A DNA stretch of 64,000 bases from Oscillospiraceae bacterium (GTDB lineage Bacteria > Bacillota > Clostridia > Oscillospirales > Oscillospiraceae): assembly GCA_902778275.1 (NCBI GenBank), contig CACYXE010000002.1:56812-120811 (forward strand), given 5' to 3'. Numbering within the stretch: position 1 is the first letter of the stretch; every line of letters begins with the position of its first letter. Under the pieces are notes generated by a model that made no database searches, was not told the origin of the DNA, and was given only the letters and a program-made list of their open reading frames with translations. The position numbers and the translations under genes were made by a program. Positions 1 through 64,000 of the stretch are shown here, piece by piece.

Positions 1-455
1 CACTGGCCGGCGTCTCCGAGACGGATCCGAAGGTCAATTTGATCGCCATCCATGACGGCGCGCGCCCCCTGGTCACAGAGGCGCTGATACGGCGCGTGAT
101 CTATGCTGCTCACGAAAAGCTCGCTGCTGTCCCGGTCTTGAAAAGTGTCGACACTTTGAAGACCGTGGATGCGGATGGGATCGTTATCGGCAGCGTGGAT
201 CGCAGCGCCACGGTCCGCATTCAGACACCGCAGGTCTTTGAGGCGGATCTGATCAAAGGCGCACTGACCTATGCCGTCAAGAACAATCTGGCCTTGACGG
301 ACGACGGTTCTGCGGTAGAACGAATGGGCGTCAAGATCTATACGGTTGAAGGAGAAGATGAAAACCTGAAGCTGACCGTTCCCCACGACAGGATCTTGGC
401 GGAAGCGATTTTACGTGACAGGGGGGACGCATATGCGGATCGGCCATGGCTATGA
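1..455 (+). CDS. ispD: 2-C-methyl-D-erythritol 4-phosphate cytidylyltransferase (5' end missing)
   Basis: C-terminal about 150 residues of IspD, which couples CTP and MEP to give CDP-ME in the non-mevalonate isoprenoid pathway (cytoplasm). The reading frame is open from base 3, so the gene starts outside the window. Visible family motifs are the AIHDGARPL block with the conserved Asp-Gly-Ala-Arg-Pro, [11 protein letters not shown], and TPQVF near the substrate pocket. The end overlaps the ispF start by about 20 bases, so the two are co-transcribed and probably translationally coupled. Nothing looks broken apart from the window edge. Confidence 0.93.
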
Positions 456-909
456 CGTACACCGTCTAGTTGAAGGACGGGCGCTCATTCTCGGCGGCGT
501 CCACATCCCCTATGAGAAGGGGCTGCTGGGCCATTCGGACGCAGACGTGTTGACGCATGCGCTGATGGACGCGCTTCTCGGTGCCGCCGCCTTGGGAGAT
601 ATCGGCCGCCTGTTTCCGGATAATGATGATCGGTTTGCCGGAGCGGACAGCGTTGCATTGCTCCGGGAAGTGATCAGGATCATCCATGATCAGGGCTATA
701 CTGTGGGAAACGTGGACTGCACTGTTCTTGCGCAGCGCCCGAAATTGGCTCCCTATATCCTGCAAATGCGGGAGCGTTTGTGTGAGGCCATGGGAATAAG
801 CATTGAGCAGGTGAGTGTCAAGGCCACCACGGAAGAAGGCCTTGGTTTCACCGGTGAGGGAAAGGGCATCGCTGCTCACGCGGTTGCGCTGCTGGAGAAA
901 ATGGAATAG
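433..909 (+). CDS. ispF: 2-C-methyl-D-erythritol 2,4-cyclodiphosphate synthase
   Basis: IspF, 158 aa, cyclises CDP-ME 2-phosphate to MEcPP in the MEP pathway; active as a trimer with a zinc site. The start [12 protein letters not shown] is the family N-terminus and is preceded by a GGGGG run, so I prefer ATG 433 over the in-frame ATG at 415. The metal ligands are seen in DVH (residues 8-10) and in [17 protein letters not shown]; the C-terminus has [24 protein letters not shown]. It directly follows ispD, as in many Firmicutes, although ispDF fusions also exist; here they are separate genes. Confidence 0.96.
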
Positions 910-957
910 CAAAAAGAGTATCTGCGCATAAGATGGAGTATCTGTGCGCAGAGAATG

Positions 958-1001
958 AGAGAGACCCGCTGGGCACGTTGTCCGGCGAGTCTCTTTGTTT
1001 C
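958..1001 (+). terminator. possible terminator after ispF
   Basis: A short stem AGAGAC / GTCTCT (960-965 with 989-994) with a GC-containing loop is followed by TTTGTTT. The stem is only 6 bp, so this is a weak rho-independent terminator candidate between ispF and the DUF3343 gene. Confidence 0.35.
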
Positions 1002-1061
1002 ATCTGCCCTTATTTTGAAGTTTGAAACGATTGCTGCAACAGCAATTGAAGGGAGCTTACT

Positions 1062-1310
1062 ATGACACAGTATTTGATCATGTGCCGTTCGCTGACACAT
1101 GCACAGAGATCTGCCAGATTATTGGAGCGCCGGGGGATCAGCGCTGCGGTGACCAAGGCGCCCCAGGGTTTGAGCAAGCGCGGCTGTGCCTATGCCGTGT
1201 CTCTGCATAAGCGTTTTGACGAAGCGGTCCGGATCCTGCGAGAGCATGAAATGCTGACCGGAAAGCTGTATATGCGCAGCGGAGAGACTTATATCGAGGT
1301 ACCGACATGA
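1062..1310 (+). CDS. DUF3343 protein (putative Se/S carrier-like)
   Basis: Small 82-aa protein of the DUF3343 family (Pfam: putative Se/S carrier protein-like). It starts MTQYLIMCRSLTHAQRSARLLE and carries the usual pattern of an N-terminal beta strand, a helix with Arg residues, and a Cys in RGCAYAVSL (about residue 46). A GAAGGGA ribosome site lies upstream. Its stop overlaps the next gene's ATG (ATGA), so it is coupled to the cysteine-desulfurase-like enzyme. Known genomic association of DUF3343 with class V aminotransferases makes a role as a sulfur or selenium acceptor likely; this is inference, with no biochemical evidence in sequence. Confidence 0.8.
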   Translation: MTQYLIMCRSLTHAQRSARLLERRGISAAVTKAPQGLSKRGCAYAVSLHKRFDEAVRILREHEMLTGKLYMRSGETYIEVPT

Positions 1311-2425
1311 TCTATCTTGATAATGCTGCTACGACTCTGATAAAGCCCGTTTCCGTGGAGCAGGCGGTTTTGAGAGCCATGCGGACCATGGCAAGTCCCG
1401 GAAGGGGAGGCCATCGCCCCGCCATGCTGGCGGCAGAAGCCGTACTGGACTGCCGTATCGCCGCCGCAGAACTCTTTCATGTGGCAGATCCGGAGAGGAT
1501 CGTATTTACCATGAATGCCACCCACGCCCTGAACCTGGCGATCCACTCCCTGGTAGGAGTGGGAGACCGGGTCGTCATATCGGGATTTGAGCACAATTCG
1601 GTAACGCGCCCGCTCCATGCGCTCCATGCGGATATACATGTCGCCGGCAGGGCTGTATTCAATCCTGAAGATACCTTGGCCGCTTTTCAAAAAAAGCTGC
1701 CAAAAGCGAAAGCGGCTGTATGCACGCATGTTTCAAATGCGTTCGGATATATCCTGCCCATCTATGAGATCGCGGAGCTGTGCCGGGAATATCGGGTCCC
1801 TCTGATCGTCGACGCCTCCCAGTCGGCAGGGATCCTCCCCATTGATGCGCAGCGTATGGGAGCTGCTTTTATCGCCATGCCCGGTCACAAGGCGTTGTTT
1901 GGCCCACAGGGTACAGGGATACTGATCTGCGGTGAGACGGGGAGCCCGCTTCTTTACGGCGGCTCAGGATCGGAGAGTTTTTTGCAGAGGATGCCGGAAT
2001 ATTTACCGGATCGCCTGGAAGCCGGGACCCATAACGTATGCGGGATCGCAGGCTTGCATGCCGGGATCGCATATGTGCAGGAGCGTGGGACGGCGGCAAT
2101 TCTGGATCATGAGAAGAGACTGCTTGGGATCATGGCCCGAGAACTGTCAGACAGTGGATTGGACCTGTTTTTGGGCGATCCGGAGCATCAATGCGGAGTC
2201 GTCTCTGTGCGGCCAGGCAGAATGGATTGTGAAGGGCTTGCGCAGCAGCTTGCGGACCGGGATATCTGCGTACGCAGTGGTTTGCATTGCGCCCCTACGG
2301 CACATCAAAGCGCCGGAACGATAGAGACGGGTACCGTGAGGTTCAGCTTTTCCCCCTTCGTGGCGGAAGAGCAGCTGAGGCATACTTGCGAAGCGCTGCG
2401 AGAGATCCTGAGCTCTTCTTCATAG
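1307..2425 (+). CDS. cysteine desulfurase-like class V aminotransferase
   Basis: PLP enzyme of 372 aa in the NifS/SufS/CsdA superfamily, expected to remove sulfur (or selenium) from cysteine (selenocysteine) onto an active-site cysteine. Visible: N-terminal YLDNAATT, FEHNS (His about 96, stacks on PLP), VDASQSAG (Asp about 169), the PLP lysine in PGHKALFGPQGTG (Lys195), and a Cys-loop RSGLHCAPTAH near residue 325 with the catalytic Cys. It belongs to the short subgroup often labelled 'aminotransferase class V' in Clostridia rather than to IscS with its scaffold IscU. Coupled to the DUF3343 protein, which may be the sulfur/selenium acceptor. No terminator is obvious before cdaA. Confidence 0.85.
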   Translation: MIYLDNAATTLIKPVSVEQAVLRAMRTMASPGRGGHRPAMLAAEAVLDCRIAAAELFHVADPERIVFTMNATHALNLAIHSLVGVGDRVVISGFEHNSVTRPLHALHADIHVAGRAVFNPEDTLAAFQKKLPKAKAAVCTHVSNAFGYILPIYEIAELCREYRVPLIVDASQSAGILPIDAQRMGAAFIAMPGHKALFGPQGTGILICGETGSPLLYGGSGSESFLQRMPEYLPDRLEAGTHNVCGIAGLHAGIAYVQERGTAAILDHEKRLLGIMARELSDSGLDLFLGDPEHQCGVVSVRPGRMDCEGLAQQLADRDICVRSGLHCAPTAHQSAGTIETGTVRFSFSPFVAEEQLRHTCEALREILSSSS

Positions 2426-2455
2426 AAAATTTATAGTTTCTCTCTGCTTATCCAG

Positions 2456-2484
2456 TTGCCTTTTTAATGAGTTTGATTTATAAT
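2456..2484 (+). promoter_or_regulatory. sigma-A promoter for the cdaA operon
   Basis: TTGCCT (2456-2461), 17-base spacer, perfect TATAAT (2479-2484). Predicted start about 2491. This favours the cdaA start at 2558 over the in-frame ATG at 2507, which would leave only a 15-base leader without a ribosome site. Confidence 0.75.
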
Positions 2485-2557
2485 AAGATGCTAAACTAGA
2501 ATCAGTATGTGCAAATCCAGTATGGCTTTGCAAAGGAACAATGGATGGGCGGCATTT

Positions 2558-3445
2558 ATGGAAGCAATCAGCAGCGGACTGAGCAGAGCGGCCAACCTTT
2601 TTGCCACGATAGGCATAGCGGATATCATCGATATCCTGATCGTTGCTTATCTGATTTACAGGGCGATCGGCTTTGTCAGACGTACAAATTCAAATAATCT
2701 CGCAAAGGGATTGATCGTTGTCTTGATCGTGTTGGGCCTTTCTTATGTGTTTGGCCTGACGATGATCAATTTCCTGCTTCGCAAGACGGTGGAACTGGGC
2801 CTGATCGCGCTGGTGATCCTGTTTCAACCGGAGCTTCGCCGCTTGCTGGAACGCATGGGACGCAGCTTTTCCACCAGCAGAACGAGCGCCATCCCCATGA
2901 TCGAGACGGCGATCGCGCAGACGGTATTGGCCTGCACAGATATGTCCGCCTCGAAAACAGGCGCCCTTATCATTTTTGAGCGGGGCGTGAACCTGAATGC
3001 CATCATGGGTACGGGTACCGTGATCAACGCGGATATTACCGCAGAACTGGTCAAGAATCTGTTTTATAACAAGGCACCGCTGCATGACGGCGCTGTCATT
3101 ATCCGGGATGGGAGAATTGCGGCGGCAGGCTGCGTTCTTCCTCTGACGCAGAGCACCAATCTCAGTAAGGAGCTGGGCATGCGGCATCGGGCCGGCATTG
3201 GTTTGAGCGAACAGTCAGATGCGGTCGTCATCATCGTGTCGGAAGAGACCGGCTCCATCTCCGTGGCTATCGACGGTATGCTGAAACGGCATCTGACAGC
3301 CTCCACACTGGATAAGATCCTGCACAATGAGCTGGTGTTTGAGAATGTGGAGGAGTCCAGATATGGTATGATCACAAACGCAATTCGTACCCTTTTCAAG
3401 GTGAAAAAAGATGAACAAGACGAGTCCGCTGAGAAAACTGTATAA
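2558..3445 (+). CDS. cdaA: diadenylate cyclase CdaA
   Basis: Membrane-bound c-di-AMP synthase (about 295 aa): condenses two ATP to c-di-AMP, an essential second messenger for potassium and cell-wall homeostasis in Firmicutes. Three N-terminal membrane segments (ATIGIADIIDILIVAYLIY, LIVVLIVLGLSYVFGL, LGLIALVILF) precede the DAC domain. Catalytic motifs are DGA in LHDGAVIIRDG and RHR in MRHRAGIGLSEQSD. An in-frame ATG at 2507 would add 17 residues not typical of the family; neither start has a strong ribosome site, so the start is uncertain. Overlaps cdaR by 35 bases, the conserved cdaA-cdaR arrangement. Confidence 0.95.
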   Translation: MEAISSGLSRAANLFATIGIADIIDILIVAYLIYRAIGFVRRTNSNNLAKGLIVVLIVLGLSYVFGLTMINFLLRKTVELGLIALVILFQPELRRLLERMGRSFSTSRTSAIPMIETAIAQTVLACTDMSASKTGALIIFERGVNLNAIMGTGTVINADITAELVKNLFYNKAPLHDGAVIIRDGRIAAAGCVLPLTQSTNLSKELGMRHRAGIGLSEQSDAVVIIVSEETGSISVAIDGMLKRHLTASTLDKILHNELVFENVEESRYGMITNAIRTLFKVKKDEQDESAEKTV

Positions 3446-4667
3446 CAGCAAGATCTTCTGGCTGATCATATCTCTGCTTGCCTCCTTCGCCATCTGGATC
3501 TATGTGACCAGCGGAGAATCCACAGAGATCCGCCAGGTGTTCCGGAATGTGAGAGTTGAGCTTATAGGGGAGGATTCCCTTCGCCGCTCCCGTGAGTATG
3601 TGATCACCGATATTGACACCAATACGGTCACGGTGGAAGTGCTCGGTCCCCGACGGATCATTGGTGTTATGGACAGTACCGACCTGGTCGCGCAGGTGGA
3701 TGTGAGCCGTCTGACCCAGACGGGGGAAATGTCCATGAAGTATGAGATCGTTTATCCTTCCGGGACGGACACCCGAAATATCACCGAAGTGACTTTGCGG
3801 CCGGAGAGCATCAATTTCGTCGTCTCCAAGATCGCAAGCACATCGATCCCGGTGCGGGGCGGCTACGAAGGAGAACTCTCGGAAGGGTTTATGGCGGAAA
3901 CACCTGTATTTGAGCCCGCCACAATTACAATTACCGGCCCGGAAGTTTACATCAAAGATGTGTCTTACGCATGGGTCACCTTTGGCAAGGATGTAACGGC
4001 GAACAGCACCTATTCGGTCGAGACGGGCTTTACTTTGATGAATGAAGACGGACAGGCTGTTTCTACAGAAAACCTGACCGTCTCAACGGATACCGTGACG
4101 GCTTCGCTGCCCATCCTCGAGAGCAAGGAGATCACCTTGGGGATCGATGTGATCGAGGGCGCCGGCGCCACGCAGGCCAACACAAAGATCAGCATCGAAC
4201 CGGCATCCATTACGCTTGCCGGCGACTCTGCCATATTGGGCGGGCTCAACCGTATCATTCTGGATACAGTCGACCTGACAGACTTTGCCGTATCCAAGAC
4301 TGAAGTCTACACGATTCCGATCAACAATGATCTGACCAACGTGACCGGTACCAAAGAGGCTACCGTGACCATTGAGATCGTGGGGCTTGAGACCAAAACC
4401 TATGACGTTAAAAATATTTCTTATATCAATGCGGCGGAGGGCTCCGATGTGGATATCCTGTCTGAAAGCATTGAAGTGACCCTGCGCGGCACGGCAGAGG
4501 CCTTGGAGCAGGTAAAGGGCGAGAGCATCCGTGCGGTTGCCGACCTGTCCGATTTCAAGGATTCCACCGGGGCGTATATGCCCACCGTGAAGATTTATGT
4601 GGATGGCGTTACCGATGTGGGTGCCATCGGCGAAAACACGATCTCTGTAGAGATCAGAAAGGCGTAA
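3411..4667 (+). CDS. cdaR: YbbR-domain protein, CdaA regulator
   Basis: 418-aa CdaR/YbbR family protein. One N-terminal membrane anchor (FWLIISLLASFAIWIYV, about residues 16-32) followed by an extracytoplasmic region of repeated YbbR domains (about four, each with the GPRRII / VRGGYEG type strands). In Bacillus and Listeria the protein binds CdaA and tunes c-di-AMP output. Start overlaps the 3' end of cdaA with AAGGTGA upstream. The usual third gene, glmM, is not next; an RseC-like gene follows two bases later. Confidence 0.9.
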   Translation: MNKTSPLRKLYNSKIFWLIISLLASFAIWIYVTSGESTEIRQVFRNVRVELIGEDSLRRSREYVITDIDTNTVTVEVLGPRRIIGVMDSTDLVAQVDVSRLTQTGEMSMKYEIVYPSGTDTRNITEVTLRPESINFVVSKIASTSIPVRGGYEGELSEGFMAETPVFEPATITITGPEVYIKDVSYAWVTFGKDVTANSTYSVETGFTLMNEDGQAVSTENLTVSTDTVTASLPILESKEITLGIDVIEGAGATQANTKISIEPASITLAGDSAILGGLNRIILDTVDLTDFAVSKTEVYTIPINNDLTNVTGTKEATVTIEIVGLETKTYDVKNISYINAAEGSDVDILSESIEVTLRGTAEALEQVKGESIRAVADLSDFKDSTGAYMPTVKIYVDGVTDVGAIGENTISVEIRKA

Positions 4668-4669
4668 TC

Positions 4670-5071
4670 ATGACCCAAGACGCAATCGTAACGAAAGTGC
4701 TGCCCAACGATATGGCGGAGGTGGCCGTTGCCAGGACCACAGCCTGCGGCGGCAACTGCGGCAGCTGTGAAAGCTGCATCTTCCAAAGTGAGTTAAAAAC
4801 CCTTGCCCGCAATACGATCGGCGCCCGCATCGGACAAAAGGTGGTCATTGAGAGCAAATCCTCCAAAATCTATGGAGCCGCACTCCTGGTCTACATCATG
4901 CCTTTGGTATTGTTCATCGCGGCTTACGCACTCGCTTATGTCTCCGGCGCGCGAGAGGGGATCTGCATCGCCGTCAGTTTCCTCGGCCTTGCCTTGGGGG
5001 CTGCGATCATGGTCTTAAGCCAGCGGCTGAGAAAAGATAAAAACCAGATCACCTTTGACATCATCAGATGA
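4670..5071 (+). CDS. SoxR-reducing/RseC family membrane protein
   Basis: 133-aa RseC/RsxC-associated family protein. The N-terminal soluble part has a cysteine cluster CGGNCGSCESC (about residues 24-34), probably a metal or redox site, followed by two membrane segments (AALLVYIMPLVLFIAAYALAYV and ICIAVSFLGLALGAAIMVL). The family is associated with the Rnf/Rsx electron-transfer complex in other bacteria; no rnf genes are in this window, so a role here is open. Starts two bases after cdaR, so it is in the same transcript. Confidence 0.75.
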   Translation: MTQDAIVTKVLPNDMAEVAVARTTACGGNCGSCESCIFQSELKTLARNTIGARIGQKVVIESKSSKIYGAALLVYIMPLVLFIAAYALAYVSGAREGICIAVSFLGLALGAAIMVLSQRLRKDKNQITFDIIR

Positions 5072-5087
5072 GGGGACAGTTCGCATT

Positions 5088-5966
5088 ATGGTTAAGAGTA
5101 TGACCGGTTATGGCAGTGCCAAGGGCATTGTGGACGACTTGGAGATCAGCATTGAACTGAAAAGCGTGAACAATCGTTATCTGGACACCTCCGTTCGGCT
5201 GCCGCGCAGCTTCCTGTTTGCTGAGGAGCTGATCAAATCCAAGGTGCAGTCTCATATCAGCCGCGGGAAAGTGGACGTCTTCGTGAGTGTAGACTCCAGC
5301 ATGGCGGATGAAATGGTCGTAAAGGTGAATGAACCGCTGTTGAAGGGCTATGTGGAAGCCATCCGGCAGATCGCGGAGATCAGCGGCCTGCCCAATGATC
5401 TGACTGCTCAGAGCGTAAGCAGGTATCCGGATGTGCTTACAGTTGCCAAAAAGGATCTGGACGCGGAGGCGATTTCCGCCGGTATGGCCGAGATCGCGGA
5501 AGCAGCGCTTACAGATTTCGACTCCATGCGGCTTCGAGAAGGAGAGAAGCTGCGCGATGACGTGCTGTCAAGGCTTGAGACCATAGACAAGCTGGTTTCC
5601 TGCGTAGAGGAGCAGGCCCCTCAGACAGTGGCGGATTACCGCAAACGCCTTGAGCAGAAAATGTCGGAGGTCCTGGGAACTGCGGGGATCGATGAGAACC
5701 GCATTCTTGCAGAGGCGGCCATCTTTGCCGACCATATCGCCGTGGATGAGGAGACTGTGCGGCTTCGCAGTCATATGGCTCAGCTGCGGTCTATGATCAA
5801 TGGCGTTTCGCCCATTGGGCGCAAGATCGATTTTCTGATCCAGGAATTCAATCGTGAGGCCAACACCATCGGGTCCAAGTGTCAGAATTCCCAGATCGCT
5901 CATGTGGTCGTGGATCTGAAATCCGAGATTGAGAAGATCCGGGAACAGATCCAGAACATCGAATAA
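5088..5966 (+). CDS. yicC: YicC family endoribonuclease-like protein
   Basis: 292-aa YicC/YloC protein. N-terminus MVKSMTGYGSA is the family hallmark, which is why I use ATG 5088 rather than 5055. YicC-like N-terminal domain (about 1-155) with SVNNRYLD, and a C-terminal DUF1732 domain (about 205-292) with AEAAIFADHIAVDEETVRLRSH and GRKIDFLIQEFNREANTIGSK. Family members have been shown to be RNases (YloC in Bacillus, YicC in E. coli). Followed by remA and gmk, the order known from B. subtilis (yloC-remA-gmk-rpoZ-priA). Confidence 0.92.
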   Translation: MVKSMTGYGSAKGIVDDLEISIELKSVNNRYLDTSVRLPRSFLFAEELIKSKVQSHISRGKVDVFVSVDSSMADEMVVKVNEPLLKGYVEAIRQIAEISGLPNDLTAQSVSRYPDVLTVAKKDLDAEAISAGMAEIAEAALTDFDSMRLREGEKLRDDVLSRLETIDKLVSCVEEQAPQTVADYRKRLEQKMSEVLGTAGIDENRILAEAAIFADHIAVDEETVRLRSHMAQLRSMINGVSPIGRKIDFLIQEFNREANTIGSKCQNSQIAHVVVDLKSEIEKIREQIQNIE

Positions 5967-5978
5967 GGAGGCCGGGCT

Positions 5979-6233
5979 GTGAAACTGATCGGGATCGGCT
6001 TCGGCAATCTGGTTTCTGCCGAGCGCATCGTCTCTGTTGTCAGTCCTGAATCCGCACCGATCAAGCGGATGATACAGGATGTGAGGGAGCGGGGCGGTCT
6101 GGTGGACGCTTCTTTTGGGCGAAGCACAAAATCTGTGCTGATCATGGACAGTGGGAATGTGATCCTTTCCGCTCTGTCGCCCGATATCATTGCGGCACGT
6201 GTGGATGAGAAATATGATTTGGAGGATGAATAG
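5979..6233 (+). CDS. remA: extracellular matrix regulator RemA (DUF370)
   Basis: 84-aa RemA-family DNA-binding protein. GTG start preceded by AAGGAGG at the end of yicC. Sequence [31 protein letters not shown] is the standard family N-terminus, and [21 protein letters not shown] is the conserved C-terminal half. In B. subtilis RemA forms ring oligomers, activates biofilm-matrix genes and affects osmoprotection; in Clostridia its targets are less known. Gene order is the conserved one. Confidence 0.92.
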
Positions 6234-6237
6234 GCAG

Positions 6238-6837
6238 ATGACAAAGAAAGGCAATTTGATCGTGATCTCCGGCCCTTCCGGTGCGGGAAAAAGCACTGTG
6301 GTTTTCAAAGCCGTGGAGAACAGAAAGGATGTGTGCTTTTCTACTTCCGTTACGACCCGAAAACCGCGGGCGGGGGAAGTGGATGGAAAAGAATATTTCT
6401 TTGTTGATCTTGAGCGGTTTCAGGAAATGGTCGATAATGACGAACTGCTGGAGCATGCGGAGTATGTGGCCAATTCTTACGGCACTCCGAGGGCCTATGT
6501 GGAAAAACAATTGGAGGCCGGCTTGAATGTGATCTTGGATATTGAGGTCCAGGGGGCAAGGCAGGTCCATGAAAAAATGCCCGAGGCGGTCATGGTCTTT
6601 ATCGTTCCTCCGTCGATGGACGAGCTGAAGCGCCGCCTGGAGGGTCGTGGGACCGATACCGCACGTGCGATCGAGGCGCGGCTGATCCGTGCCCGTCAGG
6701 AATACCGGGAAGCTGATTTCTACAAGTATCTGATCGTCAATGATGATGCGGAACAGGCGGCCAGGGAATTGGACGCCATCATTACAGCCGAGGGCTGCCG
6801 GTTTGAAAACCGCGCTGCGATCCTGCAGCAGGCTTGA
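6238..6837 (+). CDS. gmk: guanylate kinase
   Basis: 199-aa GMP kinase converting GMP + ATP to GDP + ADP. P-loop GPSGAGKST (about residues 10-18), GMP-binding TTRKPRAGEVDGKEYFF and YGTPRAYVE, and the lid region RLEGRGTDT. I use ATG 6238 because the product then starts MTKKGNLIVISGPSGAGKST and a GGAGG sits 12 bases upstream inside the end of remA. An upstream in-frame ATG at 6226 is adjacent to that GGAGG and is unlikely. Confidence 0.96.
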   Translation: MTKKGNLIVISGPSGAGKSTVVFKAVENRKDVCFSTSVTTRKPRAGEVDGKEYFFVDLERFQEMVDNDELLEHAEYVANSYGTPRAYVEKQLEAGLNVILDIEVQGARQVHEKMPEAVMVFIVPPSMDELKRRLEGRGTDTARAIEARLIRARQEYREADFYKYLIVNDDAEQAARELDAIITAEGCRFENRAAILQQA

Positions 6838-6892
6838 TCTTTTTCTTTTTTAACTATATCAATTGCCGTATGGCAGAATGGAGTATATTGTT

Positions 6893-7081
6893 ATGATGCT
6901 TTATCCCCCCGTTGCAGAGCTGGTCGAGAAGATCGGCAGCCGTTATCAGCTTGTAAATCTTGTTGCCCGTCGGGCGCGGACAATCTCCGCCGAGGCGGAA
7001 GAGAACCAGATCTCCCTGGAAAAGAAGCCTGTTTCTACTGCTATTGACGAGGTATATACCGGAAAACTCACGATAAAATAA
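6893..7081 (+). CDS. rpoZ: RNA polymerase omega subunit
   Basis: 62-aa omega subunit. MMLYPPVAELVEKIGSRYQLVNLVARRARTIS matches the N-terminal helix of the family, with the RYxLV..ARRAR core that binds beta-prime; the C-terminus ends with KPVSTAIDEVYTGKL. An earlier in-frame ATG at 6863 would add residues without family counterpart, and a TGGAG lies before 6893. Sits between gmk and priA as in B. subtilis. Confidence 0.92.
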   Translation: MMLYPPVAELVEKIGSRYQLVNLVARRARTISAEAEENQISLEKKPVSTAIDEVYTGKLTIK

Positions 7082-7108
7082 GATCATCCGCAGAGAGGAA
7101 AAATCTGA

Positions 7109-9358
7109 ATGCCGGAAAGAGTGGCGAAAATCGCGGTCTCTGCCGCAACATATTGGATCGACAAGCCCTATGATTATCTCATTCCACGGGAACTGGCGGA
7201 TCTGGTAAGACCCGGTGTGCGGGTATATGTGCCATTTTCACAGGGAAATCGCAGAAGTGAGGGGATCGTGCTTGCTCTGTCCGATAGCAGCGGCTATGAC
7301 AGATTGAAAGCCATTCTTTCTGTTTTAGATGAGGAACCGGTTTTAAGTGAAGAGCAGATCCGGCTCGCTTTGTTCATGCGGGATCGTTTCTTCTGCACGG
7401 TATATGATGCGGTTAAAGCTATGCTTCCCGCCGGATTATGGTTCGACAGTGACGGCAAACGCAGAGTCAACGATAAGATGGTTGAAATGGCGCGGCTTGC
7501 CATATCACCGGAAGACGCTGCCGTCATCGCCGAAAACAAACGCCGAAGATCGCCGCAGCAAGCCAATCTGCTGGATTTGCTGTGCAGCTTTGAAGCGCTC
7601 CCCAGTCATGAACTGATGCGTTTTACAGGCGCTTCACGCCAGTCTCTGAAATCTCTTTGCACCGCGGAACTGGTAGAGCTATATCAAAGAGAGGTGTACA
7701 GGAGGCCGCAGATCCACGCCGAGGAGGCGGAGTCTCTGCCGGTCCTGAATGCCGAGCAGGCCGCTGCTTTCGCCGGTCTGTCTGAATTGGCCCGCTCCGG
7801 GAAAGCGTCCGCAGCACTGTTGTTCGGTGTGACCGGAAGCGGGAAAACCAGTGTGTATATCCACTTGATCCAGGAGCAGCTGACATGTGGGAAAACAGCG
7901 ATCCTCCTGGTGCCGGAGATCGCTCTTACGCCTCAGATGCTGGCGACCTTTTCTTCCCATTTCGGGGAGCAGATCGCTGTGCTGCACAGCAGCTTAACTT
8001 CCGGTGAGCGCTATGATGAGTGGAAAAGGGTCAAAAGCGGAAAGGCAAGGTTGGTGATCGGTACGCGGAGCGCGGTATTTGCTCCTGTGGAAAACCTTGG
8101 CATCATCATCATCGACGAAGAGCAGGAAGAGACTTATAAGTCTGAGAATTCGCCCCGCTATCATGCCAGGGAGATCGCTAAATTCCGCTGCGCAAGATCC
8201 GACTGTATGCTTTTGCTCGGTTCAGCGACACCGGACATCGTAAGCCGCTATTATGCAAAGACCGGGCGATATGCCTATTTTGCTCTTCACAGCCGTTTCA
8301 ACGAACAACAGATGCCGACTGTCAGGATCGTTGATATGAAGCGTGAGCTTCGCCGGGGAAACGGCGGAAATATCAGCAGCGTCCTCCAGGAAGAGATCGC
8401 GTCCAATCTGGAACGATCAGAACAGAGCATCCTGTTCATCAACCGCCGCGGGGCGCATAAGCTGATCACTTGCGGCGCCTGTGGTTTTACTTATAAATGT
8501 CCGCGCTGCAGCGTTTCACTGACGTATCACAGCGCCAACAACCGGCTGATGTGCCACTATTGCGGGTATTCGACCCGGATCGATCCGGTATGTCCGGACT
8601 GCGGCGGTACCTTGAATCATATTGGCGCGGGAACACAGCTGATCGTGGAGGAACTGCAGCAGTTGTTCCCGGACGCTCCCATCCTTCGTATGGATACCGA
8701 TTCGGTCACCCCTGTCGGCTCCCATGAAGCTCTTTTTGAAAAATTCAAAAACGAGAACATACCGATCATGGTCGGTACACAGATGGTGACAAAGGGGCTG
8801 AATTTCGAAAACGTGACCCTGGTCGGCGTCATATCTGCCGATCAGAGTTTGTATGCCGGAGATTATCGGGCGGGTGAACGCACCTTTTCCCTGATCACAC
8901 AGGTCGTGGGCCGGGGAGGCCGCGGCGCAAAACCGGGAAGAGCGGTGATCCAGACCTATACGCCGGATAATGAGACGATCCGTTTGGCTGCGCAGCAGGA
9001 TTACGAGGCCTTTTTCATTTCGGAATTGTCGCTGCGGCAGATACAGAACACGCCGCCCTTCTGTGATATTTTGACCATTACGGCCTCCGGTCAGGAGGAG
9101 GCGCAGGTAGTTCGTGCCTGCCGCTTTGCCAGACAGAGGCTTGAACAGCTTCTGTCCGGGAAAAAAGAGATTCGCTTTTTGGGACCGACGCCGCTGTCGG
9201 TCGTGAAAGTCAATAACAGATACCGTTATCGCGTGCAGCTCAACTGCATGTCAGATGCCGCGGTTCGCAGCGCGGTATCCCAGACGGTGATCGATTGCAA
9301 TACAGATAAACGGTTCAAGGGCGTCGCCGTCTTTGCCGACAGTGGCCCGCTTGATTAA
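7109..9358 (+). CDS. priA: primosomal protein N' (replication restart helicase PriA)
   Basis: 749-aa superfamily 2 helicase that reloads replisomes at collapsed forks. N-terminal DNA-binding domain (to about 200), Walker A GVTGSGKTSVY (about 243), Walker B DEEQEETYKSE, helicase C motif QVVGRGGRGAKPG, and two zinc sites made of CGACGFTYKCPRC and CHYCGYSTRIDPVCPDCGG. The Walker B box reads DEEQ instead of the classical DEEH of PriA, a His to Gln change that leaves the acidic pair intact. Full length. Followed by def after 29 bases. Confidence 0.96.
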   Translation: MPERVAKIAVSAATYWIDKPYDYLIPRELADLVRPGVRVYVPFSQGNRRSEGIVLALSDSSGYDRLKAILSVLDEEPVLSEEQIRLALFMRDRFFCTVYDAVKAMLPAGLWFDSDGKRRVNDKMVEMARLAISPEDAAVIAENKRRRSPQQANLLDLLCSFEALPSHELMRFTGASRQSLKSLCTAELVELYQREVYRRPQIHAEEAESLPVLNAEQAAAFAGLSELARSGKASAALLFGVTGSGKTSVYIHLIQEQLTCGKTAILLVPEIALTPQMLATFSSHFGEQIAVLHSSLTSGERYDEWKRVKSGKARLVIGTRSAVFAPVENLGIIIIDEEQEETYKSENSPRYHAREIAKFRCARSDCMLLLGSATPDIVSRYYAKTGRYAYFALHSRFNEQQMPTVRIVDMKRELRRGNGGNISSVLQEEIASNLERSEQSILFINRRGAHKLITCGACGFTYKCPRCSVSLTYHSANNRLMCHYCGYSTRIDPVCPDCGGTLNHIGAGTQLIVEELQQLFPDAPILRMDTDSVTPVGSHEALFEKFKNENIPIMVGTQMVTKGLNFENVTLVGVISADQSLYAGDYRAGERTFSLITQVVGRGGRGAKPGRAVIQTYTPDNETIRLAAQQDYEAFFISELSLRQIQNTPPFCDILTITASGQEEAQVVRACRFARQRLEQLLSGKKEIRFLGPTPLSVVKVNNRYRYRVQLNCMSDAAVRSAVSQTVIDCNTDKRFKGVAVFADSGPLD

Positions 9359-9387
9359 GCGTACCCGTTTTTTAGAAGGAGAAAGAA

Positions 9388-9885
9388 ATGGCACTGCGTA
9401 ATATTTTAACGAAGGAAGAGCCAACTTTATATAAAAAGTGCCGGCCGGTCAAAGATTTCAATCCCCGCCTCCACCAGCTTTTGGACGACATGGCGGAGAC
9501 GCTGCAGAAGGCAAACGGTGTCGGTTTGGCCGCCCCCCAGGTAGGGGTGCTGCGCCGCGCGGTTCTGGTCATTGAGACGAATGTTCCGGAAGGCGAGGAT
9601 GAATATATTATTGAACTCATCAATCCGGAGATCCTTGAGACCTCCGGGGAACAGGACGGTCCGGAGGGCTGTCTGAGCGTCCCCGGAGAATATGGACTTG
9701 TAAAACGTCCCGAGCATGTCAAGGTCAAAGCGCAGGATCGAAACGGGAATTGGTTCGAAGTGGAAGGCGAGGGCTTGACAGCTCGCTGCTTCTGCCATGA
9801 GATTGATCATCTCAACGGCATTGTTTTCACCTCAAAATGTGAGCGTATGCTTACGGAAGAGGAACTCCAGAGCGGAGAATACTGA
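9388..9885 (+). CDS. def: peptide deformylase
   Basis: 165-aa metallo-deformylase removing the N-formyl group from nascent proteins. All three signature boxes are present: GVGLAAPQVG, EGCLSVPG (metal-binding Cys) and CHEIDHLNG (HExxH with two His ligands). AAGGAGAAAG is a strong ribosome site. Followed directly by fmt, the enzyme that puts the formyl group on. Confidence 0.97.
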   Translation: MALRNILTKEEPTLYKKCRPVKDFNPRLHQLLDDMAETLQKANGVGLAAPQVGVLRRAVLVIETNVPEGEDEYIIELINPEILETSGEQDGPEGCLSVPGEYGLVKRPEHVKVKAQDRNGNWFEVEGEGLTARCFCHEIDHLNGIVFTSKCERMLTEEELQSGEY

Positions 9886-9899
9886 ACAGAGGTTTGACT

Positions 9900-10820
9900 A
9901 TGCGCGTAGTTTTTATGGGAACGCCGGACTTTGCGGACGCTTCCCTGAAAGAACTGATAAAAGAACAATTTCAAATCGCCGGTGTTTTTACGCAGCCGGA
10001 CCGAATGCGGGGCAGGGGCATGGCTTTGTCCTTCTCCCCGGTCAAGGTGACTGCGTTGGACGCGGGGATTCCTGTTTTTCAGCCGGAGAACATGCGCGAT
10101 GCTCAGGTCGCCGATCTGCTCCGGTCTCTTGCGCCGGATATCCTTGTCGTGGTCGCATATGGGAAGATCCTGCCTGATTCGATCCTTGAGATTCCGCGTT
10201 TTGGCGCAGTGAACGTACATGGTTCACTTCTTCCCCAATATCGCGGCTCTGCGCCGATCCAGTGGGCTGTTCTGAACGGTGACCGGGTGACCGGCGTAAG
10301 CACCATGTATCTTTCCCATGAGATGGATGCCGGTGATGTGATCTATTCCGAAGCGACCGAGATCGGGGAGTATGAGACCTCCGGTGAACTGTTCGACCGG
10401 CTCATGGATATGGGGGCGAAGCTCCTGGTCAGAACCCTTCACGATATTGAAAGCGGGACTGCGCCAAGGCATCCGCAAGATCACACACAGGCCAGTTATA
10501 CGAAGAAGTTGGATAAATCCATGTCTCCGATCTGCTGGGATCAGTCACCTCGGTCTATCTTGAAGTGGATCTATGGACTCCAACCCTGGCCTGTGGCCAC
10601 AGCTGAGATCGGCGGAGTCAATTGCCGCGTGTTTTCTGCGGCATACAGCGATATGAAAACCGATAAAGCGCCGGGCAGTGTCGTGGATGCCGGAGAGGCT
10701 GGGATCCTGGTGGCTTGCGCAGATGGGCAGACATTGATGATCAAAGAGCTGCAGGTCCCCGGAAAACGCCGTATGGCCGCAGCTGACTATCTGCGGGGAC
10801 ACCCGCTGCAGCTGACATGA
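9900..10820 (+). CDS. fmt: methionyl-tRNA formyltransferase
   Basis: 306-aa enzyme that formylates Met-tRNAi using 10-formyl-THF. N-terminus MRVVFMGTPDFA; catalytic region VVVAYGKILP, NVHGSLLPQYRGSAPIQWAVLNGD with the conserved Asn, His and the later Asp (HEMDAGD). C-terminal OB-like domain to the end. A TTG two codons upstream exists, but ATG 9900 with CAGAGG fits better. The stop overlaps the rsmB ATG. Confidence 0.96.
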   Translation: MRVVFMGTPDFADASLKELIKEQFQIAGVFTQPDRMRGRGMALSFSPVKVTALDAGIPVFQPENMRDAQVADLLRSLAPDILVVVAYGKILPDSILEIPRFGAVNVHGSLLPQYRGSAPIQWAVLNGDRVTGVSTMYLSHEMDAGDVIYSEATEIGEYETSGELFDRLMDMGAKLLVRTLHDIESGTAPRHPQDHTQASYTKKLDKSMSPICWDQSPRSILKWIYGLQPWPVATAEIGGVNCRVFSAAYSDMKTDKAPGSVVDAGEAGILVACADGQTLMIKELQVPGKRRMAAADYLRGHPLQLT

Positions 10821-12154
10821 GTGAGAACATATCCGCCCGTGAAGTGGCATTGGAAGCGCTGGAGCGTTTTCGCAAAGATAAGGCATGGTCCGGCCCGCTG
10901 ATCGACAGTCTGAACAGAAAATATTCCCTGGAAAAACGGGAAGCCGCACTCGCGGCCAGGCTTTTTCTGGGCGTTTTACAAAATTCGAACTATTGCGACT
11001 ATTGCATTGGGGTATACTGTTCCAGAAAAATCGATTCTCTTCAACCGAAATTGCTGAATATCCTGCGTCTCGGCGCTTATCAGCTTCTGTTTCTGGACAA
11101 GATCCCAGCCAGTGCTGCCGTCAATGAGAGCGTTACTTTATGTCGGAGCAATGGCTTCAGCCGGGCGGCCGGACTTGTAAATGCTGTTCTTCGCAGACTC
11201 GCTGAGAATCGGGATCATTTGCCGGAGATTCCCGGGAAGGGAACAGCTGCATATCTTGCAACGCGGTACAGTCACCCGGAATGGATCGTCAACCGTTTAC
11301 TGGCGGAACGGGAGTATTCCTTTGTTGAGGGCTTTCTCGCCGCAAACAATGAGCCATGCGGTTTTTGTGTCCATGTCAACACTTTGAAGATCTCCGCGGC
11401 AGATTTTCGCCGTGCGCTGGTCAGGACGGGCGTGTCCTTTGACGATGTTCCCAACCTGCCCGACAGCTTTATGATCCATGGCGGCGCAGTGACCGATCTC
11501 CCCGGTTACGCGGAGGGCCTGTTCTATGTGCAGGATGCCGCCGCTCGTATTGCAGTGCTGGCTGCCGCCCCTGAAAAAGGGATGCGCGTCCTTGATGCCT
11601 GCGCTGCGCCTGGGGGGAAGACCCTGGCGGCTGCGTTCTCCATGGAGGATCAGGGCAGCATACGCAGCTGCGATATCCACGCCAAGAAGCTCTCCCTGGT
11701 TCATGACAATGTCCAGCGTATGGGGATCGGCTGTGTGGAGACCGAGGCCAGAGATGCAAGAGAGGACCGGGCGGAATACCGGGAAGCTTACGACCTGGTC
11801 ATAGCGGACGTGCCGTGCTCAGGTCTTGGCGTGATCCGGAAGCGTCCGGAGATCCGGTATAAATCGGAGAAGGAGATCGCCGGACTTCCTGAGATCCAAC
11901 TGGCGATCCTGAACAATCTGGCGGGTTTCGTTAAGCCCGGCGGTGTTTTGCTGTATTCCACCTGCACGATTCTCAACGCCGAAAACTGCGGTCTCATTGA
12001 GAGGTTTCTGGCAGATCATATGGATTTTGTCCCTGAGGACTTTGAAGTTGGCGCGCTGCATTCCACAAAAGGCGCCTATGCCTTTTGGCCGCAGATTGAT
12101 GGTACGGATGGATTCTTTGCTGCCAAATTAAGAAAGAAACTGAAGGAACAATGA
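10817..12154 (+). CDS. rsmB: 16S rRNA (cytosine(967)-C(5))-methyltransferase RsmB
   Basis: 445-aa SAM-dependent m5C methyltransferase. N-terminal NusB-like RNA-binding domain (about 1-135), then a Rossmann methyltransferase with SAM motif DACAAPGGKT (about 259-268), the first catalytic loop ADVPCSGLGVIRKRPEIRYK (nucleophile/general-base Cys), and STCTILNAEN with the second Cys. Overlaps fmt and rlmN by four bases each. The zinc peptidase gene found between fmt and rsmB in some Clostridia is absent. Confidence 0.95.
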   Translation: MSENISAREVALEALERFRKDKAWSGPLIDSLNRKYSLEKREAALAARLFLGVLQNSNYCDYCIGVYCSRKIDSLQPKLLNILRLGAYQLLFLDKIPASAAVNESVTLCRSNGFSRAAGLVNAVLRRLAENRDHLPEIPGKGTAAYLATRYSHPEWIVNRLLAEREYSFVEGFLAANNEPCGFCVHVNTLKISAADFRRALVRTGVSFDDVPNLPDSFMIHGGAVTDLPGYAEGLFYVQDAAARIAVLAAAPEKGMRVLDACAAPGGKTLAAAFSMEDQGSIRSCDIHAKKLSLVHDNVQRMGIGCVETEARDAREDRAEYREAYDLVIADVPCSGLGVIRKRPEIRYKSEKEIAGLPEIQLAILNNLAGFVKPGGVLLYSTCTILNAENCGLIERFLADHMDFVPEDFEVGALHSTKGAYAFWPQIDGTDGFFAAKLRKKLKEQ

Positions 12155-13185
12155 AGAGAGATATTTTGTCTTTGAACTGCGGAGAGATCGAGCGGGAATT
12201 GCTCTCCCTTGGGTATCCGAAATATCGAGGCAGGCAGATCTATGACTGGTTAATGCATGGCGTTCGGGATTTTGATGAGATGACCAATCTCCCAAAGGAC
12301 CTGCGCAGTACGCTTAAAAATGAATTCAGACTATACGCGCCAAAGGTTTTGAGCAAACAAGTGTCTCAACTGGACGGGACCATCAAATACCTGTGGGAAC
12401 TGTACGACGGCAATGCGGTCGAAACGGTCGTGATGAGCTATAAACATGGCAACACGGTTTGCGTTTCCTGTCAGGTCGGATGCAGACAGGGATGTGCTTT
12501 CTGCGCATCTACCATTGGCGGTTTGGTGAGATCTCTTGAACCTTCGGAGATTTTGGACGAGGTGTTTTTTTCACAGCAGGATTCCGGAAAACCGATCTCC
12601 AATATCGTGCTGATGGGGATCGGAGAGCCGTTGGACAACTTCGATAACGTCATGCGATTCTTGGAGCTGGTCAACGATCCGGCCGGTATGAATATCGGGA
12701 TGCGGCATATCTCTCTTTCCACCTGCGGGATCACGGAGCGATTTGAGGATCTGGCGGCGAAAGATTTGCAGCTGACGCTTTCCGTCTCCCTGCATGCGCC
12801 TGACGATGAGACCCGCTCTCGTTTGATGCCGGCGAACCGGGGCCGCGGTGTGGAGGAACTGATGCGCTGCTGCAAGAAGTATTATGAGCAGACCGGCAGG
12901 CGCATTTCCTTTGAATATGCGATGATCGACGGCGTAAACGATACGCAATTCCATGCGAAATTGCTGGCCGAACGAGCCAAATATGTGGGCGCCCATGTGA
13001 ATTTGATCCCGCTGAATTATGTGGAGGAAAGGCCCTTCAAGCCTTCGACTTCCGGTCATATGAAAGCGTTTATCAAGGTACTGGAATCCGAGGGGGTCAA
13101 TGTTACCGTCCGGCGCAGACTGGGCAGTGATGTAGACGCTTCCTGCGGACAGCTCCGAAGAAAAATCCAGAAACAGAATGCGTAG
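12151..13185 (+). CDS. rlmN: dual-specificity 23S rRNA/tRNA adenine-C2 methyltransferase RlmN
   Basis: 344-aa radical-SAM enzyme making m2A2503 in 23S rRNA and m2A37 in some tRNAs. Radical SAM cluster cysteines are in CRQGCAFCAS (CxxxCxxC), GIGEPLDNFDNV is the SAM-binding GEP-like motif, and the methyl-carrying Cys is in DASCGQLRRK near the C-terminus. Start overlaps the rsmB stop. Full length. Confidence 0.96.
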   Translation: MKRDILSLNCGEIERELLSLGYPKYRGRQIYDWLMHGVRDFDEMTNLPKDLRSTLKNEFRLYAPKVLSKQVSQLDGTIKYLWELYDGNAVETVVMSYKHGNTVCVSCQVGCRQGCAFCASTIGGLVRSLEPSEILDEVFFSQQDSGKPISNIVLMGIGEPLDNFDNVMRFLELVNDPAGMNIGMRHISLSTCGITERFEDLAAKDLQLTLSVSLHAPDDETRSRLMPANRGRGVEELMRCCKKYYEQTGRRISFEYAMIDGVNDTQFHAKLLAERAKYVGAHVNLIPLNYVEERPFKPSTSGHMKAFIKVLESEGVNVTVRRRLGSDVDASCGQLRRKIQKQNA

Positions 13186-13214
13186 TGCCGGATAGCGGTG
13201 AAAGCGAGGCAGCG

Positions 13215-13961
13215 ATGAAAAGCTTTGGTCTCACAGACAAGGGAAAAGTCAGAAAAGACAATCAGGACAGTTTTATCATTGAAAAATGCAAGGCAAGAGA
13301 CTGCGTCATTGCCGTTTTGTGCGACGGGATGGGCGGCGCCAAGGCCGGCGGACTGGCAAGTCAGCTGTCTAACAAGGCTTTTGTCTCCTACGTCTATGCC
13401 AAGCTGACCTCCCGTGTCATTAAAAAATTCAATTACCGTGAGATCCTGCAGTCTGCCTGTGAGGAAGCCAATGGCGTTGCGTTTGAGTATTCTCAGTTTG
13501 GCGAGGAGTTCAGCGGCATGGGTACCACGATCGTCGGCGGTGTGATTAAATCCAACGGCAATGGTTATATTATCAATGTGGGCGACAGCCGGGCCTATCA
13601 CATTTCCAGAAAAACCGACAGTGTGGTGCAGATAACCAGAGATCACTCCCTCGTGGAAGATCTGTTGGAGTTCGGTGCGATCACCCGTGAACAGGCTTTA
13701 ACGCACCCGCAGAGAAACGTGATCACCAGGGCCCTGGGCTCCGAAGCGCAGGTGGAATCGGATTATTATGAGTTTACTTTGCTCAGCGGTGATGTGCTGT
13801 TATTGTGCTCCGATGGCTTGTCCAATATCGTGAGCGATACAGAGATGCTTGCCTGTGCAAAGGAAAAAACGGACCCGGAGACTCTGTGCAGAGCTTTGAT
13901 GAAACTGGCTCTTGACAGAGGAGCCCGTGATAATGTAACAGTCGTTGCCGTTATGCGATAA
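13215..13961 (+). CDS. prpC: PP2C-family protein phosphatase (PrpC/Stp)
   Basis: 248-aa metal-dependent Ser/Thr phosphatase that opposes the PASTA kinase encoded next. PP2C motifs in order: RKDNQDS, CDGMGGAKAGGLAS, NVGDSRAYHI, TRDHSLVEDLLEFGAIT, LLCSDGLSN, ARDNVTVV. Metal-binding aspartates are all present. ATG 13215 with GCGAGG upstream is preferred over the GTG at 13185 that overlaps the rlmN stop. Cytoplasmic. Confidence 0.95.
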   Translation: MKSFGLTDKGKVRKDNQDSFIIEKCKARDCVIAVLCDGMGGAKAGGLASQLSNKAFVSYVYAKLTSRVIKKFNYREILQSACEEANGVAFEYSQFGEEFSGMGTTIVGGVIKSNGNGYIINVGDSRAYHISRKTDSVVQITRDHSLVEDLLEFGAITREQALTHPQRNVITRALGSEAQVESDYYEFTLLSGDVLLLCSDGLSNIVSDTEMLACAKEKTDPETLCRALMKLALDRGARDNVTVVAVMR

Positions 13962-13983
13962 GCGGCGAATGCTGGAGAACACT

Positions 13984-15654
13984 ATGAACACGAATGATAA
14001 GTATATCGGCCAGCTTTTGGATGGACGGTATGAAACACTGGAATTGATCGGCGAGGGCGGTATGGCCATCGTCTATAAGGCTTTGGATCACCGGCTCAAC
14101 CGCAATGTGGCAGTAAAGATCCTGCGGGATGAAATGGCTCAGGATGAAGAGTTCAAGCGCCGTTTCTGTGCGGAATCTCATGCTGTCGCCATGCTGTCCA
14201 ATCCCAATATCGTTGCCGTTTATGACGTGAGCCACAGCGATGCTATGGAATACATAGTCATGGAGCTTGTAGACGGCATCACACTGAAGCAGTATATGGA
14301 CAAAAAGGGCGCCATCAGTTGGCGGGAGGCGCTCCATTTTACAAAACAGATCGCCAGGGCGCTCTCCCATGCACATGAGCGCGGGATCATCCACCGGGAT
14401 ATCAAGCCCCATAACATCATGCTTTTGCGGGACGGGACCATAAAGGTCGCAGATTTTGGTATCGCCGCTCTGGACAATGAAGTACATGAGAACAACGGGC
14501 AGGCCATCGGTTCTATCCACTATATCGCGCCTGAGCAGGCGAGGGGTGAAAGCCCGGACACCCGCAGCGATATTTATTCGCTTGGCGTCGTCATGTATGA
14601 GATGCTTACGGGGGAGAAACCGTATACCGGGGATAGCCTGGGTGAGATCGCCATCAAGCATATGAACGCCGATCCCGTCCCGCCTCACGAGCTGGCAGAG
14701 GACATTCCTCCCGAATTGGAGCGCATAACCCTCAAAGCTATGGACGCCAATATCGAGACGAGATATCAAAGCGCTGCGGATTTGCTGGCTGATTTGGATT
14801 CCTTCACGCAGAGTCAGATGAAACCGGAAGAGGAGACCATTGAAAGCCCGGCAGTCGTTCCCGTCCGTTCTGTCAGTGAGCTCTCCCGGGAACAGTATAA
14901 ACGCCGCCGCCGCCGATCCGGCCGGGTGAGTTATCTGGCGGGAACCTTCGGAACCCTGCTGATCGCGGTCGCGCTGTTGGTGTTCCTGTGGCGGTTTTGG
15001 CTGGAAGATATCTTCTCTCCGGCGGAAAGGATTGATTTGCCCAACTTCACCGGCGGCAGCTATAACGATCTGGTGAACGATCCACAGTTGAACACCCTGT
15101 ATAATTTCAAGGTGACCTTTGTCGTTGATAAGGAGACGGAGCCCGGGCTGATCCTTTCCCAGTCTCCCAATCAGGGCAGAAGCATGATGGTCACCCCGGA
15201 GGGAATCGACGTTGAATTGACAGTCAGCACCGGCGACGTTATGGCGCAGGTGCCCGATGTGATCAACATGGACTATCGGTCTGCCAGCAGCATCATGCGG
15301 CAATCCGGCTTCTATGTGGAAATCGAAAATTCCATCTCTGACACGTATACCAAGGATTTTGTGATCAGCACCAATCCGGTTGCCGGCGAGGAACTGGGTA
15401 CCGGCTCAACTGTCTATCTTGTGGTAAGTAGCGGCCCGCAGATCTCCAACGTGTCCATGCCCAATTTGATCGGCCTCTCGGAAAGCGCTGCGGTCACGCA
15501 GCTGGAAAACAGTGATCTGAGTTTTGGCGGCTCGACCTACGCGCAAAGTGATCTGCCGGCGGGAACTGTGGTCGGCCAAAGTGTGGACGCTTTTACGGAG
15601 ATCGAGGAGCACAGCAAAATCATTCTGCGGGTGTCTACCGGACCGGAGGCTTAA
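13984..15654 (+). CDS. prkC: PASTA-domain Ser/Thr kinase (PrkC/Stk)
   Basis: 556-aa membrane kinase sensing muropeptides or lipid II and controlling cell wall, growth and, in spores, germination. Kinase domain: GEGGMAIVYKA (about 23-33), Lys45 in VAVK, HRDIKPHN catalytic loop, ADFGIA activation Asp, APEQARGE. One membrane helix (LAGTFGTLLIAVALLVFLWRFW, about 330-350) and three extracellular PASTA domains to the C-terminus. TGGAG precedes ATG 13984. The last codon overlaps the rsgA start (TAATG). Confidence 0.95.
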   Translation: MNTNDKYIGQLLDGRYETLELIGEGGMAIVYKALDHRLNRNVAVKILRDEMAQDEEFKRRFCAESHAVAMLSNPNIVAVYDVSHSDAMEYIVMELVDGITLKQYMDKKGAISWREALHFTKQIARALSHAHERGIIHRDIKPHNIMLLRDGTIKVADFGIAALDNEVHENNGQAIGSIHYIAPEQARGESPDTRSDIYSLGVVMYEMLTGEKPYTGDSLGEIAIKHMNADPVPPHELAEDIPPELERITLKAMDANIETRYQSAADLLADLDSFTQSQMKPEEETIESPAVVPVRSVSELSREQYKRRRRRSGRVSYLAGTFGTLLIAVALLVFLWRFWLEDIFSPAERIDLPNFTGGSYNDLVNDPQLNTLYNFKVTFVVDKETEPGLILSQSPNQGRSMMVTPEGIDVELTVSTGDVMAQVPDVINMDYRSASSIMRQSGFYVEIENSISDTYTKDFVISTNPVAGEELGTGSTVYLVVSSGPQISNVSMPNLIGLSESAAVTQLENSDLSFGGSTYAQSDLPAGTVVGQSVDAFTEIEEHSKIILRVSTGPEA

Positions 15655-16541
15655 TGATCAAAGGAACAATTGTCAAAGCGCTGAGCGGCTTCTATTACGT
15701 TCAGACAGACGATGGATTGCTGACCTGCAAGGCGCGGGGAAAATTTCGCCTGGACGGTACTTCGCCCCTGGTGGGAGACAGAGTCACATGCAGTGTCGAC
15801 GCCAACGGGATGGGACGCGTAGATTTGGTGGAGCCCCGCAGGAACTGGTTTGTCCGCCCGTCTGTTGCGAATGTTGACGCGCTCGTTTTTGTCGCCGCCA
15901 ATACCAATCCTGTCACAGATCCTTTTCTGATCGATCGTGTATCCGTGATTGCTGCAGACGCTGACTGTGAGTTTATCGTTTGCGTCAACAAAACGGATAT
16001 CGATCCGGGTAGCGAACTGGCATGGATCTACCGGAAAGCCGGCTTTTCGGTTTTGAGGACCAGTGCGGAGACCGGAGAGGGGATCGATGAACTGCGGCAG
16101 GCCCTCAGCGGTAAGGTCAGCGCGTTTACGGGGAATTCCGGCGTTGGAAAGTCCAGCATTCTGAATCGCCTGATGCCGGGACTGCAGGTACGGACTGGCG
16201 AGGTCAGTGAAAAACTCGGGCGCGGCAAACACACCACACGCCACGTCGAGCTTTTTGCCATCGGAGATCACGGCTATATTGCAGACACGCCCGGCTTTGC
16301 TTCCTTTGAGGTGGAAATGATCAAAGTTATCCCCAAGGAAGAGCTTCAATTTGATATGGTGGAATTCAGGCCTTACATAGGACAATGCAGATTTCAGGAT
16401 TGTATGCACCTGAAAGAGCCGGATTGTGCGGTGACACAGGCAGTGCGAAACGGCGAGATATCAGAAAGCAGATATCGCTCCTATCTTCGGCTGTACGAGC
16501 TGAGCGCCCAGCACAAATTCTGGGAAAACAAGCAGAATTAA
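15654..16541 (+). CDS. rsgA: ribosome small subunit-dependent GTPase RsgA
   Basis: 295-aa circularly permuted GTPase aiding late 30S assembly. N-terminal OB fold, then G motifs in permuted order: G4 CVNKTDID, G1 GNSGVGKSSILNRL, G3 DTPGFASFE, and a C-terminal zinc site (CRFQDCMHLKEPDCAV). In B. subtilis the order prpC-prkC-rsgA-rpe-thiN-spoVM is conserved; here rpe and thiN are missing and spoVM follows within 250 bases. Confidence 0.96.
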   Translation: MIKGTIVKALSGFYYVQTDDGLLTCKARGKFRLDGTSPLVGDRVTCSVDANGMGRVDLVEPRRNWFVRPSVANVDALVFVAANTNPVTDPFLIDRVSVIAADADCEFIVCVNKTDIDPGSELAWIYRKAGFSVLRTSAETGEGIDELRQALSGKVSAFTGNSGVGKSSILNRLMPGLQVRTGEVSEKLGRGKHTTRHVELFAIGDHGYIADTPGFASFEVEMIKVIPKEELQFDMVEFRPYIGQCRFQDCMHLKEPDCAVTQAVRNGEISESRYRSYLRLYELSAQHKFWENKQN

Positions 16542-16553
16542 GTTCTAAATCTT

Positions 16554-16605
16554 CCGCCCTTCGCGTAATGTGTATGGAAATACATGACGCGGGGGGCGGT
16601 TTTTT
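16554..16605 (+). terminator. terminator after rsgA, overlapping next start codon
   Basis: Long hairpin: CCGCCC (16554-16559) pairs with GGGCGG (16594-16599), CGCG with CGCG and ATGT with ACAT further in, followed by six T (16600-16605). The 3' arm also provides the only Shine-Dalgarno-like G-run for the TTG start at 16604, so the terminator overlaps the translation signal of the next small gene. Confidence 0.8.
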
Positions 16606-16756
16606 GCGCAGGGGACACCGAAATCTATGGGGCTGTGCTGCGATCATTGCTGGGATCCTGATCATTTTGGCCTTGATCCTTCCCGCCGAGTTCTGGTGGT
16701 TCTTGATCGCTATTGGATTGATTGCGGCGGGGATATGGTATATTCGCTGTTGCTGA
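16604..16756 (+). CDS. 50-aa two-helix membrane protein upstream of spoVM
   Basis: Small protein with a basic N-terminus (MRRGHRNLWG) and two hydrophobic segments, CAAIIAGILIILALIL and FWWFLIAIGLIAAGIWYI, split by PAE, ending in CC. I favour the TTG at 16604 because a GGGGGGCGG run lies four bases upstream; in-frame ATGs at 16568 and 16574 lack a ribosome site and fall inside the terminator hairpin. Similar short hydrophobic proteins occur in Clostridia but I cannot name a family. Position between rsgA and spoVM suggests a sporulation link; function unknown. Start uncertain. Confidence 0.55.
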   Translation: MRRGHRNLWGCAAIIAGILIILALILPAEFWWFLIAIGLIAAGIWYIRCC

Positions 16757-16771
16757 GGGGAGGGAGATGGA

Positions 16772-16840
16772 ATGAAGATATACGTATTCAAGCTGCCGCG
16801 TTTCCTGTCACGCCTGTTAGGACGAAGAATTGACAAGTAA
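16772..16840 (+). CDS. spoVM: stage V sporulation protein SpoVM (22 aa)
   Basis: Micro-gene coding for 22 residues starting MKIYVFKLPRFLSRLLG. It matches SpoVM of B. subtilis in length class and pattern: MKFYTIKLPKFLGG there, with the Lys2, Lys7-Leu-Pro9 and the amphipathic helix after Pro9. SpoVM senses the positive curvature of the forespore outer membrane and anchors SpoIVA, whose gene is also in this window. A very strong ribosome site (GAGGGGAGGGAG) ends five bases before ATG. Location a short way after prkC-rsgA is the conserved one. Slightly shorter than the 26-aa Bacillus protein. Confidence 0.85.
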   Translation: MKIYVFKLPRFLSRLLGRRIDK

Positions 16841-16866
16841 TATGGTTCAGACTGCCGGCATAAGCT
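16838..16866 (+). promoter_or_regulatory. candidate sigma-E promoter for sipL
   Basis: TAATATG (16838-16844; 6 of 7 to KMATATT) and CATAAGCT (16859-16866; CATA and final T of CATACAnT) separated by 14 bases. The -35 box includes the spoVM stop codon. Predicted start about 16873, ten bases before the sipL ribosome site. sipL is sigma-E dependent in Clostridioides difficile, which supports the reading. Confidence 0.4.
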
Positions 16867-16897
16867 GTACAAATGCCTACAGTAAGGAGCGTGCCAT

Positions 16898-18400
16898 ATG
16901 CAGATCCAATTTGAAAACCAATATATAAATACATATCAAAATCTTTACAGCCAGACCAAAAGGACCCAGCTTGTGATGGAGGCGGTCGTCCCGGATGTGA
17001 ATGACGATATCGGCCGTATTATTTCGGTACAAAGCTCCGTGCTTCTGAAGAGCAAAGAGGCCTACAGCAAACGCATTTGTATCAGCGGCGAAGTACACGC
17101 TGTCTTGCTGTACATTACCGAAGGAGATGAGAAAGTCTCCGGCGTTAAGTTATCCAAGCCTTTTGACCTGGAATATGAAAATGAGGAATTCAGCCCGGAC
17201 ACGCTCGGTCAGATCGAACTGACGCTCCTGAACAACGAGGCACGGATCCTCAATCCACGAAAGGTCGCGGTGACGACAGAACTGGCAGGGGAACTGACCG
17301 CCTACAGGCAGGCTAAAGCGCTTGTTAAAACGTCCCTTACCAAGGATTCTCCGGATGGTTTACATGTAAAAGAAGATTCGGTCAAAGCGTTCTTCGCGGA
17401 TCTTGTCCAGGAAAAGACCTTTGCGGTAACGGAACAATTTGCCTTTGACAGCAGCCAAGCGACACCGCAGCAGCTGCTTTCACAGAGGGTGAATCTGACG
17501 TGCACAGAAACACAGCAGGTCGGCAGCAGGCTCATCGTGAAAGGAATAGCAGACATCCAGGTATGGTACTTGGCAGATGGTATCGCTTATCCCCTGAAAG
17601 CCCGTTTCAAGGAGCCTTTTTCACAGATCCTTGACGCCAGTGATACGGCATATGAATACAGCCGGACGGGATTCACCTTGACGTCTTCCTATTTTGATCT
17701 TGTGGATACCATCAGCGGTGACAAAGCGCTGGAAATGGAACTGCATGTTCTTGCACAGACGACAGGTTACCGGGCAGAAAATGTGGAGTATATCTCCGAT
17801 GTATACAGCAACCGTGCGCCTGTCAAGTTCGAAGCGTGTGACCGGAACCTGATCCGGGATATGCATTCCTTTTCCGAATACATCAACAGCTCTGAAATGC
17901 TTCCGTTTGTGGATGATTGCGCTGAGATTTATACTGTATTCTCACAGATCACACAGGTCTTCTGTACAAGCGGAGCCTTAAGCGTAAGCGTTCCGCTGGA
18001 GATCCTCTATGCAACAAAGACAGGGACGCTTGCCAGTGTGAGAAGGGTATTACAGCTGTCGAAAGAATTGACGAAACCGGCGGACCGGATCCTGCAGATA
18101 GAGATCAATGACTTGACGATTCGGCAGAATGAAGGGAATGTGGAGGCTCGGCTCAGCATTGAACTGTTTTTGGAGAACATCACAGAAAAACAAATATCCA
18201 TGATCACAAGTGTGGACTTGGATTTGGAAGAAGCATTCGATATGGAAGCATTTCCGACCTTTTCCCTGGTAAGGACGGAGGAGGAATCCCTGTGGGAGCT
18301 GGCAAAGGAGTATCATTCCAGCATCATGGCGATCGAAGAAATGAATGAAACGGCAGAACAGTCGAAGGGGAGGATCCTGCTGATCCCCAAGCAGATCTAA
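16898..18400 (+). CDS. sipL: SpoIVA-interacting protein SipL (DUF3794 + LysM)
   Basis: 500-aa spore-coat morphogenesis protein. Two or three DUF3794 repeats fill residues 1-440 (for example ERxSG-like VPDVNDDIGRIISVQ and SEMLPFVDDCAEIYTV), and a LysM-like domain closes the protein (FSLVRTEEESLWELAKEYHSSIMAIEEMN ... LLIPKQI split over about 455-500). In C. difficile SipL binds SpoIVA through the LysM end to attach the coat to the forespore. AAGGAG precedes the ATG. Sits directly after spoVM, forming a coat-basement islet whose third partner, spoIVA, is at 45418-46896. Confidence 0.85.
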   Translation: MQIQFENQYINTYQNLYSQTKRTQLVMEAVVPDVNDDIGRIISVQSSVLLKSKEAYSKRICISGEVHAVLLYITEGDEKVSGVKLSKPFDLEYENEEFSPDTLGQIELTLLNNEARILNPRKVAVTTELAGELTAYRQAKALVKTSLTKDSPDGLHVKEDSVKAFFADLVQEKTFAVTEQFAFDSSQATPQQLLSQRVNLTCTETQQVGSRLIVKGIADIQVWYLADGIAYPLKARFKEPFSQILDASDTAYEYSRTGFTLTSSYFDLVDTISGDKALEMELHVLAQTTGYRAENVEYISDVYSNRAPVKFEACDRNLIRDMHSFSEYINSSEMLPFVDDCAEIYTVFSQITQVFCTSGALSVSVPLEILYATKTGTLASVRRVLQLSKELTKPADRILQIEINDLTIRQNEGNVEARLSIELFLENITEKQISMITSVDLDLEEAFDMEAFPTFSLVRTEEESLWELAKEYHSSIMAIEEMNETAEQSKGRILLIPKQI

Positions 18401-18420
18401 AACATTTCGGTATTTGCTAC

Positions 18421-18449
18421 TTGTCATATTTGTGTATTTGTGCTAAAAT
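18421..18449 (+). promoter_or_regulatory. sigma-A promoter for yebC
   Basis: TTGTCA (18421-18426), 17-base spacer, TAAAAT (18444-18449) with a TG one base before the -10 (extended -10). Start predicted about 18456, giving a 30-base leader to yebC. Confidence 0.75.
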
Positions 18450-18487
18450 ATTTGCCGTTAAATATACGCAAAAGAGGAGTCGTTGTT

Positions 18488-19225
18488 ATGTCCGGACATT
18501 CCAAGTGGCACAATATACAAAAAACAAAGGGAGCCGCTGACGCCAAGCGCGCGCAGGCTTTTACCAAGATCGCGCGTGAAATGATCGTGGCCGTCAAAGA
18601 AGGCGGCGGCGGTGACCCGCGCAGCAACTCCAAACTGGCTGCGGTGATTGCGAAAGCAAAAGCTGCCAACATGCCCAACGATAACATCAAGCGCACCATT
18701 GATAAGGCTTTGGGCGCCGGCAACACCGAAAACTACGAGAAGATCGTATATGAGGGCTACGGTCCTCAGGGGGTCGCCGTCATCGTGGAGACTATGACCG
18801 ACAACAGAAACCGCACCGCCGGTGAGATCCGCCACTATTTTGATAAGTACGGCGGAAATATGGGCGCCGCCAACTGCGTGTCCTGGTCCTTTGACAAGAA
18901 GGGCGTTATCGTCATCGATAACGAGGATGAGGAGCTTGACGAAGATACCGTTATGATGGATGCGCTGGACGCCGGCGCTGAGGATTTTGAGGCCGAAGGC
19001 GAAGTGATGACGGTATATACCGGTGTGGACGATGTCGCCGCCGTTTCCGACGCGCTGACTGCCGCCGGCTATAAGCTGCTCTCCGCCCAGGTTGAGATGA
19101 TCCCCCAGAACGGCTATATCAAGCTCGATGAAGAAAACGCCAGGAAGTTCCAGAAGATGCTTGATATGCTGGAAGATTTCGACGACGTGCAGAACGTCTG
19201 GCACAACTGGGAAGACGCGGAATAA
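18488..19225 (+). CDS. YebC/PmpR family protein
   Basis: 245-aa YebC-family protein, starting MSGHSKWHNIQKTKGAADAKRAQAF, the near-invariant N-terminus. Members act as transcription regulators (PmpR) or, as shown recently for YebC-type proteins, help ribosomes through proline stretches. GAGGAG lies nine bases upstream of ATG 18488. Single-gene unit with its own promoter and a strong terminator. No truncation. Confidence 0.93.
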   Translation: MSGHSKWHNIQKTKGAADAKRAQAFTKIAREMIVAVKEGGGGDPRSNSKLAAVIAKAKAANMPNDNIKRTIDKALGAGNTENYEKIVYEGYGPQGVAVIVETMTDNRNRTAGEIRHYFDKYGGNMGAANCVSWSFDKKGVIVIDNEDEELDEDTVMMDALDAGAEDFEAEGEVMTVYTGVDDVAAVSDALTAAGYKLLSAQVEMIPQNGYIKLDEENARKFQKMLDMLEDFDDVQNVWHNWEDAE

Positions 19226-19250
19226 GCATTGCGGAAGCTCGAAAAGAATC

Positions 19251-19282
19251 AAAAGACCTCACCCTGCCGTGAGGTCTTTTTT
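19251..19282 (+). terminator. terminator after yebC
   Basis: Perfect stem AAAAGACCTCA / TGAGGTCTTTT with an 8-base loop and a TTTTTT end. Strong rho-independent terminator; could work both ways. Confidence 0.92.
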
Positions 19283-19362
19283 ATACCTGTTGCGAGGATC
19301 TATGCCATCGCTTAATGGATCTTTGCAACAGCACATGTCACATGCAGAAAGAGGCTGCTCTT

Positions 19363-19953
19363 ATGTGCGGAAGATATAATTTTATCGATAATGGTGAGGA
19401 TGATATGATCGCGTCCATCGTGGAACTGATGGAGCGATCGTATTCCGGAGAATATAAAACAGGGGAGATCTTTCCGGGTGATGCAGCGCCTGCGATCATT
19501 TTGCTCCATGGAAAGATCGTTCCTGTTCCGGCGGTGTTTGGCTTTCCCGGGTTTGAGGAGGGAAAACTGCTCTTCAATGCCAGGGCCGAGACCGCGGCTC
19601 AGAAGAAGACTTTTTCACAGGCTTTACGTGAGACCCGTGCCATTATTCCCGCAAATGGCTTTTTTGAGTGGAGCCATGACCAGACGAAGACCAAGTATTT
19701 ATTCGAGACGACGTCCCGTAAAGCCATGTATCTATGCGGGCTATATCGGGAAATGGATGGGCAGCGCCGCTTTGTGATTCTGACCAGGGAAGCCAATGAA
19801 AGCATGAAACAGATCCATAACCGTATGCCGGTCATCCTTGATCGGGATCAGGTGAGGGCCTATTTGACGGATGATAAAGCAGCGCAGGAACTTCTTCTCG
19901 GCCCTGCGCCTATGCTGCGACATGAAAAGGCTGAACAGGATCCAGCCAAGTAA
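19363..19953 (+). CDS. SOS response-associated peptidase (HMCES/YedK)
   Basis: 196-aa SRAP-domain protein. The mature protein begins with the catalytic Cys2 (MCGRYNF), which forms a thiazolidine crosslink to abasic sites in single-stranded DNA. Other active-site parts visible: NARAET, the PANGFFEWSH box with Glu, and IHNRMPVIL with the His. ATG 19363 is chosen because Cys must be residue 2. Known role: protecting abasic sites in ssDNA at stalled forks. Standalone gene between two terminators; no LexA box was recognised upstream. Confidence 0.92.
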   Translation: MCGRYNFIDNGEDDMIASIVELMERSYSGEYKTGEIFPGDAAPAIILLHGKIVPVPAVFGFPGFEEGKLLFNARAETAAQKKTFSQALRETRAIIPANGFFEWSHDQTKTKYLFETTSRKAMYLCGLYREMDGQRRFVILTREANESMKQIHNRMPVILDRDQVRAYLTDDKAAQELLLGPAPMLRHEKAEQDPAK

Positions 19954-19966
19954 TAAAACAGCAATG

Positions 19967-20003
19967 AAAAAAAGACACACTTTCCTGAAAAGCGTGTCTT
20001 TTT
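19967..20003. terminator. bidirectional terminator between the YedK gene and rnpB
   Basis: AAAAAGACAC (19969-19978) pairs with GTGTCTTTTT (19994-20003). A-run and T-run flank both arms, so it can end the rightward peptidase gene and the leftward RNase P RNA. Confidence 0.88.
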
Positions 20004-20005
20004 CA

Positions 20006-20357
20006 TATGAGCAGGTCTGTAAGCCGGGTTCTGTCTTAAACGACCATCTATCTGTGGCCTGCCGTTGCCGCCAGGCTCAAGCCACCTCCTGAGGACGGCC
20101 GGGCCGGCCTGTATGTCCTCGTACCACGGTGTTGCTCCGGATAGAGTTTACAGCATCAACGTGTCTCCACGCGACGGGTGGGCTCTTACCCCACCTTTCC
20201 ACCTTTGCCCCGGCAAAGCCGGGGTAGTCTATTTCTGTTGCACTTGTCCGAGGGTCACCCCTGGCGGGCGTTACCCGTTATCCTTGCCCTGTGGAGCCCG
20301 GACTTTCCTCACGCACAGGCTTTCGCCTTGTGCCCGCGGTCGTTCGGCCTGCTCATG
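20006..20357 (-). ncRNA. rnpB: RNase P RNA, class A
   Basis: About 350-nt catalytic RNA of RNase P, which matures tRNA 5' ends. Read on the minus strand, the 3' end contains AGAACCCGGCTTACAGACC, the classical rnpB 3' signature, and the ends pair as helix P1 (ATGAGCAGG near 20356 with CCTGCTCAT near 20007). Conserved P4 sequences such as GAGGAAAGTCCGGGCT and GGGTAACGCCCGCC are visible. Ends estimated from P1 and the promoter. Several open frames over it are not genes. Confidence 0.93.
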
Positions 20358-20364
20358 TTTTTGT

Positions 20365-20393
20365 ATTCTATCCATTTTCAAATCACAAGTCAA
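20365..20393 (-). promoter_or_regulatory. sigma-A promoter for rnpB
   Basis: On the minus strand TTGACT (20393-20388), 17-base spacer, TAGAAT (20370-20365). Start predicted near 20358, right at the 5' strand of helix P1. Confidence 0.8.
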
Positions 20394-20401
20394 CAAATTT
20401 C

Positions 20402-20430
20402 TTGTAAAGAAATCAAAAGCGCTATATAAT
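20402..20430 (+). promoter_or_regulatory. sigma-A promoter for murD
   Basis: TTGTAA (20402-20407), 17-base spacer, perfect TATAAT (20425-20430). Only 8 bases separate its -35 from the -35 of the divergent rnpB promoter. Confidence 0.78.
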
Positions 20431-20464
20431 AGTGCAGCTAAGTTTGTGAATCGAGGCGATCAGT

Positions 20465-21862
20465 TTGACTCTGCAGCAGTATGTGGATTCCATTAAAGAT
20501 AAACGAATCGCAGTGATAGGGATCGGCGTCAGCAATACGCCGCTGATCGAGCTGCTTTGCGCCAACGGCTGCGATGTTACAGCCTGTGATAAGCGCAGTC
20601 TGGCCCAAATGGAGGGGGAAGGCGAAAGGCTTTTGGCCTTGGGCGCCAAACTAAAATTGGGCGAAGACTATCTGGTTGGCCTGGATCAGGATTTGATCTT
20701 CCGGACGCCAGGTCTTATGCCCTTTGATTCCCAATTGGAAGCGGCCAAAGCGCGCGGGGCTATTCTTACCTCGGAGATGGAAGTGTTCTTCTCCTTATGC
20801 CCTTGCCGGGTTTTCTCCGTGACCGGCAGCGATGGCAAGACAACGACTACGACTATCATTTCTGAGCTTTTGAAAGCCGCTGGATACACGGTACATCTTG
20901 GTGGAAATATCGGCCATCCGCTTCTGTGCGAAGTTACGGAGATTCGGGAAACGGATATTGTCGTGCTGGAGCTCAGCTCTTTTCAGCTGCACAGCATGAA
21001 TTGCAGACCGGATGTGGCGGTCATTACCAATATTTCCCCAAATCATTTGGATAAGCATAAGGACTATCAGGATTATATCGACGCCAAGCGCTCCATTTAC
21101 GCAAACCAGACTTCGGAAGACAAGCTGGTTTTGAATTATGATGATGAACATACGCCGTATTATCTTTCCACTGCCAACGGCCGGGTCGCGTTTTTCTCGG
21201 ATACCGCTTCTGTGAACGTGGGCACGGTCGCGGAGGATGGGCTGATCTGCCGGGTTGACGGAGACAACAGAGAAACGATCATGCGCGCAGATGAGATCCG
21301 TTTGCCCGGGAGGCACAATCTGCTCAATTATCTCGCCGCGTTTGAGGCCGTCAGAGGCTTCGTGAGCGCCGAGATCTGCAGGGAGGTAGCGATGCGCTTT
21401 GGCGGCGTTGCGCACCGCCTGGAGCACGTCAGGGAGCTGAACGGCGTTACCTTTATCAACGATTCCATTGGGACCAGCCCCACAAGGACGATCGCCGGGC
21501 TGCATGCTCTGAAAAAGAAACCCATCATTATCGTGGGCGGATATGACAAGCACATCCCGTTTGATTCTTTGGGGGATGAGCTCTGCCAAAACGCAAAGCG
21601 TGTGATTCTGACCGGCGATACTGCTGCGAAGATCCGGGACGCCATCGTCTCCTCGCCCTACTATGATGCCACTAAGGTACCGCTTGTTGAAGAACCGGAA
21701 TTTGAAGCGGCCGTGCATACCGCGGCTGCGTATGCTGAAGCTGGGGATATCGTCCTGCTGTCTCCCGCGTGTGCCTCTTTTGACAGGTTCAAGAATTTCG
21801 AATCCAGAGGCAATCTCTTCAAGCAGCTTGTTATGGAGTTAAAAGATAATGAAAATAACTGA
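20465..21862 (+). CDS. murD: UDP-N-acetylmuramoyl-L-alanine--D-glutamate ligase
   Basis: 465-aa Mur ligase adding D-Glu to UDP-MurNAc-L-Ala. TTG start with GAGGCG upstream. Motifs: N-terminal UDP-binding IAVIGIGVSNTPL, ATP loop GSDGKTTTTT, LELSSFQL, NISPNHLDKHKDYQDYIDAK, NDSIGTSPTRTIAGL, and C-terminal SPACASFDRFKNFESRGNLFK. Its presence away from a dcw cluster is unusual but seen in some Clostridia. Overlaps the next gene by 14 bases. Confidence 0.94.
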   Translation: MTLQQYVDSIKDKRIAVIGIGVSNTPLIELLCANGCDVTACDKRSLAQMEGEGERLLALGAKLKLGEDYLVGLDQDLIFRTPGLMPFDSQLEAAKARGAILTSEMEVFFSLCPCRVFSVTGSDGKTTTTTIISELLKAAGYTVHLGGNIGHPLLCEVTEIRETDIVVLELSSFQLHSMNCRPDVAVITNISPNHLDKHKDYQDYIDAKRSIYANQTSEDKLVLNYDDEHTPYYLSTANGRVAFFSDTASVNVGTVAEDGLICRVDGDNRETIMRADEIRLPGRHNLLNYLAAFEAVRGFVSAEICREVAMRFGGVAHRLEHVRELNGVTFINDSIGTSPTRTIAGLHALKKKPIIIVGGYDKHIPFDSLGDELCQNAKRVILTGDTAAKIRDAIVSSPYYDATKVPLVEEPEFEAAVHTAAAYAEAGDIVLLSPACASFDRFKNFESRGNLFKQLVMELKDNENN

Positions 21863-23102
21863 TATCAGGCCGGAAGTCTATGAGATGGCGGCCCGCGCGG
21901 AGCTGCGGTGTACGACTCGATTTGCTGAGATTGATCGGGTGGCGGAGAGCAATACACGCAAGGTCATGGAGGCCTTTCAGGCGCAGAAGGTTTCCGACAG
22001 TTGCTTTGGCGGCACAACGGGCTACGGATATGACGATCTGGGCAGAGAGACCCTGGATCGAATCTACGCACAGGTGTTTGATGCAGAAGCAGCCCTGGTT
22101 CGATTGGGCTTTGTCAATGGGACCCATGCGCTTACTGCCGCCATGTTTTCCCTCTCCAAACCCGGTGAGACAGTCCTCGCCGTGACCGGAATGCCCTATG
22201 ATACACTGCGAAGCGCCATCGGGATCAACGGTGAGCATTTCGGATCGCTCAAATTTTATGGGATCCATTACGCGCAGGTCGATTTAACCGAAAAGGGGGA
22301 TCCGGATTATAAAGCGATCCGAGCGGCGGCCGCTGACCCGAAGGTGACCGGCGTGATGATCCAGCGTTCCCGGGGGTACGAGGACCGACGGGCGCTCACA
22401 GTTGAAGAGATCGGCAGGATCTGCAACACGGTCCGTCAGGTAAATCCCGGAGCACATATTATGGTGGATAATTGCTATGGAGAATTTACCGATGTGATCG
22501 AGCCGACCCAAGTGGGCGCAGATATTATTGCAGGTTCCTTGATTAAAAATCCAGGGGGCGGCATCGCACCCACCGGGGGATACATAGCCGGCAAAGCGGA
22601 GCTGGTGGAGCGGGCGGCCATGCGCTTGACTACCCCCGGCATCGGTGGAGAATGCGGCTCCACGCTGGGGAATAACAGGCTTTTGTATCAGGGTTTTTTT
22701 ATGGCGCCTCATATCGTAGCGCAGGCCTTGAAAACAGCTGTTTTCTGTGCGGCCATGATGGAGGAACTTGGGATCGAAACGTCCCCGGGGGTTCAGGAGA
22801 AGCGTTCGGATATCATCCAGATCGTCAAACTGGGCAGCCCCGAACGGATGAAACGGTTTTGTCTTGGCATCCAATCGGGAGCGCCGGTGGATTCTTATGT
22901 GACGCCGGAGCCCTGGCCCATGCCCGGGTATGACTGCCCGGTCATTATGGCGGCCGGCGCTTTTGTACAGGGATCGTCCATCGAGCTTTCAGCGGACGGG
23001 CCGATTCGGGAGCCGTATTCTGTTTATATGCAGGGTAGCTTGACATATGAGTCCGGCAAATTGGGCGTAATGATGGCGGTCAGTGCCATGTTGGACGAGT
23101 AA
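21849..23102 (+). CDS. methionine gamma-lyase family PLP protein (YnbB type)
   Basis: 417-aa fold-type I PLP enzyme of the family once called aluminum resistance protein, now 'methionine gamma-lyase family'. Landmarks: GYGYDDLGRETLD, FVNGTHALTAAMFSL, MVDNCYGEFTD with the PLP-ring Asp, and the PLP lysine in GSLIKNPGGGIAPTGGYIAG. Closest Bacillus counterpart is YnbB. The substrate is not certain; cysteine or methionine-type C-S lyase activity is inferred from the fold. Start overlaps murD. Confidence 0.85.
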   Translation: MKITDIRPEVYEMAARAELRCTTRFAEIDRVAESNTRKVMEAFQAQKVSDSCFGGTTGYGYDDLGRETLDRIYAQVFDAEAALVRLGFVNGTHALTAAMFSLSKPGETVLAVTGMPYDTLRSAIGINGEHFGSLKFYGIHYAQVDLTEKGDPDYKAIRAAAADPKVTGVMIQRSRGYEDRRALTVEEIGRICNTVRQVNPGAHIMVDNCYGEFTDVIEPTQVGADIIAGSLIKNPGGGIAPTGGYIAGKAELVERAAMRLTTPGIGGECGSTLGNNRLLYQGFFMAPHIVAQALKTAVFCAAMMEELGIETSPGVQEKRSDIIQIVKLGSPERMKRFCLGIQSGAPVDSYVTPEPWPMPGYDCPVIMAAGAFVQGSSIELSADGPIREPYSVYMQGSLTYESGKLGVMMAVSAMLDE

Positions 23103-23115
23103 TGGCGCATAGAAT
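23086..23115 (+). promoter_or_regulatory. candidate sigma-E promoter for yunB
   Basis: CCATGTT (23086-23092; 5 of 7 to KMATATT), 15-base spacer, CATAGAAT (23108-23115; one mismatch to CATACAnT). Predicted start near 23122 would place the GGAGG at the very 5' end of the message, which is tight. yunB is sigma-E dependent in B. subtilis. Confidence 0.35.
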
Positions 23116-23133
23116 ACATGGGGAGGTGGCTCC

Positions 23134-23808
23134 ATGTATTTCAAAAATCCGAGGCGGCACGCACCCAGATATATCCACCCAAATCAGGAAAACGAAGTGC
23201 GGCGCCGTTTTCCAGGGATCCCTTTCCTCGTGTTTTTGTCAGTTGCGCTGCTTTTTCTCGCTCTGGCCGGTATCTTTCTCAAAGAGCTGTCTTCGCAGAT
23301 CGCGGTTTCCGACGCCAGTGACGCGGTAATGGGGCAGATCAATCACGTGATTGAGGAAATCATGCTGGAAGAGGACTATACTCCCGGTTATTTCGTGCAT
23401 GTAGAAAAAAACGATGCCGGAGAGATCACCGCGATCAGAAGCGATATGGCGCACATCAATGCGCTCTCCGCCGAGATCCTGGAACGGGTGATCGGATCGA
23501 CCGAGAACCGGGTCTTGACCGTGTCCATTCCCATCGGGAATCTATCCGGCGTCAGCCTTTTGATGGGGCGGGGGCCGTCTGTTCCCGTGCAGATCATCAT
23601 GCTTACGTCATCCCGGGTGGAATTCAGCAACAATGTTTTAACAGCGGGCATCAACCAGACCAAACATCAGATCAATCTGCATGTGGTTGTCGATATCGAC
23701 GTTTTGATCCCGTGGGGAACGGAAAGCACCCAGGTCTCCACAGATGTTTTGATTGCCGATACCATGGTGGTGGGGCAGGTCCCGGAGACCTATTTTCATT
23801 TACAGTGA
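23134..23808 (+). CDS. yunB: sporulation protein YunB
   Basis: 224-aa YunB family. Basic N-terminus, one membrane segment (FPGIPFLVFLSVALLFLALAGIFL, about 30-52), and an extracytoplasmic domain with the family patterns INHVIEEIM, IPIGNLSGVSLLMGRGPSVPV and GINQTKHQINLHVVVDIDVLIP. In B. subtilis it is made in the mother cell and is needed for efficient spore formation. GGGAGG eight bases upstream of ATG. Follows the PLP gene by 31 bases. Confidence 0.88.
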   Translation: MYFKNPRRHAPRYIHPNQENEVRRRFPGIPFLVFLSVALLFLALAGIFLKELSSQIAVSDASDAVMGQINHVIEEIMLEEDYTPGYFVHVEKNDAGEITAIRSDMAHINALSAEILERVIGSTENRVLTVSIPIGNLSGVSLLMGRGPSVPVQIIMLTSSRVEFSNNVLTAGINQTKHQINLHVVVDIDVLIPWGTESTQVSTDVLIADTMVVGQVPETYFHLQ

Positions 23809-25800
<1,992 letters not shown>

Positions 25801-25807
25801 ACAAAAC

Positions 25808-25849
25808 GCCACCAGGCGGCCATCAGGAGCCGTCTGGTGGCATTTTATT
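25808..25849 (+). terminator. terminator after ligA
   Basis: GCCACCAG (25808-25815) pairs with CTGGTGGC (25834-25841); the inner GGC/GCC pairs extend it; followed by ATTTTATTG. Confidence 0.85.
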
Positions 25850-25905
25850 GTTCCTGGCATAGAATGGCTTGGGGCTTTCCTCAATACCATACAGGAGGAA
25901 TCAGC

Positions 25906-26349
25906 GTGAATAAAACCTTAAGAGAGAATGCTTACAGATATGGAAATCTGCCGGATCCGGCACCTTTGGCCGCGGCATATGTCCCTATGCAGAAATCGTC
26001 CGAACCGACTTATGAATCAGAGAAGGCATTGGCCCGGGGCACTTTGTTCCCGGGACTGGATCTGCCGTTTATGAATCTTGTAAATGATGAGCTGGCGTCC
26101 ACGCCGCTGACAGAAATGATGGCGATCGATTTTGTCACGGATGAGATGGAGCTATATCTGGATACCCATGCCGACGATGATGAAGCCTTTGCTCTGTATC
26201 AAACCTTTCTGGCACTGAAGCAGGAGGCCCGCGAGCGATATGTGAGGCGCTGCGGAGCGGTTCGGCAAGAAGATATGCTGGGTATGCAGGAATTCGCATG
26301 GCTGAAAGATCCCTGGCCGTGGGACTACAGCCCAAGAATGGGAGGTTAA
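25906..26349 (+). CDS. fused spore coat protein CotJA-CotJB
   Basis: 147-aa protein that contains both CotJA and CotJB as one chain. Residues about 25-60 carry the CotJA core (AAAYVPMQ...YESEKALARGTLFPGLDLPF) and residues about 70-147 the CotJB domain (MAIDFVTDEMELYLDTHADDDEAF ... AWLKDPWPWDY). In B. subtilis these are separate genes cotJA and cotJB; here no stop lies between. GTG 25906 is chosen because AGGAGG ends eight bases upstream; an upstream ATG at 25837 falls in the ligA terminator. Followed three bases later by cotJC, so the operon is otherwise standard. Inner coat, mother-cell protein. Confidence 0.85.
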   Translation: MNKTLRENAYRYGNLPDPAPLAAAYVPMQKSSEPTYESEKALARGTLFPGLDLPFMNLVNDELASTPLTEMMAIDFVTDEMELYLDTHADDDEAFALYQTFLALKQEARERYVRRCGAVRQEDMLGMQEFAWLKDPWPWDYSPRMGG

Positions 26350-26352
26350 GCC

Positions 26353-26949
26353 ATGTTTGTCTATGAAAAGAAGCTTCAATACCCGGTAAAGATCAAGAAT
26401 CCCAATCCGGCGCTTGCCAAATTCATCATAAGTCAGTACGGCGGACCTGATGGAGAACTCGGAGCGTCAATGCGTTACCTAAGTCAGCGCTATTCCATGC
26501 CCTATGCGGAATTGAAAGGCTTGCTCACCGATATTGGCACCGAGGAGCTTGGCCATTTGGAGATGGTTGCAGCTGTGATCCATCAACTGACGAGAGAAAT
26601 GACACCGGAAGAGATCAAACGCGCAGGTCTCGACACTTATTTTGTGGATCACACCGCCGGTGTGTATCCGACGGCTGCCTCCGGTTTCCCATGGACGGCG
26701 GCAAGTCTGCAGGTCAAAGGCGACGTGATCGCAGATTTGAACGAAGATCTTGCTGCTGAGCAAAAAGCCCGTGTCACTTACGATAATATTCTGCGCCTGA
26801 GCGATGATCCTGATGTGAACAATGTAATGCGCTATCTGCGTGAGCGGGAAGTGGTGCATTATCAGCGCTTCGGAGAAGGTCTCCGACTCGCTATGGAGAA
26901 GATGGATCAGAGAAATATTTACGCAATAAACCCGGCGTTCGATCGATGA
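26353..26949 (+). CDS. cotJC: spore coat protein CotJC (manganese-catalase fold)
   Basis: 198-aa member of the manganese catalase family. Four-helix bundle ligands are visible: E in GASMRYLSQRY region, TEELGHLEM (Glu-x-x-His), AEQKARVTYDNI and EREVVHYQRFGE (Glu/His). In Bacillus CotJC is a spore inner-coat protein; in Clostridioides the relatives are coat catalases (CotCB/CotD/CotG). Catalytic ligands appear retained, so activity is plausible. Three bases after the CotJA-B gene; own terminator follows. Confidence 0.88.
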   Translation: MFVYEKKLQYPVKIKNPNPALAKFIISQYGGPDGELGASMRYLSQRYSMPYAELKGLLTDIGTEELGHLEMVAAVIHQLTREMTPEEIKRAGLDTYFVDHTAGVYPTAASGFPWTAASLQVKGDVIADLNEDLAAEQKARVTYDNILRLSDDPDVNNVMRYLREREVVHYQRFGEGLRLAMEKMDQRNIYAINPAFDR

Positions 26950-26955
26950 AATAAT

Positions 26956-26998
26956 ATTCCCCATTTTCTTTAAAAGAAGTAAATGGGGAATACTTATT
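26956..26998 (+). terminator. terminator after cotJC
   Basis: Perfect 11-bp stem ATTCCCCATTT / AAATGGGGAAT (26956-26966 with 26981-26991) followed by ACTTATTT. Confidence 0.8.
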
Positions 26999-27025
26999 TA
27001 CATTTATTTGAAAGCGTAGTATATT
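26997..27025 (+). promoter_or_regulatory. sigma-A promoter for the CofE-like gene
   Basis: TTTACA (26997-27002), 17-base spacer, TATATT (27020-27025). It begins in the T-rich tail of the cotJC terminator. Leader about 28 bases. Confidence 0.65.
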
Positions 27026-27059
27026 ATGAAAGTCAACAAAAGAAAACGAGGTGCTTGTT

Positions 27060-28253
27060 ATGAGCCGTATGGTTGGAACTGTTTCAAGAGGGATCCGAGC
27101 CCCGATCATCCGTGAGGGCGATGATCTCAAAGCGATCGTTGTTGATTCTGTTCTGGAAGCTGCCAGACAGGATGGCTTCCAGATCCGCGACCGTGATATT
27201 GTTGCCATGACTGAAGCCATTGTGGCCAGAGCCCAGGGAAACTATTGCACGGTGGATGACATTGCTGCTGACGTGAAGGAAAAACTTGGCGGTGGGACAG
27301 TTGGCGTGATCTTCCCGATCCTCAGCCGCAACCGTTTTGCTATCTGCCTGCGCGGCATCGCAAAAGGGGCGAAAAAAATCGTTCTGATGTTGTCCTATCC
27401 TTCCGATGAAGTGGGCAATCATCTGATCGATTGGGACAGCATGGATGCAAAAGATGTGGATCCTTATCGGGACGTCCTGAGCCTTGAACAATACCGTGAG
27501 CTCTTTGGATACAATGTCCATCGTTTTACCGGTGTGGATTACGTGGCATATTACTCGGATCTGATTCGAAGCTGCGGGGCAGAGGTGGAAGTGCTTTTTG
27601 CCAATGACGCCCGCGAGATCCTGAAGCACACCAAAAACGTGATTTGCTGCGATATCCATACCAGGAGCCGCACCAAACGGATCCTGAAGGCTGCAGGCGG
27701 CGAGAATGTATATGGTCTGGATGAGATCATGACGGCCTCTGTCAACGGCAGCGGCTATAATGAAAACTATGGTCTGCTCGGCTCCAACAAAGCCACAGAG
27801 GATAAAGTGAAGCTGTTCCCCCGGAATTGCCAGCCGTTGGTTGATGCGATCCAGGCTGAGATTTTGGAGAAAACCGGAAAGCACGTAGAGGTAATGGTTT
27901 ACGGTGACGGGGCTTTCAAAGATCCTGTCGGGAAGATTTGGGAATTGGCTGATCCTGTGGTTTCCCCGGCCTATACTGCCGGCCTGGAAGGAACGCCCAA
28001 CGAGTTGAAGCTCAAATATCTGGCCGATAACGATTTTGCACAGCTCTCCGGTGAAGCACTGCGCGACGCGATCAAGAATGAGATCCAGAAGAAGGACGAC
28101 GATCTGGTGGGGAAAATGGTCTCGGAAGGCACCACGCCCCGCCGCTTGACCGATCTGATCGGCTCCTTGTGTGACTTGACCTCCGGCAGCGGAGATAAGG
28201 GAACGCCGATCGTGTTTATCCAGGGCTATTTCGATAACTATACTGCAGAGTAA
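27060..28253 (+). CDS. coenzyme F420-0:L-glutamate ligase-like (CofE family) protein
   Basis: 397-aa protein resembling the CofE/FbiB-N F420-gamma-glutamyl ligase family: N-terminal MVGTVSRGIRAPIIREGDDL, DRDIVAMTEAIVARAQGNY, ISRNRFAICLRGIAKGAKKIVLML, and VMVYGDGAFKDPVGKIWELADPVV, which is the metal/GTP-binding part. It is longer than archaeal CofE (about 250 aa). Clostridia are not known to make F420, and no F420 genes are nearby, so the true substrate is unknown; another gamma-glutamyl or amide ligation is possible. ATG 27060 with GAGGTG; a GTG at 27051 lies inside that ribosome site. Confidence 0.75.
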   Translation: MSRMVGTVSRGIRAPIIREGDDLKAIVVDSVLEAARQDGFQIRDRDIVAMTEAIVARAQGNYCTVDDIAADVKEKLGGGTVGVIFPILSRNRFAICLRGIAKGAKKIVLMLSYPSDEVGNHLIDWDSMDAKDVDPYRDVLSLEQYRELFGYNVHRFTGVDYVAYYSDLIRSCGAEVEVLFANDAREILKHTKNVICCDIHTRSRTKRILKAAGGENVYGLDEIMTASVNGSGYNENYGLLGSNKATEDKVKLFPRNCQPLVDAIQAEILEKTGKHVEVMVYGDGAFKDPVGKIWELADPVVSPAYTAGLEGTPNELKLKYLADNDFAQLSGEALRDAIKNEIQKKDDDLVGKMVSEGTTPRRLTDLIGSLCDLTSGSGDKGTPIVFIQGYFDNYTAE

Positions 28254-28258
28254 TGAAG

Positions 28259-28302
28259 CAAAAAAAGACTGCTGATCCAAAAGGACCAGCAGTCTTTTTT
28301 TA
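28259..28302. terminator. bidirectional terminator, CofE-like / PIG-L genes
   Basis: AAAAAAGACTGCTG pairs with CAGCAGTCTTTTTT around a 14-base loop. Flanking A and T runs let it serve both converging genes. Confidence 0.92.
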
Positions 28303-29070
28303 ATCGCCGGCTTCCGGCAGACAATGCATATGGGTAGGGGAGAGCACACGGAATCCTTCCGCACATCCAGAGAGGGAACGGAGCCCGAAATCATAAGCAC
28401 GCAGCTTCAGATAAGTTGAAATGGCTTTTGCTTCCGGAGAGTAATTCGGGAACTGACTTTTATGAAAGTCGAAAATGGCGCTTAATTGTGTGGTCAGGTA
28501 CCCCGAAGTCTTTATATATCGATTGGGTTTCGCAGTCATATAATAGGCTAATGCCTGAACGGGAGCCTCCTTTGCACCGTATTGGGCCATAATGCCTCTG
28601 TATGGGGCAAAGCAAGACAAACGGCGCGCCGCATTTCCGACATTGAGGTGGTCGATGTGACACTCACTTGTCACACAGGGGTCCGGCGCAAAAATCACCT
28701 GAGGCTGGAAATCTCCTATGACCTGCGCCATCCCCCGAAGCAGATCTTCCATTGCATAAAACCCGCCGTCTGAGAGCCCCAAAAATCGAACGTCCTTTAC
28801 AGAGAGTGCCCGGGCCGAGCAGATAGCTTCCTCTTTTCTGACCGCGGCAAGTTCATCCGGAGAGAGCTCAGGTACATAGCCGCCGCCAAAGCGTCCGTCC
28901 GCGCAAATCAAAAAACAGATATCTTTTCCGGCCCTGGCCAGCTTCGCTGCACTGGCTCCCGCTCCGATCTCGATATCATCCGGGTGAGGCCCGATGAAGA
29001 GAAAGCGCTGGTAGTCCTCAAGCCGGGGCAGGGGGGCGGCAAAACGAAGAACCGCACGCGTCAGATTCAT
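28300..29070 (-). CDS. PIG-L family deacetylase
   Basis: 256-aa zinc-dependent N-deacetylase of the LmbE/PIG-L family. The metal and catalytic motif PHPDD is at residues 28-32, and the third metal His lies in SECHIDHLNVGNAA. Such enzymes remove acetyl groups from GlcNAc-containing substrates (mycothiol, bacillithiol, GlcNAc-PI). Its start overlaps the end of the sugar-cation symporter gene by four bases, so the two are one operon; a job deacetylating an imported sugar is a reasonable inference. No signal peptide. Confidence 0.88.
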   Translation of the reverse strand: MNLTRAVLRFAAPLPRLEDYQRFLFIGPHPDDIEIGAGASAAKLARAGKDICFLICADGRFGGGYVPELSPDELAAVRKEEAICSARALSVKDVRFLGLSDGGFYAMEDLLRGMAQVIGDFQPQVIFAPDPCVTSECHIDHLNVGNAARRLSCFAPYRGIMAQYGAKEAPVQALAYYMTAKPNRYIKTSGYLTTQLSAIFDFHKSQFPNYSPEAKAISTYLKLRAYDFGLRSLSGCAEGFRVLSPTHMHCLPEAGD

Positions 29071-30548
29071 GCTTTACCCGCCTTGCGCTGCTCGATTTCT
29101 CGGCAAATCCTCTGATATTCCCCTTCGTCCAGTTTGTAACGCTTTTTATACAGAACATAGGACAGGAACATCAGGGCAAGAGGAACCACAGTCATCACGA
29201 CCAGCAGCCCGAGGGTCTGGCTGTGCTGAACACCCTGCAGCAAAACAGTGATCTCAGAAGCCTTCTGTTCCGCAGAGATCTCACCGGCGTTCGCTGCCTG
29301 CTCCAGATCAGCTATGCCGTTGGTATAATGGATGATGTTGAAAATGATATAGGTGAAGTTCGCGATGGCAACCGTGAGTGCGGAGGCCATCTTTGTCAGG
29401 AAGGGGCGCAGAGAGGACACAATGCCCTCGTCTCTGGTGCCGTGGACGTACTCGTTGTACTCTACGGTATTCATGATGGAGATCATCATGATGAGATAGA
29501 AGCCGTACTGCCCAAAATTGGCCAGCATATAGCCCAGTGTGATCAGAGCAAATTTGGCATTGCCTGTCCCAAGAACCAGACCGGCCAGGAGCATGACGGC
29601 GTAACCAGCGGCAGAGACCGCCATGAGGATGCTCATGAGCTTTTTCCGATTCATGTGGCGGGAGATTGCCGGATAAAAGATCATCAAGAAGGCGGTGACC
29701 ACCATGCCCAGCATCTGGAAAGCGGTAAAGAAAATCCCTTTATAGCCGAATTCAACATAGATGTAGGTTTGGCCGATACCGGAAAGCACAATGCCGTTTC
29801 CGATCTGCTGCAGGAGGAAAATCAAAGCGATCCACATCAGCTGATCGTTTCCGGTGATGGTGCCGACGATCTTTTTGAAGCTCACAGGGGGGACAGGATC
29901 ATCCTTGTAGCTGCGCTGTTCTGTGACTCCAAATACGGTGAACGCCAGAAATACAGGGCCCAGGATCGCAATGATCAGAGCGATCCGCCCATACGCGGTG
30001 ACCGCGTTGCCGCCTATAGCATTGTCGCCGGCGGTGAACATCGGGATAAATGCAGCGGCCAGCATTCCACCGATCCCGGCGAAAAGCGTGGCCCGGGAGG
30101 TGTATTGGTTGCGGGTATTGGCATCGGAGCTGAGCGCAGGGACCATACCCCAATAGGAGATATCGTGCATCGTATAGGTGATGCTGTAAGCAAAATAAAT
30201 GATTCCGAAGAACCATACGAATGCCCATCCCTGAAGTTGAACGTTGAAAGCCAGATAGATGACGACAGAAGTGGTCAAAATGCCGATCACGAGCCAGGGC
30301 TTGAACTTGCCCCATTTGGTCCTTGTACGCTCAATGATGTTGCCCATGATGGGATCGTTCAGTGCATCAAAAATACGTGCAGCGACCATAATAGCGGTGA
30401 TGGCTGACAGTTGAGCCGCAGTCAGTTTATGTGTGAAAAGAACAAAGGTCAGGAGATAACTGGTGACGAGGTTGTACATCATATCCCTGCCGACAGTTCC
30501 AAGCGGGAACATGATGAGATTTGTCTTTTTGATGTGTTGATCTTCCAT
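29067..30548 (-). CDS. GPH-family sugar:cation symporter (MFS)
   Basis: 493-aa transporter with twelve predicted membrane segments, of the glycoside-pentoside-hexuronide family (MelB/XynB-like). Typical parts: N-terminal PLGTVGRDMMYNLVTSYLLTF, RIFDALNDPIMGNIIERTRTKWGKFKPW (MelB cation-site Asp and the loop 2-3 motif), and NTVEYNEYVHGTRDEGIVSSLRPFLTKM near the C-terminal half. Substrate cannot be fixed; the linked PIG-L deacetylase suggests an N-acetylated sugar. Behind a promoter with an overlapping palindrome. Confidence 0.88.
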   Translation of the reverse strand: MEDQHIKKTNLIMFPLGTVGRDMMYNLVTSYLLTFVLFTHKLTAAQLSAITAIMVAARIFDALNDPIMGNIIERTRTKWGKFKPWLVIGILTTSVVIYLAFNVQLQGWAFVWFFGIIYFAYSITYTMHDISYWGMVPALSSDANTRNQYTSRATLFAGIGGMLAAAFIPMFTAGDNAIGGNAVTAYGRIALIIAILGPVFLAFTVFGVTEQRSYKDDPVPPVSFKKIVGTITGNDQLMWIALIFLLQQIGNGIVLSGIGQTYIYVEFGYKGIFFTAFQMLGMVVTAFLMIFYPAISRHMNRKKLMSILMAVSAAGYAVMLLAGLVLGTGNAKFALITLGYMLANFGQYGFYLIMMISIMNTVEYNEYVHGTRDEGIVSSLRPFLTKMASALTVAIANFTYIIFNIIHYTNGIADLEQAANAGEISAEQKASEITVLLQGVQHSQTLGLLVVMTVVPLALMFLSYVLYKKRYKLDEGEYQRICREIEQRKAGKA

Positions 30549-30564
30549 TTACTCAACTCCAAAA

Positions 30565-30580
30565 TATAGTTGTTACTATA
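30565..30580. promoter_or_regulatory. palindromic operator over the symporter promoter
   Basis: Perfect inverted repeat TATAGT-TGTT-ACTATA. It overlaps the -10 and the start point of the minus-strand promoter, the position expected for a repressor site. No regulator gene is adjacent. Confidence 0.55.
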
Positions 30581-30606
30581 ATATCATCCCTTTAAATTGA
30601 TTGCAA
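30578..30606 (-). promoter_or_regulatory. sigma-A promoter for the symporter/deacetylase operon
   Basis: Minus strand: TTGCAA (30606-30601), 17-base spacer, TATTAT (30583-30578). Start predicted about 30571. Confidence 0.75.
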
Positions 30607-30634
30607 GGAATATCGGAATACGTTCAGGAACAAC

Positions 30635-30663
30635 TTGAAAAAAGGGGAGCTGTATGCTACAAT
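30635..30663 (+). promoter_or_regulatory. sigma-A promoter for the ccdA-trxA cluster
   Basis: TTGAAA (30635-30640), 17-base spacer, TACAAT (30658-30663) with TG upstream of the -10. Start about 30670. Confidence 0.75.
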
Positions 30664-30704
30664 TCAATTGCATCAAATATTATGATGAGACATGGAGTTC
30701 GCAC

Positions 30705-31358
30705 ATGCGGTTTTTGATTACGTTTTTAGAGGGTTTGTTATCGTTTATCTCGCCATGCATGCTTCCGATGCTTCCTGTCTATATCTCTTATTTTGGCGGG
30801 ACAAGCGGCAGACGCTCCGGCATTTTTCTGCGTGCGCTGTTTTTTGTTTTTGGCTTCACGTTCGTGTTTTGTCTGTTGGGTTTGTTTGCCGGCAGTTTGG
30901 GTTCATTGCTGCGGCAATACCAGACACCGGTCAACATCATCACCGGCGGGATCGTGATTCTTTTTGGTCTGTCATTTCTGGACTGGATCCATTTGCCGTT
31001 TTTTACAGGAATGCGGCCCGGGACACAGGTGCAGAATATATTTTCTGCGATTCTTTTTGGGCTGATCTATGCCGTCAGCTTAACCCCGTGTGTCGGCGCT
31101 TTTCTTGGCTCGGCTCTGATGCTGGCGGCCAATTCATCCACAGCTGTTACAGGTGCTCTGCTCCTTCTGGTTTATGCGCTGGGCATGGGTGTACCTTTTA
31201 TCCTGTCCGCCATTTTGATCGATCAGCTCAAATCTGCTTTTTCTTTTATGAAAGCACATATGCGTGCGATCAATCGGATCTGTGGTGTTTTTCTGATCCT
31301 CGTGGGGCTTTTGATGGCCTCCGGCTATCTCAATCGGTTGTTGTCTTTGTTCTCTTAA
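30705..31358 (+). CDS. ccdA: cytochrome c biogenesis protein CcdA-like thiol:disulfide transporter
   Basis: 217-aa membrane protein with six predicted helices that carries reducing equivalents across the membrane. The two redox cysteines are in FISPCMLPMLPVYISYFGG and SLTPCVGAFLGSAL. Partner is the TlpA-like protein encoded nine bases later, with thioredoxin as cytoplasmic donor, so the three genes form a complete reductive relay. TGGAG precedes ATG 30705. Confidence 0.9.
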   Translation: MRFLITFLEGLLSFISPCMLPMLPVYISYFGGTSGRRSGIFLRALFFVFGFTFVFCLLGLFAGSLGSLLRQYQTPVNIITGGIVILFGLSFLDWIHLPFFTGMRPGTQVQNIFSAILFGLIYAVSLTPCVGAFLGSALMLAANSSTAVTGALLLLVYALGMGVPFILSAILIDQLKSAFSFMKAHMRAINRICGVFLILVGLLMASGYLNRLLSLFS

Positions 31359-31367
31359 GAGGTTTAT

Positions 31368-31937
31368 ATGAACAGAAAAGTATTGATTATCATTTTGGTT
31401 ATCTTGTTGGCGGCATTGCTGATCTGCGCTTCCTTTTTGTATAAAAACTTGACGAGTATAGATCCTCTGATAGAAGAGGATACTTCGGTTGAGGAAACGC
31501 CGACACTCTCCGATGATTTGGCGGCAGATTTTTTCATTTATAATGAAGATGATGAACTTGTGCATCTTTCCGATTATTTCGGTAAACCTATCGTGCTGAA
31601 TTTCTGGGCGACCTGGTGCGGCCCCTGCCGGAGCGAAATGCCCTATCTGGAGCAGGCCTATCAGGATTACGGAGAAGAGATACAGTTCATGCTGGTTGAT
31701 ATAACAGACGGAAGAGACACAAAGGAGATCGTTCAAGCGTTCCTGGAGGACAATGCTTTCAGCTTTCCGGTGTTCTATGACACGGAACTTGACGCAGTAC
31801 GCACTTATGGGGTATACTCCATCCCGATGACAGTTTTTATTCAGTCCGACGGAGCTGTAAAGTCTGCGCATATTGGCTCCATGACAGAAGAAATACTGAT
31901 GAATGGCATTGAGAGTATACAGTTCATTGAAAAATAG
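31368..31937 (+). CDS. TlpA/ResA-like membrane-anchored thiol-disulfide oxidoreductase
   Basis: 189-aa thioredoxin-fold protein with an uncleaved N-terminal anchor ([21 protein letters not shown]) and the active site [15 protein letters not shown] (about residues 79-90). Faces outside and likely receives electrons from CcdA. cis-Pro loop seen in YSIPMTVFI. It shares a 31-base identical stretch with trxA over the active-site region. Confidence 0.9.
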
Positions 31938-31951
31938 AAAGGAGAACTACA

Positions 31952-32263
31952 ATGGCAGAAATTATTCTCACTGAGCAAAATTTTGAAGAAGAGGTACTGA
32001 AATCCGATAAGCCCGTCTTGGTTGATTTCTGGGCGACCTGGTGCGGCCCCTGCCGCATGCTTGCTCCCACCATCGAAAAGATTGCCGAGGAGCAGGAGGG
32101 CGTCATTAAAGTCGGTAAGATCGATGTGGATGAGGAGCCCGAACTGGCTGCCAAGTATGGAATTGCCAGTATTCCCACCCTGATGGTTTTTGTCAACGGC
32201 GAAGTCAAAGCATCTTCTGTGGGTGTACAGCCCAAGGGTATGATCGAAGACATGCTGAAATAA
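31952..32263 (+). CDS. trxA: thioredoxin
   Basis: 103-aa cytosolic thioredoxin with [15 protein letters not shown] and cis-Pro in [21 protein letters not shown] upstream. Likely feeds CcdA and general reductase pathways. Terminator follows. Confidence 0.95.
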
Positions 32264-32277
32264 GCGTACACGATGCG

Positions 32278-32312
32278 ATCCCCAGCTCGCAATGAGCTGG
32301 GGATTTCGTTTA
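32278..32312 (+). terminator. terminator after trxA
   Basis: CCCCAGCTC (32280-32288) pairs with GAGCTGGGG (32294-32302), loop GCAAT, then ATTTCGTTT. Confidence 0.85.
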
Positions 32313-32443
32313 TGCGGAAACAGTCATACTATACAGAAAACCTTATAAAAACAAAAAAGAAAAAAGTATGGAAATTTTCAAATTTCGTAAAAAGCATTCT
32401 TATTTCTCACAAATTCTGTTTCAAATTAGTGCAGTATTTTCAA

Positions 32444-32472
32444 TTGACATGAATAGTAAATCTTGATAAAAT
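32444..32472 (+). promoter_or_regulatory. sigma-A promoter for asnB leader
   Basis: Perfect TTGACA (32444-32449), 17-base spacer, TAAAAT (32467-32472). Start about 32479, 325 bases before asnB, which matches a T-box leader. The AT-rich stretch 32313-32443 before it holds nothing I can name. Confidence 0.85.
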
Positions 32473-32478
32473 CATAAC

Positions 32479-32790
32479 ATCAATATTTTCCATTTGCGGC
32501 AAATATAAAAATGATATATTGTAAATGCGAGAATGGAGACAAGTACTGCGGAAGACCGGCAGCAGCGAGTTGGGGAATGGTGAAAGCCCAACGGCAAGGA
32601 TCGGCAGGAATAACACTTCGGAGCAGCAAACTGAACGGGATGCCAAGTAGGGGAGACGCGATATACGGCGTTAAAGTATACGGGTTTGATGGGACTCGAA
32701 AAGTGACTGCTTATGGGCAGTAAGTTAGGTGGCACCGCGGATCGGCAGCAATTCGTCCTAAACAATTTAGGAGAATGCTGTTCGTTATTC
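32479..32790 (+). promoter_or_regulatory. T-box riboswitch, tRNA-Asn responsive
   Basis: Leader with the T-box core TGGCACCGCGG (32730-32740). Stem I specifier loop can be read: AGTA (32542-32545) opposite GAA (32608-32610), with CTGC/GCAG pairing next to them, followed by AAC (32612-32614) as specifier, an Asn codon. GGTGAAAG in the apical part is also typical. The UGGN is TGGC, whose C would pair with the G discriminator of tRNA-Asn. A terminator-like stem (TCCTAAA / TTTAGGA, 32756-32770) precedes the ribosome site; its T-tail is poor. Confidence 0.9.
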
Positions 32791-32803
32791 GGAGGTGCTT
32801 TTT

Positions 32804-34384
32804 ATGTGCTCAATTTTTGGATTCTCATCACCGACGCTTACGGAGGAAATGGTAAAACCGTTCTTTGAACGGACAAAATCCAGGGGGCCGGACCAAAGCC
32901 GTATGGAGGCGGCAGGGGAAGGCATGCTGTGTTTTCACAGGCTTTCGATCATGGGCCTGGAGGAAAGCGGAATGCAGCCGTTTCATTTAGACGGAGACAT
33001 GGTAGTGTGCAACGGTGAACTGTACGGTTTTAGACCGATCAAAGCAGAATTGTCCAAGAAGTATTCCTTCCAGAGCGATTCGGATTGTGAGATCATCCTG
33101 CCGCTCTATCATGAATATGGTCTGGATATGTTCCGAATGTTGGATGCGGAATTTGCCATGATCCTCTATGACAGCGCCCGGGATGCATTAATTGCCGCCA
33201 GAGACCCCATCGGGATCCGTCCGCTTTATTATGGCTATCTGGAAGACGGCTCCCCGGTCTTTGCAAGCGAAGCCAAAAACCTTGTCGGCTTATGCTGCGA
33301 GATCTTTCCGTTTCCGCCAGGCCATTACTATATGGATGGAGAGTTCATACGATATGCGGATCTGACCACAGTAGGGGAGTATAACATAGATCCTGTCGAG
33401 ACTGTGTGTGCGGAGATTCGTGAAAAGCTGATCGCCGGTGTGGAGAAGCGTCTGGATGCGGATGCTCCGTTGGGGTTTTTGCTTTCCGGCGGACTGGATT
33501 CCAGTCTGGTGTGTGCCATTTCCGCCAAGCTCCTGGGCAGAAAGATCCGCACCTTTGCAATTGGCATGGATCTTGACGCGATTGACTTGAAATATGCACG
33601 GCAGGCTGCGGATTATATCGGTGCGGAGCATACGGAAGTGATTATGACTCGTCAACAGGTGTTGGACTCGCTGGAGGAAGTGATCGCGATGCTCGGCACC
33701 TACGATATTACTACGATCAGAGCCAGTATGGGCATGTACCTGTGCTGCAAGGCGATCCATGAGCAGACGGATGTCCGGGTACTGATGACCGGCGAGATCT
33801 CCGATGAGCTGTTTGGATACAAGTACACGGATTTCGCACCCTCTGCGGAAGCGTTCCAGCAGGAAGCCAAGAAGCGTGTGGATGAGCTTCATATGTACGA
33901 TGTGCTGCGTGCGGACCGCTGTATTTCCGTGAACTCCATGGAAGCTCGTGTTCCGTTTGGCGACCTGGACTTTGTGCGGTACGTCATGCAGATCGACCCG
34001 CAGCTGAAGCTCAACAGCTATGGGATGGGGAAGTATCTGCTGCGAAAGGCTTTTGCCGATGACCACATCCTCCCAGATGAGATCCTGTGGCGGCAGAAAG
34101 CGGCTTTCTCCGATGCGGTCGGTCATTCTATGGTGGATGATTTGAAAGAATATGCCGAATCGGTTTATTCAGATGAAGACTTTGCAAAGAAGCATGGGCA
34201 ATATACTTTTGCCGCGCCCTTTACCAAAGAAAGCCTTCTTTACCGTGAGATTTTTGAGAAGTATTATCCCGGTCAGGCGACCATGGTAAAAGATTTTTGG
34301 ATGCCGAACAAGGAGTGGGAGGGCTGTGATGTAGATGATCCCTCCGCTCGTGTGTTGTCCAACTATGGTGCCAGCGGAGAATAG
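32804..34384 (+). CDS. asnB: asparagine synthase (glutamine-hydrolysing)
   Basis: 526-aa enzyme making Asn from Asp, Gln and ATP. Class II glutaminase with nucleophile Cys2 (MCSIFGF) and NGELYGF, then the synthetase PP-loop LSGGLDSSLVCA and TGEISDELFGYKYTDFAP. ATG 32804 must be the start because Cys has to be residue 2; GGAGGTG precedes it. Controlled by the upstream Asn T-box. The ANTAR-protein gene follows 14 bases later. Confidence 0.96.
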   Translation: MCSIFGFSSPTLTEEMVKPFFERTKSRGPDQSRMEAAGEGMLCFHRLSIMGLEESGMQPFHLDGDMVVCNGELYGFRPIKAELSKKYSFQSDSDCEIILPLYHEYGLDMFRMLDAEFAMILYDSARDALIAARDPIGIRPLYYGYLEDGSPVFASEAKNLVGLCCEIFPFPPGHYYMDGEFIRYADLTTVGEYNIDPVETVCAEIREKLIAGVEKRLDADAPLGFLLSGGLDSSLVCAISAKLLGRKIRTFAIGMDLDAIDLKYARQAADYIGAEHTEVIMTRQQVLDSLEEVIAMLGTYDITTIRASMGMYLCCKAIHEQTDVRVLMTGEISDELFGYKYTDFAPSAEAFQQEAKKRVDELHMYDVLRADRCISVNSMEARVPFGDLDFVRYVMQIDPQLKLNSYGMGKYLLRKAFADDHILPDEILWRQKAAFSDAVGHSMVDDLKEYAESVYSDEDFAKKHGQYTFAAPFTKESLLYREIFEKYYPGQATMVKDFWMPNKEWEGCDVDDPSARVLSNYGASGE

Positions 34385-34398
34385 AGGAGCTGAGTGAA

Positions 34399-34959
34399 TT
34401 GGGGGATTCCAGCCGTAAACTCAATATCGTCTTGTCAAGCTCCGTAGGTTTTTTGCGGACAGAGCTGCTGCATTTGCTTCCCGATCTGCATATATCCGCT
34501 CAGATAGCTGTTTTGGAATCTGCTGAGATCGAAAAGAGCATCGCAGATAATCCCGTTGATGCGATCCTTTTGGGGAGTGAGGAGTTTGACCAGGCCTGTG
34601 AGTTGGCCGGGCGGAGCTATGCATCGATCCTTATTTTGTGCGATAAGGATGCCATGGCGAATCTGTGGCCATCCTGTATTGCAAACGGGATCTTGCTTGG
34701 GGAGCTAAGGGATCTGCCGAATCTGCTGCCGCAGCTCCTCGCCGTGTCCACGCGCTTTCGATCTATGCGTCATCGCGCCAATACGCTCCGCCGCAAGCTG
34801 GATGATACCAGACTCGTAAATCGCGCCAAGCTGCTGCTCATGAGTCACCTGCAGATGAGCGAAGAAGAGGCGCATCGCTATATCGAAAAGACTGCGATGG
34901 ATTCCGGCAGTAAAAGCCGCGAAATTGCCCTTGGCATAATCAGGACGTATGAAGAATGA
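34399..34959 (+). CDS. ANTAR-domain RNA-binding antiterminator with degenerate receiver
   Basis: 186-aa regulator. C-terminal ANTAR domain (about 130-186: LDDTRLVNRAKLLLMSHLQMSEEEAHRYIEKTAMDSG...IALGIIRTYEE) with the usual A-R-K-L-M...S-E-x-E-A-x-R pattern. The N-terminal 110 residues look like a receiver fold, but the phospho-acceptor position reads DAILLGSEE, lacking the Asp, and the acidic pair is missing. TTG start with GAGGAG. ANTAR proteins bind paired hexaloop hairpins to stop terminator formation; the glnN leader immediately downstream has such a hairpin. Likely a nitrogen-status regulator sensing something other than phosphorylation. Confidence 0.85.
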   Translation: MGDSSRKLNIVLSSSVGFLRTELLHLLPDLHISAQIAVLESAEIEKSIADNPVDAILLGSEEFDQACELAGRSYASILILCDKDAMANLWPSCIANGILLGELRDLPNLLPQLLAVSTRFRSMRHRANTLRRKLDDTRLVNRAKLLLMSHLQMSEEEAHRYIEKTAMDSGSKSREIALGIIRTYEE

Positions 34960-35000
34960 TATGTGTGACATATGATAGGCTATAATTACCAAAAATCCTA

Positions 35001-35029
35001 TTGACAAGTTGTGCGTCATGTCATATAAT
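35001..35029 (+). promoter_or_regulatory. consensus sigma-A promoter for glnN
   Basis: TTGACA (35001-35006), 17-base spacer, TATAAT (35024-35029): full match in both hexamers. Such strength fits a gene whose output is then set by the attenuator downstream. Start about 35036. Confidence 0.9.
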
Positions 35030-35044
35030 CCGATCATCAATGGA

Positions 35045-35092
35045 GCGGCAAAGGCGTCGTGCAGAACTTGTATGGCACCTCTGCCGTTTTTT
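35045..35092 (+). promoter_or_regulatory. ANTAR-type attenuator in the glnN leader
   Basis: Two exclusive structures. Antiterminator hairpin: GCGGC (35045-35049), hexaloop AAAGGC with A at position 1 and G at 4, GTCGT (35056-35060). Terminator: CGGCA (35046-35050) with TGCCG (35082-35086), plus inner AGG/CCT and TGC/GCA pairs, then six T (35087-35092). The 5' arm is shared, so binding of the hexaloop hairpin would prevent termination. Only one hexaloop hairpin is clear, whereas known ANTAR targets have two. Confidence 0.65.
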
Positions 35093-35115
35093 AATACAAG
35101 AAAAGAGGTAAGATT

Positions 35116-37209
35116 ATGAACACAGTCACAGAATTGTTTGGTTCGATGGTTTTTAATGACTCTGTTATGAGAGCCCGCCTTCCCAAAGAGGTGTTCAAGC
35201 AGGTCCAAAGTTCGATCAACGATGGTAAGCGGCTTGACAGCAATGCTGCGACTGTAGTCGCCAATGCGATGAAAGACTGGGCCATAGAAAAGGGCGCAAC
35301 GCATTTCACCCATTGGTTCCAGCCCATGACCGGGATTACTGCGGAAAAGCATGACAGCTTTATTTCTCCCGTCGACGGCGGGCGTGTCATAATGGAGTTT
35401 TCCGGAAAGGAATTGATCCAGGGTGAACCGGATGCATCCAGTTTTCCTTCCGGCGGTCTGCGCGCCACCTTCGAAGCCCGCGGCTATACCGCGTGGGATC
35501 CCAGCTCATATGCCTTTATCAAAGATGGTGTTCTCTGTATTCCCACCGCTTTTTGCTCCTATGGCGGGGAGGCACTGGATAAAAAAACACCGCTGCTCCG
35601 GTCAATGGAAGCAATCAACCGGGAAGGCATGCGTGTCATCAAGCTTTTCGGCAATGAGAAAGTAACGTCCATCAAAACCACCGTCGGTCCGGAGCAGGAG
35701 TATTTCCTCATCGACAGAGATATTTATGAGAAGCGTAAAGACCTGATCTATACCGGCCGTACTCTGTTTGGCGCCAAGCCGCCGAAGGGGCAGGAGCTGG
35801 AAGATCATTACTTCGGCGCCATCAAACCCCGGGTGGCGGCGTATATGAACGAGCTGGACGAAGAACTATGGAAGGTTGGGGTCCTGGCCAAGACAGAGCA
35901 CAACGAGGTGGCGCCCGGTCAGCATGAGCTGGCCCCGATCTTCACCACTACCAACATTGCCGCAGACCATAACCAGCTGACTATGGAACTGATGCAGCGG
36001 ATCGCCAGGAAACACGGCATGGTCTGCCTGCTGCATGAAAAACCCTTTGCCGGCGTCAACGGCAGCGGCAAGCACAATAACTGGTCTATCAGCACCAACA
36101 CCGGCGTGAACCTTCTTGAGCCCGGTGACACTCCCTATGAGAATGCGCAGTTCCTGCTTTTCCTCTGTGCAGTTATCCAGGCCGTGGACGATTATCAGGA
36201 TATGCTGCGTCTCTGTGTTGCTTCCGCGGGCAACGATCACCGTCTCGGGGCCAATGAGGCGCCTCCTGCGGTCGTTTCCATCTTCCTCGGCTCTGAGCTT
36301 GAGGCGATTCTGTCTGCCATCGAAAATGATGAGCCTTACGGCAACAAGGAAAAGGAACTGATCAAGGTCGGCGCGCATGTGCTTCCCAAATTCCCCAAGG
36401 ATTCTACAGACCGCAACCGTACCTCCCCGTTTGCTTTTACCGGCAATAAGTTCGAATTCCGAATGCTTGGCTCCGCACAGTCCATTTCCGGCCCCAATGT
36501 AGTACTCAACACAGTCGTTGCCGAATCTCTGCGGCAGTATGCAGATATCCTGGAGAACGCTGAAAACTTTGAGGATGCGCTGCACAATCTGATCAAGGAC
36601 GTAATCCGCAAGCATAAGCGCATCATCTTTAACGGCAATGGTTATGACGATGCCTGGATCGCTGAGGCAGAGAAGAGGGGATTGCTGAATCTGAAATCGA
36701 CGCCCGACAGCGTGCCTTGCTATCTGGATCCCAAAAATGTCGAACTGTTCACCAGGCATAAGGTATACAGCGAGACGGAGATCCGCGCCCGCTATGAAAT
36801 CAAGCTTGGAAATTATTGTAAGGTTCTGCACATTGAGGCCCTGACCATGCTGGATATGGTGTGGAAAGACATCCTGCCCGCTGTGACGGCTTATTCCAAG
36901 TCTCTGACAGATACTGCGCTCTCCAAGAAAGCGCTCAGTGAGAGTATCGACTGCGGCTTTGAGACCGTGCTTGCCGCTAAAATCAGCAGCCTGACCTCTG
37001 CTGCTGTGGCGAAGACAAGGGCTCTTGAAGAGGCGGTAATGGAAGTCAAGGGCATCACCGACACATTGGAACTGGCGCGCTTCTATAAAGATGTCGTCTT
37101 TGCGGCTATGAATGAACTGAGGATCGTTGTAGATGAACTGGAGACCCATACGGCTGCCGAGTACTGGCCGTATCCTACTTATGGCGATATCCTGTTCAGT
37201 GTCAAATAA
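35116..37209 (+). CDS. glnN: glutamine synthetase type III
   Basis: 697-aa GSIII, the large dodecameric glutamine synthetase common in Clostridia and Bacteroidetes, forming Gln from Glu, NH4+ and ATP. N-terminal GSIII domain ([28 protein letters not shown]), [31 protein letters not shown] (metal Glu), [19 protein letters not shown], and the ATP region SVFLGS / [29 protein letters not shown] ribosome site. Regulated by the attenuator and probably by the ANTAR protein. Confidence 0.95.
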
Positions 37210-37225
37210 TGAAACGGTTAATAAC

Positions 37226-37258
37226 AAAAAGGCACGGTTTTCCGTGCCTTTTTGTTTT
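37226..37258. terminator. bidirectional terminator after glnN
   Basis: AAAAAGGCACGG pairs with CCGTGCCTTTTT around a short T-rich loop, then GTTTT. Also serves the convergent peptidase-like gene ending at 37257. Confidence 0.92.
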
Positions 37259-37913
37259 ATCTGTCTGTTAAATATACAATATTGCTGAACAGGTAATTGC
37301 TGTGTTTTCGAACGTACTGGTCATATTCCGCTCGATTGATAAAAAACTGCTTGCCCCAAGACGAAACACTAAGCCATTCCGCATCCAAGCCGGTTGCGGT
37401 GACGTAATGGGCCTGGATCGCAACAGACTTCTGATAGGTTCCGTTGTGCAGCTTATGATAGAAGTTCAGGCGATGCTTTTGCCAGACAGCAGGAAAATTG
37501 GGGCCTACAGAAAGAATGACCGGAAGATCCCGTTTGAGCATATTTTCGATTCGATCCCAGATCTTGTTTCCGGAAACCATCCATCTGGCGCGATAGGGGA
37601 GGCCTTCCGCTCTCAGAAGCCGGTTGAGCCCGGCAACTAAAAACAGACCGTTAATTCCGAAATGCGGGATCAGCGGAAAATACCGGCGGCCCAACTTCTC
37701 CAGTGAATCATTGTATTCCCGCAAGGGAAGAGGGGAGGCGGATGCACGGGGAAATGTGTCACGCGCTCTGAGATACAAAACAAGATCCAGAGCCGCAACA
37801 ACACCGCATCCGCATTCTTTCATAATAGAACCCTTGGCAAGCATTTGATTGCCGCCGTAGGAACACATTCCTTCCGCATACACCTGCGGATAGGGATGAT
37901 TCAGCGTAATCAT
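37257..37913 (-). CDS. putative papain-like (C39-type) cysteine peptidase
   Basis: 218-aa cytosolic-looking protein with no signal peptide. MKECGCGVVAALDLVLY near residue 34 resembles the nucleophile region of C39-like peptidases, QAHYVTATGLD offers a catalytic His, and VSSWGKQFFI resembles the papain NSWG block with Ser in place of the usual Asn. I read a papain-type fold but cannot assign a family or substrate. No ribosome site is visible at ATG 37913; it starts 21 bases after the phosphofructokinase stop, so it may rely on coupling. An inactive relative is possible. Confidence 0.5.
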   Translation of the reverse strand: MITLNHPYPQVYAEGMCSYGGNQMLAKGSIMKECGCGVVAALDLVLYLRARDTFPRASASPLPLREYNDSLEKLGRRYFPLIPHFGINGLFLVAGLNRLLRAEGLPYRARWMVSGNKIWDRIENMLKRDLPVILSVGPNFPAVWQKHRLNFYHKLHNGTYQKSVAIQAHYVTATGLDAEWLSVSSWGKQFFINRAEYDQYVRKHSNYLFSNIVYLTDR

Positions 37914-37934
37914 ATAAGCTGTATACTGAAAGAA

Positions 37935-39176
37935 TTATTTGGCAAGAACTTTCTTCAAACGTGCGTAACGAGGCAGAGAATTCTCCAGAGGAAGAACGGG
38001 CTCGCCCTGGATCAAAGGGAGAACATAGTCGATGAACTCGTGCTTCAGACCGTTCTGCTCTTCATTGATCCACTCCAGAGGAACCTTCTTCTCGTAATTT
38101 GCAACAGAAGAGAGGGGGAGCAGTTCATACTTGCAATTATACTGCCCGTCTACGGTTTCCCGTTTAAAGGCAACCATCTTACCGGTAACACCGCGCACTG
38201 CCTGCTCAACGGCTTCCTTGCCGGCATTGCAGGCTTCCTGCACATCCGTGGCAGACGCCAAATGAGCCCCGCAGCGCTGCAGAAGGCTCAGCTCGATGCC
38301 GCGGACCTTCGCACCGGTATGTTTTTTTACAATCTCCGCGAGGAGCGTAGCAAGACCACCTAACTGAGCATGACCGAAACCGTCGGTCGCAGAAGTCTTT
38401 GCTTCGGATACAAAGCTTCCATCCGCATAATGGATGCCTTCGGAAACTGCGACAAGGACTTTACCGGTCTCGTTGTAAATACGGTCTACATCCGCAAGGA
38501 ACTTGTCCATATCGAAGTCGCACTCGGGCAGGTAGATCAGATCCGGACCGGAGCCGAATTCAGTGGCCAATGCGGCACTGGCAGCCAGCCAACCGGCGTG
38601 ACGCCCCATGATTTCCACAATAGTGATCATGCCGTTGTCATATACACGGGCGTCCTTGTTGATCTCCATGCAGGAGGTCGCGATATATTTTGCGGCGCTT
38701 GCAAAACCGGGGCAGTGATCTGTGCCAAACAAATCGTTGTCAATTGTTTTGGGAACGCCCATCACGCGGCATTCATAGCCAACAGATTCCATATATCGGC
38801 TGATCTTGTTGCAGGTATCCATGGAATCGTTACCGCCATTGTAAAAGAAGTAACGTACGTTGTACTTCTTGAAGATCTCCAGGATCCGTTTATAATCAGT
38901 GTCATCCACATCGGGGTCGGCGATTTTATAGCGGCAGGAGCCCAGCTCGGAAGAGGGCGTATGCAGGAGGAGTTCCAGCTCCTTGGGGTCCTCCTCATCC
39001 ATCACATACAGCTTATCCTCCAGCACGCCCTTGATACCGTGAGCAGCACCATAAACCTTTGTGATCTCCTCAGCGTCCAGCGCTGCGCGAATGACACCAT
39101 AAGCACTGGCGTTGATAACAGCGGTAGGACCGCCAGACTGTCCAAAAATGCAGGAACCGATCAATTTTTCACTCAT
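37935..39176 (-). CDS. pfp: pyrophosphate-dependent 6-phosphofructokinase
   Basis: 413-aa group II phosphofructokinase using PPi as phosphoryl donor, a reversible glycolytic step. PPi-type markers are NGGNDSMDT in place of the ATP-type GGDGS and PKTIDNDL with Lys; other parts are FGQSGGPTAVINAS, MGRHAGWLAA and PGHCPGF. GGAGG precedes the ATG. Shares an upstream region with the aldolase gene, which runs the other way; together they cover successive glycolytic steps. Confidence 0.92.
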   Translation of the reverse strand: MSEKLIGSCIFGQSGGPTAVINASAYGVIRAALDAEEITKVYGAAHGIKGVLEDKLYVMDEEDPKELELLLHTPSSELGSCRYKIADPDVDDTDYKRILEIFKKYNVRYFFYNGGNDSMDTCNKISRYMESVGYECRVMGVPKTIDNDLFGTDHCPGFASAAKYIATSCMEINKDARVYDNGMITIVEIMGRHAGWLAASAALATEFGSGPDLIYLPECDFDMDKFLADVDRIYNETGKVLVAVSEGIHYADGSFVSEAKTSATDGFGHAQLGGLATLLAEIVKKHTGAKVRGIELSLLQRCGAHLASATDVQEACNAGKEAVEQAVRGVTGKMVAFKRETVDGQYNCKYELLPLSSVANYEKKVPLEWINEEQNGLKHEFIDYVLPLIQGEPVLPLENSLPRYARLKKVLAK

Positions 39177-39234
39177 ATGGTTTTTGCCTCCGTTAAAATA
39201 TTTAAATTTTTCCTTGTTTTGTGAAATGTGCTTA

Positions 39235-39263
39235 TTGATTATGGTATGTTTTGAGGATATAAT
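39235..39263 (+). promoter_or_regulatory. sigma-A promoter for fba
   Basis: TTGATT (39235-39240), 17-base spacer, TATAAT (39258-39263). Start about 39270. No convincing promoter was found for the divergent pfp gene. Confidence 0.75.
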
Positions 39264-39271
39264 AGAAAAGC

Positions 39272-39302
39272 AAATTTGTAAATGTACTATTTGTACAAAT
39301 TT
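39272..39302. repeat. 9-bp inverted repeat in the fba leader
   Basis: AAATTTGTA (39272-39280) and TACAAATTT (39294-39302), a perfect 9-bp inverted repeat 13 bases apart, just after the predicted start of transcription. Could be an operator or an mRNA hairpin. Confidence 0.6.
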
Positions 39303-39331
39303 TTAGATTCTTTTTAAGGGAGAGTAGAAAA

Positions 39332-40300
39332 ATGCCTCTTGTTACTACAAAAGAAATGTTTGCCAAAGCGTATGACGGTGGTTATGCCATTGGTGCTTTC
39401 AACGTCAATAATATGGAGATCGTGCAGGGTATCACGGAAGCGGCCGGCGAGTTGAAGAGCCCGGTTATTCTGCAGGTATCCAAGGGCGCGCGTTCTTATG
39501 CCAATCATACCTATCTTGTGAAGCTGGTTGAGGCTGCTATTATTGAAAATCCTGAGATTCCCATCGCGCTGCATTTGGATCACGGCGATACGTTCGAGCT
39601 GTGCAAATCCTGCATTGACGGAGGTTTTACCTCTGTTATGATCGACGCTTCCTCCAAGTCTTTTGAGGACAATATCGCCCTGACCCGTCAGGTCGTCGAG
39701 TATGCACATGATCACGGCGTCGTAGTTGAAGCTGAACTGGGGACGCTGGCCGGTGTGGAAGATGAAGTCGCGGTCGAGCATGGCCATGAGAGCTACACCC
39801 GCCCGGAGGAAGTTGAGGAATTTGTGAGCCGTACCGGCTGCGATTCTCTGGCGATCGCCATCGGCACATCTCACGGCGCCTATAAGTTCAAGGCTTCTCA
39901 GTGCACCCGTAATGCGGAAGGCATTCTGGTTCCGCCTCCTCTTCGTTTTGACGTGCTGGAGGAATGCATCAAGCGCTTGCCCGGCTTCCCGATTGTTCTG
40001 CACGGATCTTCCTCCGTGCCGCAGGAGTTTGTCAAGATGGTCAACGAGTATGGCGGCGATATGCCTGACGCCATCGGCATCCCTGAGGATCAGCTGCGTG
40101 AGGCTGCAAAGCTTGCTGTCTGCAAGATCAATATCGATTCCGATATTCGCCTTGCCATGACTGCCAATATCCGCAAGTACTTTGTTGAGCATCCCGATCA
40201 CTTCGATCCGCGCCAGTATCTGAAGCCCGCTCGCCAGGCAGTAAAGGATATGGTCGCGCACAAGATCGTCAACGTTCTTGGTTCTGACGGAAAAGCCTGA
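39332..40300 (+). CDS. fba: class II fructose-bisphosphate aldolase
   Basis: 322-aa zinc aldolase splitting fructose 1,6-bisphosphate. IGAFNVNNMEIVQGI N-terminus, zinc His in ALHLDHGD, then GFTSVMIDASSKSFEDNI, EAELGTLAGVEDEV, GTSHGAYKF with another zinc His, and HGSSSVPQEFV with the third. About the standard length. Diverges from pfp. Confidence 0.95.
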   Translation: MPLVTTKEMFAKAYDGGYAIGAFNVNNMEIVQGITEAAGELKSPVILQVSKGARSYANHTYLVKLVEAAIIENPEIPIALHLDHGDTFELCKSCIDGGFTSVMIDASSKSFEDNIALTRQVVEYAHDHGVVVEAELGTLAGVEDEVAVEHGHESYTRPEEVEEFVSRTGCDSLAIAIGTSHGAYKFKASQCTRNAEGILVPPPLRFDVLEECIKRLPGFPIVLHGSSSVPQEFVKMVNEYGGDMPDAIGIPEDQLREAAKLAVCKINIDSDIRLAMTANIRKYFVEHPDHFDPRQYLKPARQAVKDMVAHKIVNVLGSDGKA

Positions 40301-40350
40301 TAATCATTTAAAGACAAAGACAAAGAGAGATTTACCGGGAGGTGGCAGAT

Positions 40351-42021
40351 ATGAGCCAACAGACTGGCCGGGCGAAACACGCCGTACAAGCACCGCCTAA
40401 GAAACCCAAAAGGGAAGCGGGAATATTAGATCCTACTTTGCTGATTCGTTTAGTGATCGCTATTGTGATTTTTGCAGTAGCGCTGATCTTGAAAACGCCT
40501 GTATTCGTAAAAGTGATCTTGCTTATCATTTCTGCGCTTGCGGCAGGCTATGATATCTTTCTTGAGGCGATTGATTCTGTTGAAGAAGGGGATTATTTTG
40601 CCAACTCCCTGATCGTGATCTGCGTAGCAGTAATTGGATTTGTCATTGGCTATCCTACGGAGAGCGCCGCGCTTGTGATTCTTTATCAGCTCGGTGTTCT
40701 GGCAATTGCCTATGCAGGGAAGCGTACACTCGCTTCTGCACTTGCACTTGTCAACGGCCAGGACGATGAGATCAAATCCCGCGTGAAGGAATTGGTGGAG
40801 AGCAAGGAAGCAGATCCCTTGAAGATTGAAAAGGTCATGCGTTCCAGTGCCGGTTTGGTTTTGCGCGCCGCTATGATCTTTGCTGCTGTCTATGCTATTG
40901 TATTGCCGCTGTTTTCTTCTTTCCCCTTTAGGGTCTCTATTCATCGCGCACTGATGATCATTTTGGTGTGCACGCCGGCTTCCATTGTGGCTGCAATGCC
41001 CTTGGCTGGTATCGTCGGGATTGGTCAGAGTGCCAGCAAGGGTATCTTGTTTGGAAAGTCCTCGGCACTGGAAAAGGCCGCCAACATAAAAACCGCGGTC
41101 TTTGACAAAGCGGGTATTTTCTCGGCCGACAGCCCGGAAGTTCTGAAGATGGAGTCTTCCGTTCTGGATGACGATACTTTTTTGAATTTTGCCGCACATG
41201 CTGCGTATTATTCTGACCAGCCCTTTGCCAAGGCCATATCTGATATTTACGATCAGGAGTATAAACTTGACGTAGTCAGTGATTTCAAGGATTTGCCCGG
41301 CAATGGTGTGGAATTGAAGATCGGCGGGACGCCCGTCCTTCTTGCGACCGGAGAGTATTTGGCCAGCAGGGGAGCAAACGTACCTAAAGATCCCGGTGAA
41401 AAAGGACAGCCTTATTATCTGATCATCGCCGGCCGTTATATCGGAAAGATTCTGATCTCCGCCAATGTGAACGCTGGCACGGAAGGACTTCTGGACGGCA
41501 TGGCTGCTGCCGGGGTGCAGCGCTGTGTATTGCTGACGGAGGATGGCCAGGAAGAGAGCCGCCGCATCGCGGAAGATCTTGGCTTCTCTGAGTTCATTGC
41601 AGAAAATGACACGATGGATAAGTTGGCATACCTGAGTAAGTTGAGTGCAGCGTCTCCTGATCAGGTCATGTACGTTTATTCAAACGGCTTTGAAAATCAC
41701 AGTGATGCCGCGCTTGATGTTCGGGTCAGTACAAAAGGGAAGTACGCTGATGCGCTTGTCGCTCCCGAACTGGTGGCCAACTTGCCCGAAGCCGTTAAAA
41801 TCAGCAGGAGACTGCATGACGTCGCGGTTGAAAATGCGGTCTTTGCTTTCGTTATTAAAGCGATTTTGATTTTCCTCAGTGTGATAGGGTGCTGCACCTT
41901 GTGGTTTGCAATGTTCCTGGATACAGCCGCTACGCTTGCCACCATCCTGAATACGATCCGTGTGACAAAAGATTCGAAATTCTTCCGAGCCTCTGACGAT
42001 GATGAGGATGAAGAAGAGTAA
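40351..42021 (+). CDS. degenerate P1B-type ATPase-like membrane protein
   Basis: 556-aa protein built like the core of a heavy-metal P1B ATPase but with its chemistry gone. Basic N-terminus (PPKKPKRE), membrane helices about 30-120, 165-190, 198-226 and 496-528. CPC is CTPAS (207-211), the DKTGT box is FDKAGIFS (Asp252 kept, Thr to Ala and Ile), TGD is LTEDG (about 395), GDGxND is YSNGFENH (443-450), and the HP motif is DQPFA. The actuator domain that should lie between helices (about 110 residues with TGE) is missing: only about 45 residues separate the helices at 120 and 165. Ends in an acidic tail DDDEDEEE. GGGAGG eight bases before ATG. Transport is unlikely; a sensor or scaffold role is a guess. 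Confidence 0.75.
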   Translation: MSQQTGRAKHAVQAPPKKPKREAGILDPTLLIRLVIAIVIFAVALILKTPVFVKVILLIISALAAGYDIFLEAIDSVEEGDYFANSLIVICVAVIGFVIGYPTESAALVILYQLGVLAIAYAGKRTLASALALVNGQDDEIKSRVKELVESKEADPLKIEKVMRSSAGLVLRAAMIFAAVYAIVLPLFSSFPFRVSIHRALMIILVCTPASIVAAMPLAGIVGIGQSASKGILFGKSSALEKAANIKTAVFDKAGIFSADSPEVLKMESSVLDDDTFLNFAAHAAYYSDQPFAKAISDIYDQEYKLDVVSDFKDLPGNGVELKIGGTPVLLATGEYLASRGANVPKDPGEKGQPYYLIIAGRYIGKILISANVNAGTEGLLDGMAAAGVQRCVLLTEDGQEESRRIAEDLGFSEFIAENDTMDKLAYLSKLSAASPDQVMYVYSNGFENHSDAALDVRVSTKGKYADALVAPELVANLPEAVKISRRLHDVAVENAVFAFVIKAILIFLSVIGCCTLWFAMFLDTAATLATILNTIRVTKDSKFFRASDDDEDEEE

Positions 42022-42036
42022 AATATCGGTTTCAAG

Positions 42037-42070
42037 AAAAAGCTGCGATGTTAGTCGCAGCTTTTTCTTG
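42037..42070 (+). terminator. terminator after the ATPase-like gene
   Basis: AAAAAGCTGCGA pairs with TCGCAGCTTTTT around TGTTAG, followed by CTTG. Confidence 0.92.
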
Positions 42071-42126
42071 ACTTTTATCAGGCAGGGGATTATGATACTT
42101 ACAAGCAGAAATGCTTTTTTAAATAC

Positions 42127-42140
42127 GCGATAAATATCGC
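42127..42140. promoter_or_regulatory. palindrome upstream of the recombinase gene
   Basis: GCGATA-AA-TATCGC, a perfect 6-2-6 inverted repeat 59 bases before the start codon, in an AT-rich region that probably holds the promoter. The two-base centre excludes an RNA hairpin, so a protein site is more likely. Confidence 0.35.
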
Positions 42141-42198
42141 ATAATATAAATTTAGCGAGATTTCTTATGCCGTTTTTTCGAAGAAAGGAGTTTTTTCC

Positions 42199-43188
42199 GT
42201 GAATCTGGATCAAATCAACGATATCCCCGATATTCTCATGGAGTTTCTGGAATATCACTCTACTGTACGCGGGCACTCTGATCGTACAGTCATGGCTTAT
42301 TATATGGATTTAAAAATCCTTTTCCGTTTTTTAAAACGACGCAGACATTTGGTGGATTCTTCTGTTCCGTTCAATGAAATTGATATCACAGATGTGGATC
42401 TGGATTTCATTGAGAAAACCCGTATTGAAGAGCTCTATCGATATCAGTCCTTTTCTCCGGAGTCCAATCAATCTTTATCAGCTGCAAGCCGTTGCCGAAG
42501 AACATCTTCGGTCAAATCATTTTTCAATTACCTGACCACCAAACGTCACCTGCTGGATCACAATGTGACTTTGGAACTGGATATGCCCAAACGTCAGGCT
42601 TCTTTACCTCGTTATTTGGAAGAATCGGATTGTGAAAAACTTCTCAATGTTTGTGATGGTCCCTATGGTTTACGGGATTACTGTATTCTGATGCTTTTTA
42701 TGTCCTGCGGATTGCGTGTATCCGAATTGGTTTCATTAAATGTAAGCGACATTTATGATGATCATCTGCGGGTGCTTGGTAAGGGCAATAAAGAGCGTGT
42801 GGTCTTTTTCGGCGATGGCTGCCGTGAAGCTATTGATGATTATTTAATGATCCGAAACGTTGAAAAAGTGCCGGAAAAAGACCAAAATGCCATGTTTATC
42901 AGTCAAAAAAATTGCAGATTTGGCGTGCGTGGCGTACAACAGATGGTCGAAAAAAAGCTGAAATTGGCCGGCCTTGACGCCACCCGCTATTCCCCGCACA
43001 AATTACGTCACACCGCCGCAACTTTGATGCTGAAAAACGGTGTAGATACCAGGGCCTTACAGGAGGTTCTTGGTCATAGCAATCTGAATACCACGCAAAT
43101 CTATACCCATCTTGATAATGCGGCCCTTCATGAAGCCGCTATGGCGAATCCGATAGGTCGTAAACACAGATCTGATCGAGATGAATGA
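42199..43188 (+). CDS. tyrosine recombinase (XerC/XerA-like)
   Basis: 329-aa integrase-family recombinase. SAM-like N-terminal domain (to about 140) and catalytic domain with all key residues: CGLRVSEL (Arg), LGKGNKER (Lys), HKLRHTAAT (His-x-x-Arg), LGHSNLNTTQIYTH (His and nucleophile Tyr). GTG start with AAAGGAG. A second Xer gene is at 52047, so this pair could form the XerC/XerD chromosome-dimer system; it could also be a domesticated element integrase, but no att site or cargo is seen around it. Confidence 0.85.
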   Translation: MNLDQINDIPDILMEFLEYHSTVRGHSDRTVMAYYMDLKILFRFLKRRRHLVDSSVPFNEIDITDVDLDFIEKTRIEELYRYQSFSPESNQSLSAASRCRRTSSVKSFFNYLTTKRHLLDHNVTLELDMPKRQASLPRYLEESDCEKLLNVCDGPYGLRDYCILMLFMSCGLRVSELVSLNVSDIYDDHLRVLGKGNKERVVFFGDGCREAIDDYLMIRNVEKVPEKDQNAMFISQKNCRFGVRGVQQMVEKKLKLAGLDATRYSPHKLRHTAATLMLKNGVDTRALQEVLGHSNLNTTQIYTHLDNAALHEAAMANPIGRKHRSDRDE

Positions 43189-43192
43189 CAAG

Positions 43193-43242
43193 CAAGCCAT
43201 CCGGCCGGAATGGTCAGATGGCTTGTTGATTTATTTCTTTTT
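43193..43242. terminator. terminator between recombinase gene and radA
   Basis: CAAGCCATC (43193-43201) pairs with GATGGCTTG (43217-43225), followed by TTGATTTATTTC. Serves the rightward gene; weaker for radA on the other strand. Confidence 0.75.
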
Positions 43243-44604
43243 TCCCAAAACAGCGGCTATGGCTTCGCCTATGTTTTTGACCGGGATCAGATGTAGATCT
43301 TTTGGGCAAATGATCTCATCCCGCACATGCGCCGGAATCACACAGCGATGAAACCCAAGTCTTGCGATTTCCGACAGTCTCTGATTCAAAACGCTCACAC
43401 TGCGAATTTCTCCGGATAAACCTATTTCACCGATCGCCGCCAAATCCGCTCCCAATGGCCGGTCAAGAAAACTGGAGGCCACTGCCAGCAAGGTTGCCAG
43501 GTCCGCTGCCGGCTCATCCAAGGAAAGACCGCCGATAACATTGATATAGGTGTCGCAGTTTCCGATTGGCATTCCCCCGCGTTTTTCCAGTACGGCAAGC
43601 AGCATAGCTGCCCGGTTATAATCGATGCCGTTGCTTCTGCGTGAGGCATTGTATCCGCCGGGACTTACCAGTGCCTGGACTTCAGCAAGAATGGGTCTTG
43701 TGCCTTCGATTACGCAAGCGACACAGGTACCTGGACTGTTCTCGGGGCGGCCGGAGAGCAAAAGCTCGGAGGGATTCTCCACACAGCGCAGTCCGGCTTC
43801 TTCCATTTCAAAAACACCGATCTCATTGGTAGACCCAAAACGATTTTTAGCGGCCCGCAGAATACGAAAACTGGTATTGCGTTCGCCCTCAAAGTACAGA
43901 ACACAGTCGACCATATGCTCAAGGACTTTGGGACCCGCTATACTTCCCTCTTTATTCACGTGCCCGATGACGAAAACAGTGAGTCCCTTTTCCTTCGTAA
44001 CACGCATGATGCGCATGGTGCACTCTCGCACCTGGCTGATACTGCCCGGCGCTGAACTGATTTCCGCATCCGAGACCGTTTGAATGGAGTCAATGATCAC
44101 GACCTCGGGCTTCAGTGTATCAATGCAGTTGAGAATATTGTCGATATCTGTCTCTGCCAACACATAAAGACCGTCGTTTTCCACGCCCAGACGGAGCGCG
44201 CGCAGTTTCAATTGCCGTTCGCTTTCTTCTCCAGTCACATACAGGATCTTTCTTCCCGCAAGAGGCTGCCCGCACATCTGCAGCAGCAAGGTGGATTTAC
44301 CGATGCCTGGCGCGCCGCCAACCAGGTTCAGTGAGCCCAGAACCGACCCGCCGCCCAGAACGCGGTCAAACTCAGAAATGCCGGTGGAAAACCGCATTTC
44401 TTCCGCTGTGTCAAGTTCAGAGATCCGCCTGGCTTTCGGCTGGCTGTGGTCACGCTTTGCACCAATGGCTTTTTTCGCGGTTCTGGTATCCAGCTTTATT
44501 TCTTCCAGGCTGTTCCACGCGCCGCAGGCAGGGCATTTCCCACCCCAATTTGCGGTCTCGTTCCCGCATTCGCTGCAGCAATAGATTGTCTTTTGTTTAG
44601 CCAT
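43231..44604 (-). CDS. radA: DNA repair protein RadA
   Basis: 457-aa RecA-like helicase for branch migration in recombination. N-terminal zinc finger CCSECGNETANWGGKCPACGAW, Walker A GAPGIGKST, the RadA motif KNRFG (AAKNRFGSTNEIG), and a C-terminal Lon-protease-like domain with VNVIGGLSLDEPAADLA. No lonB neighbour. Followed at 15 bases upstream by the cwlD stop. Confidence 0.95.
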   Translation of the reverse strand: MAKQKTIYCCSECGNETANWGGKCPACGAWNSLEEIKLDTRTAKKAIGAKRDHSQPKARRISELDTAEEMRFSTGISEFDRVLGGGSVLGSLNLVGGAPGIGKSTLLLQMCGQPLAGRKILYVTGEESERQLKLRALRLGVENDGLYVLAETDIDNILNCIDTLKPEVVIIDSIQTVSDAEISSAPGSISQVRECTMRIMRVTKEKGLTVFVIGHVNKEGSIAGPKVLEHMVDCVLYFEGERNTSFRILRAAKNRFGSTNEIGVFEMEEAGLRCVENPSELLLSGRPENSPGTCVACVIEGTRPILAEVQALVSPGGYNASRRSNGIDYNRAAMLLAVLEKRGGMPIGNCDTYINVIGGLSLDEPAADLATLLAVASSFLDRPLGADLAAIGEIGLSGEIRSVSVLNQRLSEIARLGFHRCVIPAHVRDEIICPKDLHLIPVKNIGEAIAAVLGKKK

Positions 44605-44619
44605 TTTCTTCTCCGAATC

Positions 44620-45405
44620 TTAGGAATAGGATGTGTTTTCTCGGGTATCGAATTGCAGAAAGGAAGCCAACAAAACCGCAGCGAATGCAGTCTGATAATG
44701 GTCTTCCATCAATTGGTCCAGATCAAACGGATTGGAAACGAATCCGCATTCCACCAGTATCGCAGGGCAATCCACGTTGGCGGTAAGATACAAATTCTTG
44801 GGAGCGGGTTCAGCAACACGGCGGTTTTCATTTTGCAGGTATGTAAGGATGTTCCGGTGAGTCAATTCTCCGAACGTTTTGCTTTGCTCACCCCGCGCAT
44901 ATAATACCTGTGCGCCGCTGGGCTGTGAGGTAGGATAATTATTCTGGTGAATGCTGATCAGAATCCCGTTGGGAACGGCATTGATCAATTGTGCCCGGTA
45001 TACGAGGTCTTCGTGTTCACTGTAAGAAGCGTAATCTGTACGGCAGGAATCGTCTTCCCGCGTCATTACAGAACTCTGGCCGCAGAAGACCGCAATCTCC
45101 CGCAGCTTCAAAGCGATCGCCAGATTCATGTCGCTCTCTTTCATGCCATTCAAAGCGATTGCTCCGCCATCGATCCCGCCATGTCCAGGATCAATTACAA
45201 GGCAACTGGAGCCCTCTGACGCAATGGTTTCCGCAGAGGGCATGTTATTCATGGAAAAGGCGAACATCAATGCTGCTGCCAGAATCAGCAGCAAACTGAT
45301 GATCTGTACAGTATGCTCGGGAAAATCCGCATCCATACGTTTTCCGGTCTCTGCTGCCGGTGCCTCAGATATCGTCATTATATCTGTTTGCCCAAACCAA
45401 GTCAA
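44620..45405 (-). CDS. cwlD: N-acetylmuramoyl-L-alanine amidase CwlD
   Basis: 261-aa amidase_3 enzyme with an N-terminal membrane anchor (VQIISLLLILAAALMFAFSM). Zinc/catalytic parts: IDPGHGGIDGGA, KESDMNLAIALKL, SIHQN and ILVECGFVSN. CwlD strips the stem peptide so that muramic-delta-lactam can form in the spore cortex. TTG start at 45405 has GAGGGGAAA; an ATG at 45378 lacks one. Lies 12 bases after spoIVA, so the two sporulation genes share a message. Confidence 0.85.
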   Translation of the reverse strand: MTWFGQTDIMTISEAPAAETGKRMDADFPEHTVQIISLLLILAAALMFAFSMNNMPSAETIASEGSSCLVIDPGHGGIDGGAIALNGMKESDMNLAIALKLREIAVFCGQSSVMTREDDSCRTDYASYSEHEDLVYRAQLINAVPNGILISIHQNNYPTSQPSGAQVLYARGEQSKTFGELTHRNILTYLQNENRRVAEPAPKNLYLTANVDCPAILVECGFVSNPFDLDQLMEDHYQTAFAAVLLASFLQFDTRENTSYS

Positions 45406-45417
45406 TGCTTTCCCCTC

Positions 45418-46896
45418 TCACAGCAAAATACAGATAAGTCCGCCGCTGCCCTCGTTGATGATACGCTGCAAGGCTTCCTGCAGCTTTCGTTTGGCGCTGT
45501 CCGGCAGCGCCTGCAGTTTTGCGGTCAAACCTTCTTCCGCAATATCGTTGAGCGACTTGCCAAAGATATTAGATTCCCAGATCCGATTTACGTCTCCGTT
45601 GAAGCCCTGCAGCAGGAAGTTAATGATCTCTTCAGATGCAGTTTCGCCACCGATAGCCGGGCTGACCTCCGTTTCCACATTGGTCATCAGCATGTGGATC
45701 GCAGGTGCGTTCGCCTTTAGTTTTACCGTGTATTTTCCGCCCTGTCTAACGATCTGCGGTTCTTCCAATTGCATCTGTGAGGCGTCCGGAATCACAACGC
45801 CGTAACCGGTCGTGCGCACATCTTCCAATGCTTTTTTCAATCGTGAGTAGTCCTCCATTACAAAACTCATATCTGTCAGAGTCGAAATCAGATCGGCGTC
45901 ATTTTGAATCGACAGTCCGGTCTGCTCGCTGATGGTTTCATAGTACAAGGCCCTCGGCAGCTGCAGCTCAAGAGCTACTTTCCCGGTTCCCAGATCTTTC
46001 CCGCTTACTTTCGCAGCACTGATTTTTTCATTCTCCGTCAGTGTATCCGCAAAAGAATAACAATCCTGAATCTTTATCAGGTTTTCACTGGACTGTATGA
46101 GACTGGAGATCAATTCGTTCCGCAGAGAATTGCCGGGCTCTAATGCCTCAAACCATTCCGGGAGATAGATTCCGATGGACCTCAAGGGGAATTCCTCCAG
46201 CACGGAGGAAAGGATCTTTTGAATATCCTCATCGGTGAAGCTCAAACAGTTGATGCGCAGACATTTTGTCTGGTATTTCTGAGAGATCTCAGCAGCCAGT
46301 TCCGCAGCTGCCTCTGTCGACGGATCCAGGCAGTTGAGCAAAACAACAAACGGTTTCCCGATGGCCTGTAATTCCCTGATCGCACGTTCTTCAGCTTTAA
46401 GATAATTATCCCTTGGGATATCGCAAATCGTGCCATCTGTTGTCACAACAAGCCCGATCGTGGAATGTTCTTTGATTACCTTTTGTGTTCCCAGCTCAGC
46501 AGCTTCCGTCAGGGATATCTCATGGTCAAACCAGGGGGTCGTGACCATTCGTTCCATGTTATCTTCAAACTGCCCGGATGCCCCGTCGACCATGTATCCG
46601 ACACAGTCGACCAAACGCACAGAAAGCGGAATATTATCCGGCAGTGTAATGGAAACCGCTTCCTCGGGGATGAATTTCGGCTCCGCTGTCATGATCGTTC
46701 GGCCGGAGCCACTCTGCGGGAGTTCATCCTTTGCACGTTCGCGCATATACGGGTCATCGATCTGCGGGATCACCAGCTTTTCCATGAAACGTTTGATAAA
46801 ACTGGATTTACCGGTCCGCACAGGTCCAACAACACCAAGCATGAACGCCCCGCCTGTGCGCTTTGCGATGTCATGATAAATGTTAGTATCAATCAT
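45418..46896 (-). CDS. spoIVA: stage IV sporulation protein A, coat morphogenetic ATPase
   Basis: 492-aa SpoIVA, the same length as I recall for the Bacillus protein. It polymerises by ATP hydrolysis into the coat basement on the forespore, recruited by SpoVM and SipL. Walker A is GPVRTGKSSF (about 24-33), Walker B-like LVDCVGYMVDGASG, sensor region GLVVTTDGTICDIPRDNY, and the conserved C-terminal tail ending in ICILL. ATG 46896 with GGAGG; that ribosome site is buried in the 3' arm of a hairpin. Partner genes spoVM and sipL are in this window. Confidence 0.96.
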   Translation of the reverse strand: MIDTNIYHDIAKRTGGAFMLGVVGPVRTGKSSFIKRFMEKLVIPQIDDPYMRERAKDELPQSGSGRTIMTAEPKFIPEEAVSITLPDNIPLSVRLVDCVGYMVDGASGQFEDNMERMVTTPWFDHEISLTEAAELGTQKVIKEHSTIGLVVTTDGTICDIPRDNYLKAEERAIRELQAIGKPFVVLLNCLDPSTEAAAELAAEISQKYQTKCLRINCLSFTDEDIQKILSSVLEEFPLRSIGIYLPEWFEALEPGNSLRNELISSLIQSSENLIKIQDCYSFADTLTENEKISAAKVSGKDLGTGKVALELQLPRALYYETISEQTGLSIQNDADLISTLTDMSFVMEDYSRLKKALEDVRTTGYGVVIPDASQMQLEEPQIVRQGGKYTVKLKANAPAIHMLMTNVETEVSPAIGGETASEEIINFLLQGFNGDVNRIWESNIFGKSLNDIAEEGLTAKLQALPDSAKRKLQEALQRIINEGSGGLICILL

Positions 46897-46950
46897 AAAA
46901 AAGCCTCCGCATTCATTCTCGTTTGTACGAGTCTATGAGATGCGGAGGCT
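46897..46950 (-). terminator. terminator-like hairpin overlapping the spoIVA ribosome site
   Basis: On the minus strand AGCCTCCGCAT (46950-46940) pairs perfectly over 11 bp with ATGCGGAGGCT (46912-46902), with a small inner stem CTCGT/ACGAG in the loop, followed by five or six T and then the spoIVA ATG. It would end Nif3-gene transcripts; its 3' arm contains GGAGG, the spoIVA Shine-Dalgarno. Confidence 0.8.
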
Positions 46951-46958
46951 AATTATAC
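46930..46958 (-). promoter_or_regulatory. candidate sigma-E promoter for spoIVA
   Basis: Minus strand GTATAAT (46958-46952; 5 of 7 to KMATATT), 14-base spacer, CATAGACT (46937-46930; one mismatch to CATACAnT). Predicted start about 46923 lies inside the hairpin loop, so the message would lack the 5' arm and leave GGAGG free. spoIVA is sigma-E controlled in B. subtilis. Confidence 0.6.
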
Positions 46959-46969
46959 CCTTGTCTGAT

Positions 46970-47734
46970 TCAGATAGACTGGATCAGCTGTTTGTGAACT
47001 TCAGAAACGATAAAGCTGACTTCCGGATAACCTGCTTGCAGGCGGGCGGCTAAATCCGAAATGATGGGGTTTTCCGTACAGAAATGATCGGCATCTATGA
47101 GATTTAAGCCGAGATCCTGTGCTTGCTGAAACTGATGATATTTGATATCAGACGTGACATAAGTGTCACAGCCGGCAAGGAATGCGTCTTCGATAGCATG
47201 GGACCCGGCGCCGCCCATAACGGCAAGCTTATAAACCGGTCGTCCGGAATCAATGAAGCGTAGACTGTTGACTTTTAAGATGCGCTTGCAATCCAGAAGA
47301 AATTCTTCCAACGGAATCTGTCTGGCAAGATGACCGATGCGCCCACAGCCGTCTTGATCCAGCGGACCTTTCACTTCCCCACCGAGTTTTTGCATCAGCA
47401 CATCATTGACGCCGCCGCTTGTGATATCAAGATTGGTATGCATGCAAATCGCAGCGATTTGATGTTCGATCAAGCGCAGGACTTTGGCCCCTTCACCCGA
47501 GCTTGTAATGCTTTTCAAAGGGTCCCAGATCAAAGGATGATGGGAGATGATCAATTGCGCCCCTTTTAAGATCGCCTCATCGATAACAGGACCCGTAATA
47601 TCCAGTGCGAGCAATACCCTGTTTACCTCTTGATTGGGATGCCCTACCAGGAACCCGGAGTTATCAAAATCCAACTGCAGGTCAAGGGGAGCAAAACTGC
47701 AAAGCGTATCAAAGATGTTCTGAACTGTTATCAT
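46970..47734 (-). CDS. Nif3-like dinuclear metal center hexameric protein
   Basis: 254-aa Nif3/YbgI/YqfO family. Starts MITVQNIFDTLCSFAPLDLQLDFDNSGFLVG; metal ligands in ISHHPLIWDPLKSI, MHTNLD and SDIKYHQ / DADHFCTE. The short form without the middle PII-like insertion. Function of the family is unsettled. It overlaps trmK by 26 bases, the trmK-nif3 pairing known from B. subtilis (yqfN-yqfO). Confidence 0.92.
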   Translation of the reverse strand: MITVQNIFDTLCSFAPLDLQLDFDNSGFLVGHPNQEVNRVLLALDITGPVIDEAILKGAQLIISHHPLIWDPLKSITSSGEGAKVLRLIEHQIAAICMHTNLDITSGGVNDVLMQKLGGEVKGPLDQDGCGRIGHLARQIPLEEFLLDCKRILKVNSLRFIDSGRPVYKLAVMGGAGSHAIEDAFLAGCDTYVTSDIKYHQFQQAQDLGLNLIDADHFCTENPIISDLAARLQAGYPEVSFIVSEVHKQLIQSI

Positions 47735-48410
47735 TATCCTGTATCTCCCGCATTTGTTGAAGCACATCGCCCAGCAGATTTGCTTTTCCATTTTTTTCAT
47801 CGGAGCTGCCCTTGATGCCGGACAGCGCATTTTCCATCCTTGTGATCTGTGATTCCAGGAACTTTCCGAACAAGGGTTCGTTCTTAACGGTATCAATATG
47901 GCCGAGAAACAGCTCCGCATCGCTTAAGGAGGGACAATAACCGCCAAATCGTACAGTCAAGATAGAATAGATCTTATTATTGTCCTCGACCAAGTGTTCA
48001 GACAGGATCCCATATTCGTTATTGGAAAGCCAGTAACGCAACACCTCGGCCTTGGTCATCGGCTGCAGTATCATGGTATATCGCGCATCCATCGTCCATT
48101 CAGCCTGGTCAAGGATGCGGCAGATCAAGTCACCGCCCATGCCGGCGATAACGATCGTATCGACCGTCTCGGGATCGCATGCGCTCAATCCGTCACACAG
48201 CAGGAATTTGATCCTGTCCGTTAAGCCCTCGTTGTCGGCTGTAGTTTTGGCGGCGTTCAAGGGGCCTTCATTGATATCCGAGGCAATAATATTACCTGGA
48301 TATCCCCTCTTGGCCAGCGCTGCAGGCAGATAACCATGGTCGGTTCCTACATCGATGACGCCGGTTCCATCTTGTATTTCATCCAAAATCGCAGCCAAAC
48401 GTCTATTCAC
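47709..48410 (-). CDS. trmK: tRNA (adenine(22)-N(1))-methyltransferase TrmK
   Basis: 233-aa SAM methyltransferase making m1A22 in tRNA. VIDVGTDHGYLPAALAKRG is the SAM motif, then VIAGMGGDLICRIL and LQPMTKAEVLRYWLSNN. GTG start. C-terminal coiled-coil part (about 190-233) is shorter than in some relatives. Paired with nif3. Confidence 0.92.
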   Translation of the reverse strand: MNRRLAAILDEIQDGTGVIDVGTDHGYLPAALAKRGYPGNIIASDINEGPLNAAKTTADNEGLTDRIKFLLCDGLSACDPETVDTIVIAGMGGDLICRILDQAEWTMDARYTMILQPMTKAEVLRYWLSNNEYGILSEHLVEDNNKIYSILTVRFGGYCPSLSDAELFLGHIDTVKNEPLFGKFLESQITRMENALSGIKGSSDEKNGKANLLGDVLQQMREIQDNDNSSEHL

Positions 48411-48430
48411 AGGTCATCACTCCAAACATA

Positions 48431-48460
48431 TAAAAAGAATAGCCGGTATGACCCGGCTAT
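48431..48460 (-). terminator. terminator after the DUF1858 gene
   Basis: ATAGCCGG (48460-48453 on the minus strand) pairs with CCGGCTAT (48446-48439) and is followed by TCTTTTTA. Confidence 0.82.
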
Positions 48461-48467
48461 ATGAGAA

Positions 48468-48668
48468 TCAAAGCGTATTTAAATACTCCACCAATGCGGA
48501 AAGAAACTCATCCGGGTCAACACCGTGTGCGGCACAAGCCTGTTCAAGGGTTTCTCCACTGGCCATAGCGCAGCCCATACAATGCATGCCGATCGCCTGG
48601 AACGCAGGCATAGCCTCGGGACAGTTTTCGACGATCTCAGAAATTAAGGTCTCTCTTGTGATTTCCAT
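48468..48668 (-). CDS. DUF1858 domain-containing protein
   Basis: 66-aa DUF1858 (ScdA N-terminal-like) protein. Core: ISEIVENCPEAMPAFQAIGMHCMGCAMASGETLEQACAAHGVD; the HCMGC pair of cysteines is invariant in the family and may bind metal or a hydride-transfer cofactor. Function not established. AAAGGAGA precedes the ATG. Stands alone between two terminators. Confidence 0.88.
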   Translation of the reverse strand: MEITRETLISEIVENCPEAMPAFQAIGMHCMGCAMASGETLEQACAAHGVDPDEFLSALVEYLNTL

Positions 48669-48696
48669 GCCGAATCTCCTTTTAGGTTCATAAATA

Positions 48697-48732
48697 AAGA
48701 ATGGGACGCATATCCATGCGCCCCATTCTTTT
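48697..48732 (-). terminator. terminator after the zinc-ribbon gene
   Basis: AAAGAATGGG and CCCATTCTTT pair around an inner CGCAT/ATGCG stem (48699-48730), with TATTTATG after it on the minus strand. Confidence 0.82.
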
Positions 48733-48741
48733 GCCAGACAA

Positions 48742-49020
48742 TTAAGCCTGCTCTCTCATCTTAGCAAAGCATTCGCTGCAGTAAACGGGACGATCGGACT
48801 TGGGCTCGAAAGGAACTCTTGCCTCACCGCCACAGGCAGCGCAGACAGCAGTAAAGTACTCACGGGGAGCGCGAGCAGCATTCTTGCGAGCATCACGGCA
48901 GGGCTTGCAGCGCTGAGGCTCATTCTGGAAGCCACGCTCAGCATAAAACTCCTGCTCACCGGCGGTGAAAACGAACTCGTTACCACACTCTTTGCAAACT
49001 AAGGTCTTGTCTTCGTACAT
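48742..49020 (-). CDS. zinc-ribbon domain protein (CxxC_CxxC_SSSS type)
   Basis: 92-aa protein with two zinc ribbons: VCKECGNEF...RCKPCR and VCAACGGEARVPF...VYCSECF. This double-ribbon family is widespread in Clostridia and Chloroflexi; proposed nucleic-acid or ribosome-linked roles are unproven. AGAGAGGA ribosome site, 45 bases after the sigma-factor gene, so possibly in the same transcript. Confidence 0.88.
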   Translation of the reverse strand: MYEDKTLVCKECGNEFVFTAGEQEFYAERGFQNEPQRCKPCRDARKNAARAPREYFTAVCAACGGEARVPFEPKSDRPVYCSECFAKMREQA

Positions 49021-49065
49021 TTTGAATCCTCTCTTTGATTGTTGCCGTTTTGGCTATATTTGCGA

Positions 49066-49683
49066 TCAGCCCATGCTGATATCGCCAAGGTTAAGGTTCC
49101 GCGCCAGCTTGCGTCGGATTCTCTGCACAGCGTTGTCGATCGCCTTTTCCCCTTTCCCAAGCTGTTGAGCGATCTCGCGATAGGATAAACCATCCAGATA
49201 CAGCTCCAAAACCTGGGATTCCATCTTGGATAAACACTGTGCAAAAATATGGTATAATTCTTCCTTGCTCTCTCTGGCCAGAACCAGATCTTCCGTACTG
49301 CGCTGGAAGATCTCAGATGTTGTCGACAACGGCAAACTGGGGTCTTCGGAGAGTAGATCCAGGGACATGCCATCATTTAAGGGGTAATGCTTGAGGCGGG
49401 AGGCGGATTTTACTGCCGATAACAAACGCATGCGTATACAATGCTCAGCAAAGGTATGAAACGAAGAACCCGCCGATGGGGAAAACTGTCGGATCGCAGA
49501 CAGAAGCCCAAACATCCCTTCCTGGATCAGGTCCTCACTGTCCCCCCCTGCCAAAAACAGCGGGCGGGCACAGATACGAACCAGGCGGAGATAGCGTTCT
49601 GCAAGCGCTTCTTCTGCAAGCCGGTCATTTTGGGTGGCCATTTGCAGCAACTCAGTATCGCTTAAAGCTGCATAATCAATCAT
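49066..49683 (-). CDS. sigH: sigma-70 family sigma factor, SigH (Spo0H)-like
   Basis: 205-aa sigma factor with region 2 (DLIQEGMFGLLSAIRQF, FHTFAEHCIRMRLLSAVKSASRLKH) and region 4 (LELYLDGLSYREIAQQLGKGEKAIDNAVQRIRRKLA). The pattern and length match SigH, the early-sporulation and competence sigma, more than the ECF group. The usual B. subtilis neighbours (rpmG2, secE) are not here, so the symbol is an inference. Preceded by a sigma-A promoter. Confidence 0.75.
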   Translation of the reverse strand: MIDYAALSDTELLQMATQNDRLAEEALAERYLRLVRICARPLFLAGGDSEDLIQEGMFGLLSAIRQFSPSAGSSFHTFAEHCIRMRLLSAVKSASRLKHYPLNDGMSLDLLSEDPSLPLSTTSEIFQRSTEDLVLARESKEELYHIFAQCLSKMESQVLELYLDGLSYREIAQQLGKGEKAIDNAVQRIRRKLARNLNLGDISMG

Positions 49684-49718
49684 AAAAAAACTCTAATATT
49701 ACCAAATAGACATTGTTT

Positions 49719-49746
49719 ATTATACAACATCTTTGTTCAAAGTCAA
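49719..49746 (-). promoter_or_regulatory. sigma-A promoter for the sigH-like gene
   Basis: Minus strand TTGACT (49746-49741), 16-base spacer, TATAAT (49724-49719). Start about 49712. The remaining 49747-49806 is AT-rich with no clear terminator for ruvB. Confidence 0.7.
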
Positions 49747-49806
49747 TAGAGCCAATCCCAATTTTTTTAAGTATTTTTATAAAATATTTGAAAAAATGGA
49801 AAGAAA

Positions 49807-50847
49807 TCAAAGCTCCATTTGCTGCTGACCCATATATGCGATCCCGAGATGCTCATAGGCTTTGCGTGTAACACAGCGGCCGCGAGGCGTACGCGTCAAA
49901 AAACCTTTTTGCAGAAGGTAGGGCTCATAGACGTCCTCCAAGGTCACCGCTTCTTCGTTGATCGTCGCCGCCAGCGTGTCCAGACCGACAGGGCCGCCGC
50001 CATAGTATTCGATAATACTGCGAAGCATACGACGGTCAATAGCATCCAAGCCGAGCTTATCCACTTCCAGACTGGACAGAGCTTCGTCTGCCACTTCTTT
50101 CGTGATGATACCATTGGCTTTTACCTGCGCGAAATCTCTCACCCTGCGCAGGAGCCTGTTGGCGATTCGAGGCGTTCCTCTGGAGCGGGAAGCGATCTCG
50201 TAGGCGCCGTCCGCTTCGATATCCACGCCCAGGATTCCGGCAGAACGGGTCACGATCCGCTGCAGCTCTTCAGGCGTATAAAGCTCAAGGCGAAGCGTCA
50301 CGCCAAAACGATCCCTCAACGGAGCGGTCAGCTGACCGGAGCGCGTTGTGGCGCCGATCAGGGTGAAGTGCGGCAGATCCAGATGCAGGGAATTCGCAGA
50401 AGGTCCCTTGCCCAAGATAATGTCGATGGCATAGTCTTCCATTGCGGGATACAGGATCTCCTCATAGGCGCGGTTCAAACGGTGAATCTCATCTACAAAG
50501 AGAATATCGCCCTCGTTCAGGTTGGTCAGCATAGCTACAAGATCGCCCGGCTTTTCAATGGCAGGGCCGGAAGTGATCCGCATGTTGACGCCCATCTCAT
50601 TGGCGATTACCGCAGCAAGGGTGGTTTTTCCCAGACCCGGGGGGCCGTGCAGCAGGACGTGGTCCAGGGGTTCGTTTCGGAGCTTTGCCGCACGGATGAA
50701 GATCTCCAGGTTATTCTTTGCCTTTTCCTGACCTATGTACTCCGTTATGGTACGAGGGCGAAGAGAACCTTCGTTATAATCCTCGGGGAGACTTGCGGTC
50801 GTTGTGATGATTTCGCCGCCGGTTTCCTCAGAAAAATTGATACTCAT
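49807..50847 (-). CDS. ruvB: Holliday junction branch migration helicase RuvB
   Basis: 346-aa AAA+ motor. Signature N-terminus [24 protein letters not shown], Walker [10 protein letters not shown], Walker B FVDEIHR, sensor 1 GATTRSG, arginine finger region APLRDRFG, C-terminal winged helix with [16 protein letters not shown]. Third gene of ruvC-ruvA-ruvB in the usual order. Confidence 0.97.
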
Positions 50848-50859
50848 TCGATACTCCTG

Positions 50860-51459
50860 TTAATTAACCATCTGTTTCAGAACTGCCTTGATGATCTCTT
50901 CCGCGCTCATTCCGCTGGTATCCAGACGCTTCAAAACCTGAGCTACCTCGGCGCTGCTATAACCCAGGACCGTAAGGGCTGCGATCGCATCGCTGACCTG
51001 CTTGTCTCCTCCGGCCGGAAGATTCACCACCGGCAGATCGAAAACAGGACTATCCATCTCTTTGCTGATTTTGTCCTTCAACTCCAATATGACACGCTGA
51101 GCGATCTTCTTCCCGATCCCCGGGGCGACAGTAAGCGCTCTTACATCATTGTTGAGAATGGAGAGGGCAAGTCCATCCGGCGTATTGTATGAGAGGATCG
51201 AAAGCGCCGCTTTAGGGCCGATCCCGGAAACAGAAACCAGCATTTCATAACAGCGTTTCTCGCTTTTGCTGTAAAAACCGTATAAATCGAAGTTGCTCTC
51301 CCCTATTGATTCGGCTATATATAACTTGGCTTTCTCCCCGGTTTTCAAATATGAGATCGTATTGATGGTGGCATTGAGCGCAAAGCCGACGCCGCCGCAG
51401 TCCAATACGACAAGATTGGGTCCGATCTCTGAAACGATACCTTCTAAATGGTAGAACAT
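50860..51459 (-). CDS. ruvA: Holliday junction DNA-binding protein RuvA
   Basis: 199-aa tetramer-forming protein. OB domain MFYHLEGIVSEIGPNLVVLDCGGVGF, helix-hairpin-helix LVSVSGIGPKAALSIL and LTVAPGIGKKIAQRVILELKDK, C-terminal RuvB-contact domain with ALTVLGYSSAEVAQVL. Start at M 51459 after AGGAAGA; overlaps ruvC by 16 bases. Confidence 0.96.
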   Translation of the reverse strand: MFYHLEGIVSEIGPNLVVLDCGGVGFALNATINTISYLKTGEKAKLYIAESIGESNFDLYGFYSKSEKRCYEMLVSVSGIGPKAALSILSYNTPDGLALSILNNDVRALTVAPGIGKKIAQRVILELKDKISKEMDSPVFDLPVVNLPAGGDKQVSDAIAALTVLGYSSAEVAQVLKRLDTSGMSAEEIIKAVLKQMVN

Positions 51460-51956
51460 TCTTCCTGATCTCCTCTGAATAAAAGGGATGTAGAACTGCG
51501 TGCATGACACAGTGCCAAAGCGACGGCGTCAGCTGCGTCATCCGGTTTTGGCGGGGCCGGCAGCGAACAGATCCTCTTGACCATATCCATTACCTGGGAT
51601 TTCTCCGCACGGCCATAGCCGACCACCGCCTGCTTTACCTGAAGCGGGGTATACTCATAGATCTTGACGCCGGCTTTCTGACACGCCAGCAGGATGACGC
51701 CCCGGCCATGAGCGACGGCGATACCGGTTGTAATGTTGGTGTTGAAGAAGAGCTCTTCAATGGAAACGGCGTCAGGCTTGAAGATATCCAGCAAATCACA
51801 CATATCCTGATAAATCTGTTCCAGGCGGCTGGATAGACTTGTATGCGCAGGCGTTGTAATCACACCGCATTTGATGAGCTTATGCTTGTTTTTCTCGTAT
51901 TCCACGACCCCGAAGCCGATCGTTGCAATGCCGGGATCGATCCCTAAAATTCGCAT
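51444..51956 (-). CDS. ruvC: crossover junction endonuclease RuvC
   Basis: 170-aa resolvase. Catalytic acidic residues in MRILGIDPGIATIGFG (Asp7), SIEELFF (Glu), and KPDDAADAVALALCH (Asp pair). ATG 51956 gives the standard N-terminus; an in-frame ATG ten codons earlier is unlikely. Confidence 0.95.
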   Translation of the reverse strand: MRILGIDPGIATIGFGVVEYEKNKHKLIKCGVITTPAHTSLSSRLEQIYQDMCDLLDIFKPDAVSIEELFFNTNITTGIAVAHGRGVILLACQKAGVKIYEYTPLQVKQAVVGYGRAEKSQVMDMVKRICSLPAPPKPDDAADAVALALCHARSSTSLLFRGDQEECSTI

Positions 51957-51976
51957 TATTATCACATCCGCTATGG

Positions 51977-52005
51977 ATTTTATCATAATCCGGGATTGAT
52001 ATCAA
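51977..52005 (-). promoter_or_regulatory. sigma-A promoter for ruvCAB
   Basis: Minus strand TTGATA (52005-52000), 17-base spacer, TAAAAT (51982-51977). Start about 51970, leader about 14 bases. Confidence 0.7.
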
Positions 52006-52012
52006 CCAAAAG

Positions 52013-52041
52013 ATAAACCGACATGCCTTTTCATGTCGGTT
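52013..52041 (-). terminator. terminator after xerD
   Basis: AAACCGACATG pairs with CATGTCGGTTT around AAAAGG, then ATCTTTTGG on the minus strand. Confidence 0.85.
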
Positions 52042-52046
52042 TAATC

Positions 52047-52937
52047 TCATGCGCGCGGATGCGCTTTATTATATACATCTTTGAGCTGTTTTTTCACCAG
52101 CTGTGAATAGACCTGCGTGGAGGAAATGTCGGCATGACCAAGCATTTCCTGAATGGCATGGATATCGGCACCGTTTTCCAGGAGATGGGCGGCAAAGGAA
52201 TGACGCAGCGTATGGGGAGTGATATCCTTCTCAATATTCGCCTTCTTCTGATAGTACTTGATGATCTTCCAGAAGCCTTGACGGGACATCCGTTCTCCGC
52301 TGATATTTACAAACAGCGACTGTTCATCCGGAAGCGCGATCATCTGCGGCCTGACAAGCGTGATATAATCACTCAAGGCCTTGATCGCGGCCGGATACAT
52401 GGGAATCACACGCTCTTTGTTGCGGCTGTGACAACGGATCACGCCGGCGGCCAGATTCACATCACTGATATTCAAGTCGATCAGCTCTGTAACGCGTATG
52501 CCTGTAGCATACAGCAACTCAAGCATCGCTTTATCACGATAGCCTTTGGCATCTACACATTCCGGCTGTTCCAGTAACAGCTCGACTTCCTGACTTGTCA
52601 GGATCTGCGGAAGCTTTTGTGTGTTTTTATCCGAGACCAGCTTGGTAGAAGGATTCTCTGCGATGATCTGACGGATGCAGAATAATTGGTACAGATTCTT
52701 GATGGATGCGATACTGCGGGATACGGTGGCAATGGATTTCCCGTTGGAACGAAGCCAGGAAATATATTCTCCCAAATCGGCCTCGCTGGCATCCTGGATA
52801 CCATGCTCAGAATTGCTGTCAAGATATGCACCCAACTGCCGTATATCACGAAGATAGGAACTGAGGGTATTGGCTGAAGCCTTTTTTTCTTCCGTGAGGT
52901 ATTTCTCAAAATATTCAATACACTCGGTGTTATTCAA
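52047..52937 (-). CDS. xerD: site-specific tyrosine recombinase XerD
   Basis: 296-aa recombinase for chromosome dimer resolution. N-terminal core-binding domain (YFEKYLTEEKKASANTLSSYLRDIRQL), catalytic TGIRVTEL, SRNKERVIP, HTLRHSFAAHLLENGADI, LGHADISSTQVYSQ. I prefer the TTG at 52937, eight bases after AGGAGG, to the TTG at 52943 only two bases away. In B. subtilis xerD (ripX) neighbours spoIIM, and a five-helix protein is next to it here too. Confidence 0.93.
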   Translation of the reverse strand: MNNTECIEYFEKYLTEEKKASANTLSSYLRDIRQLGAYLDSNSEHGIQDASEADLGEYISWLRSNGKSIATVSRSIASIKNLYQLFCIRQIIAENPSTKLVSDKNTQKLPQILTSQEVELLLEQPECVDAKGYRDKAMLELLYATGIRVTELIDLNISDVNLAAGVIRCHSRNKERVIPMYPAAIKALSDYITLVRPQMIALPDEQSLFVNISGERMSRQGFWKIIKYYQKKANIEKDITPHTLRHSFAAHLLENGADIHAIQEMLGHADISSTQVYSQLVKKQLKDVYNKAHPRA

Positions 52938-52961
52938 GCACAATCCCTCCTTCCGAGAAAA

Positions 52962-53465
52962 TTAATGCATATAGCTCCAATAAGAGCAGAACGCACTTAA
53001 AAGCATTAGTGCCGTATATAGAAACAATTCCTTATGTGACGGATTCATCTGGCGGCTGTTTGTCTGTCGGTTCAACAGCTGTGCATTCTGCAGACCACGC
53101 CAGGAAAAAAGAAAAAAGACCGGGACTTGGACCAGCAGCACAGGCAAGGTATACTGAGCAGAAACAGTATTTGCCAACGCCATGACCCACTCCCCTGCTA
53201 TGGTTCCTACCAAAAACCCCTGACTGATACAAAATGCAGGGATCAAAAAGTATCCATAGTAAGAAGCGATTGTCAGATATGCGGCGGCATCCAATGCTCC
53301 GCAGCAAAGAATCTTTTGGCGAAGACTCAATCTTCCGAGCATCGGAACAGATATCAACAACTGCAAAAATTCGCCGCAGAGAAACAAAATAAAAACGCAG
53401 AATACAAACGCATTGCTCGTCAGAAATGGTTTTTGCTGGATGTACCGGGCGTTCTTGGCAGTCAT
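52962..53465 (-). CDS. five-helix membrane protein, possible SpoIIM relative
   Basis: 167-aa protein with five predicted membrane segments (SNAFVFCVFILFLCGEFLQLLI, ILCCGALDAAAYLTIASYY, ISQGFLVGTIAGEWVMAL, YTLPVLLVQVPVFFLFSW, ELFLYTALMLLSAFCSYW). SpoIIM, a mother-cell engulfment protein, also has five helices, a central glycine-rich GFxxG segment and the same neighbour xerD in Bacillus and many Clostridia. Sequence similarity is not strong enough by eye to be sure. Promoter TTGATA/TATATT precedes it; no clear ribosome site. Confidence 0.45.
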   Translation of the reverse strand: MTAKNARYIQQKPFLTSNAFVFCVFILFLCGEFLQLLISVPMLGRLSLRQKILCCGALDAAAYLTIASYYGYFLIPAFCISQGFLVGTIAGEWVMALANTVSAQYTLPVLLVQVPVFFLFSWRGLQNAQLLNRQTNSRQMNPSHKELFLYTALMLLSAFCSYWSYMH

Positions 53466-53507
53466 CGATTCATAAAAACACGATTAACATAACGACGTTC
53501 TGGAAAC

Positions 53508-53536
53508 AATATATTACATTTTCGCAAACTTATCAA
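53508..53536 (-). promoter_or_regulatory. sigma-A promoter for the SpoIIM-like gene
   Basis: Minus strand TTGATA (53536-53531), 17-base spacer, TATATT (53513-53508). The rest of the AT-rich gap 53537-53681 shows no gene. Confidence 0.65.
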
Positions 53537-53681
53537 GTCCTTTTTTCAAAAAAATTTCAAAATTTTTACTTTCTGTAATTTATTGACGGATAATCGACTC
53601 AATTAGTTGTGGGATATCAGGATACTCAGCATACGATTTCACAATATCTTGTATTTACATAAAACAACAGAAATTTTTTTC

Positions 53682-54110
53682 CTACCGCTTTTTTCGTTTA
53701 TTGACGAATGAAGTGTTCCGTTTTTTGCCTTTTTTATCATGCGTTAACAACGCACCCGTAAGAAATCCCGTAAGGGTAAACGAAGCTGTACTTAGTATTC
53801 CTGAAGAACTCAGTTCCCCGTGACTGATGAAATAGCCGATCGTCAGCAGGACAATGACAAGACAAAGGGCCCCAGATATGATGGTTATCAGATTCAAGTG
53901 ATCTCCTCTGCGGAGACCGACTCCGGCAAATACAGCAGCCAGAAAACTGATGATCGAACTCAGATACCCTGCTGCGGCGTATGGTATGATCCCTCTTGAC
54001 AGCAAGCCGGCAGCTGCCATCAGAAGGATCGCCGAGGAGACAAGCCAGGCCAGGATACTGTGTTTCCAATTTGTGAAAAATTGCCCCTCGGTTTTTGCAT
54101 TATCTGTCAA
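53682..54110 (-). CDS. TIGR04086 family membrane protein
   Basis: 142-aa protein with four predicted helices (ILAWLVSSAILLMAAAGLLS, AAGYLSSIISFLAAVFAGVGL, LITIISGALCLVIVLLTIGYF, STASFTLTGFLTGALL) and a basic tail KKGKKRNTSFVNKRKKR. The family is regularly found beside yajC in Firmicutes (yrzE in Bacillus). Function unknown. TTG start; the GGGGGTG ribosome site is in the 3' arm of the yajC terminator. Confidence 0.8.
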   Translation of the reverse strand: MTDNAKTEGQFFTNWKHSILAWLVSSAILLMAAAGLLSRGIIPYAAAGYLSSIISFLAAVFAGVGLRRGDHLNLITIISGALCLVIVLLTIGYFISHGELSSSGILSTASFTLTGFLTGALLTHDKKGKKRNTSFVNKRKKR

Positions 54111-54160
54111 AAAAACACCCCCATGTAAAACCAGATGTACAACATCTTATTTTACATGGG
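54108..54160 (-). terminator. terminator after yajC, overlapping next start codon
   Basis: Minus strand CCCATGTAAAA pairs with TTTTACATGGG, with an inner AGATGT/ACATCT stem, followed by GGTG and seven T. The last two T belong to the TTG start of the TIGR04086 gene, and the G-run that should bind the ribosome is part of the 3' arm. Confidence 0.75.
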
Positions 54161-54183
54161 AGCATTTCATTCAGATGAAGATA

Positions 54184-54516
54184 TTATTTTTTCTTTCTCT
54201 TGGATTCTGCTTCGGCAGCTTCCATTTTTGCGGTGGTGGAAATCGCCCACTTCTTGACCTGAATGCGGACTCTGTCTTCACCGGTCTCGAAAGTGACCGT
54301 GTCTTCCGTGACCTGAACGATCTTGCCGGTGATACCGCCGATGGTTGTGATCTCATCACCAAGGGAAAGACTGTTGCGCATTTCCTCAGTCTTCTTTTTC
54401 TTCTTGTTTTCCGGGCGGATCATCAGGAAATAGAAGATCGCGATCATCGCGATCAGCATAAAAATCATAGAACCGCTGCCGCCTGCTGCAGCATCTGTAG
54501 TAAGAAATAAAGTCAT
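54184..54516 (-). CDS. yajC: preprotein translocase subunit YajC
   Basis: 110-aa single-pass protein. Hydrophobic segment SMIFMLIAMIAIFYFLMIRP followed by basic ENKKKKKTEEMRNSL and the YajC domain GDEITTIGGITGKIVQVTEDTVTFET. Accessory to SecDF. Downstream of tgt in the common queA-tgt-yajC order, but with its own promoter. Confidence 0.95.
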   Translation of the reverse strand: MTLFLTTDAAAGGSGSMIFMLIAMIAIFYFLMIRPENKKKKKTEEMRNSLSLGDEITTIGGITGKIVQVTEDTVTFETGEDRVRIQVKKWAISTTAKMEAAEAESKRKKK

Positions 54517-54548
54517 ACCAGGATAACCTCCGAATTCATTGTGTGGCT

Positions 54549-54577
54549 ATTATACAATGTCATAACGCCAATTTCAA
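54549..54577 (-). promoter_or_regulatory. sigma-A promoter for yajC
   Basis: Minus strand TTGAAA (54577-54572), 17-base spacer, TATAAT (54554-54549), just after the tgt stop. Confidence 0.78.
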
Positions 54578-54582
54578 GATAC

Positions 54583-55713
54583 TTAAACCCGTTTATCCAA
54601 AATTTCTGTAAATTCCTGTCTGAACTGCGCAAAAGAACCTTGGTCCAAACTGTCACGGATCCTACTCATCAACCGGTTATAGAAATAAAGATTGTGGCCG
54701 ACCGACAATCGCATGGCGAGCATTTCTTCTGCCTTGAAAAGATGGCGCAGGTATGCGCGGGAGTAGGTCCGGCATACAGGGCAGTTACATTTGGGATCAA
54801 TGGGCCGTTCGTCTCTCACATATTTTTCGTTTTTGATGTTTATAATGCCGCCCCAGGTGAAGAGATGTCCATGTCGGCCGTTGCGGGCAGGCATCACGCA
54901 ATCAAAGAAATCCACACCTCTGGCGACGCCTTCGATGATATTGCAGGGGGTGCCGACTCCCATCAGGTAACGAGGCTTGTCTTTCGGCATATATTCCTCG
55001 ACCGCTTCGATGGTATCATACATCTCCTGATGGCTCTCCCCTACCGCGAGCCCGCCGATCGCATAACCGGGCAGATCCAGATCAGCAATTTTTTTCATAT
55101 GTTCGATCCGCAGATCGTGAAATACGGCGCCCTGATTGATGCCGAACAGCACTTGACCGGGATTGACGGCATCCTCTTGGGAATTATAGTCCGTCAGTGC
55201 CGCCTTACAGCGGAGCAGCCAACGATGAGTCCGATCGCAGGATTTTGAAACATAGTCGTAGGGGGACGGGATCTTAACGCATTCATCAAAGGCCATCGCA
55301 ATATCCGATCCCAGGTTCGCCTGGATCCGCATGCTCTCTTCCGGGCCCATAAAGATCCGCCGTCCATCCACGTGGGAGTTGAAGGTCACTCCTTCCTCTT
55401 TGATGTTGCGGAGCTTCGCAAGGGAAAAAATCTGGAAGCCGCCGCTGTCGGTCAGGATCGGACCGTCCCAACGCATGAACCTATGCAGGCCGCCCAATTC
55501 TTTTACCAAAGTATCTCCGGGACGGACATGCAGATGATAGGTGTTGGAAAGCTCAATCTGGCACCCGACTTCTTTCAGATCTCTGGCGGAAAGAGCGCCT
55601 TTGATCGCGCCCTGGGTGCCTACATTCATGAAAACCGGCGTTTGGACTGTGCCATGCGGTGTTGTGAACTCTCCCCTGCGGGCATGCCCCTCCTGTTTGA
55701 TCAATTTATACAT
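54583..55713 (-). CDS. tgt: tRNA-guanine transglycosylase (queuine)
   Basis: 376-aa enzyme swapping G34 for preQ1 in GUN-anticodon tRNAs. Catalytic Asp in LTDSGGFQIFS, FDECVKIPSPYDY, GGLAVGESHQEMY, YLMGVGTPCNIIEGVARGVDFFDCVMPARNGRHGHLFT, and zinc ligands CNCPVC...H. Lies 18 bases after queA, which acts on its product. Confidence 0.97.
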   Translation of the reverse strand: MYKLIKQEGHARRGEFTTPHGTVQTPVFMNVGTQGAIKGALSARDLKEVGCQIELSNTYHLHVRPGDTLVKELGGLHRFMRWDGPILTDSGGFQIFSLAKLRNIKEEGVTFNSHVDGRRIFMGPEESMRIQANLGSDIAMAFDECVKIPSPYDYVSKSCDRTHRWLLRCKAALTDYNSQEDAVNPGQVLFGINQGAVFHDLRIEHMKKIADLDLPGYAIGGLAVGESHQEMYDTIEAVEEYMPKDKPRYLMGVGTPCNIIEGVARGVDFFDCVMPARNGRHGHLFTWGGIINIKNEKYVRDERPIDPKCNCPVCRTYSRAYLRHLFKAEEMLAMRLSVGHNLYFYNRLMSRIRDSLDQGSFAQFRQEFTEILDKRV

Positions 55714-55731
55714 GAAAAACTCCTCAAACCA

Positions 55732-56754
55732 TTATTCAATAAACATCGCGTCCCCGAATGAAAAGAATTTGTAACGCTCCCTGATCGCTTCCTGATAAGC
55801 ATTGAGTATGTTTTCTCTGCCTGCCAAAGCGGAAACTAGCATGATAAGCGTACTTTCCGGCAAATGGAAATTTGTGATCAGCGAGTCGATGCACTTGAAG
55901 GTATATCCCGGATAGATGAATATGTTGGTCCAGCCTGAGCAAGTCTGCAGGCTTCCATCAGAGGCGGAAAAGCTTTCAAGAGTACGGCATGAAGTGGTAC
56001 CGACGGCAACGATTTTGCCGCCGTTTCGCTTTGTTTCTGTCACGATACGAGCCGTCTCCTCAGGAACCATGCAAAACTCAGCGTGCATGGGGTGATCCTC
56101 AATGTCTTCTTCTTTGACTGGACGGAATGTGCCAAGTCCGACATGAAGCGTCACATAACAGACTTTTACGCCTTGCTCTTCTATCCTGCGCAGCAGCTCC
56201 TTTGTAAAATGAAGCCCCGCTGTAGGCGCTGCGGCGCTTCCAAGCTCACGGGAATACACGGTCTGATAGCGCTCGGCATCCTGCAGTTCTTCTTTGATAT
56301 AAGGCGGTAGGGGCATTTTACCCAGGCGCTCCAGAACCTCAAGAAAGATCCCCTCATACTGAAAATGGACGATCCGGTTTCCGCCCTCGATCACATCAAT
56401 AACCGTCGCTTTCAGTTCGCCATTTCCGAAGCTGAGCTCAGCTCCTGGCCTGGTCTTTCGGCCTGGACGGCTGAGACATTCCCAATTTCCGGCTCCAAGG
56501 TCTCGCAAGAGGACCAATTCCACGCTGCCTCCGGTAGGTCTGGTCCCAATGAGGCGTGCAGGAAGGACCCGGGAATCGTTCAACACGAGACAATCGCCCG
56601 GGTGAAGATAGTCAGTGATCTCATAAAAATGCCGGTGTTCGATCGTTCCGGTCTTTTTATCCAAATGGAGAAGTCTTGCATGGTCGCGCTGTTCGATGGG
56701 CGTTTGTGCGATGAGTTCTTCCGGGAGGTCAAAATAAAAATCAGATTTTTTCAT
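55732..56754 (-). CDS. queA: S-adenosylmethionine:tRNA ribosyltransferase-isomerase
   Basis: 340-aa QueA converting preQ1-tRNA to epoxyqueuosine-tRNA. [27 protein letters not shown] is the standard N-terminus; further [21 protein letters not shown], and [20 protein letters not shown]. Start overlaps the spoIID stop by four bases. Confidence 0.96.
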
Positions 56755-58052
56755 GCTGCATATGCTCCGGTAAAGTAAAAACGTATGATATCCTGATAGT
56801 CATAACCATAGACAGAGGCCATTGCCCTCGCTCCCCACTGGCTCAAGCCGCAATTGTGGCCCCAACCGCTGCCATGAAACCAGAAATACTCGCCGGCACG
56901 CTCCAGTGAATAACGGCAGTTATTGAGCAAAAGAAAGGTATAGGCATCCCGACCGGTGATCCGGACATGCCGTCCGATGGTATCATATAGATTGACCGCC
57001 ACTGCGTTGCCCAGCAAGGAATACTCCGGCTCTACGCGCAGAATATCTGCTACGTCATAGCCTTTTCCCCGAAGGAGCCAGCCAAGATTCTCGCCGGTCA
57101 GCCATTCCTCCCAATCCCTGTAGCTGTAATCCACCGCCTGCTCAAAGGGATCCACCTTTCCCAGCAGGTAGGGGCGATCCGATTCAAACATATAGCGTCC
57201 GTCTTCCGAAGCGCCGCCGTCTGAGGCAAAATAATAGATCTCACAGATCTCTCCGTGATATCGTACATACTCTCCTGCTGTGGCGTCTACGGCTTGATCC
57301 GTCAATTCATTCGCCCCGAGAATTCCGCGATAGACCTGGCTCTCGGTATCGTCAGTCAAATCGAAGCCATATTCCTCATACTTGTTTTGATTATAAACCA
57401 CATAGGTCCTGGCACATACCGCCTGGGCCCGAAGCGCTTCATACGGCCAATTGTTGCTCATCTCATAAGGGACGACGCCTTTTACATAGTCTTCCAGACC
57501 GAGAACATTGACTACCCGAATCAAATAATCATGGTCCAAAGTGCATTCAAAACCGCCGCAGTAAAGATTTCCGCGAAACCAACTGCAGCCTGTCCCCTCC
57601 CCTAAAGGGACAAAAGCTATGGCTTCCGTATTGCTCGACGCTGTATAAAGGATCTCATTATCGAAGACGCTGATCACGATCAGGCGCCATTGCTCGTTTC
57701 TTTTCACACAGCTAAGCAGAATATTATCCTGATCTGTTCGCCATTTTTCATGGAACACGCGTTCGTCATCATACTCACCGAACGCATATCCTGCACCGGA
57801 ATCGTTGATAAATTGGGCGTTTTCTATCGAGCCTTCACCATACTGCAGGCCGATCCTGACCACTTCCACTGTGCTGGGCATGTTGGCATACCGGGCCGCG
57901 TCCACATACAGAGAACGGTCCAGCTCCTTGCTCTGCGCAGCAACGTTTCCTTTCAAGCCCTCATAGGCATAGGCATGAGGCGGCCACAGCACTGCGGCTA
58001 TCACAATGGCAACAGTGCAGATTATGAATTTTATGCGGCCTGATCGTCTCAT
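56751..58052 (-). CDS. spoIID: stage II sporulation protein D, lytic transglycosylase
   Basis: 433-aa SpoIID/LytB-domain protein with a signal anchor ([23 protein letters not shown]). SpoIID domain: [34 protein letters not shown] with the catalytic Glu, [17 protein letters not shown], and [19 protein letters not shown] (GxGHGxGMSQWG class). Degrades septal peptidoglycan during engulfment. Coupling to queA is unusual; in Bacillus it lies elsewhere. About 90 residues longer than Bacillus SpoIID. Confidence 0.88.
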
Positions 58053-58083
58053 CGTTTCTCCACCCGATTGTACTCTGGGTCAC

Positions 58084-58112
58084 ATTGTAACAGATTGCGG
58101 GGCGCTTTTCAA
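58084..58112 (-). promoter_or_regulatory. promoter for spoIID-queA-tgt
   Basis: Minus strand TTGAAA (58112-58107), 17-base spacer, TACAAT (58089-58084). A vegetative promoter makes sense for the queA-tgt part; a separate sporulation promoter was not recognised. Confidence 0.65.
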
Positions 58113-58188
58113 TGCCAAGGGTTATATTCATCGATGTTGATGAATAGACTGTTTCGCTGTAAACATGTGAAACAGGAGGATCGACCAG

Positions 58189-59079
58189 ATGGTAAAAACA
58201 CCCGTATTCAAAGGCTGCTGCACAGCAGTGGTCACCCCTTTCAACGAACAGGGAGTCGATTACGAACGATACGGCAAAAACCTGGAGTATCAATATGAAA
58301 ACGGCGTTTCTGCGATTGTAGTCTGCGGAACGACCGGTGAAAATGCAACACTGGAAACAAATGAGCGCGAGGAACTGGTGCGCTATACAGTCAATCATGT
58401 GCGCGGACGCATGAAAGTGATTGTGGGGATCGGCAGCAACAATACCAAGTCGGCGCTTCAGAACGCGAAAAGCGCAAAAGCTCTCGGCGCGGATGCCGTT
58501 TTGATGGTCACACCCTATTACAACAAAAGCACACAAGCAGGCTTGATCCGACATTTTACCTTTGTTGCGGATCGGGTGGATATTCCCATGATCCTCTATA
58601 ACGTTCCAAGTCGAACGGGGATCGGGATCACAGCGGACACCTATTATGAACTTTCAAAGCACCCGAATATCAACGGGGTCAAAGAGGCATCGGGTGATGT
58701 GGCATTATCCGGCGCGATGCGAAGCCGCTGTGGTGACGATCTGTTCCTTTGGAGCGGGAACGATGATTGTACCATTCCTCTCATGTCGCTGGGAGGCCTT
58801 GGCGTGGTCTCTGTTGCGAGCAATATTTTGCCGGGCACGGTATCCAAACTCTGCGCATTATGCCTGGAAAACGATTTTACGGGCGCCACGGAGCTTTTTC
58901 GGAAGTATGCCCGCCTGTTTGGCTCCTTGTTTATAGAAACCAATCCGATCCCTGTCAAAGCAGCCATGAAGCTCCTGGGCTCAGATTCCGGTATCCTGCG
59001 GCTCCCGCTTATTGAAATCACAGATGAGCATCTTGCACTGCTGCGAAATGCGATGCAGGAGACCGGAATGAACATATAA
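58189..59079 (+). CDS. dapA: 4-hydroxy-tetrahydrodipicolinate synthase
   Basis: 296-aa class I aldolase, first step to lysine, DAP and, in spore formers, dipicolinate. FKGCCTAVVTPF, CGTTGENATL, YYNKSTQAGLIRHF, YNVPSRTG (Tyr), and the Schiff-base Lys in NGVKEASGD. AGGAGG ribosome site. An inverted repeat CTGTTTC/GAAACAG (58149-58175) in the leader partly covers that site. No lysine riboswitch fits in the 130-base gap. Confidence 0.95.
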   Translation: MVKTPVFKGCCTAVVTPFNEQGVDYERYGKNLEYQYENGVSAIVVCGTTGENATLETNEREELVRYTVNHVRGRMKVIVGIGSNNTKSALQNAKSAKALGADAVLMVTPYYNKSTQAGLIRHFTFVADRVDIPMILYNVPSRTGIGITADTYYELSKHPNINGVKEASGDVALSGAMRSRCGDDLFLWSGNDDCTIPLMSLGGLGVVSVASNILPGTVSKLCALCLENDFTGATELFRKYARLFGSLFIETNPIPVKAAMKLLGSDSGILRLPLIEITDEHLALLRNAMQETGMNI

Positions 59080-59082
59080 AGA

Positions 59083-59109
59083 ATAAAGCTGCTGTTACAG
59101 CAGCTTTAT
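59083..59109. terminator. convergent terminator dapA / Sfp-type gene
   Basis: ATAAAGCTGCTG pairs with CAGCAGCTTTAT around a three-base loop TTA. The loop is the stop codon of the minus-strand gene. Flanking A/T runs are short but usable on both sides. Confidence 0.78.
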
Positions 59110-59730
59110 CTTCTTCAATTCTACAGGATCCGGCTCCGAACAGCCCATAACACAAACCGAAAAATGGCACTCCTCTTTGTACGTGTGGTTAAAGCGAGCG
59201 CCTTCGCACTTTGCCAAAGGCGACGAAACATCAAACTCTACAGAAACGCTCTGCATCGATTTGTACAGCCCGATCCCCGTCGCTTTTAAATAGCTCTCCT
59301 TTAAAGACCAGAGCATAGAAAACGCGTAGTCTTTTGACGGACATTTCAAAAGAATATCCATCTCCTCCGGCGTAAAACATCGCTTGGAAACACTGGACTG
59401 AAAAACGCGGTTCATCTGGATATCCAGGCCTATGGGGGCTTCCGAGAGCACACAGGCGGAATATACACCGCTGTGAGAAAGGCTGAAATGTATCGGCAAA
59501 TCTGGGAGATAAGGTTTCCCCTCTTCCGATTTCAAGATTTGAATTGGGAAATGGATATCAGGGTATTTTTCCCGTAAAGCCTTCATGAGAAGCAGCTCAA
59601 CGCCCAGAGACTGCCGACGCTTCATCGGATGGCGAAGCTTATCCAAAACCTCTCGTCTGTAGTCAGAGATCGGAAGCAAACCGATTTCCGTGGGGAGTTC
59701 TTGTATGTCCGCGTAATAGATACTCAGCAT
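59095..59730 (-). CDS. 4'-phosphopantetheinyl transferase (Sfp type)
   Basis: 211-aa transferase activating carrier proteins from CoA. HFSLSHSG, GLDIQMNR with metal Asp, and WSLKESYLKATGIGL (W-x-x-K-E-x-x-x-K) are the P2/P3 signatures of the Sfp group. No polyketide or NRPS genes are in the window; it may serve fatty-acid ACP. Adjacent to the HD gene (stop/start share one base). Confidence 0.88.
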   Translation of the reverse strand: MLSIYYADIQELPTEIGLLPISDYRREVLDKLRHPMKRRQSLGVELLLMKALREKYPDIHFPIQILKSEEGKPYLPDLPIHFSLSHSGVYSACVLSEAPIGLDIQMNRVFQSSVSKRCFTPEEMDILLKCPSKDYAFSMLWSLKESYLKATGIGLYKSMQSVSVEFDVSSPLAKCEGARFNHTYKEECHFSVCVMGCSEPDPVELKKIKLL

Positions 59731-60272
59731 CAGGCCCGCATGGCGTCGATAGTTTTTCCAATCAGTTCATTGAGTTCGACACCCATCATCTCCGCGCCTC
59801 TGCGGATGATATCACGAGAACAGCCGGCGGCAAACTTCTTATCCTTGAACTTCTTCGTAACAGACTTGACTTCCATATCGGAGATGCCGGTAGGACGCAT
59901 CAGCGCAACAGCCCCGATCAGACCTGTCAATTCGTCCGTGGCATAAAGCACCTTTTCCATGTACTTTTCCGGCGCGACATCGATGCAGATCCCATAGCCG
60001 TGACAAATCACCCCATGGATTACCTCTTCATCGATATCCAGCTCATGCAGGATCTCATTTGCCTTTACGCAATGCTCGTCAGGATACATCTCAAAATCGA
60101 TGTCATGGAGCATACCGACCGTACGCCAGAAATCCACACGCTCCGGGTCATATTCTTTGGCAAACTCACCCATTACCTTGGAAACGGTTTTTGCATGCTG
60201 TACATGAAACGCGTCTTTATTATACTGTTTTACAAGCTCTTCGGCTTGTTCGGGTGTGGGAATATAACTCAT
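59730..60272 (-). CDS. HD-domain protein
   Basis: 180-aa HD-superfamily hydrolase: HVQHAKTVSKVMGEFA (first His), GMLHDIDFEMYPDEHC (HD), GVICHGYGICID (His), and YATDELTGLIGA (Asp). Metal-dependent phosphohydrolase on nucleotides or nucleic acid is expected; common in Clostridia without assigned role. AGGAGGGG ribosome site. Confidence 0.82.
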   Translation of the reverse strand: MSYIPTPEQAEELVKQYNKDAFHVQHAKTVSKVMGEFAKEYDPERVDFWRTVGMLHDIDFEMYPDEHCVKANEILHELDIDEEVIHGVICHGYGICIDVAPEKYMEKVLYATDELTGLIGAVALMRPTGISDMEVKSVTKKFKDKKFAAGCSRDIIRRGAEMMGVELNELIGKTIDAMRA

Positions 60273-60298
60273 TGCATGCCCCTCCTATTTTTTTACAT

Positions 60299-60327
60299 AT
60301 GATACAACTTAAACAGCGAGAAAGCAA
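60299..60327 (-). promoter_or_regulatory. possible promoter for the HD/Sfp genes
   Basis: Minus strand TTGCTT (60327-60322), 17-base spacer, TATCAT (60304-60299). Confidence 0.5.
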
Positions 60328-60341
60328 GCATATTTTATGGT

Positions 60342-60371
60342 TAAAGCCGCACAGATTCTGTGCGGCTTTGC
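60342..60371 (-). terminator. terminator after the lipoprotein gene
   Basis: AAAGCCGCACAGA / TCTGTGCGGCTTT, a near-perfect long stem (60344-60369) between the lipoprotein stop and the HD promoter. Confidence 0.8.
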
Positions 60372-60380
60372 GTTTTGCTG

Positions 60381-60692
60381 TCACGGCTTGGCGCTCGGCG
60401 TCTGGGCTTGGTTTCCGGAAATGTTGCTGCTGTTTCCGGTCATATTACCGGAATTCGAGTCACTGACGTCACGGCCGCGATCCATATCGTCTTCCTCAAT
60501 GATCCCGTCCCGGTCATCTACGATCCCATCTTCCACGTCAGGAGAAACGATCGGAGACATTTCCGGTTCTATGATCGGAGACACATACGGAGTCTCGACG
60601 GCAACGTCACCGTCAGTTCTGTACATTCCACATCCACCCAGCACCATGCCTATTACAGCAATACTCATCACAATACAAATCGTTTTTTTCAT
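60381..60692 (-). CDS. small acidic lipoprotein
   Basis: 103-aa predicted lipoprotein. Signal MKKTICIVMSIAVIGMVLGGC with lipobox LGGC; mature part is acidic, Asp/Glu-rich (VEDGIVDDRDGIIEEDDMDRGRD) then Asn/Ser/Gly-rich. No domain recognised. ATG 60692 sits six bases after AGGAGG; ATG 60698 touches it. Function unknown; low complexity suggests a surface or spacer role. Confidence 0.7.
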   Translation of the reverse strand: MKKTICIVMSIAVIGMVLGGCGMYRTDGDVAVETPYVSPIIEPEMSPIVSPDVEDGIVDDRDGIIEEDDMDRGRDVSDSNSGNMTGNSSNISGNQAQTPSAKP

Positions 60693-60725
60693 TCGCATCC
60701 TCCTTCATACTTGGCATCAGTAGTA

Positions 60726-60741
60726 TTTGAGACTTCTCAAA
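60726..60741. promoter_or_regulatory. palindrome between lipoprotein gene and rlmD
   Basis: TTTGAGA-CT-TCTCAAA, a perfect 7-2-7 inverted repeat in the divergent region. Its two-base centre argues for a DNA-binding site rather than an RNA hairpin. Confidence 0.35.
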
Positions 60742-60783
60742 AAATATGATGCAAATGATTTCCACAAAAGCAAATGCTTCCGA

Positions 60784-60812
60784 TTGCGATTTGCACGGCT
60801 GTATGATATGAT
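60784..60812 (+). promoter_or_regulatory. sigma-A promoter for rlmD
   Basis: TTGCGA (60784-60789), 17-base spacer, TATGAT (60807-60812). The start would fall at 60819-60820, at the A of the likely ATG, implying a leaderless message. Confidence 0.6.
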
Positions 60813-60819
60813 AAAAAGC

Positions 60820-62184
60820 ATGGAAAATATAAAGAAAAACGAACTGTATACTGTCGTGATCGAGAGCTATTCTTCAGATGCTTACGGTGTTTGCCGAATC
60901 AATGGCCGGGCTGTTTTTGTGCCGGGAGCTCTGGTTGGAGAAAGCTGGGAGGTCAAAATCGTCAAGGTCAGCTCGACAGCGATTTACGCAAAGGCGCTGC
61001 AGCGGCTGGACACCTCACCGCAAAGGATTCTTCCCAACTGTTCTTCCTATGGGATCTGCGGCGGCTGTGACACCTGCCATATGAGCTATGCGGAGGAGCT
61101 TCGTTTCAAACTCGTAAAAGTCAATTCCGCCCTGCAGCGGATCGGGAAGCAGAGCGTATTGGCGAAAGAGATCCTCGGCAGTGAGGCCACGAAGCATTAT
61201 CGGAATAAAGCGATTTTTGCCGTGGCTCAGATAAATGGCCGGCCTCGTTACGGGTTTTACCGTCCGCGCAGCCATGACCTGATTCCAATCGAAACTTGTT
61301 TTCTGCAAAGCGCGTTGTCAGATCGCGCCGCGGCTGCAGTCGTGGATTTCATGTTTCAGAATAAAATAGAGGCTTACGATGAACAGACCGGCCGGGGACA
61401 TGTACGTCATGTTTTTTGCAGAAACGCCGTGCATGGATCGGACGCTGTGGTCTGTATCGTTTCTGCGCGCGGCTTCGGCACGCTCACAGAAGAGCTCGTC
61501 TCTTTCCTTCGCATCGCCTGTCCGGAACTGAGCGGTATCGTACTGAACATCAACAAAAGCCGTGGGAACACGGTCTTGTGCGGAGATTTTTATACACTCT
61601 GGGGCAGTCCCAATATCCATGATTCTCTCTGCGGTGTTTCGTTTGAAATTTCACCTCAGGCATTTTTCCAGGTGAACCCGTCCCAGGCTGAAAAACTATA
61701 TAATCTTGCAGTCTCCTATGCCTTAAAGGATGATCCCGGCCTTGTTCTTGACCTATATTGCGGTGCCGGTACGATCAGCCTATGTCTGGCAAAGCACGCT
61801 AAGAAAGTCATTGGTGCGGAGATCGTCCCTGAAGCTGTTGAGAACGCGCGTGCCAACGCACAGAGGAATCATATAGACAATGCCGAATTCATCTGTGCAG
61901 ATGCCGGGCAGGCCGCTCAAGAGCTTACACGGCGTGGTCTTTGCCCGGAAACCATCGTTGTTGACCCGCCGAGAAAAGGCCTCAGTGAAACCGTGATCGG
62001 TGCGATAAGCGATATGCATCCCCAACAAGTTGTCTATGTTTCCTGCAACCCTGCTACCCTGGCCCGGGATGTGCTGCGCTTTGAAGAGAAAGGATACAGA
62101 ATGCAGGAGGCCGTTGCCGTCGATATGTTCCCGCGAACCGCGCATGTCGAGACGGTTGTTTTGATGTCAGGGGTTAAGGACTGA
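60820..62184 (+). CDS. rlmD: 23S rRNA (uracil-C5)-methyltransferase RlmD family
   Basis: 454-aa RumA/TrmA-type m5U methyltransferase. N-terminal TRAM-like domain (YTVVIESYSSDAYGVCRINGRAVFVPGALVGE), 4Fe-4S cysteines (CSSYGICGGCDTC), SAM motif VLDLYCGAGTISL, catalytic VSCNPATLARDV (nucleophile Cys), and HVETVVLMS (Glu base). I choose ATG 60820; ATGs further upstream lie in or before the promoter. No ribosome site is visible. In Firmicutes these are often called RlmCD, so the exact uracil is uncertain. Confidence 0.9.
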   Translation: MENIKKNELYTVVIESYSSDAYGVCRINGRAVFVPGALVGESWEVKIVKVSSTAIYAKALQRLDTSPQRILPNCSSYGICGGCDTCHMSYAEELRFKLVKVNSALQRIGKQSVLAKEILGSEATKHYRNKAIFAVAQINGRPRYGFYRPRSHDLIPIETCFLQSALSDRAAAAVVDFMFQNKIEAYDEQTGRGHVRHVFCRNAVHGSDAVVCIVSARGFGTLTEELVSFLRIACPELSGIVLNINKSRGNTVLCGDFYTLWGSPNIHDSLCGVSFEISPQAFFQVNPSQAEKLYNLAVSYALKDDPGLVLDLYCGAGTISLCLAKHAKKVIGAEIVPEAVENARANAQRNHIDNAEFICADAGQAAQELTRRGLCPETIVVDPPRKGLSETVIGAISDMHPQQVVYVSCNPATLARDVLRFEEKGYRMQEAVAVDMFPRTAHVETVVLMSGVKD

Positions 62185-62412
62185 CCGCCGAAAAAGTGCC
62201 ATATTTCCGGGCTTTTCTGGCATCAGGCCGTCAGAGGAAGCGAGCAGATTTGACCGCGAAAATCACTCCGCCAGAACATATCAACTGCTTCTTCCAGAGG
62301 GTTGAGTAGGCTGTTTAGATGTCACTGGGTTGAGTGGCCGGTTTGGATGTTTTTGAGGCAGGGTTGAGTTAGTGGTTTGGATAACGACAGGTTGTGGCTG
62401 TGGTTTGGATGT
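62182..62412. repeat. non-coding repeat patch, possible IS-end remnant
   Basis: Directly after rlmD, TGACCGC(C)GAAAA occurs twice (62182 and 62251). Then four imperfect units of GGGTTGAGT...GGTTTGGATGT follow at 62299, 62327, 62361 and 62390 (spacing 28, 34, 29). No long frame crosses it. Multiple short repeats near element ends are typical of IS21-family transposons; no transposase remains. The rest up to the purF promoter (62413-62450) shows nothing. Confidence 0.5.
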
Positions 62413-62450
62413 CAGCGCAATAACTCGGGATTTGCTAAAGAGCAAAGCAC

Positions 62451-62479
62451 TTGACTTTTCGTCATTAATGGAATATACT
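62451..62479 (+). promoter_or_regulatory. sigma-A promoter for purF
   Basis: TTGACT (62451-62456), 17-base spacer, TATACT (62474-62479). Start about 62486, leaving a 113-base leader. Confidence 0.8.
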
Positions 62480-62486
62480 TATAAAC

Positions 62487-62531
62487 AAGCAGACAAAGGC
62501 GCCTGATACCGCCGGAGTCTGCTTTTGTTAT
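62487..62531 (+). promoter_or_regulatory. attenuator-like hairpin in the purF leader
   Basis: AAGCAGAC (62487-62494) pairs with GTCTGCTT (62517-62524), with an inner GGC/GCC stem, followed by TTTTGTTAT. Looks like a rho-independent attenuator that begins at the first bases of the message. It does not match the purine riboswitch pattern I know. Confidence 0.55.
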
Positions 62532-62598
62532 ATGTGGGTTTGGGATCAGCAAGTCAAAATAGTTAAAAATTAAACATAGATATAGAAGGTGTTTATCA

Positions 62599-64000
62599 AT
62601 GAGTATTCATGAGGAATGCGGGGTTTTCGGAGTCTTCTCAGGAAAAATGGCTGATGTGGCGAATATCAGTTATTATGGTTTGTATGCACTGCAGCACAGG
62701 GGGCAGGAAAGCTGCGGGATCGTTGTGAATGATGATGGGCTGTTTGCTTCACATAAAGATCTCGGCCTCGTAAGTGAAGTGTTTTCGGAAGATGTATTGA
62801 AATCACTTCCAAAAGGAACTATGGCGGTTGCCCACGTCCGGTACGGAACTACTGGCAGCACCCGCAGGAGCAACTGCCAACCGATAGAGGTAAATCACCA
62901 GAAAGGAAGGATGGCCATCGCACATAACGGAAATCTGTCAAATGCGGCCGAGCTTCGCTCTGCGCTGGAGCTGTCGGGCGCCATTTTCCATACAACCAGT
63001 GATACGGAAACGGTCGCTTACATCGTAACAAAGGAACGCCTTTCCGCTCCATCCATCGAAGAGGCGCTGAGCAGGGCCATGAATACTCTGGAGGGTGCAT
63101 ATTCTCTGATTCTTATGTCTCCGCAGAAACTGATCTGCGCAAGAGATCCTTATGGCTTCCGGCCGCTTTGTTACGGCATAACAAAAGACGGTATGTATAT
63201 CGCTGCTTCTGAAAGCTGCGCGATCAAAGCCGTTGGCGGCAGGATCATACGGGATCTTGAACCGGGAGAGATACTGGTATTCAGCAAGGAAGGTGTGGTT
63301 TCCAGACGGGAGCATTGCGGGTTAAAGAGGAAGCATCTTTGTGTATTTGAATATATTTATTTTGCAAGACCGGACTCTGTAATCAATGGGCTCAGCGTTC
63401 ATGAAAGCCGGCTCAATGCCGGCCGTATCCTGGCGCAGGAAAAACCGGTAGAGGCGGATCTTGTCATTGGTGTCCCGGACTCCGGGCTGGATGCGGCTCT
63501 CGGGTACAGCATGTCATCGGGGATCCCGTATGATATAGGGCTGATAAAGAATAAATATATCGGCAGGACATTCATTGATCCCGGAGACAGGTTGGATAAG
63601 GTGAAGATTAAGCTTTCTGTTGTAGAAGGAGTCGTTAAGGATAAAAGAATCATTTTGATCGATGATTCTATTGTCCGGGGAACGACCAGCCGGAGGATCA
63701 TCTCTCTGCTCAGGGAAGCAGGGGCGAAGGAAGTCCATATGCGAGTTTGCGCGCCGCCTTTTCTCTATCCATGTTTTTATGGGACGGATATCGATTCAAA
63801 AGAGAATCTGGTCGCCTGTCAGCATACGGTTCCTGAGATTTCTGAAATAATCGGAGCAGATTCTCTTGCGTTTTTTCCGGTTGAGATGCTGGAATTACTC
63901 GCCGGAGGACACAACTATTGCAGTGCCTGCTTCGATGGCTGTTACCCCACCGGGATACCGGTAAATACAGGGAAGAACCGCTTCGAACAAAGGCTGTCAG
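62599..64000 (+). CDS. purF: amidophosphoribosyltransferase (3' end missing)
   Basis: First committed enzyme of purine synthesis, PRPP + Gln to phosphoribosylamine. The frame is open from ATG 62599 to the window end (467 codons). A six-residue propeptide MSIHEE precedes nucleophile Cys7 (CGVFGVFSG); ARPDSVINGLSVHESR, the PRPP loop LIDDSIVRGTTSRRI, and C-terminal cysteines (YCSACFDGCYPTG) of the Fe-S type are present. AGAAGGTG ribosome site. It stands alone here, without other pur genes on its left. Confidence 0.93.
   Translation, partial: MSIHEECGVFGVFSGKMADVANISYYGLYALQHRGQESCGIVVNDDGLFASHKDLGLVSEVFSEDVLKSLPKGTMAVAHVRYGTTGSTRRSNCQPIEVNHQKGRMAIAHNGNLSNAAELRSALELSGAIFHTTSDTETVAYIVTKERLSAPSIEEALSRAMNTLEGAYSLILMSPQKLICARDPYGFRPLCYGITKDGMYIAASESCAIKAVGGRIIRDLEPGEILVFSKEGVVSRREHCGLKRKHLCVFEYIYFARPDSVINGLSVHESRLNAGRILAQEKPVEADLVIGVPDSGLDAALGYSMSSGIPYDIGLIKNKYIGRTFIDPGDRLDKVKIKLSVVEGVVKDKRIILIDDSIVRGTTSRRIISLLREAGAKEVHMRVCAPPFLYPCFYGTDIDSKENLVACQHTVPEISEIIGADSLAFFPVEMLELLAGGHNYCSACFDGCYPTGIPVNTGKNRFEQRLS

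Follow-up and report, generated by a model that had tools for sequence, protein, structure and literature searches.

How can a gene for a heavy-metal transporter be maintained when its product lacks the parts by which such transporters work? P-type ATPases are textbook machines in which the actuator domain counts as indispensable. The question is raised by one gene of the window, i.e., the whole 64,000-nucleotide stretch of an Oscillospiraceae genome analyzed in this study, where it follows fba, the gene of a class II fructose-bisphosphate aldolase. A sequence-only reading had described the product as a P1B ATPase stripped of its catalytic parts and possibly repurposed.

Gene, product, and missing parts

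The reading frame (Table 1) is open, as that reading had stated, and encodes 556 amino acids, with an ATG start preceded by GGGAGGTGG; starts were chosen by a script, and the lengths and gaps given here may shift by a few codons. The protein matches TIGR01525 (NCBIfam heavy-metal ATPase) with an E-value of 1.9e-44 and 152.5 bits, which is far below the cut-off of 346.25. The top PDB match in phmmer is ZntA (4umv; 2e-30, over residues 143 to 539), and the match to ZntA reaches 1.2e-46 with an orthologue profile as the query. In Pfam, only residues 139 to 229 align, to positions 91 to 180 of E1-E2_ATPase and below the cut-off; among 27 orthologues searched at an E-value of 0.01, E1-E2_ATPase was found in 20 and Hydrolase in 7. 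The relationship to heavy-metal P1B ATPases claimed from motif order is borne out by these searches, and the P and N domains and the C-terminal helix pair share ancestry with P1B-2 (Zn/Cd) ATPases. Kyte-Doolittle hydrophobic blocks lie at residues 22 to 75, 80 to 124, 162 to 228, and 488 to 533, which four helix pairs would fit, as judged by hydropathy alone. No Rfam family was found at the gathering threshold within positions 37000 to 44000 of the window. A scan of genome contigs gave one P1B fragment, which is unrelated.

Table 1. Features of the fba locus, with positions in the window and residue numbers of the 556-aa protein
Feature	Position	Strand	Evidence
Promoter-like site TTGATT-17-TATAAT, upstream of fba	39235..39263	+	consensus scan only
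Gene of class II fructose-bisphosphate aldolase (fba), leading the pair	39332..40300	+	ORF; TIGR01859
P1B-like pseudo-ATPase gene, second of the fba pair	40351..42021	+	ORF, profile searches, alignment, orthologue counts
E104, equivalent to ZntA E202 (exit-path Glu)	40660..40662	+	E 65, D 3 of 68; ZntA alignment
Linker replacing the actuator domain, residues 128-164	40732..40842	+	37 residues in 68/68 genus copies
T208-P209-A210 at the CPC metal-motif site	40972..40980	+	alignment
D252-K253-A-G-I256 at the DKTGT site	41104..41118	+	D 65/68, K 65/68, first T 2/68, second T 0/68
Nucleotide-domain H283..S288..Q290, canonical His = Gln	41197..41220	+	Q 66/68
G317-x-G319, nucleotide-domain GxG kept	41299..41307	+	both Gly 68/68
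T396-E397-D398 at the TGD site	41536..41544	+	alignment
S444-N445-G446-F-E448-N449 at the GDGxND site	41680..41697	+	alignment, 68 copies
K503, equivalent to ZntA K693	41857..41859	+	K 68/68; ZntA alignment
D524, equivalent to ZntA D714	41920..41922	+	D 67/68; ZntA alignment
Terminator-like hairpin after the gene pair, 18 pairs, loop 4	42032..42071	+	scan

The motifs were read on a 76-row alignment with canonical pumps. In the stretch bounded by the columns of residues 128 and 165, the window protein has 37 residues; of the 29 comparison P1B rows, 28 have 123 and one has 124, and L003, among these rows, is itself motif-dead. Because 37 residues stand where 28 of the 29 rows have 123, the actuator domain with its TGE is gone, in agreement with the sequence-only reading, which had given about 45 residues between the helices. 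One of the 68 short linkers of the genus contains TGE as a string, and DKTGT, CPC, and GDGxxD are each absent from all 68 full-length genus copies, so that neither an intact actuator domain nor DKTGT is present in these close relatives. The replacements proposed for DKTGT (DKAGI), TGD (TED), HP (QP), and GDGxND were recovered on the alignment, the last of them as GDGIND to (S)NGFEN. The replacement of CPC by CTP was not; CPC aligns with TPA, and Cys207 lies one residue ahead of the motif. Asp252 is replaced by Glu in the remaining three genus copies. At the aspartate positions of GDGxND, Asp is found in 1 of 68 copies at Asn445 and is not among the six commonest residues at Asn449.

Because TGE, the threonines of DKTGT, and the aspartates of GDGxND are missing, an E1-P/E2-P cycle is not credible in the light of established P-type chemistry; without them, the metal-binding Asp of GDGxND included, the P-type cycle should be unable to run. 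The Asp252-Lys253 pair, which is kept in 65 of 68 copies, could still be read as a sign of ATP-driven pumping by some reduced mechanism without an actuator domain. This is very improbable, since the actuator domain is absent, the two DKTGT threonines are present in 2 and 0 of 68 copies and the first GDGxND Asp in 1, and GDGxxD is found in none.

Conservation and selection within the genus

The genus search covered 102 genomes, which are sample draws and in some cases incomplete. At least a piece of the gene is present in 74 of them (73 by search and a contig-end fragment in G003), and 68 of the 74 copies are full length. The copy in G475 is frameshifted, and that in G472 ends early at a stop codon; the other four are incomplete at contig ends (G016 and G003), split over two contigs (G434), or represented by a partial retrieved sequence (G459). 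In three genomes (G440, G452, and G468), fba lies approximately 210 nt from xer with no pseudo-ATPase gene in between, and the gene is thus dispensable there; given the arrangement in G908 described below, this absence is most simply taken as a loss. Twenty-eight genus genomes were searched for fba (G003 included, G028 not), and 22 of these gave no fba match at 1e-40. Of the 22, xer is also absent in 20 and pfk in 21 (1e-60), i.e., the whole segment is absent, and therefore the joint loss of fba and the gene says nothing about function.

Rates of substitution were obtained by Nei-Gojobori counts, in which pairs are poorly resolved once dS exceeds 1 and the g433 pair has reached saturation; genus pairs were prefiltered for similar length and for more than 200 of the last 300 residues being identical in place. 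For 16 close genus pairs with dS of 0.05 to 1, dN/dS is 0.041 to 0.184 (median, 0.10), which shows, on the basis of these counts, purifying selection on close pairs. One more distant genus pair has a value of 0.202 at a dS of 2.2, pairs within the related genera g411 and g453 have values of 0.034 to 0.218, and a g459 pair has a value of 0.105. The loss of catalytic residues, the early end in G472, the frameshift in G475, and the absence of the gene between fba and xer in three genomes are what a decaying pseudogene could show; with 68 of 74 copies full length, dN/dS of 0.041 to 0.184 in the 16 pairs, and a linker of constant length in 68 of 68, this explanation is scarcely tenable and was rejected, as the sequence-only reading had anticipated.

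The conserved positions are unevenly distributed along the protein. The mean fraction of the commonest residue in the genus is highest in the last helix pair (0.70) and the nucleotide domain (0.62) and lowest in the linker (0.43) and the termini (0.27 and 0.34). Asp252 and Lys253 are retained despite the loss of their catalytic partners, and Arg199 (68/68), His283 (68/68), and Ser288 (66/68) are further constant positions. Outside the genus, the position of Gln290 is Asn, Asp, or Thr in three g411 rows and Ser, Gly, or His in g453 and g400, while all six g459 rows have Gln; the second Gly of GxG is gone in two of these six. Since the nucleotide pocket varies in this way, function and ligand may differ between the lineages.

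Also retained in the genus, together with the altered nucleotide domain and the place behind fba, is the membrane part with three charged residues on the Zn path. Among the 27 P1B rows of other genera that lie near fba, the equivalents of Glu104, Lys503, and Asp524 are Glu in 25, Lys in 26, and Asp in 24, respectively. In passages of PMC6305203 and PMC8880997, ZntA E202, K693, and D714 are described as the exit-path Glu, the built-in counterion Lys, and the metal-binding Asp, and a passage of the former describes the equivalent Glu and Lys of plant HMA4 as required for function. As the three residues survive, ions could still matter. The membrane part might then act as a passive or gated conduit through which Zn or another cation flows down its gradient with no need of ATP. 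The three residues, the HMA4 requirement, and the CPC motif retained in actuator-less rows of g453 and g400 all speak for this; CPC is found in none of the 68 genus copies and the Lys-Asp pair may serve folding, and we consider such a conduit improbable, though not negligible.

The fba neighborhood and relatives in other genera

The aldolase gene scores 355.8 bits against TIGR01859, which is above the cut-off of 343.05, and the pseudo-ATPase gene starts 50 nt behind it. A consensus scan of the window found no terminator-like site between the two genes; the terminator noted in the sequence-only reading was found behind the pair as a terminator-like hairpin. The two genes are probably transcribed together. 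The divergent gene upstream of fba (37935-39176, reverse strand) matches diphosphate-fructose-6-phosphate 1-phosphotransferase (NF010675, above the cut-off), and the locus thus pairs a phosphofructokinase of the pyrophosphate type with an aldolase.

The position next to fba, also pointed out previously, is constant. In all 72 testable genus loci, i.e., those with at least 150 nt upstream (two loci had less, and one second fragment was skipped), the pseudo-ATPase gene is directly preceded by fba in the same orientation, with a gap of 10 to 199 nt (median, 38 nt), and the upstream fba piece is 70 to 97% identical to the window fba. In other genera, all 18 actuator-less loci obtained by a protein search regardless of fba show the same arrangement, with gaps of 1 to 75 nt. 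The genes further downstream of the pair differ between genera. G889 carries fba twice, and a separate actuator-less gene lies behind either copy (L189 and L194); the dN/dS between the two pseudo-ATPase copies is 0.159 at a dS of 1.7.

Stretches of multiple kilobases separate the pseudo-ATPase gene and xer in L049 (10794-18324) and xer and radA in L036 (5530-9739). An IMG/VR contig (L277, 357-4246) carries a 48%-identical pseudo-ATPase behind an fba tail, followed by genes that we take to resemble those of microvirus replication initiator and pilot proteins, at the site of xer in many genomes.

A search of a family sample (400 genomes) gave full-range relatives in g411, g459, g453, and g400 (18 loci in 17 genomes), by which an origin restricted to the window genus was rejected. 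In an order sample (394 genomes) and a class sample (391 genomes), there was no other full-range match among the matches listed; scoring was limited to three candidates per genome, and G072 and G426, later shown to carry such genes after fba, were part of the order sample. In a search that started from fba, 124 of 150 family genomes gave an fba match and 80 downstream regions were taken, several of them short at contig ends; a P1B-like frame was present in 9 of the 80, with the frame in G895, which starts 2290 nt from fba, not counted as linked. Rows obtained in this way are not independent evidence for linkage to fba.

The P1B genes near fba range from one intact pump through dead proteins with an actuator domain to actuator-less forms. 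The intact pump (L270 in G908, of a genus other than that of the window) has all motifs and the actuator domain and starts 484 nt past the fba match, with the gene of a 116-aa ArsR-type regulator in between. Dead P1B proteins with 116 to 123 residues in the actuator stretch follow fba in G906, G983, G922, G941, and G426, and one with 124 residues follows at a gap of 110 nt in G1065. G929 and G072 have dead and actuator-less proteins, with 20 and 41 residues; the gaps to fba in these two and the former five genomes are 16 to 74 nt. Where a dead form still has its actuator domain, Asn or Ser replaces the catalytic Asp and CPC is broken. The actuator-less forms mostly keep Asp-Lys and lack other parts instead, the exceptions to Asp-Lys being Asn-Lys in G072, Asp-Asp in G929, Glu-Arg in G900, and the three genus rows with Glu. 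Two other P1B-like proteins were observed along the way. The genome of the window encodes a second motif-dead one of 666 amino acids (L003, 736-2733 of contig C1), which has an actuator stretch of 123 residues but GKTGT for DKTGT, SPS for CPC, and TGG for TGE. In G936, a P1B protein that is not beside fba (L195) has GEGLND for GDGxND, with TGES, CPC, and DKTGT intact.

It is conceivable that the gene simply uses transcription at the level of fba and has a job unrelated to aldolase. The short gaps are equally compatible with this explanation, the intact pump of G908 also sits near fba, and we know of no biochemical link between an aldolase and such a protein; but the pair persists with different downstream genes and different fba variants and also where it occurs twice, and the explanation is unlikely.

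A tree was calculated from 484 columns without the actuator stretch and 67 rows (nine of the 76 were dropped). It joins the window genus (g1) with g411 and g459 (100/99), beside dead forms from g417 and g433 that still have the actuator domain (99/97), and joins g453 with g400 (99/93), beside the intact G908 pump (97/86). A single actuator-less clade was rejected by AU tests, which were performed after the tree was seen (p = 0.0129 with 33 rows; p = 0.00427 with 35 rows, G929 and G072 added), and with it a single loss of the actuator domain (p = 0.004 to 0.013), so that the domain was lost at least twice. On the tree, the actuator-less label requires at least three changes, one of which depends on the long-branched G072; the positions of the long branches G072, G900, G929, L003, and L004 are themselves unsure. 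The deep forks are weak (52/91); the rows near fba take two changes on this tree and may or may not share one origin. The aligned ends at the deletion junctions are suggestive only. G908, which belongs to another genus, is the only genome in which an intact P1B pump gene was found near fba; this is compatible with an ancestor-like state, and the order of fba, ArsR-type gene, and intact pump suggests a metal-resistance cassette beside fba as the starting point.

Proposed role and comparison with known systems

The earlier notion of a repurposed pseudo-transporter is supported by the full-length copies in 68 of 74 genomes, the dN/dS of 0.041 to 0.184, and the fba gene upstream in 72 of 72 loci. 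Since the gene is kept intact in dozens of related genomes, it probably has a new job, perhaps tied to aldolase. We favor a protein that does not pump but, anchored in the membrane, serves the class II aldolase as a sensor, regulator, or scaffold; we put this at a probability of about one-half, with the part of the aldolase presumed from the neighborhood. Class II aldolase is zinc-dependent. A Zn/Cd pump of the P1B-2 type would have become a pseudo-ATPase and the second gene of the fba unit; its membrane part and altered nucleotide domain would have been retained for sensing or docking at the membrane, with class II aldolase as the partner or target, and the aldolase might be regulated or anchored according to the metal or nucleotide state, with no ATP-driven movement of ions.

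Dead paralogues often regulate live ones, and the genome of the window has an intact homologue, the ZntA-like L002 (genome G000, contig C26), with all motifs. The window protein could dimerize with or tune this pump; we regard this as quite improbable, because the constant neighbor is fba and not a pump gene. P1B-like matches are present in 353 of the 394 order genomes, and their co-occurrence therefore says nothing.

The aldolase-linked sensor or scaffold can be extended to a broader and more tentative proposal, which we hold to be possible but doubtful: repeatedly, and two or more times within a single bacterial family, a Zn pump beside an aldolase gene became a dead, actuator-less membrane subunit with a sensing function for the metal or nucleotide state, by which the aldolase is controlled or anchored. 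If so, a transporter would have taken on the regulation of central metabolism. The open-licence PMC papers searched contain no report of inactive, pseudo-, or actuator-less P-type ATPases, nor of P1B genes in aldolase operons, which is weak evidence of absence. An actuator-less group that is maintained by selection, together with living intermediates near fba, offers a natural experiment in the conversion of a transporter into a pseudoenzyme and points to a possible connection of class II aldolase with a metal-transport scaffold. In annotation, proteins of this kind may be taken for heavy-metal pumps, in which case metal resistance would be predicted wrongly.

The closest systems for comparison are found near fba and among the Zn/Cd pumps. 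The intact pump of G908 resembles the window gene in its place downstream of fba on the same strand and groups with the actuator-less forms of g453 and g400, whereas its motifs and actuator domain are intact and an ArsR-type gene intervenes, as in a metal-resistance cassette. The proteins of G1065, G906, G983, G922, G941, and G426 are likewise encoded directly after fba (gaps of 16 to 110 nt) and catalytically dead, but 116 to 124 residues remain in their actuator stretch. With ZntA and CadA, the window protein shares the sequence of the P and N domains, GxG, similar hydrophobic blocks, the ALEKA helix preceding the P domain, and the equivalents of E202, K693, and D714; on the other hand, it has no actuator domain, TGE, DKTGT, CPC, or GDGxND, and the His of HP is replaced by Gln. 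As in pseudoenzymes in general, the catalytic residues are gone while the fold is retained and the gene is under selection, but here a multidomain membrane transporter has, in addition, lost an entire domain.
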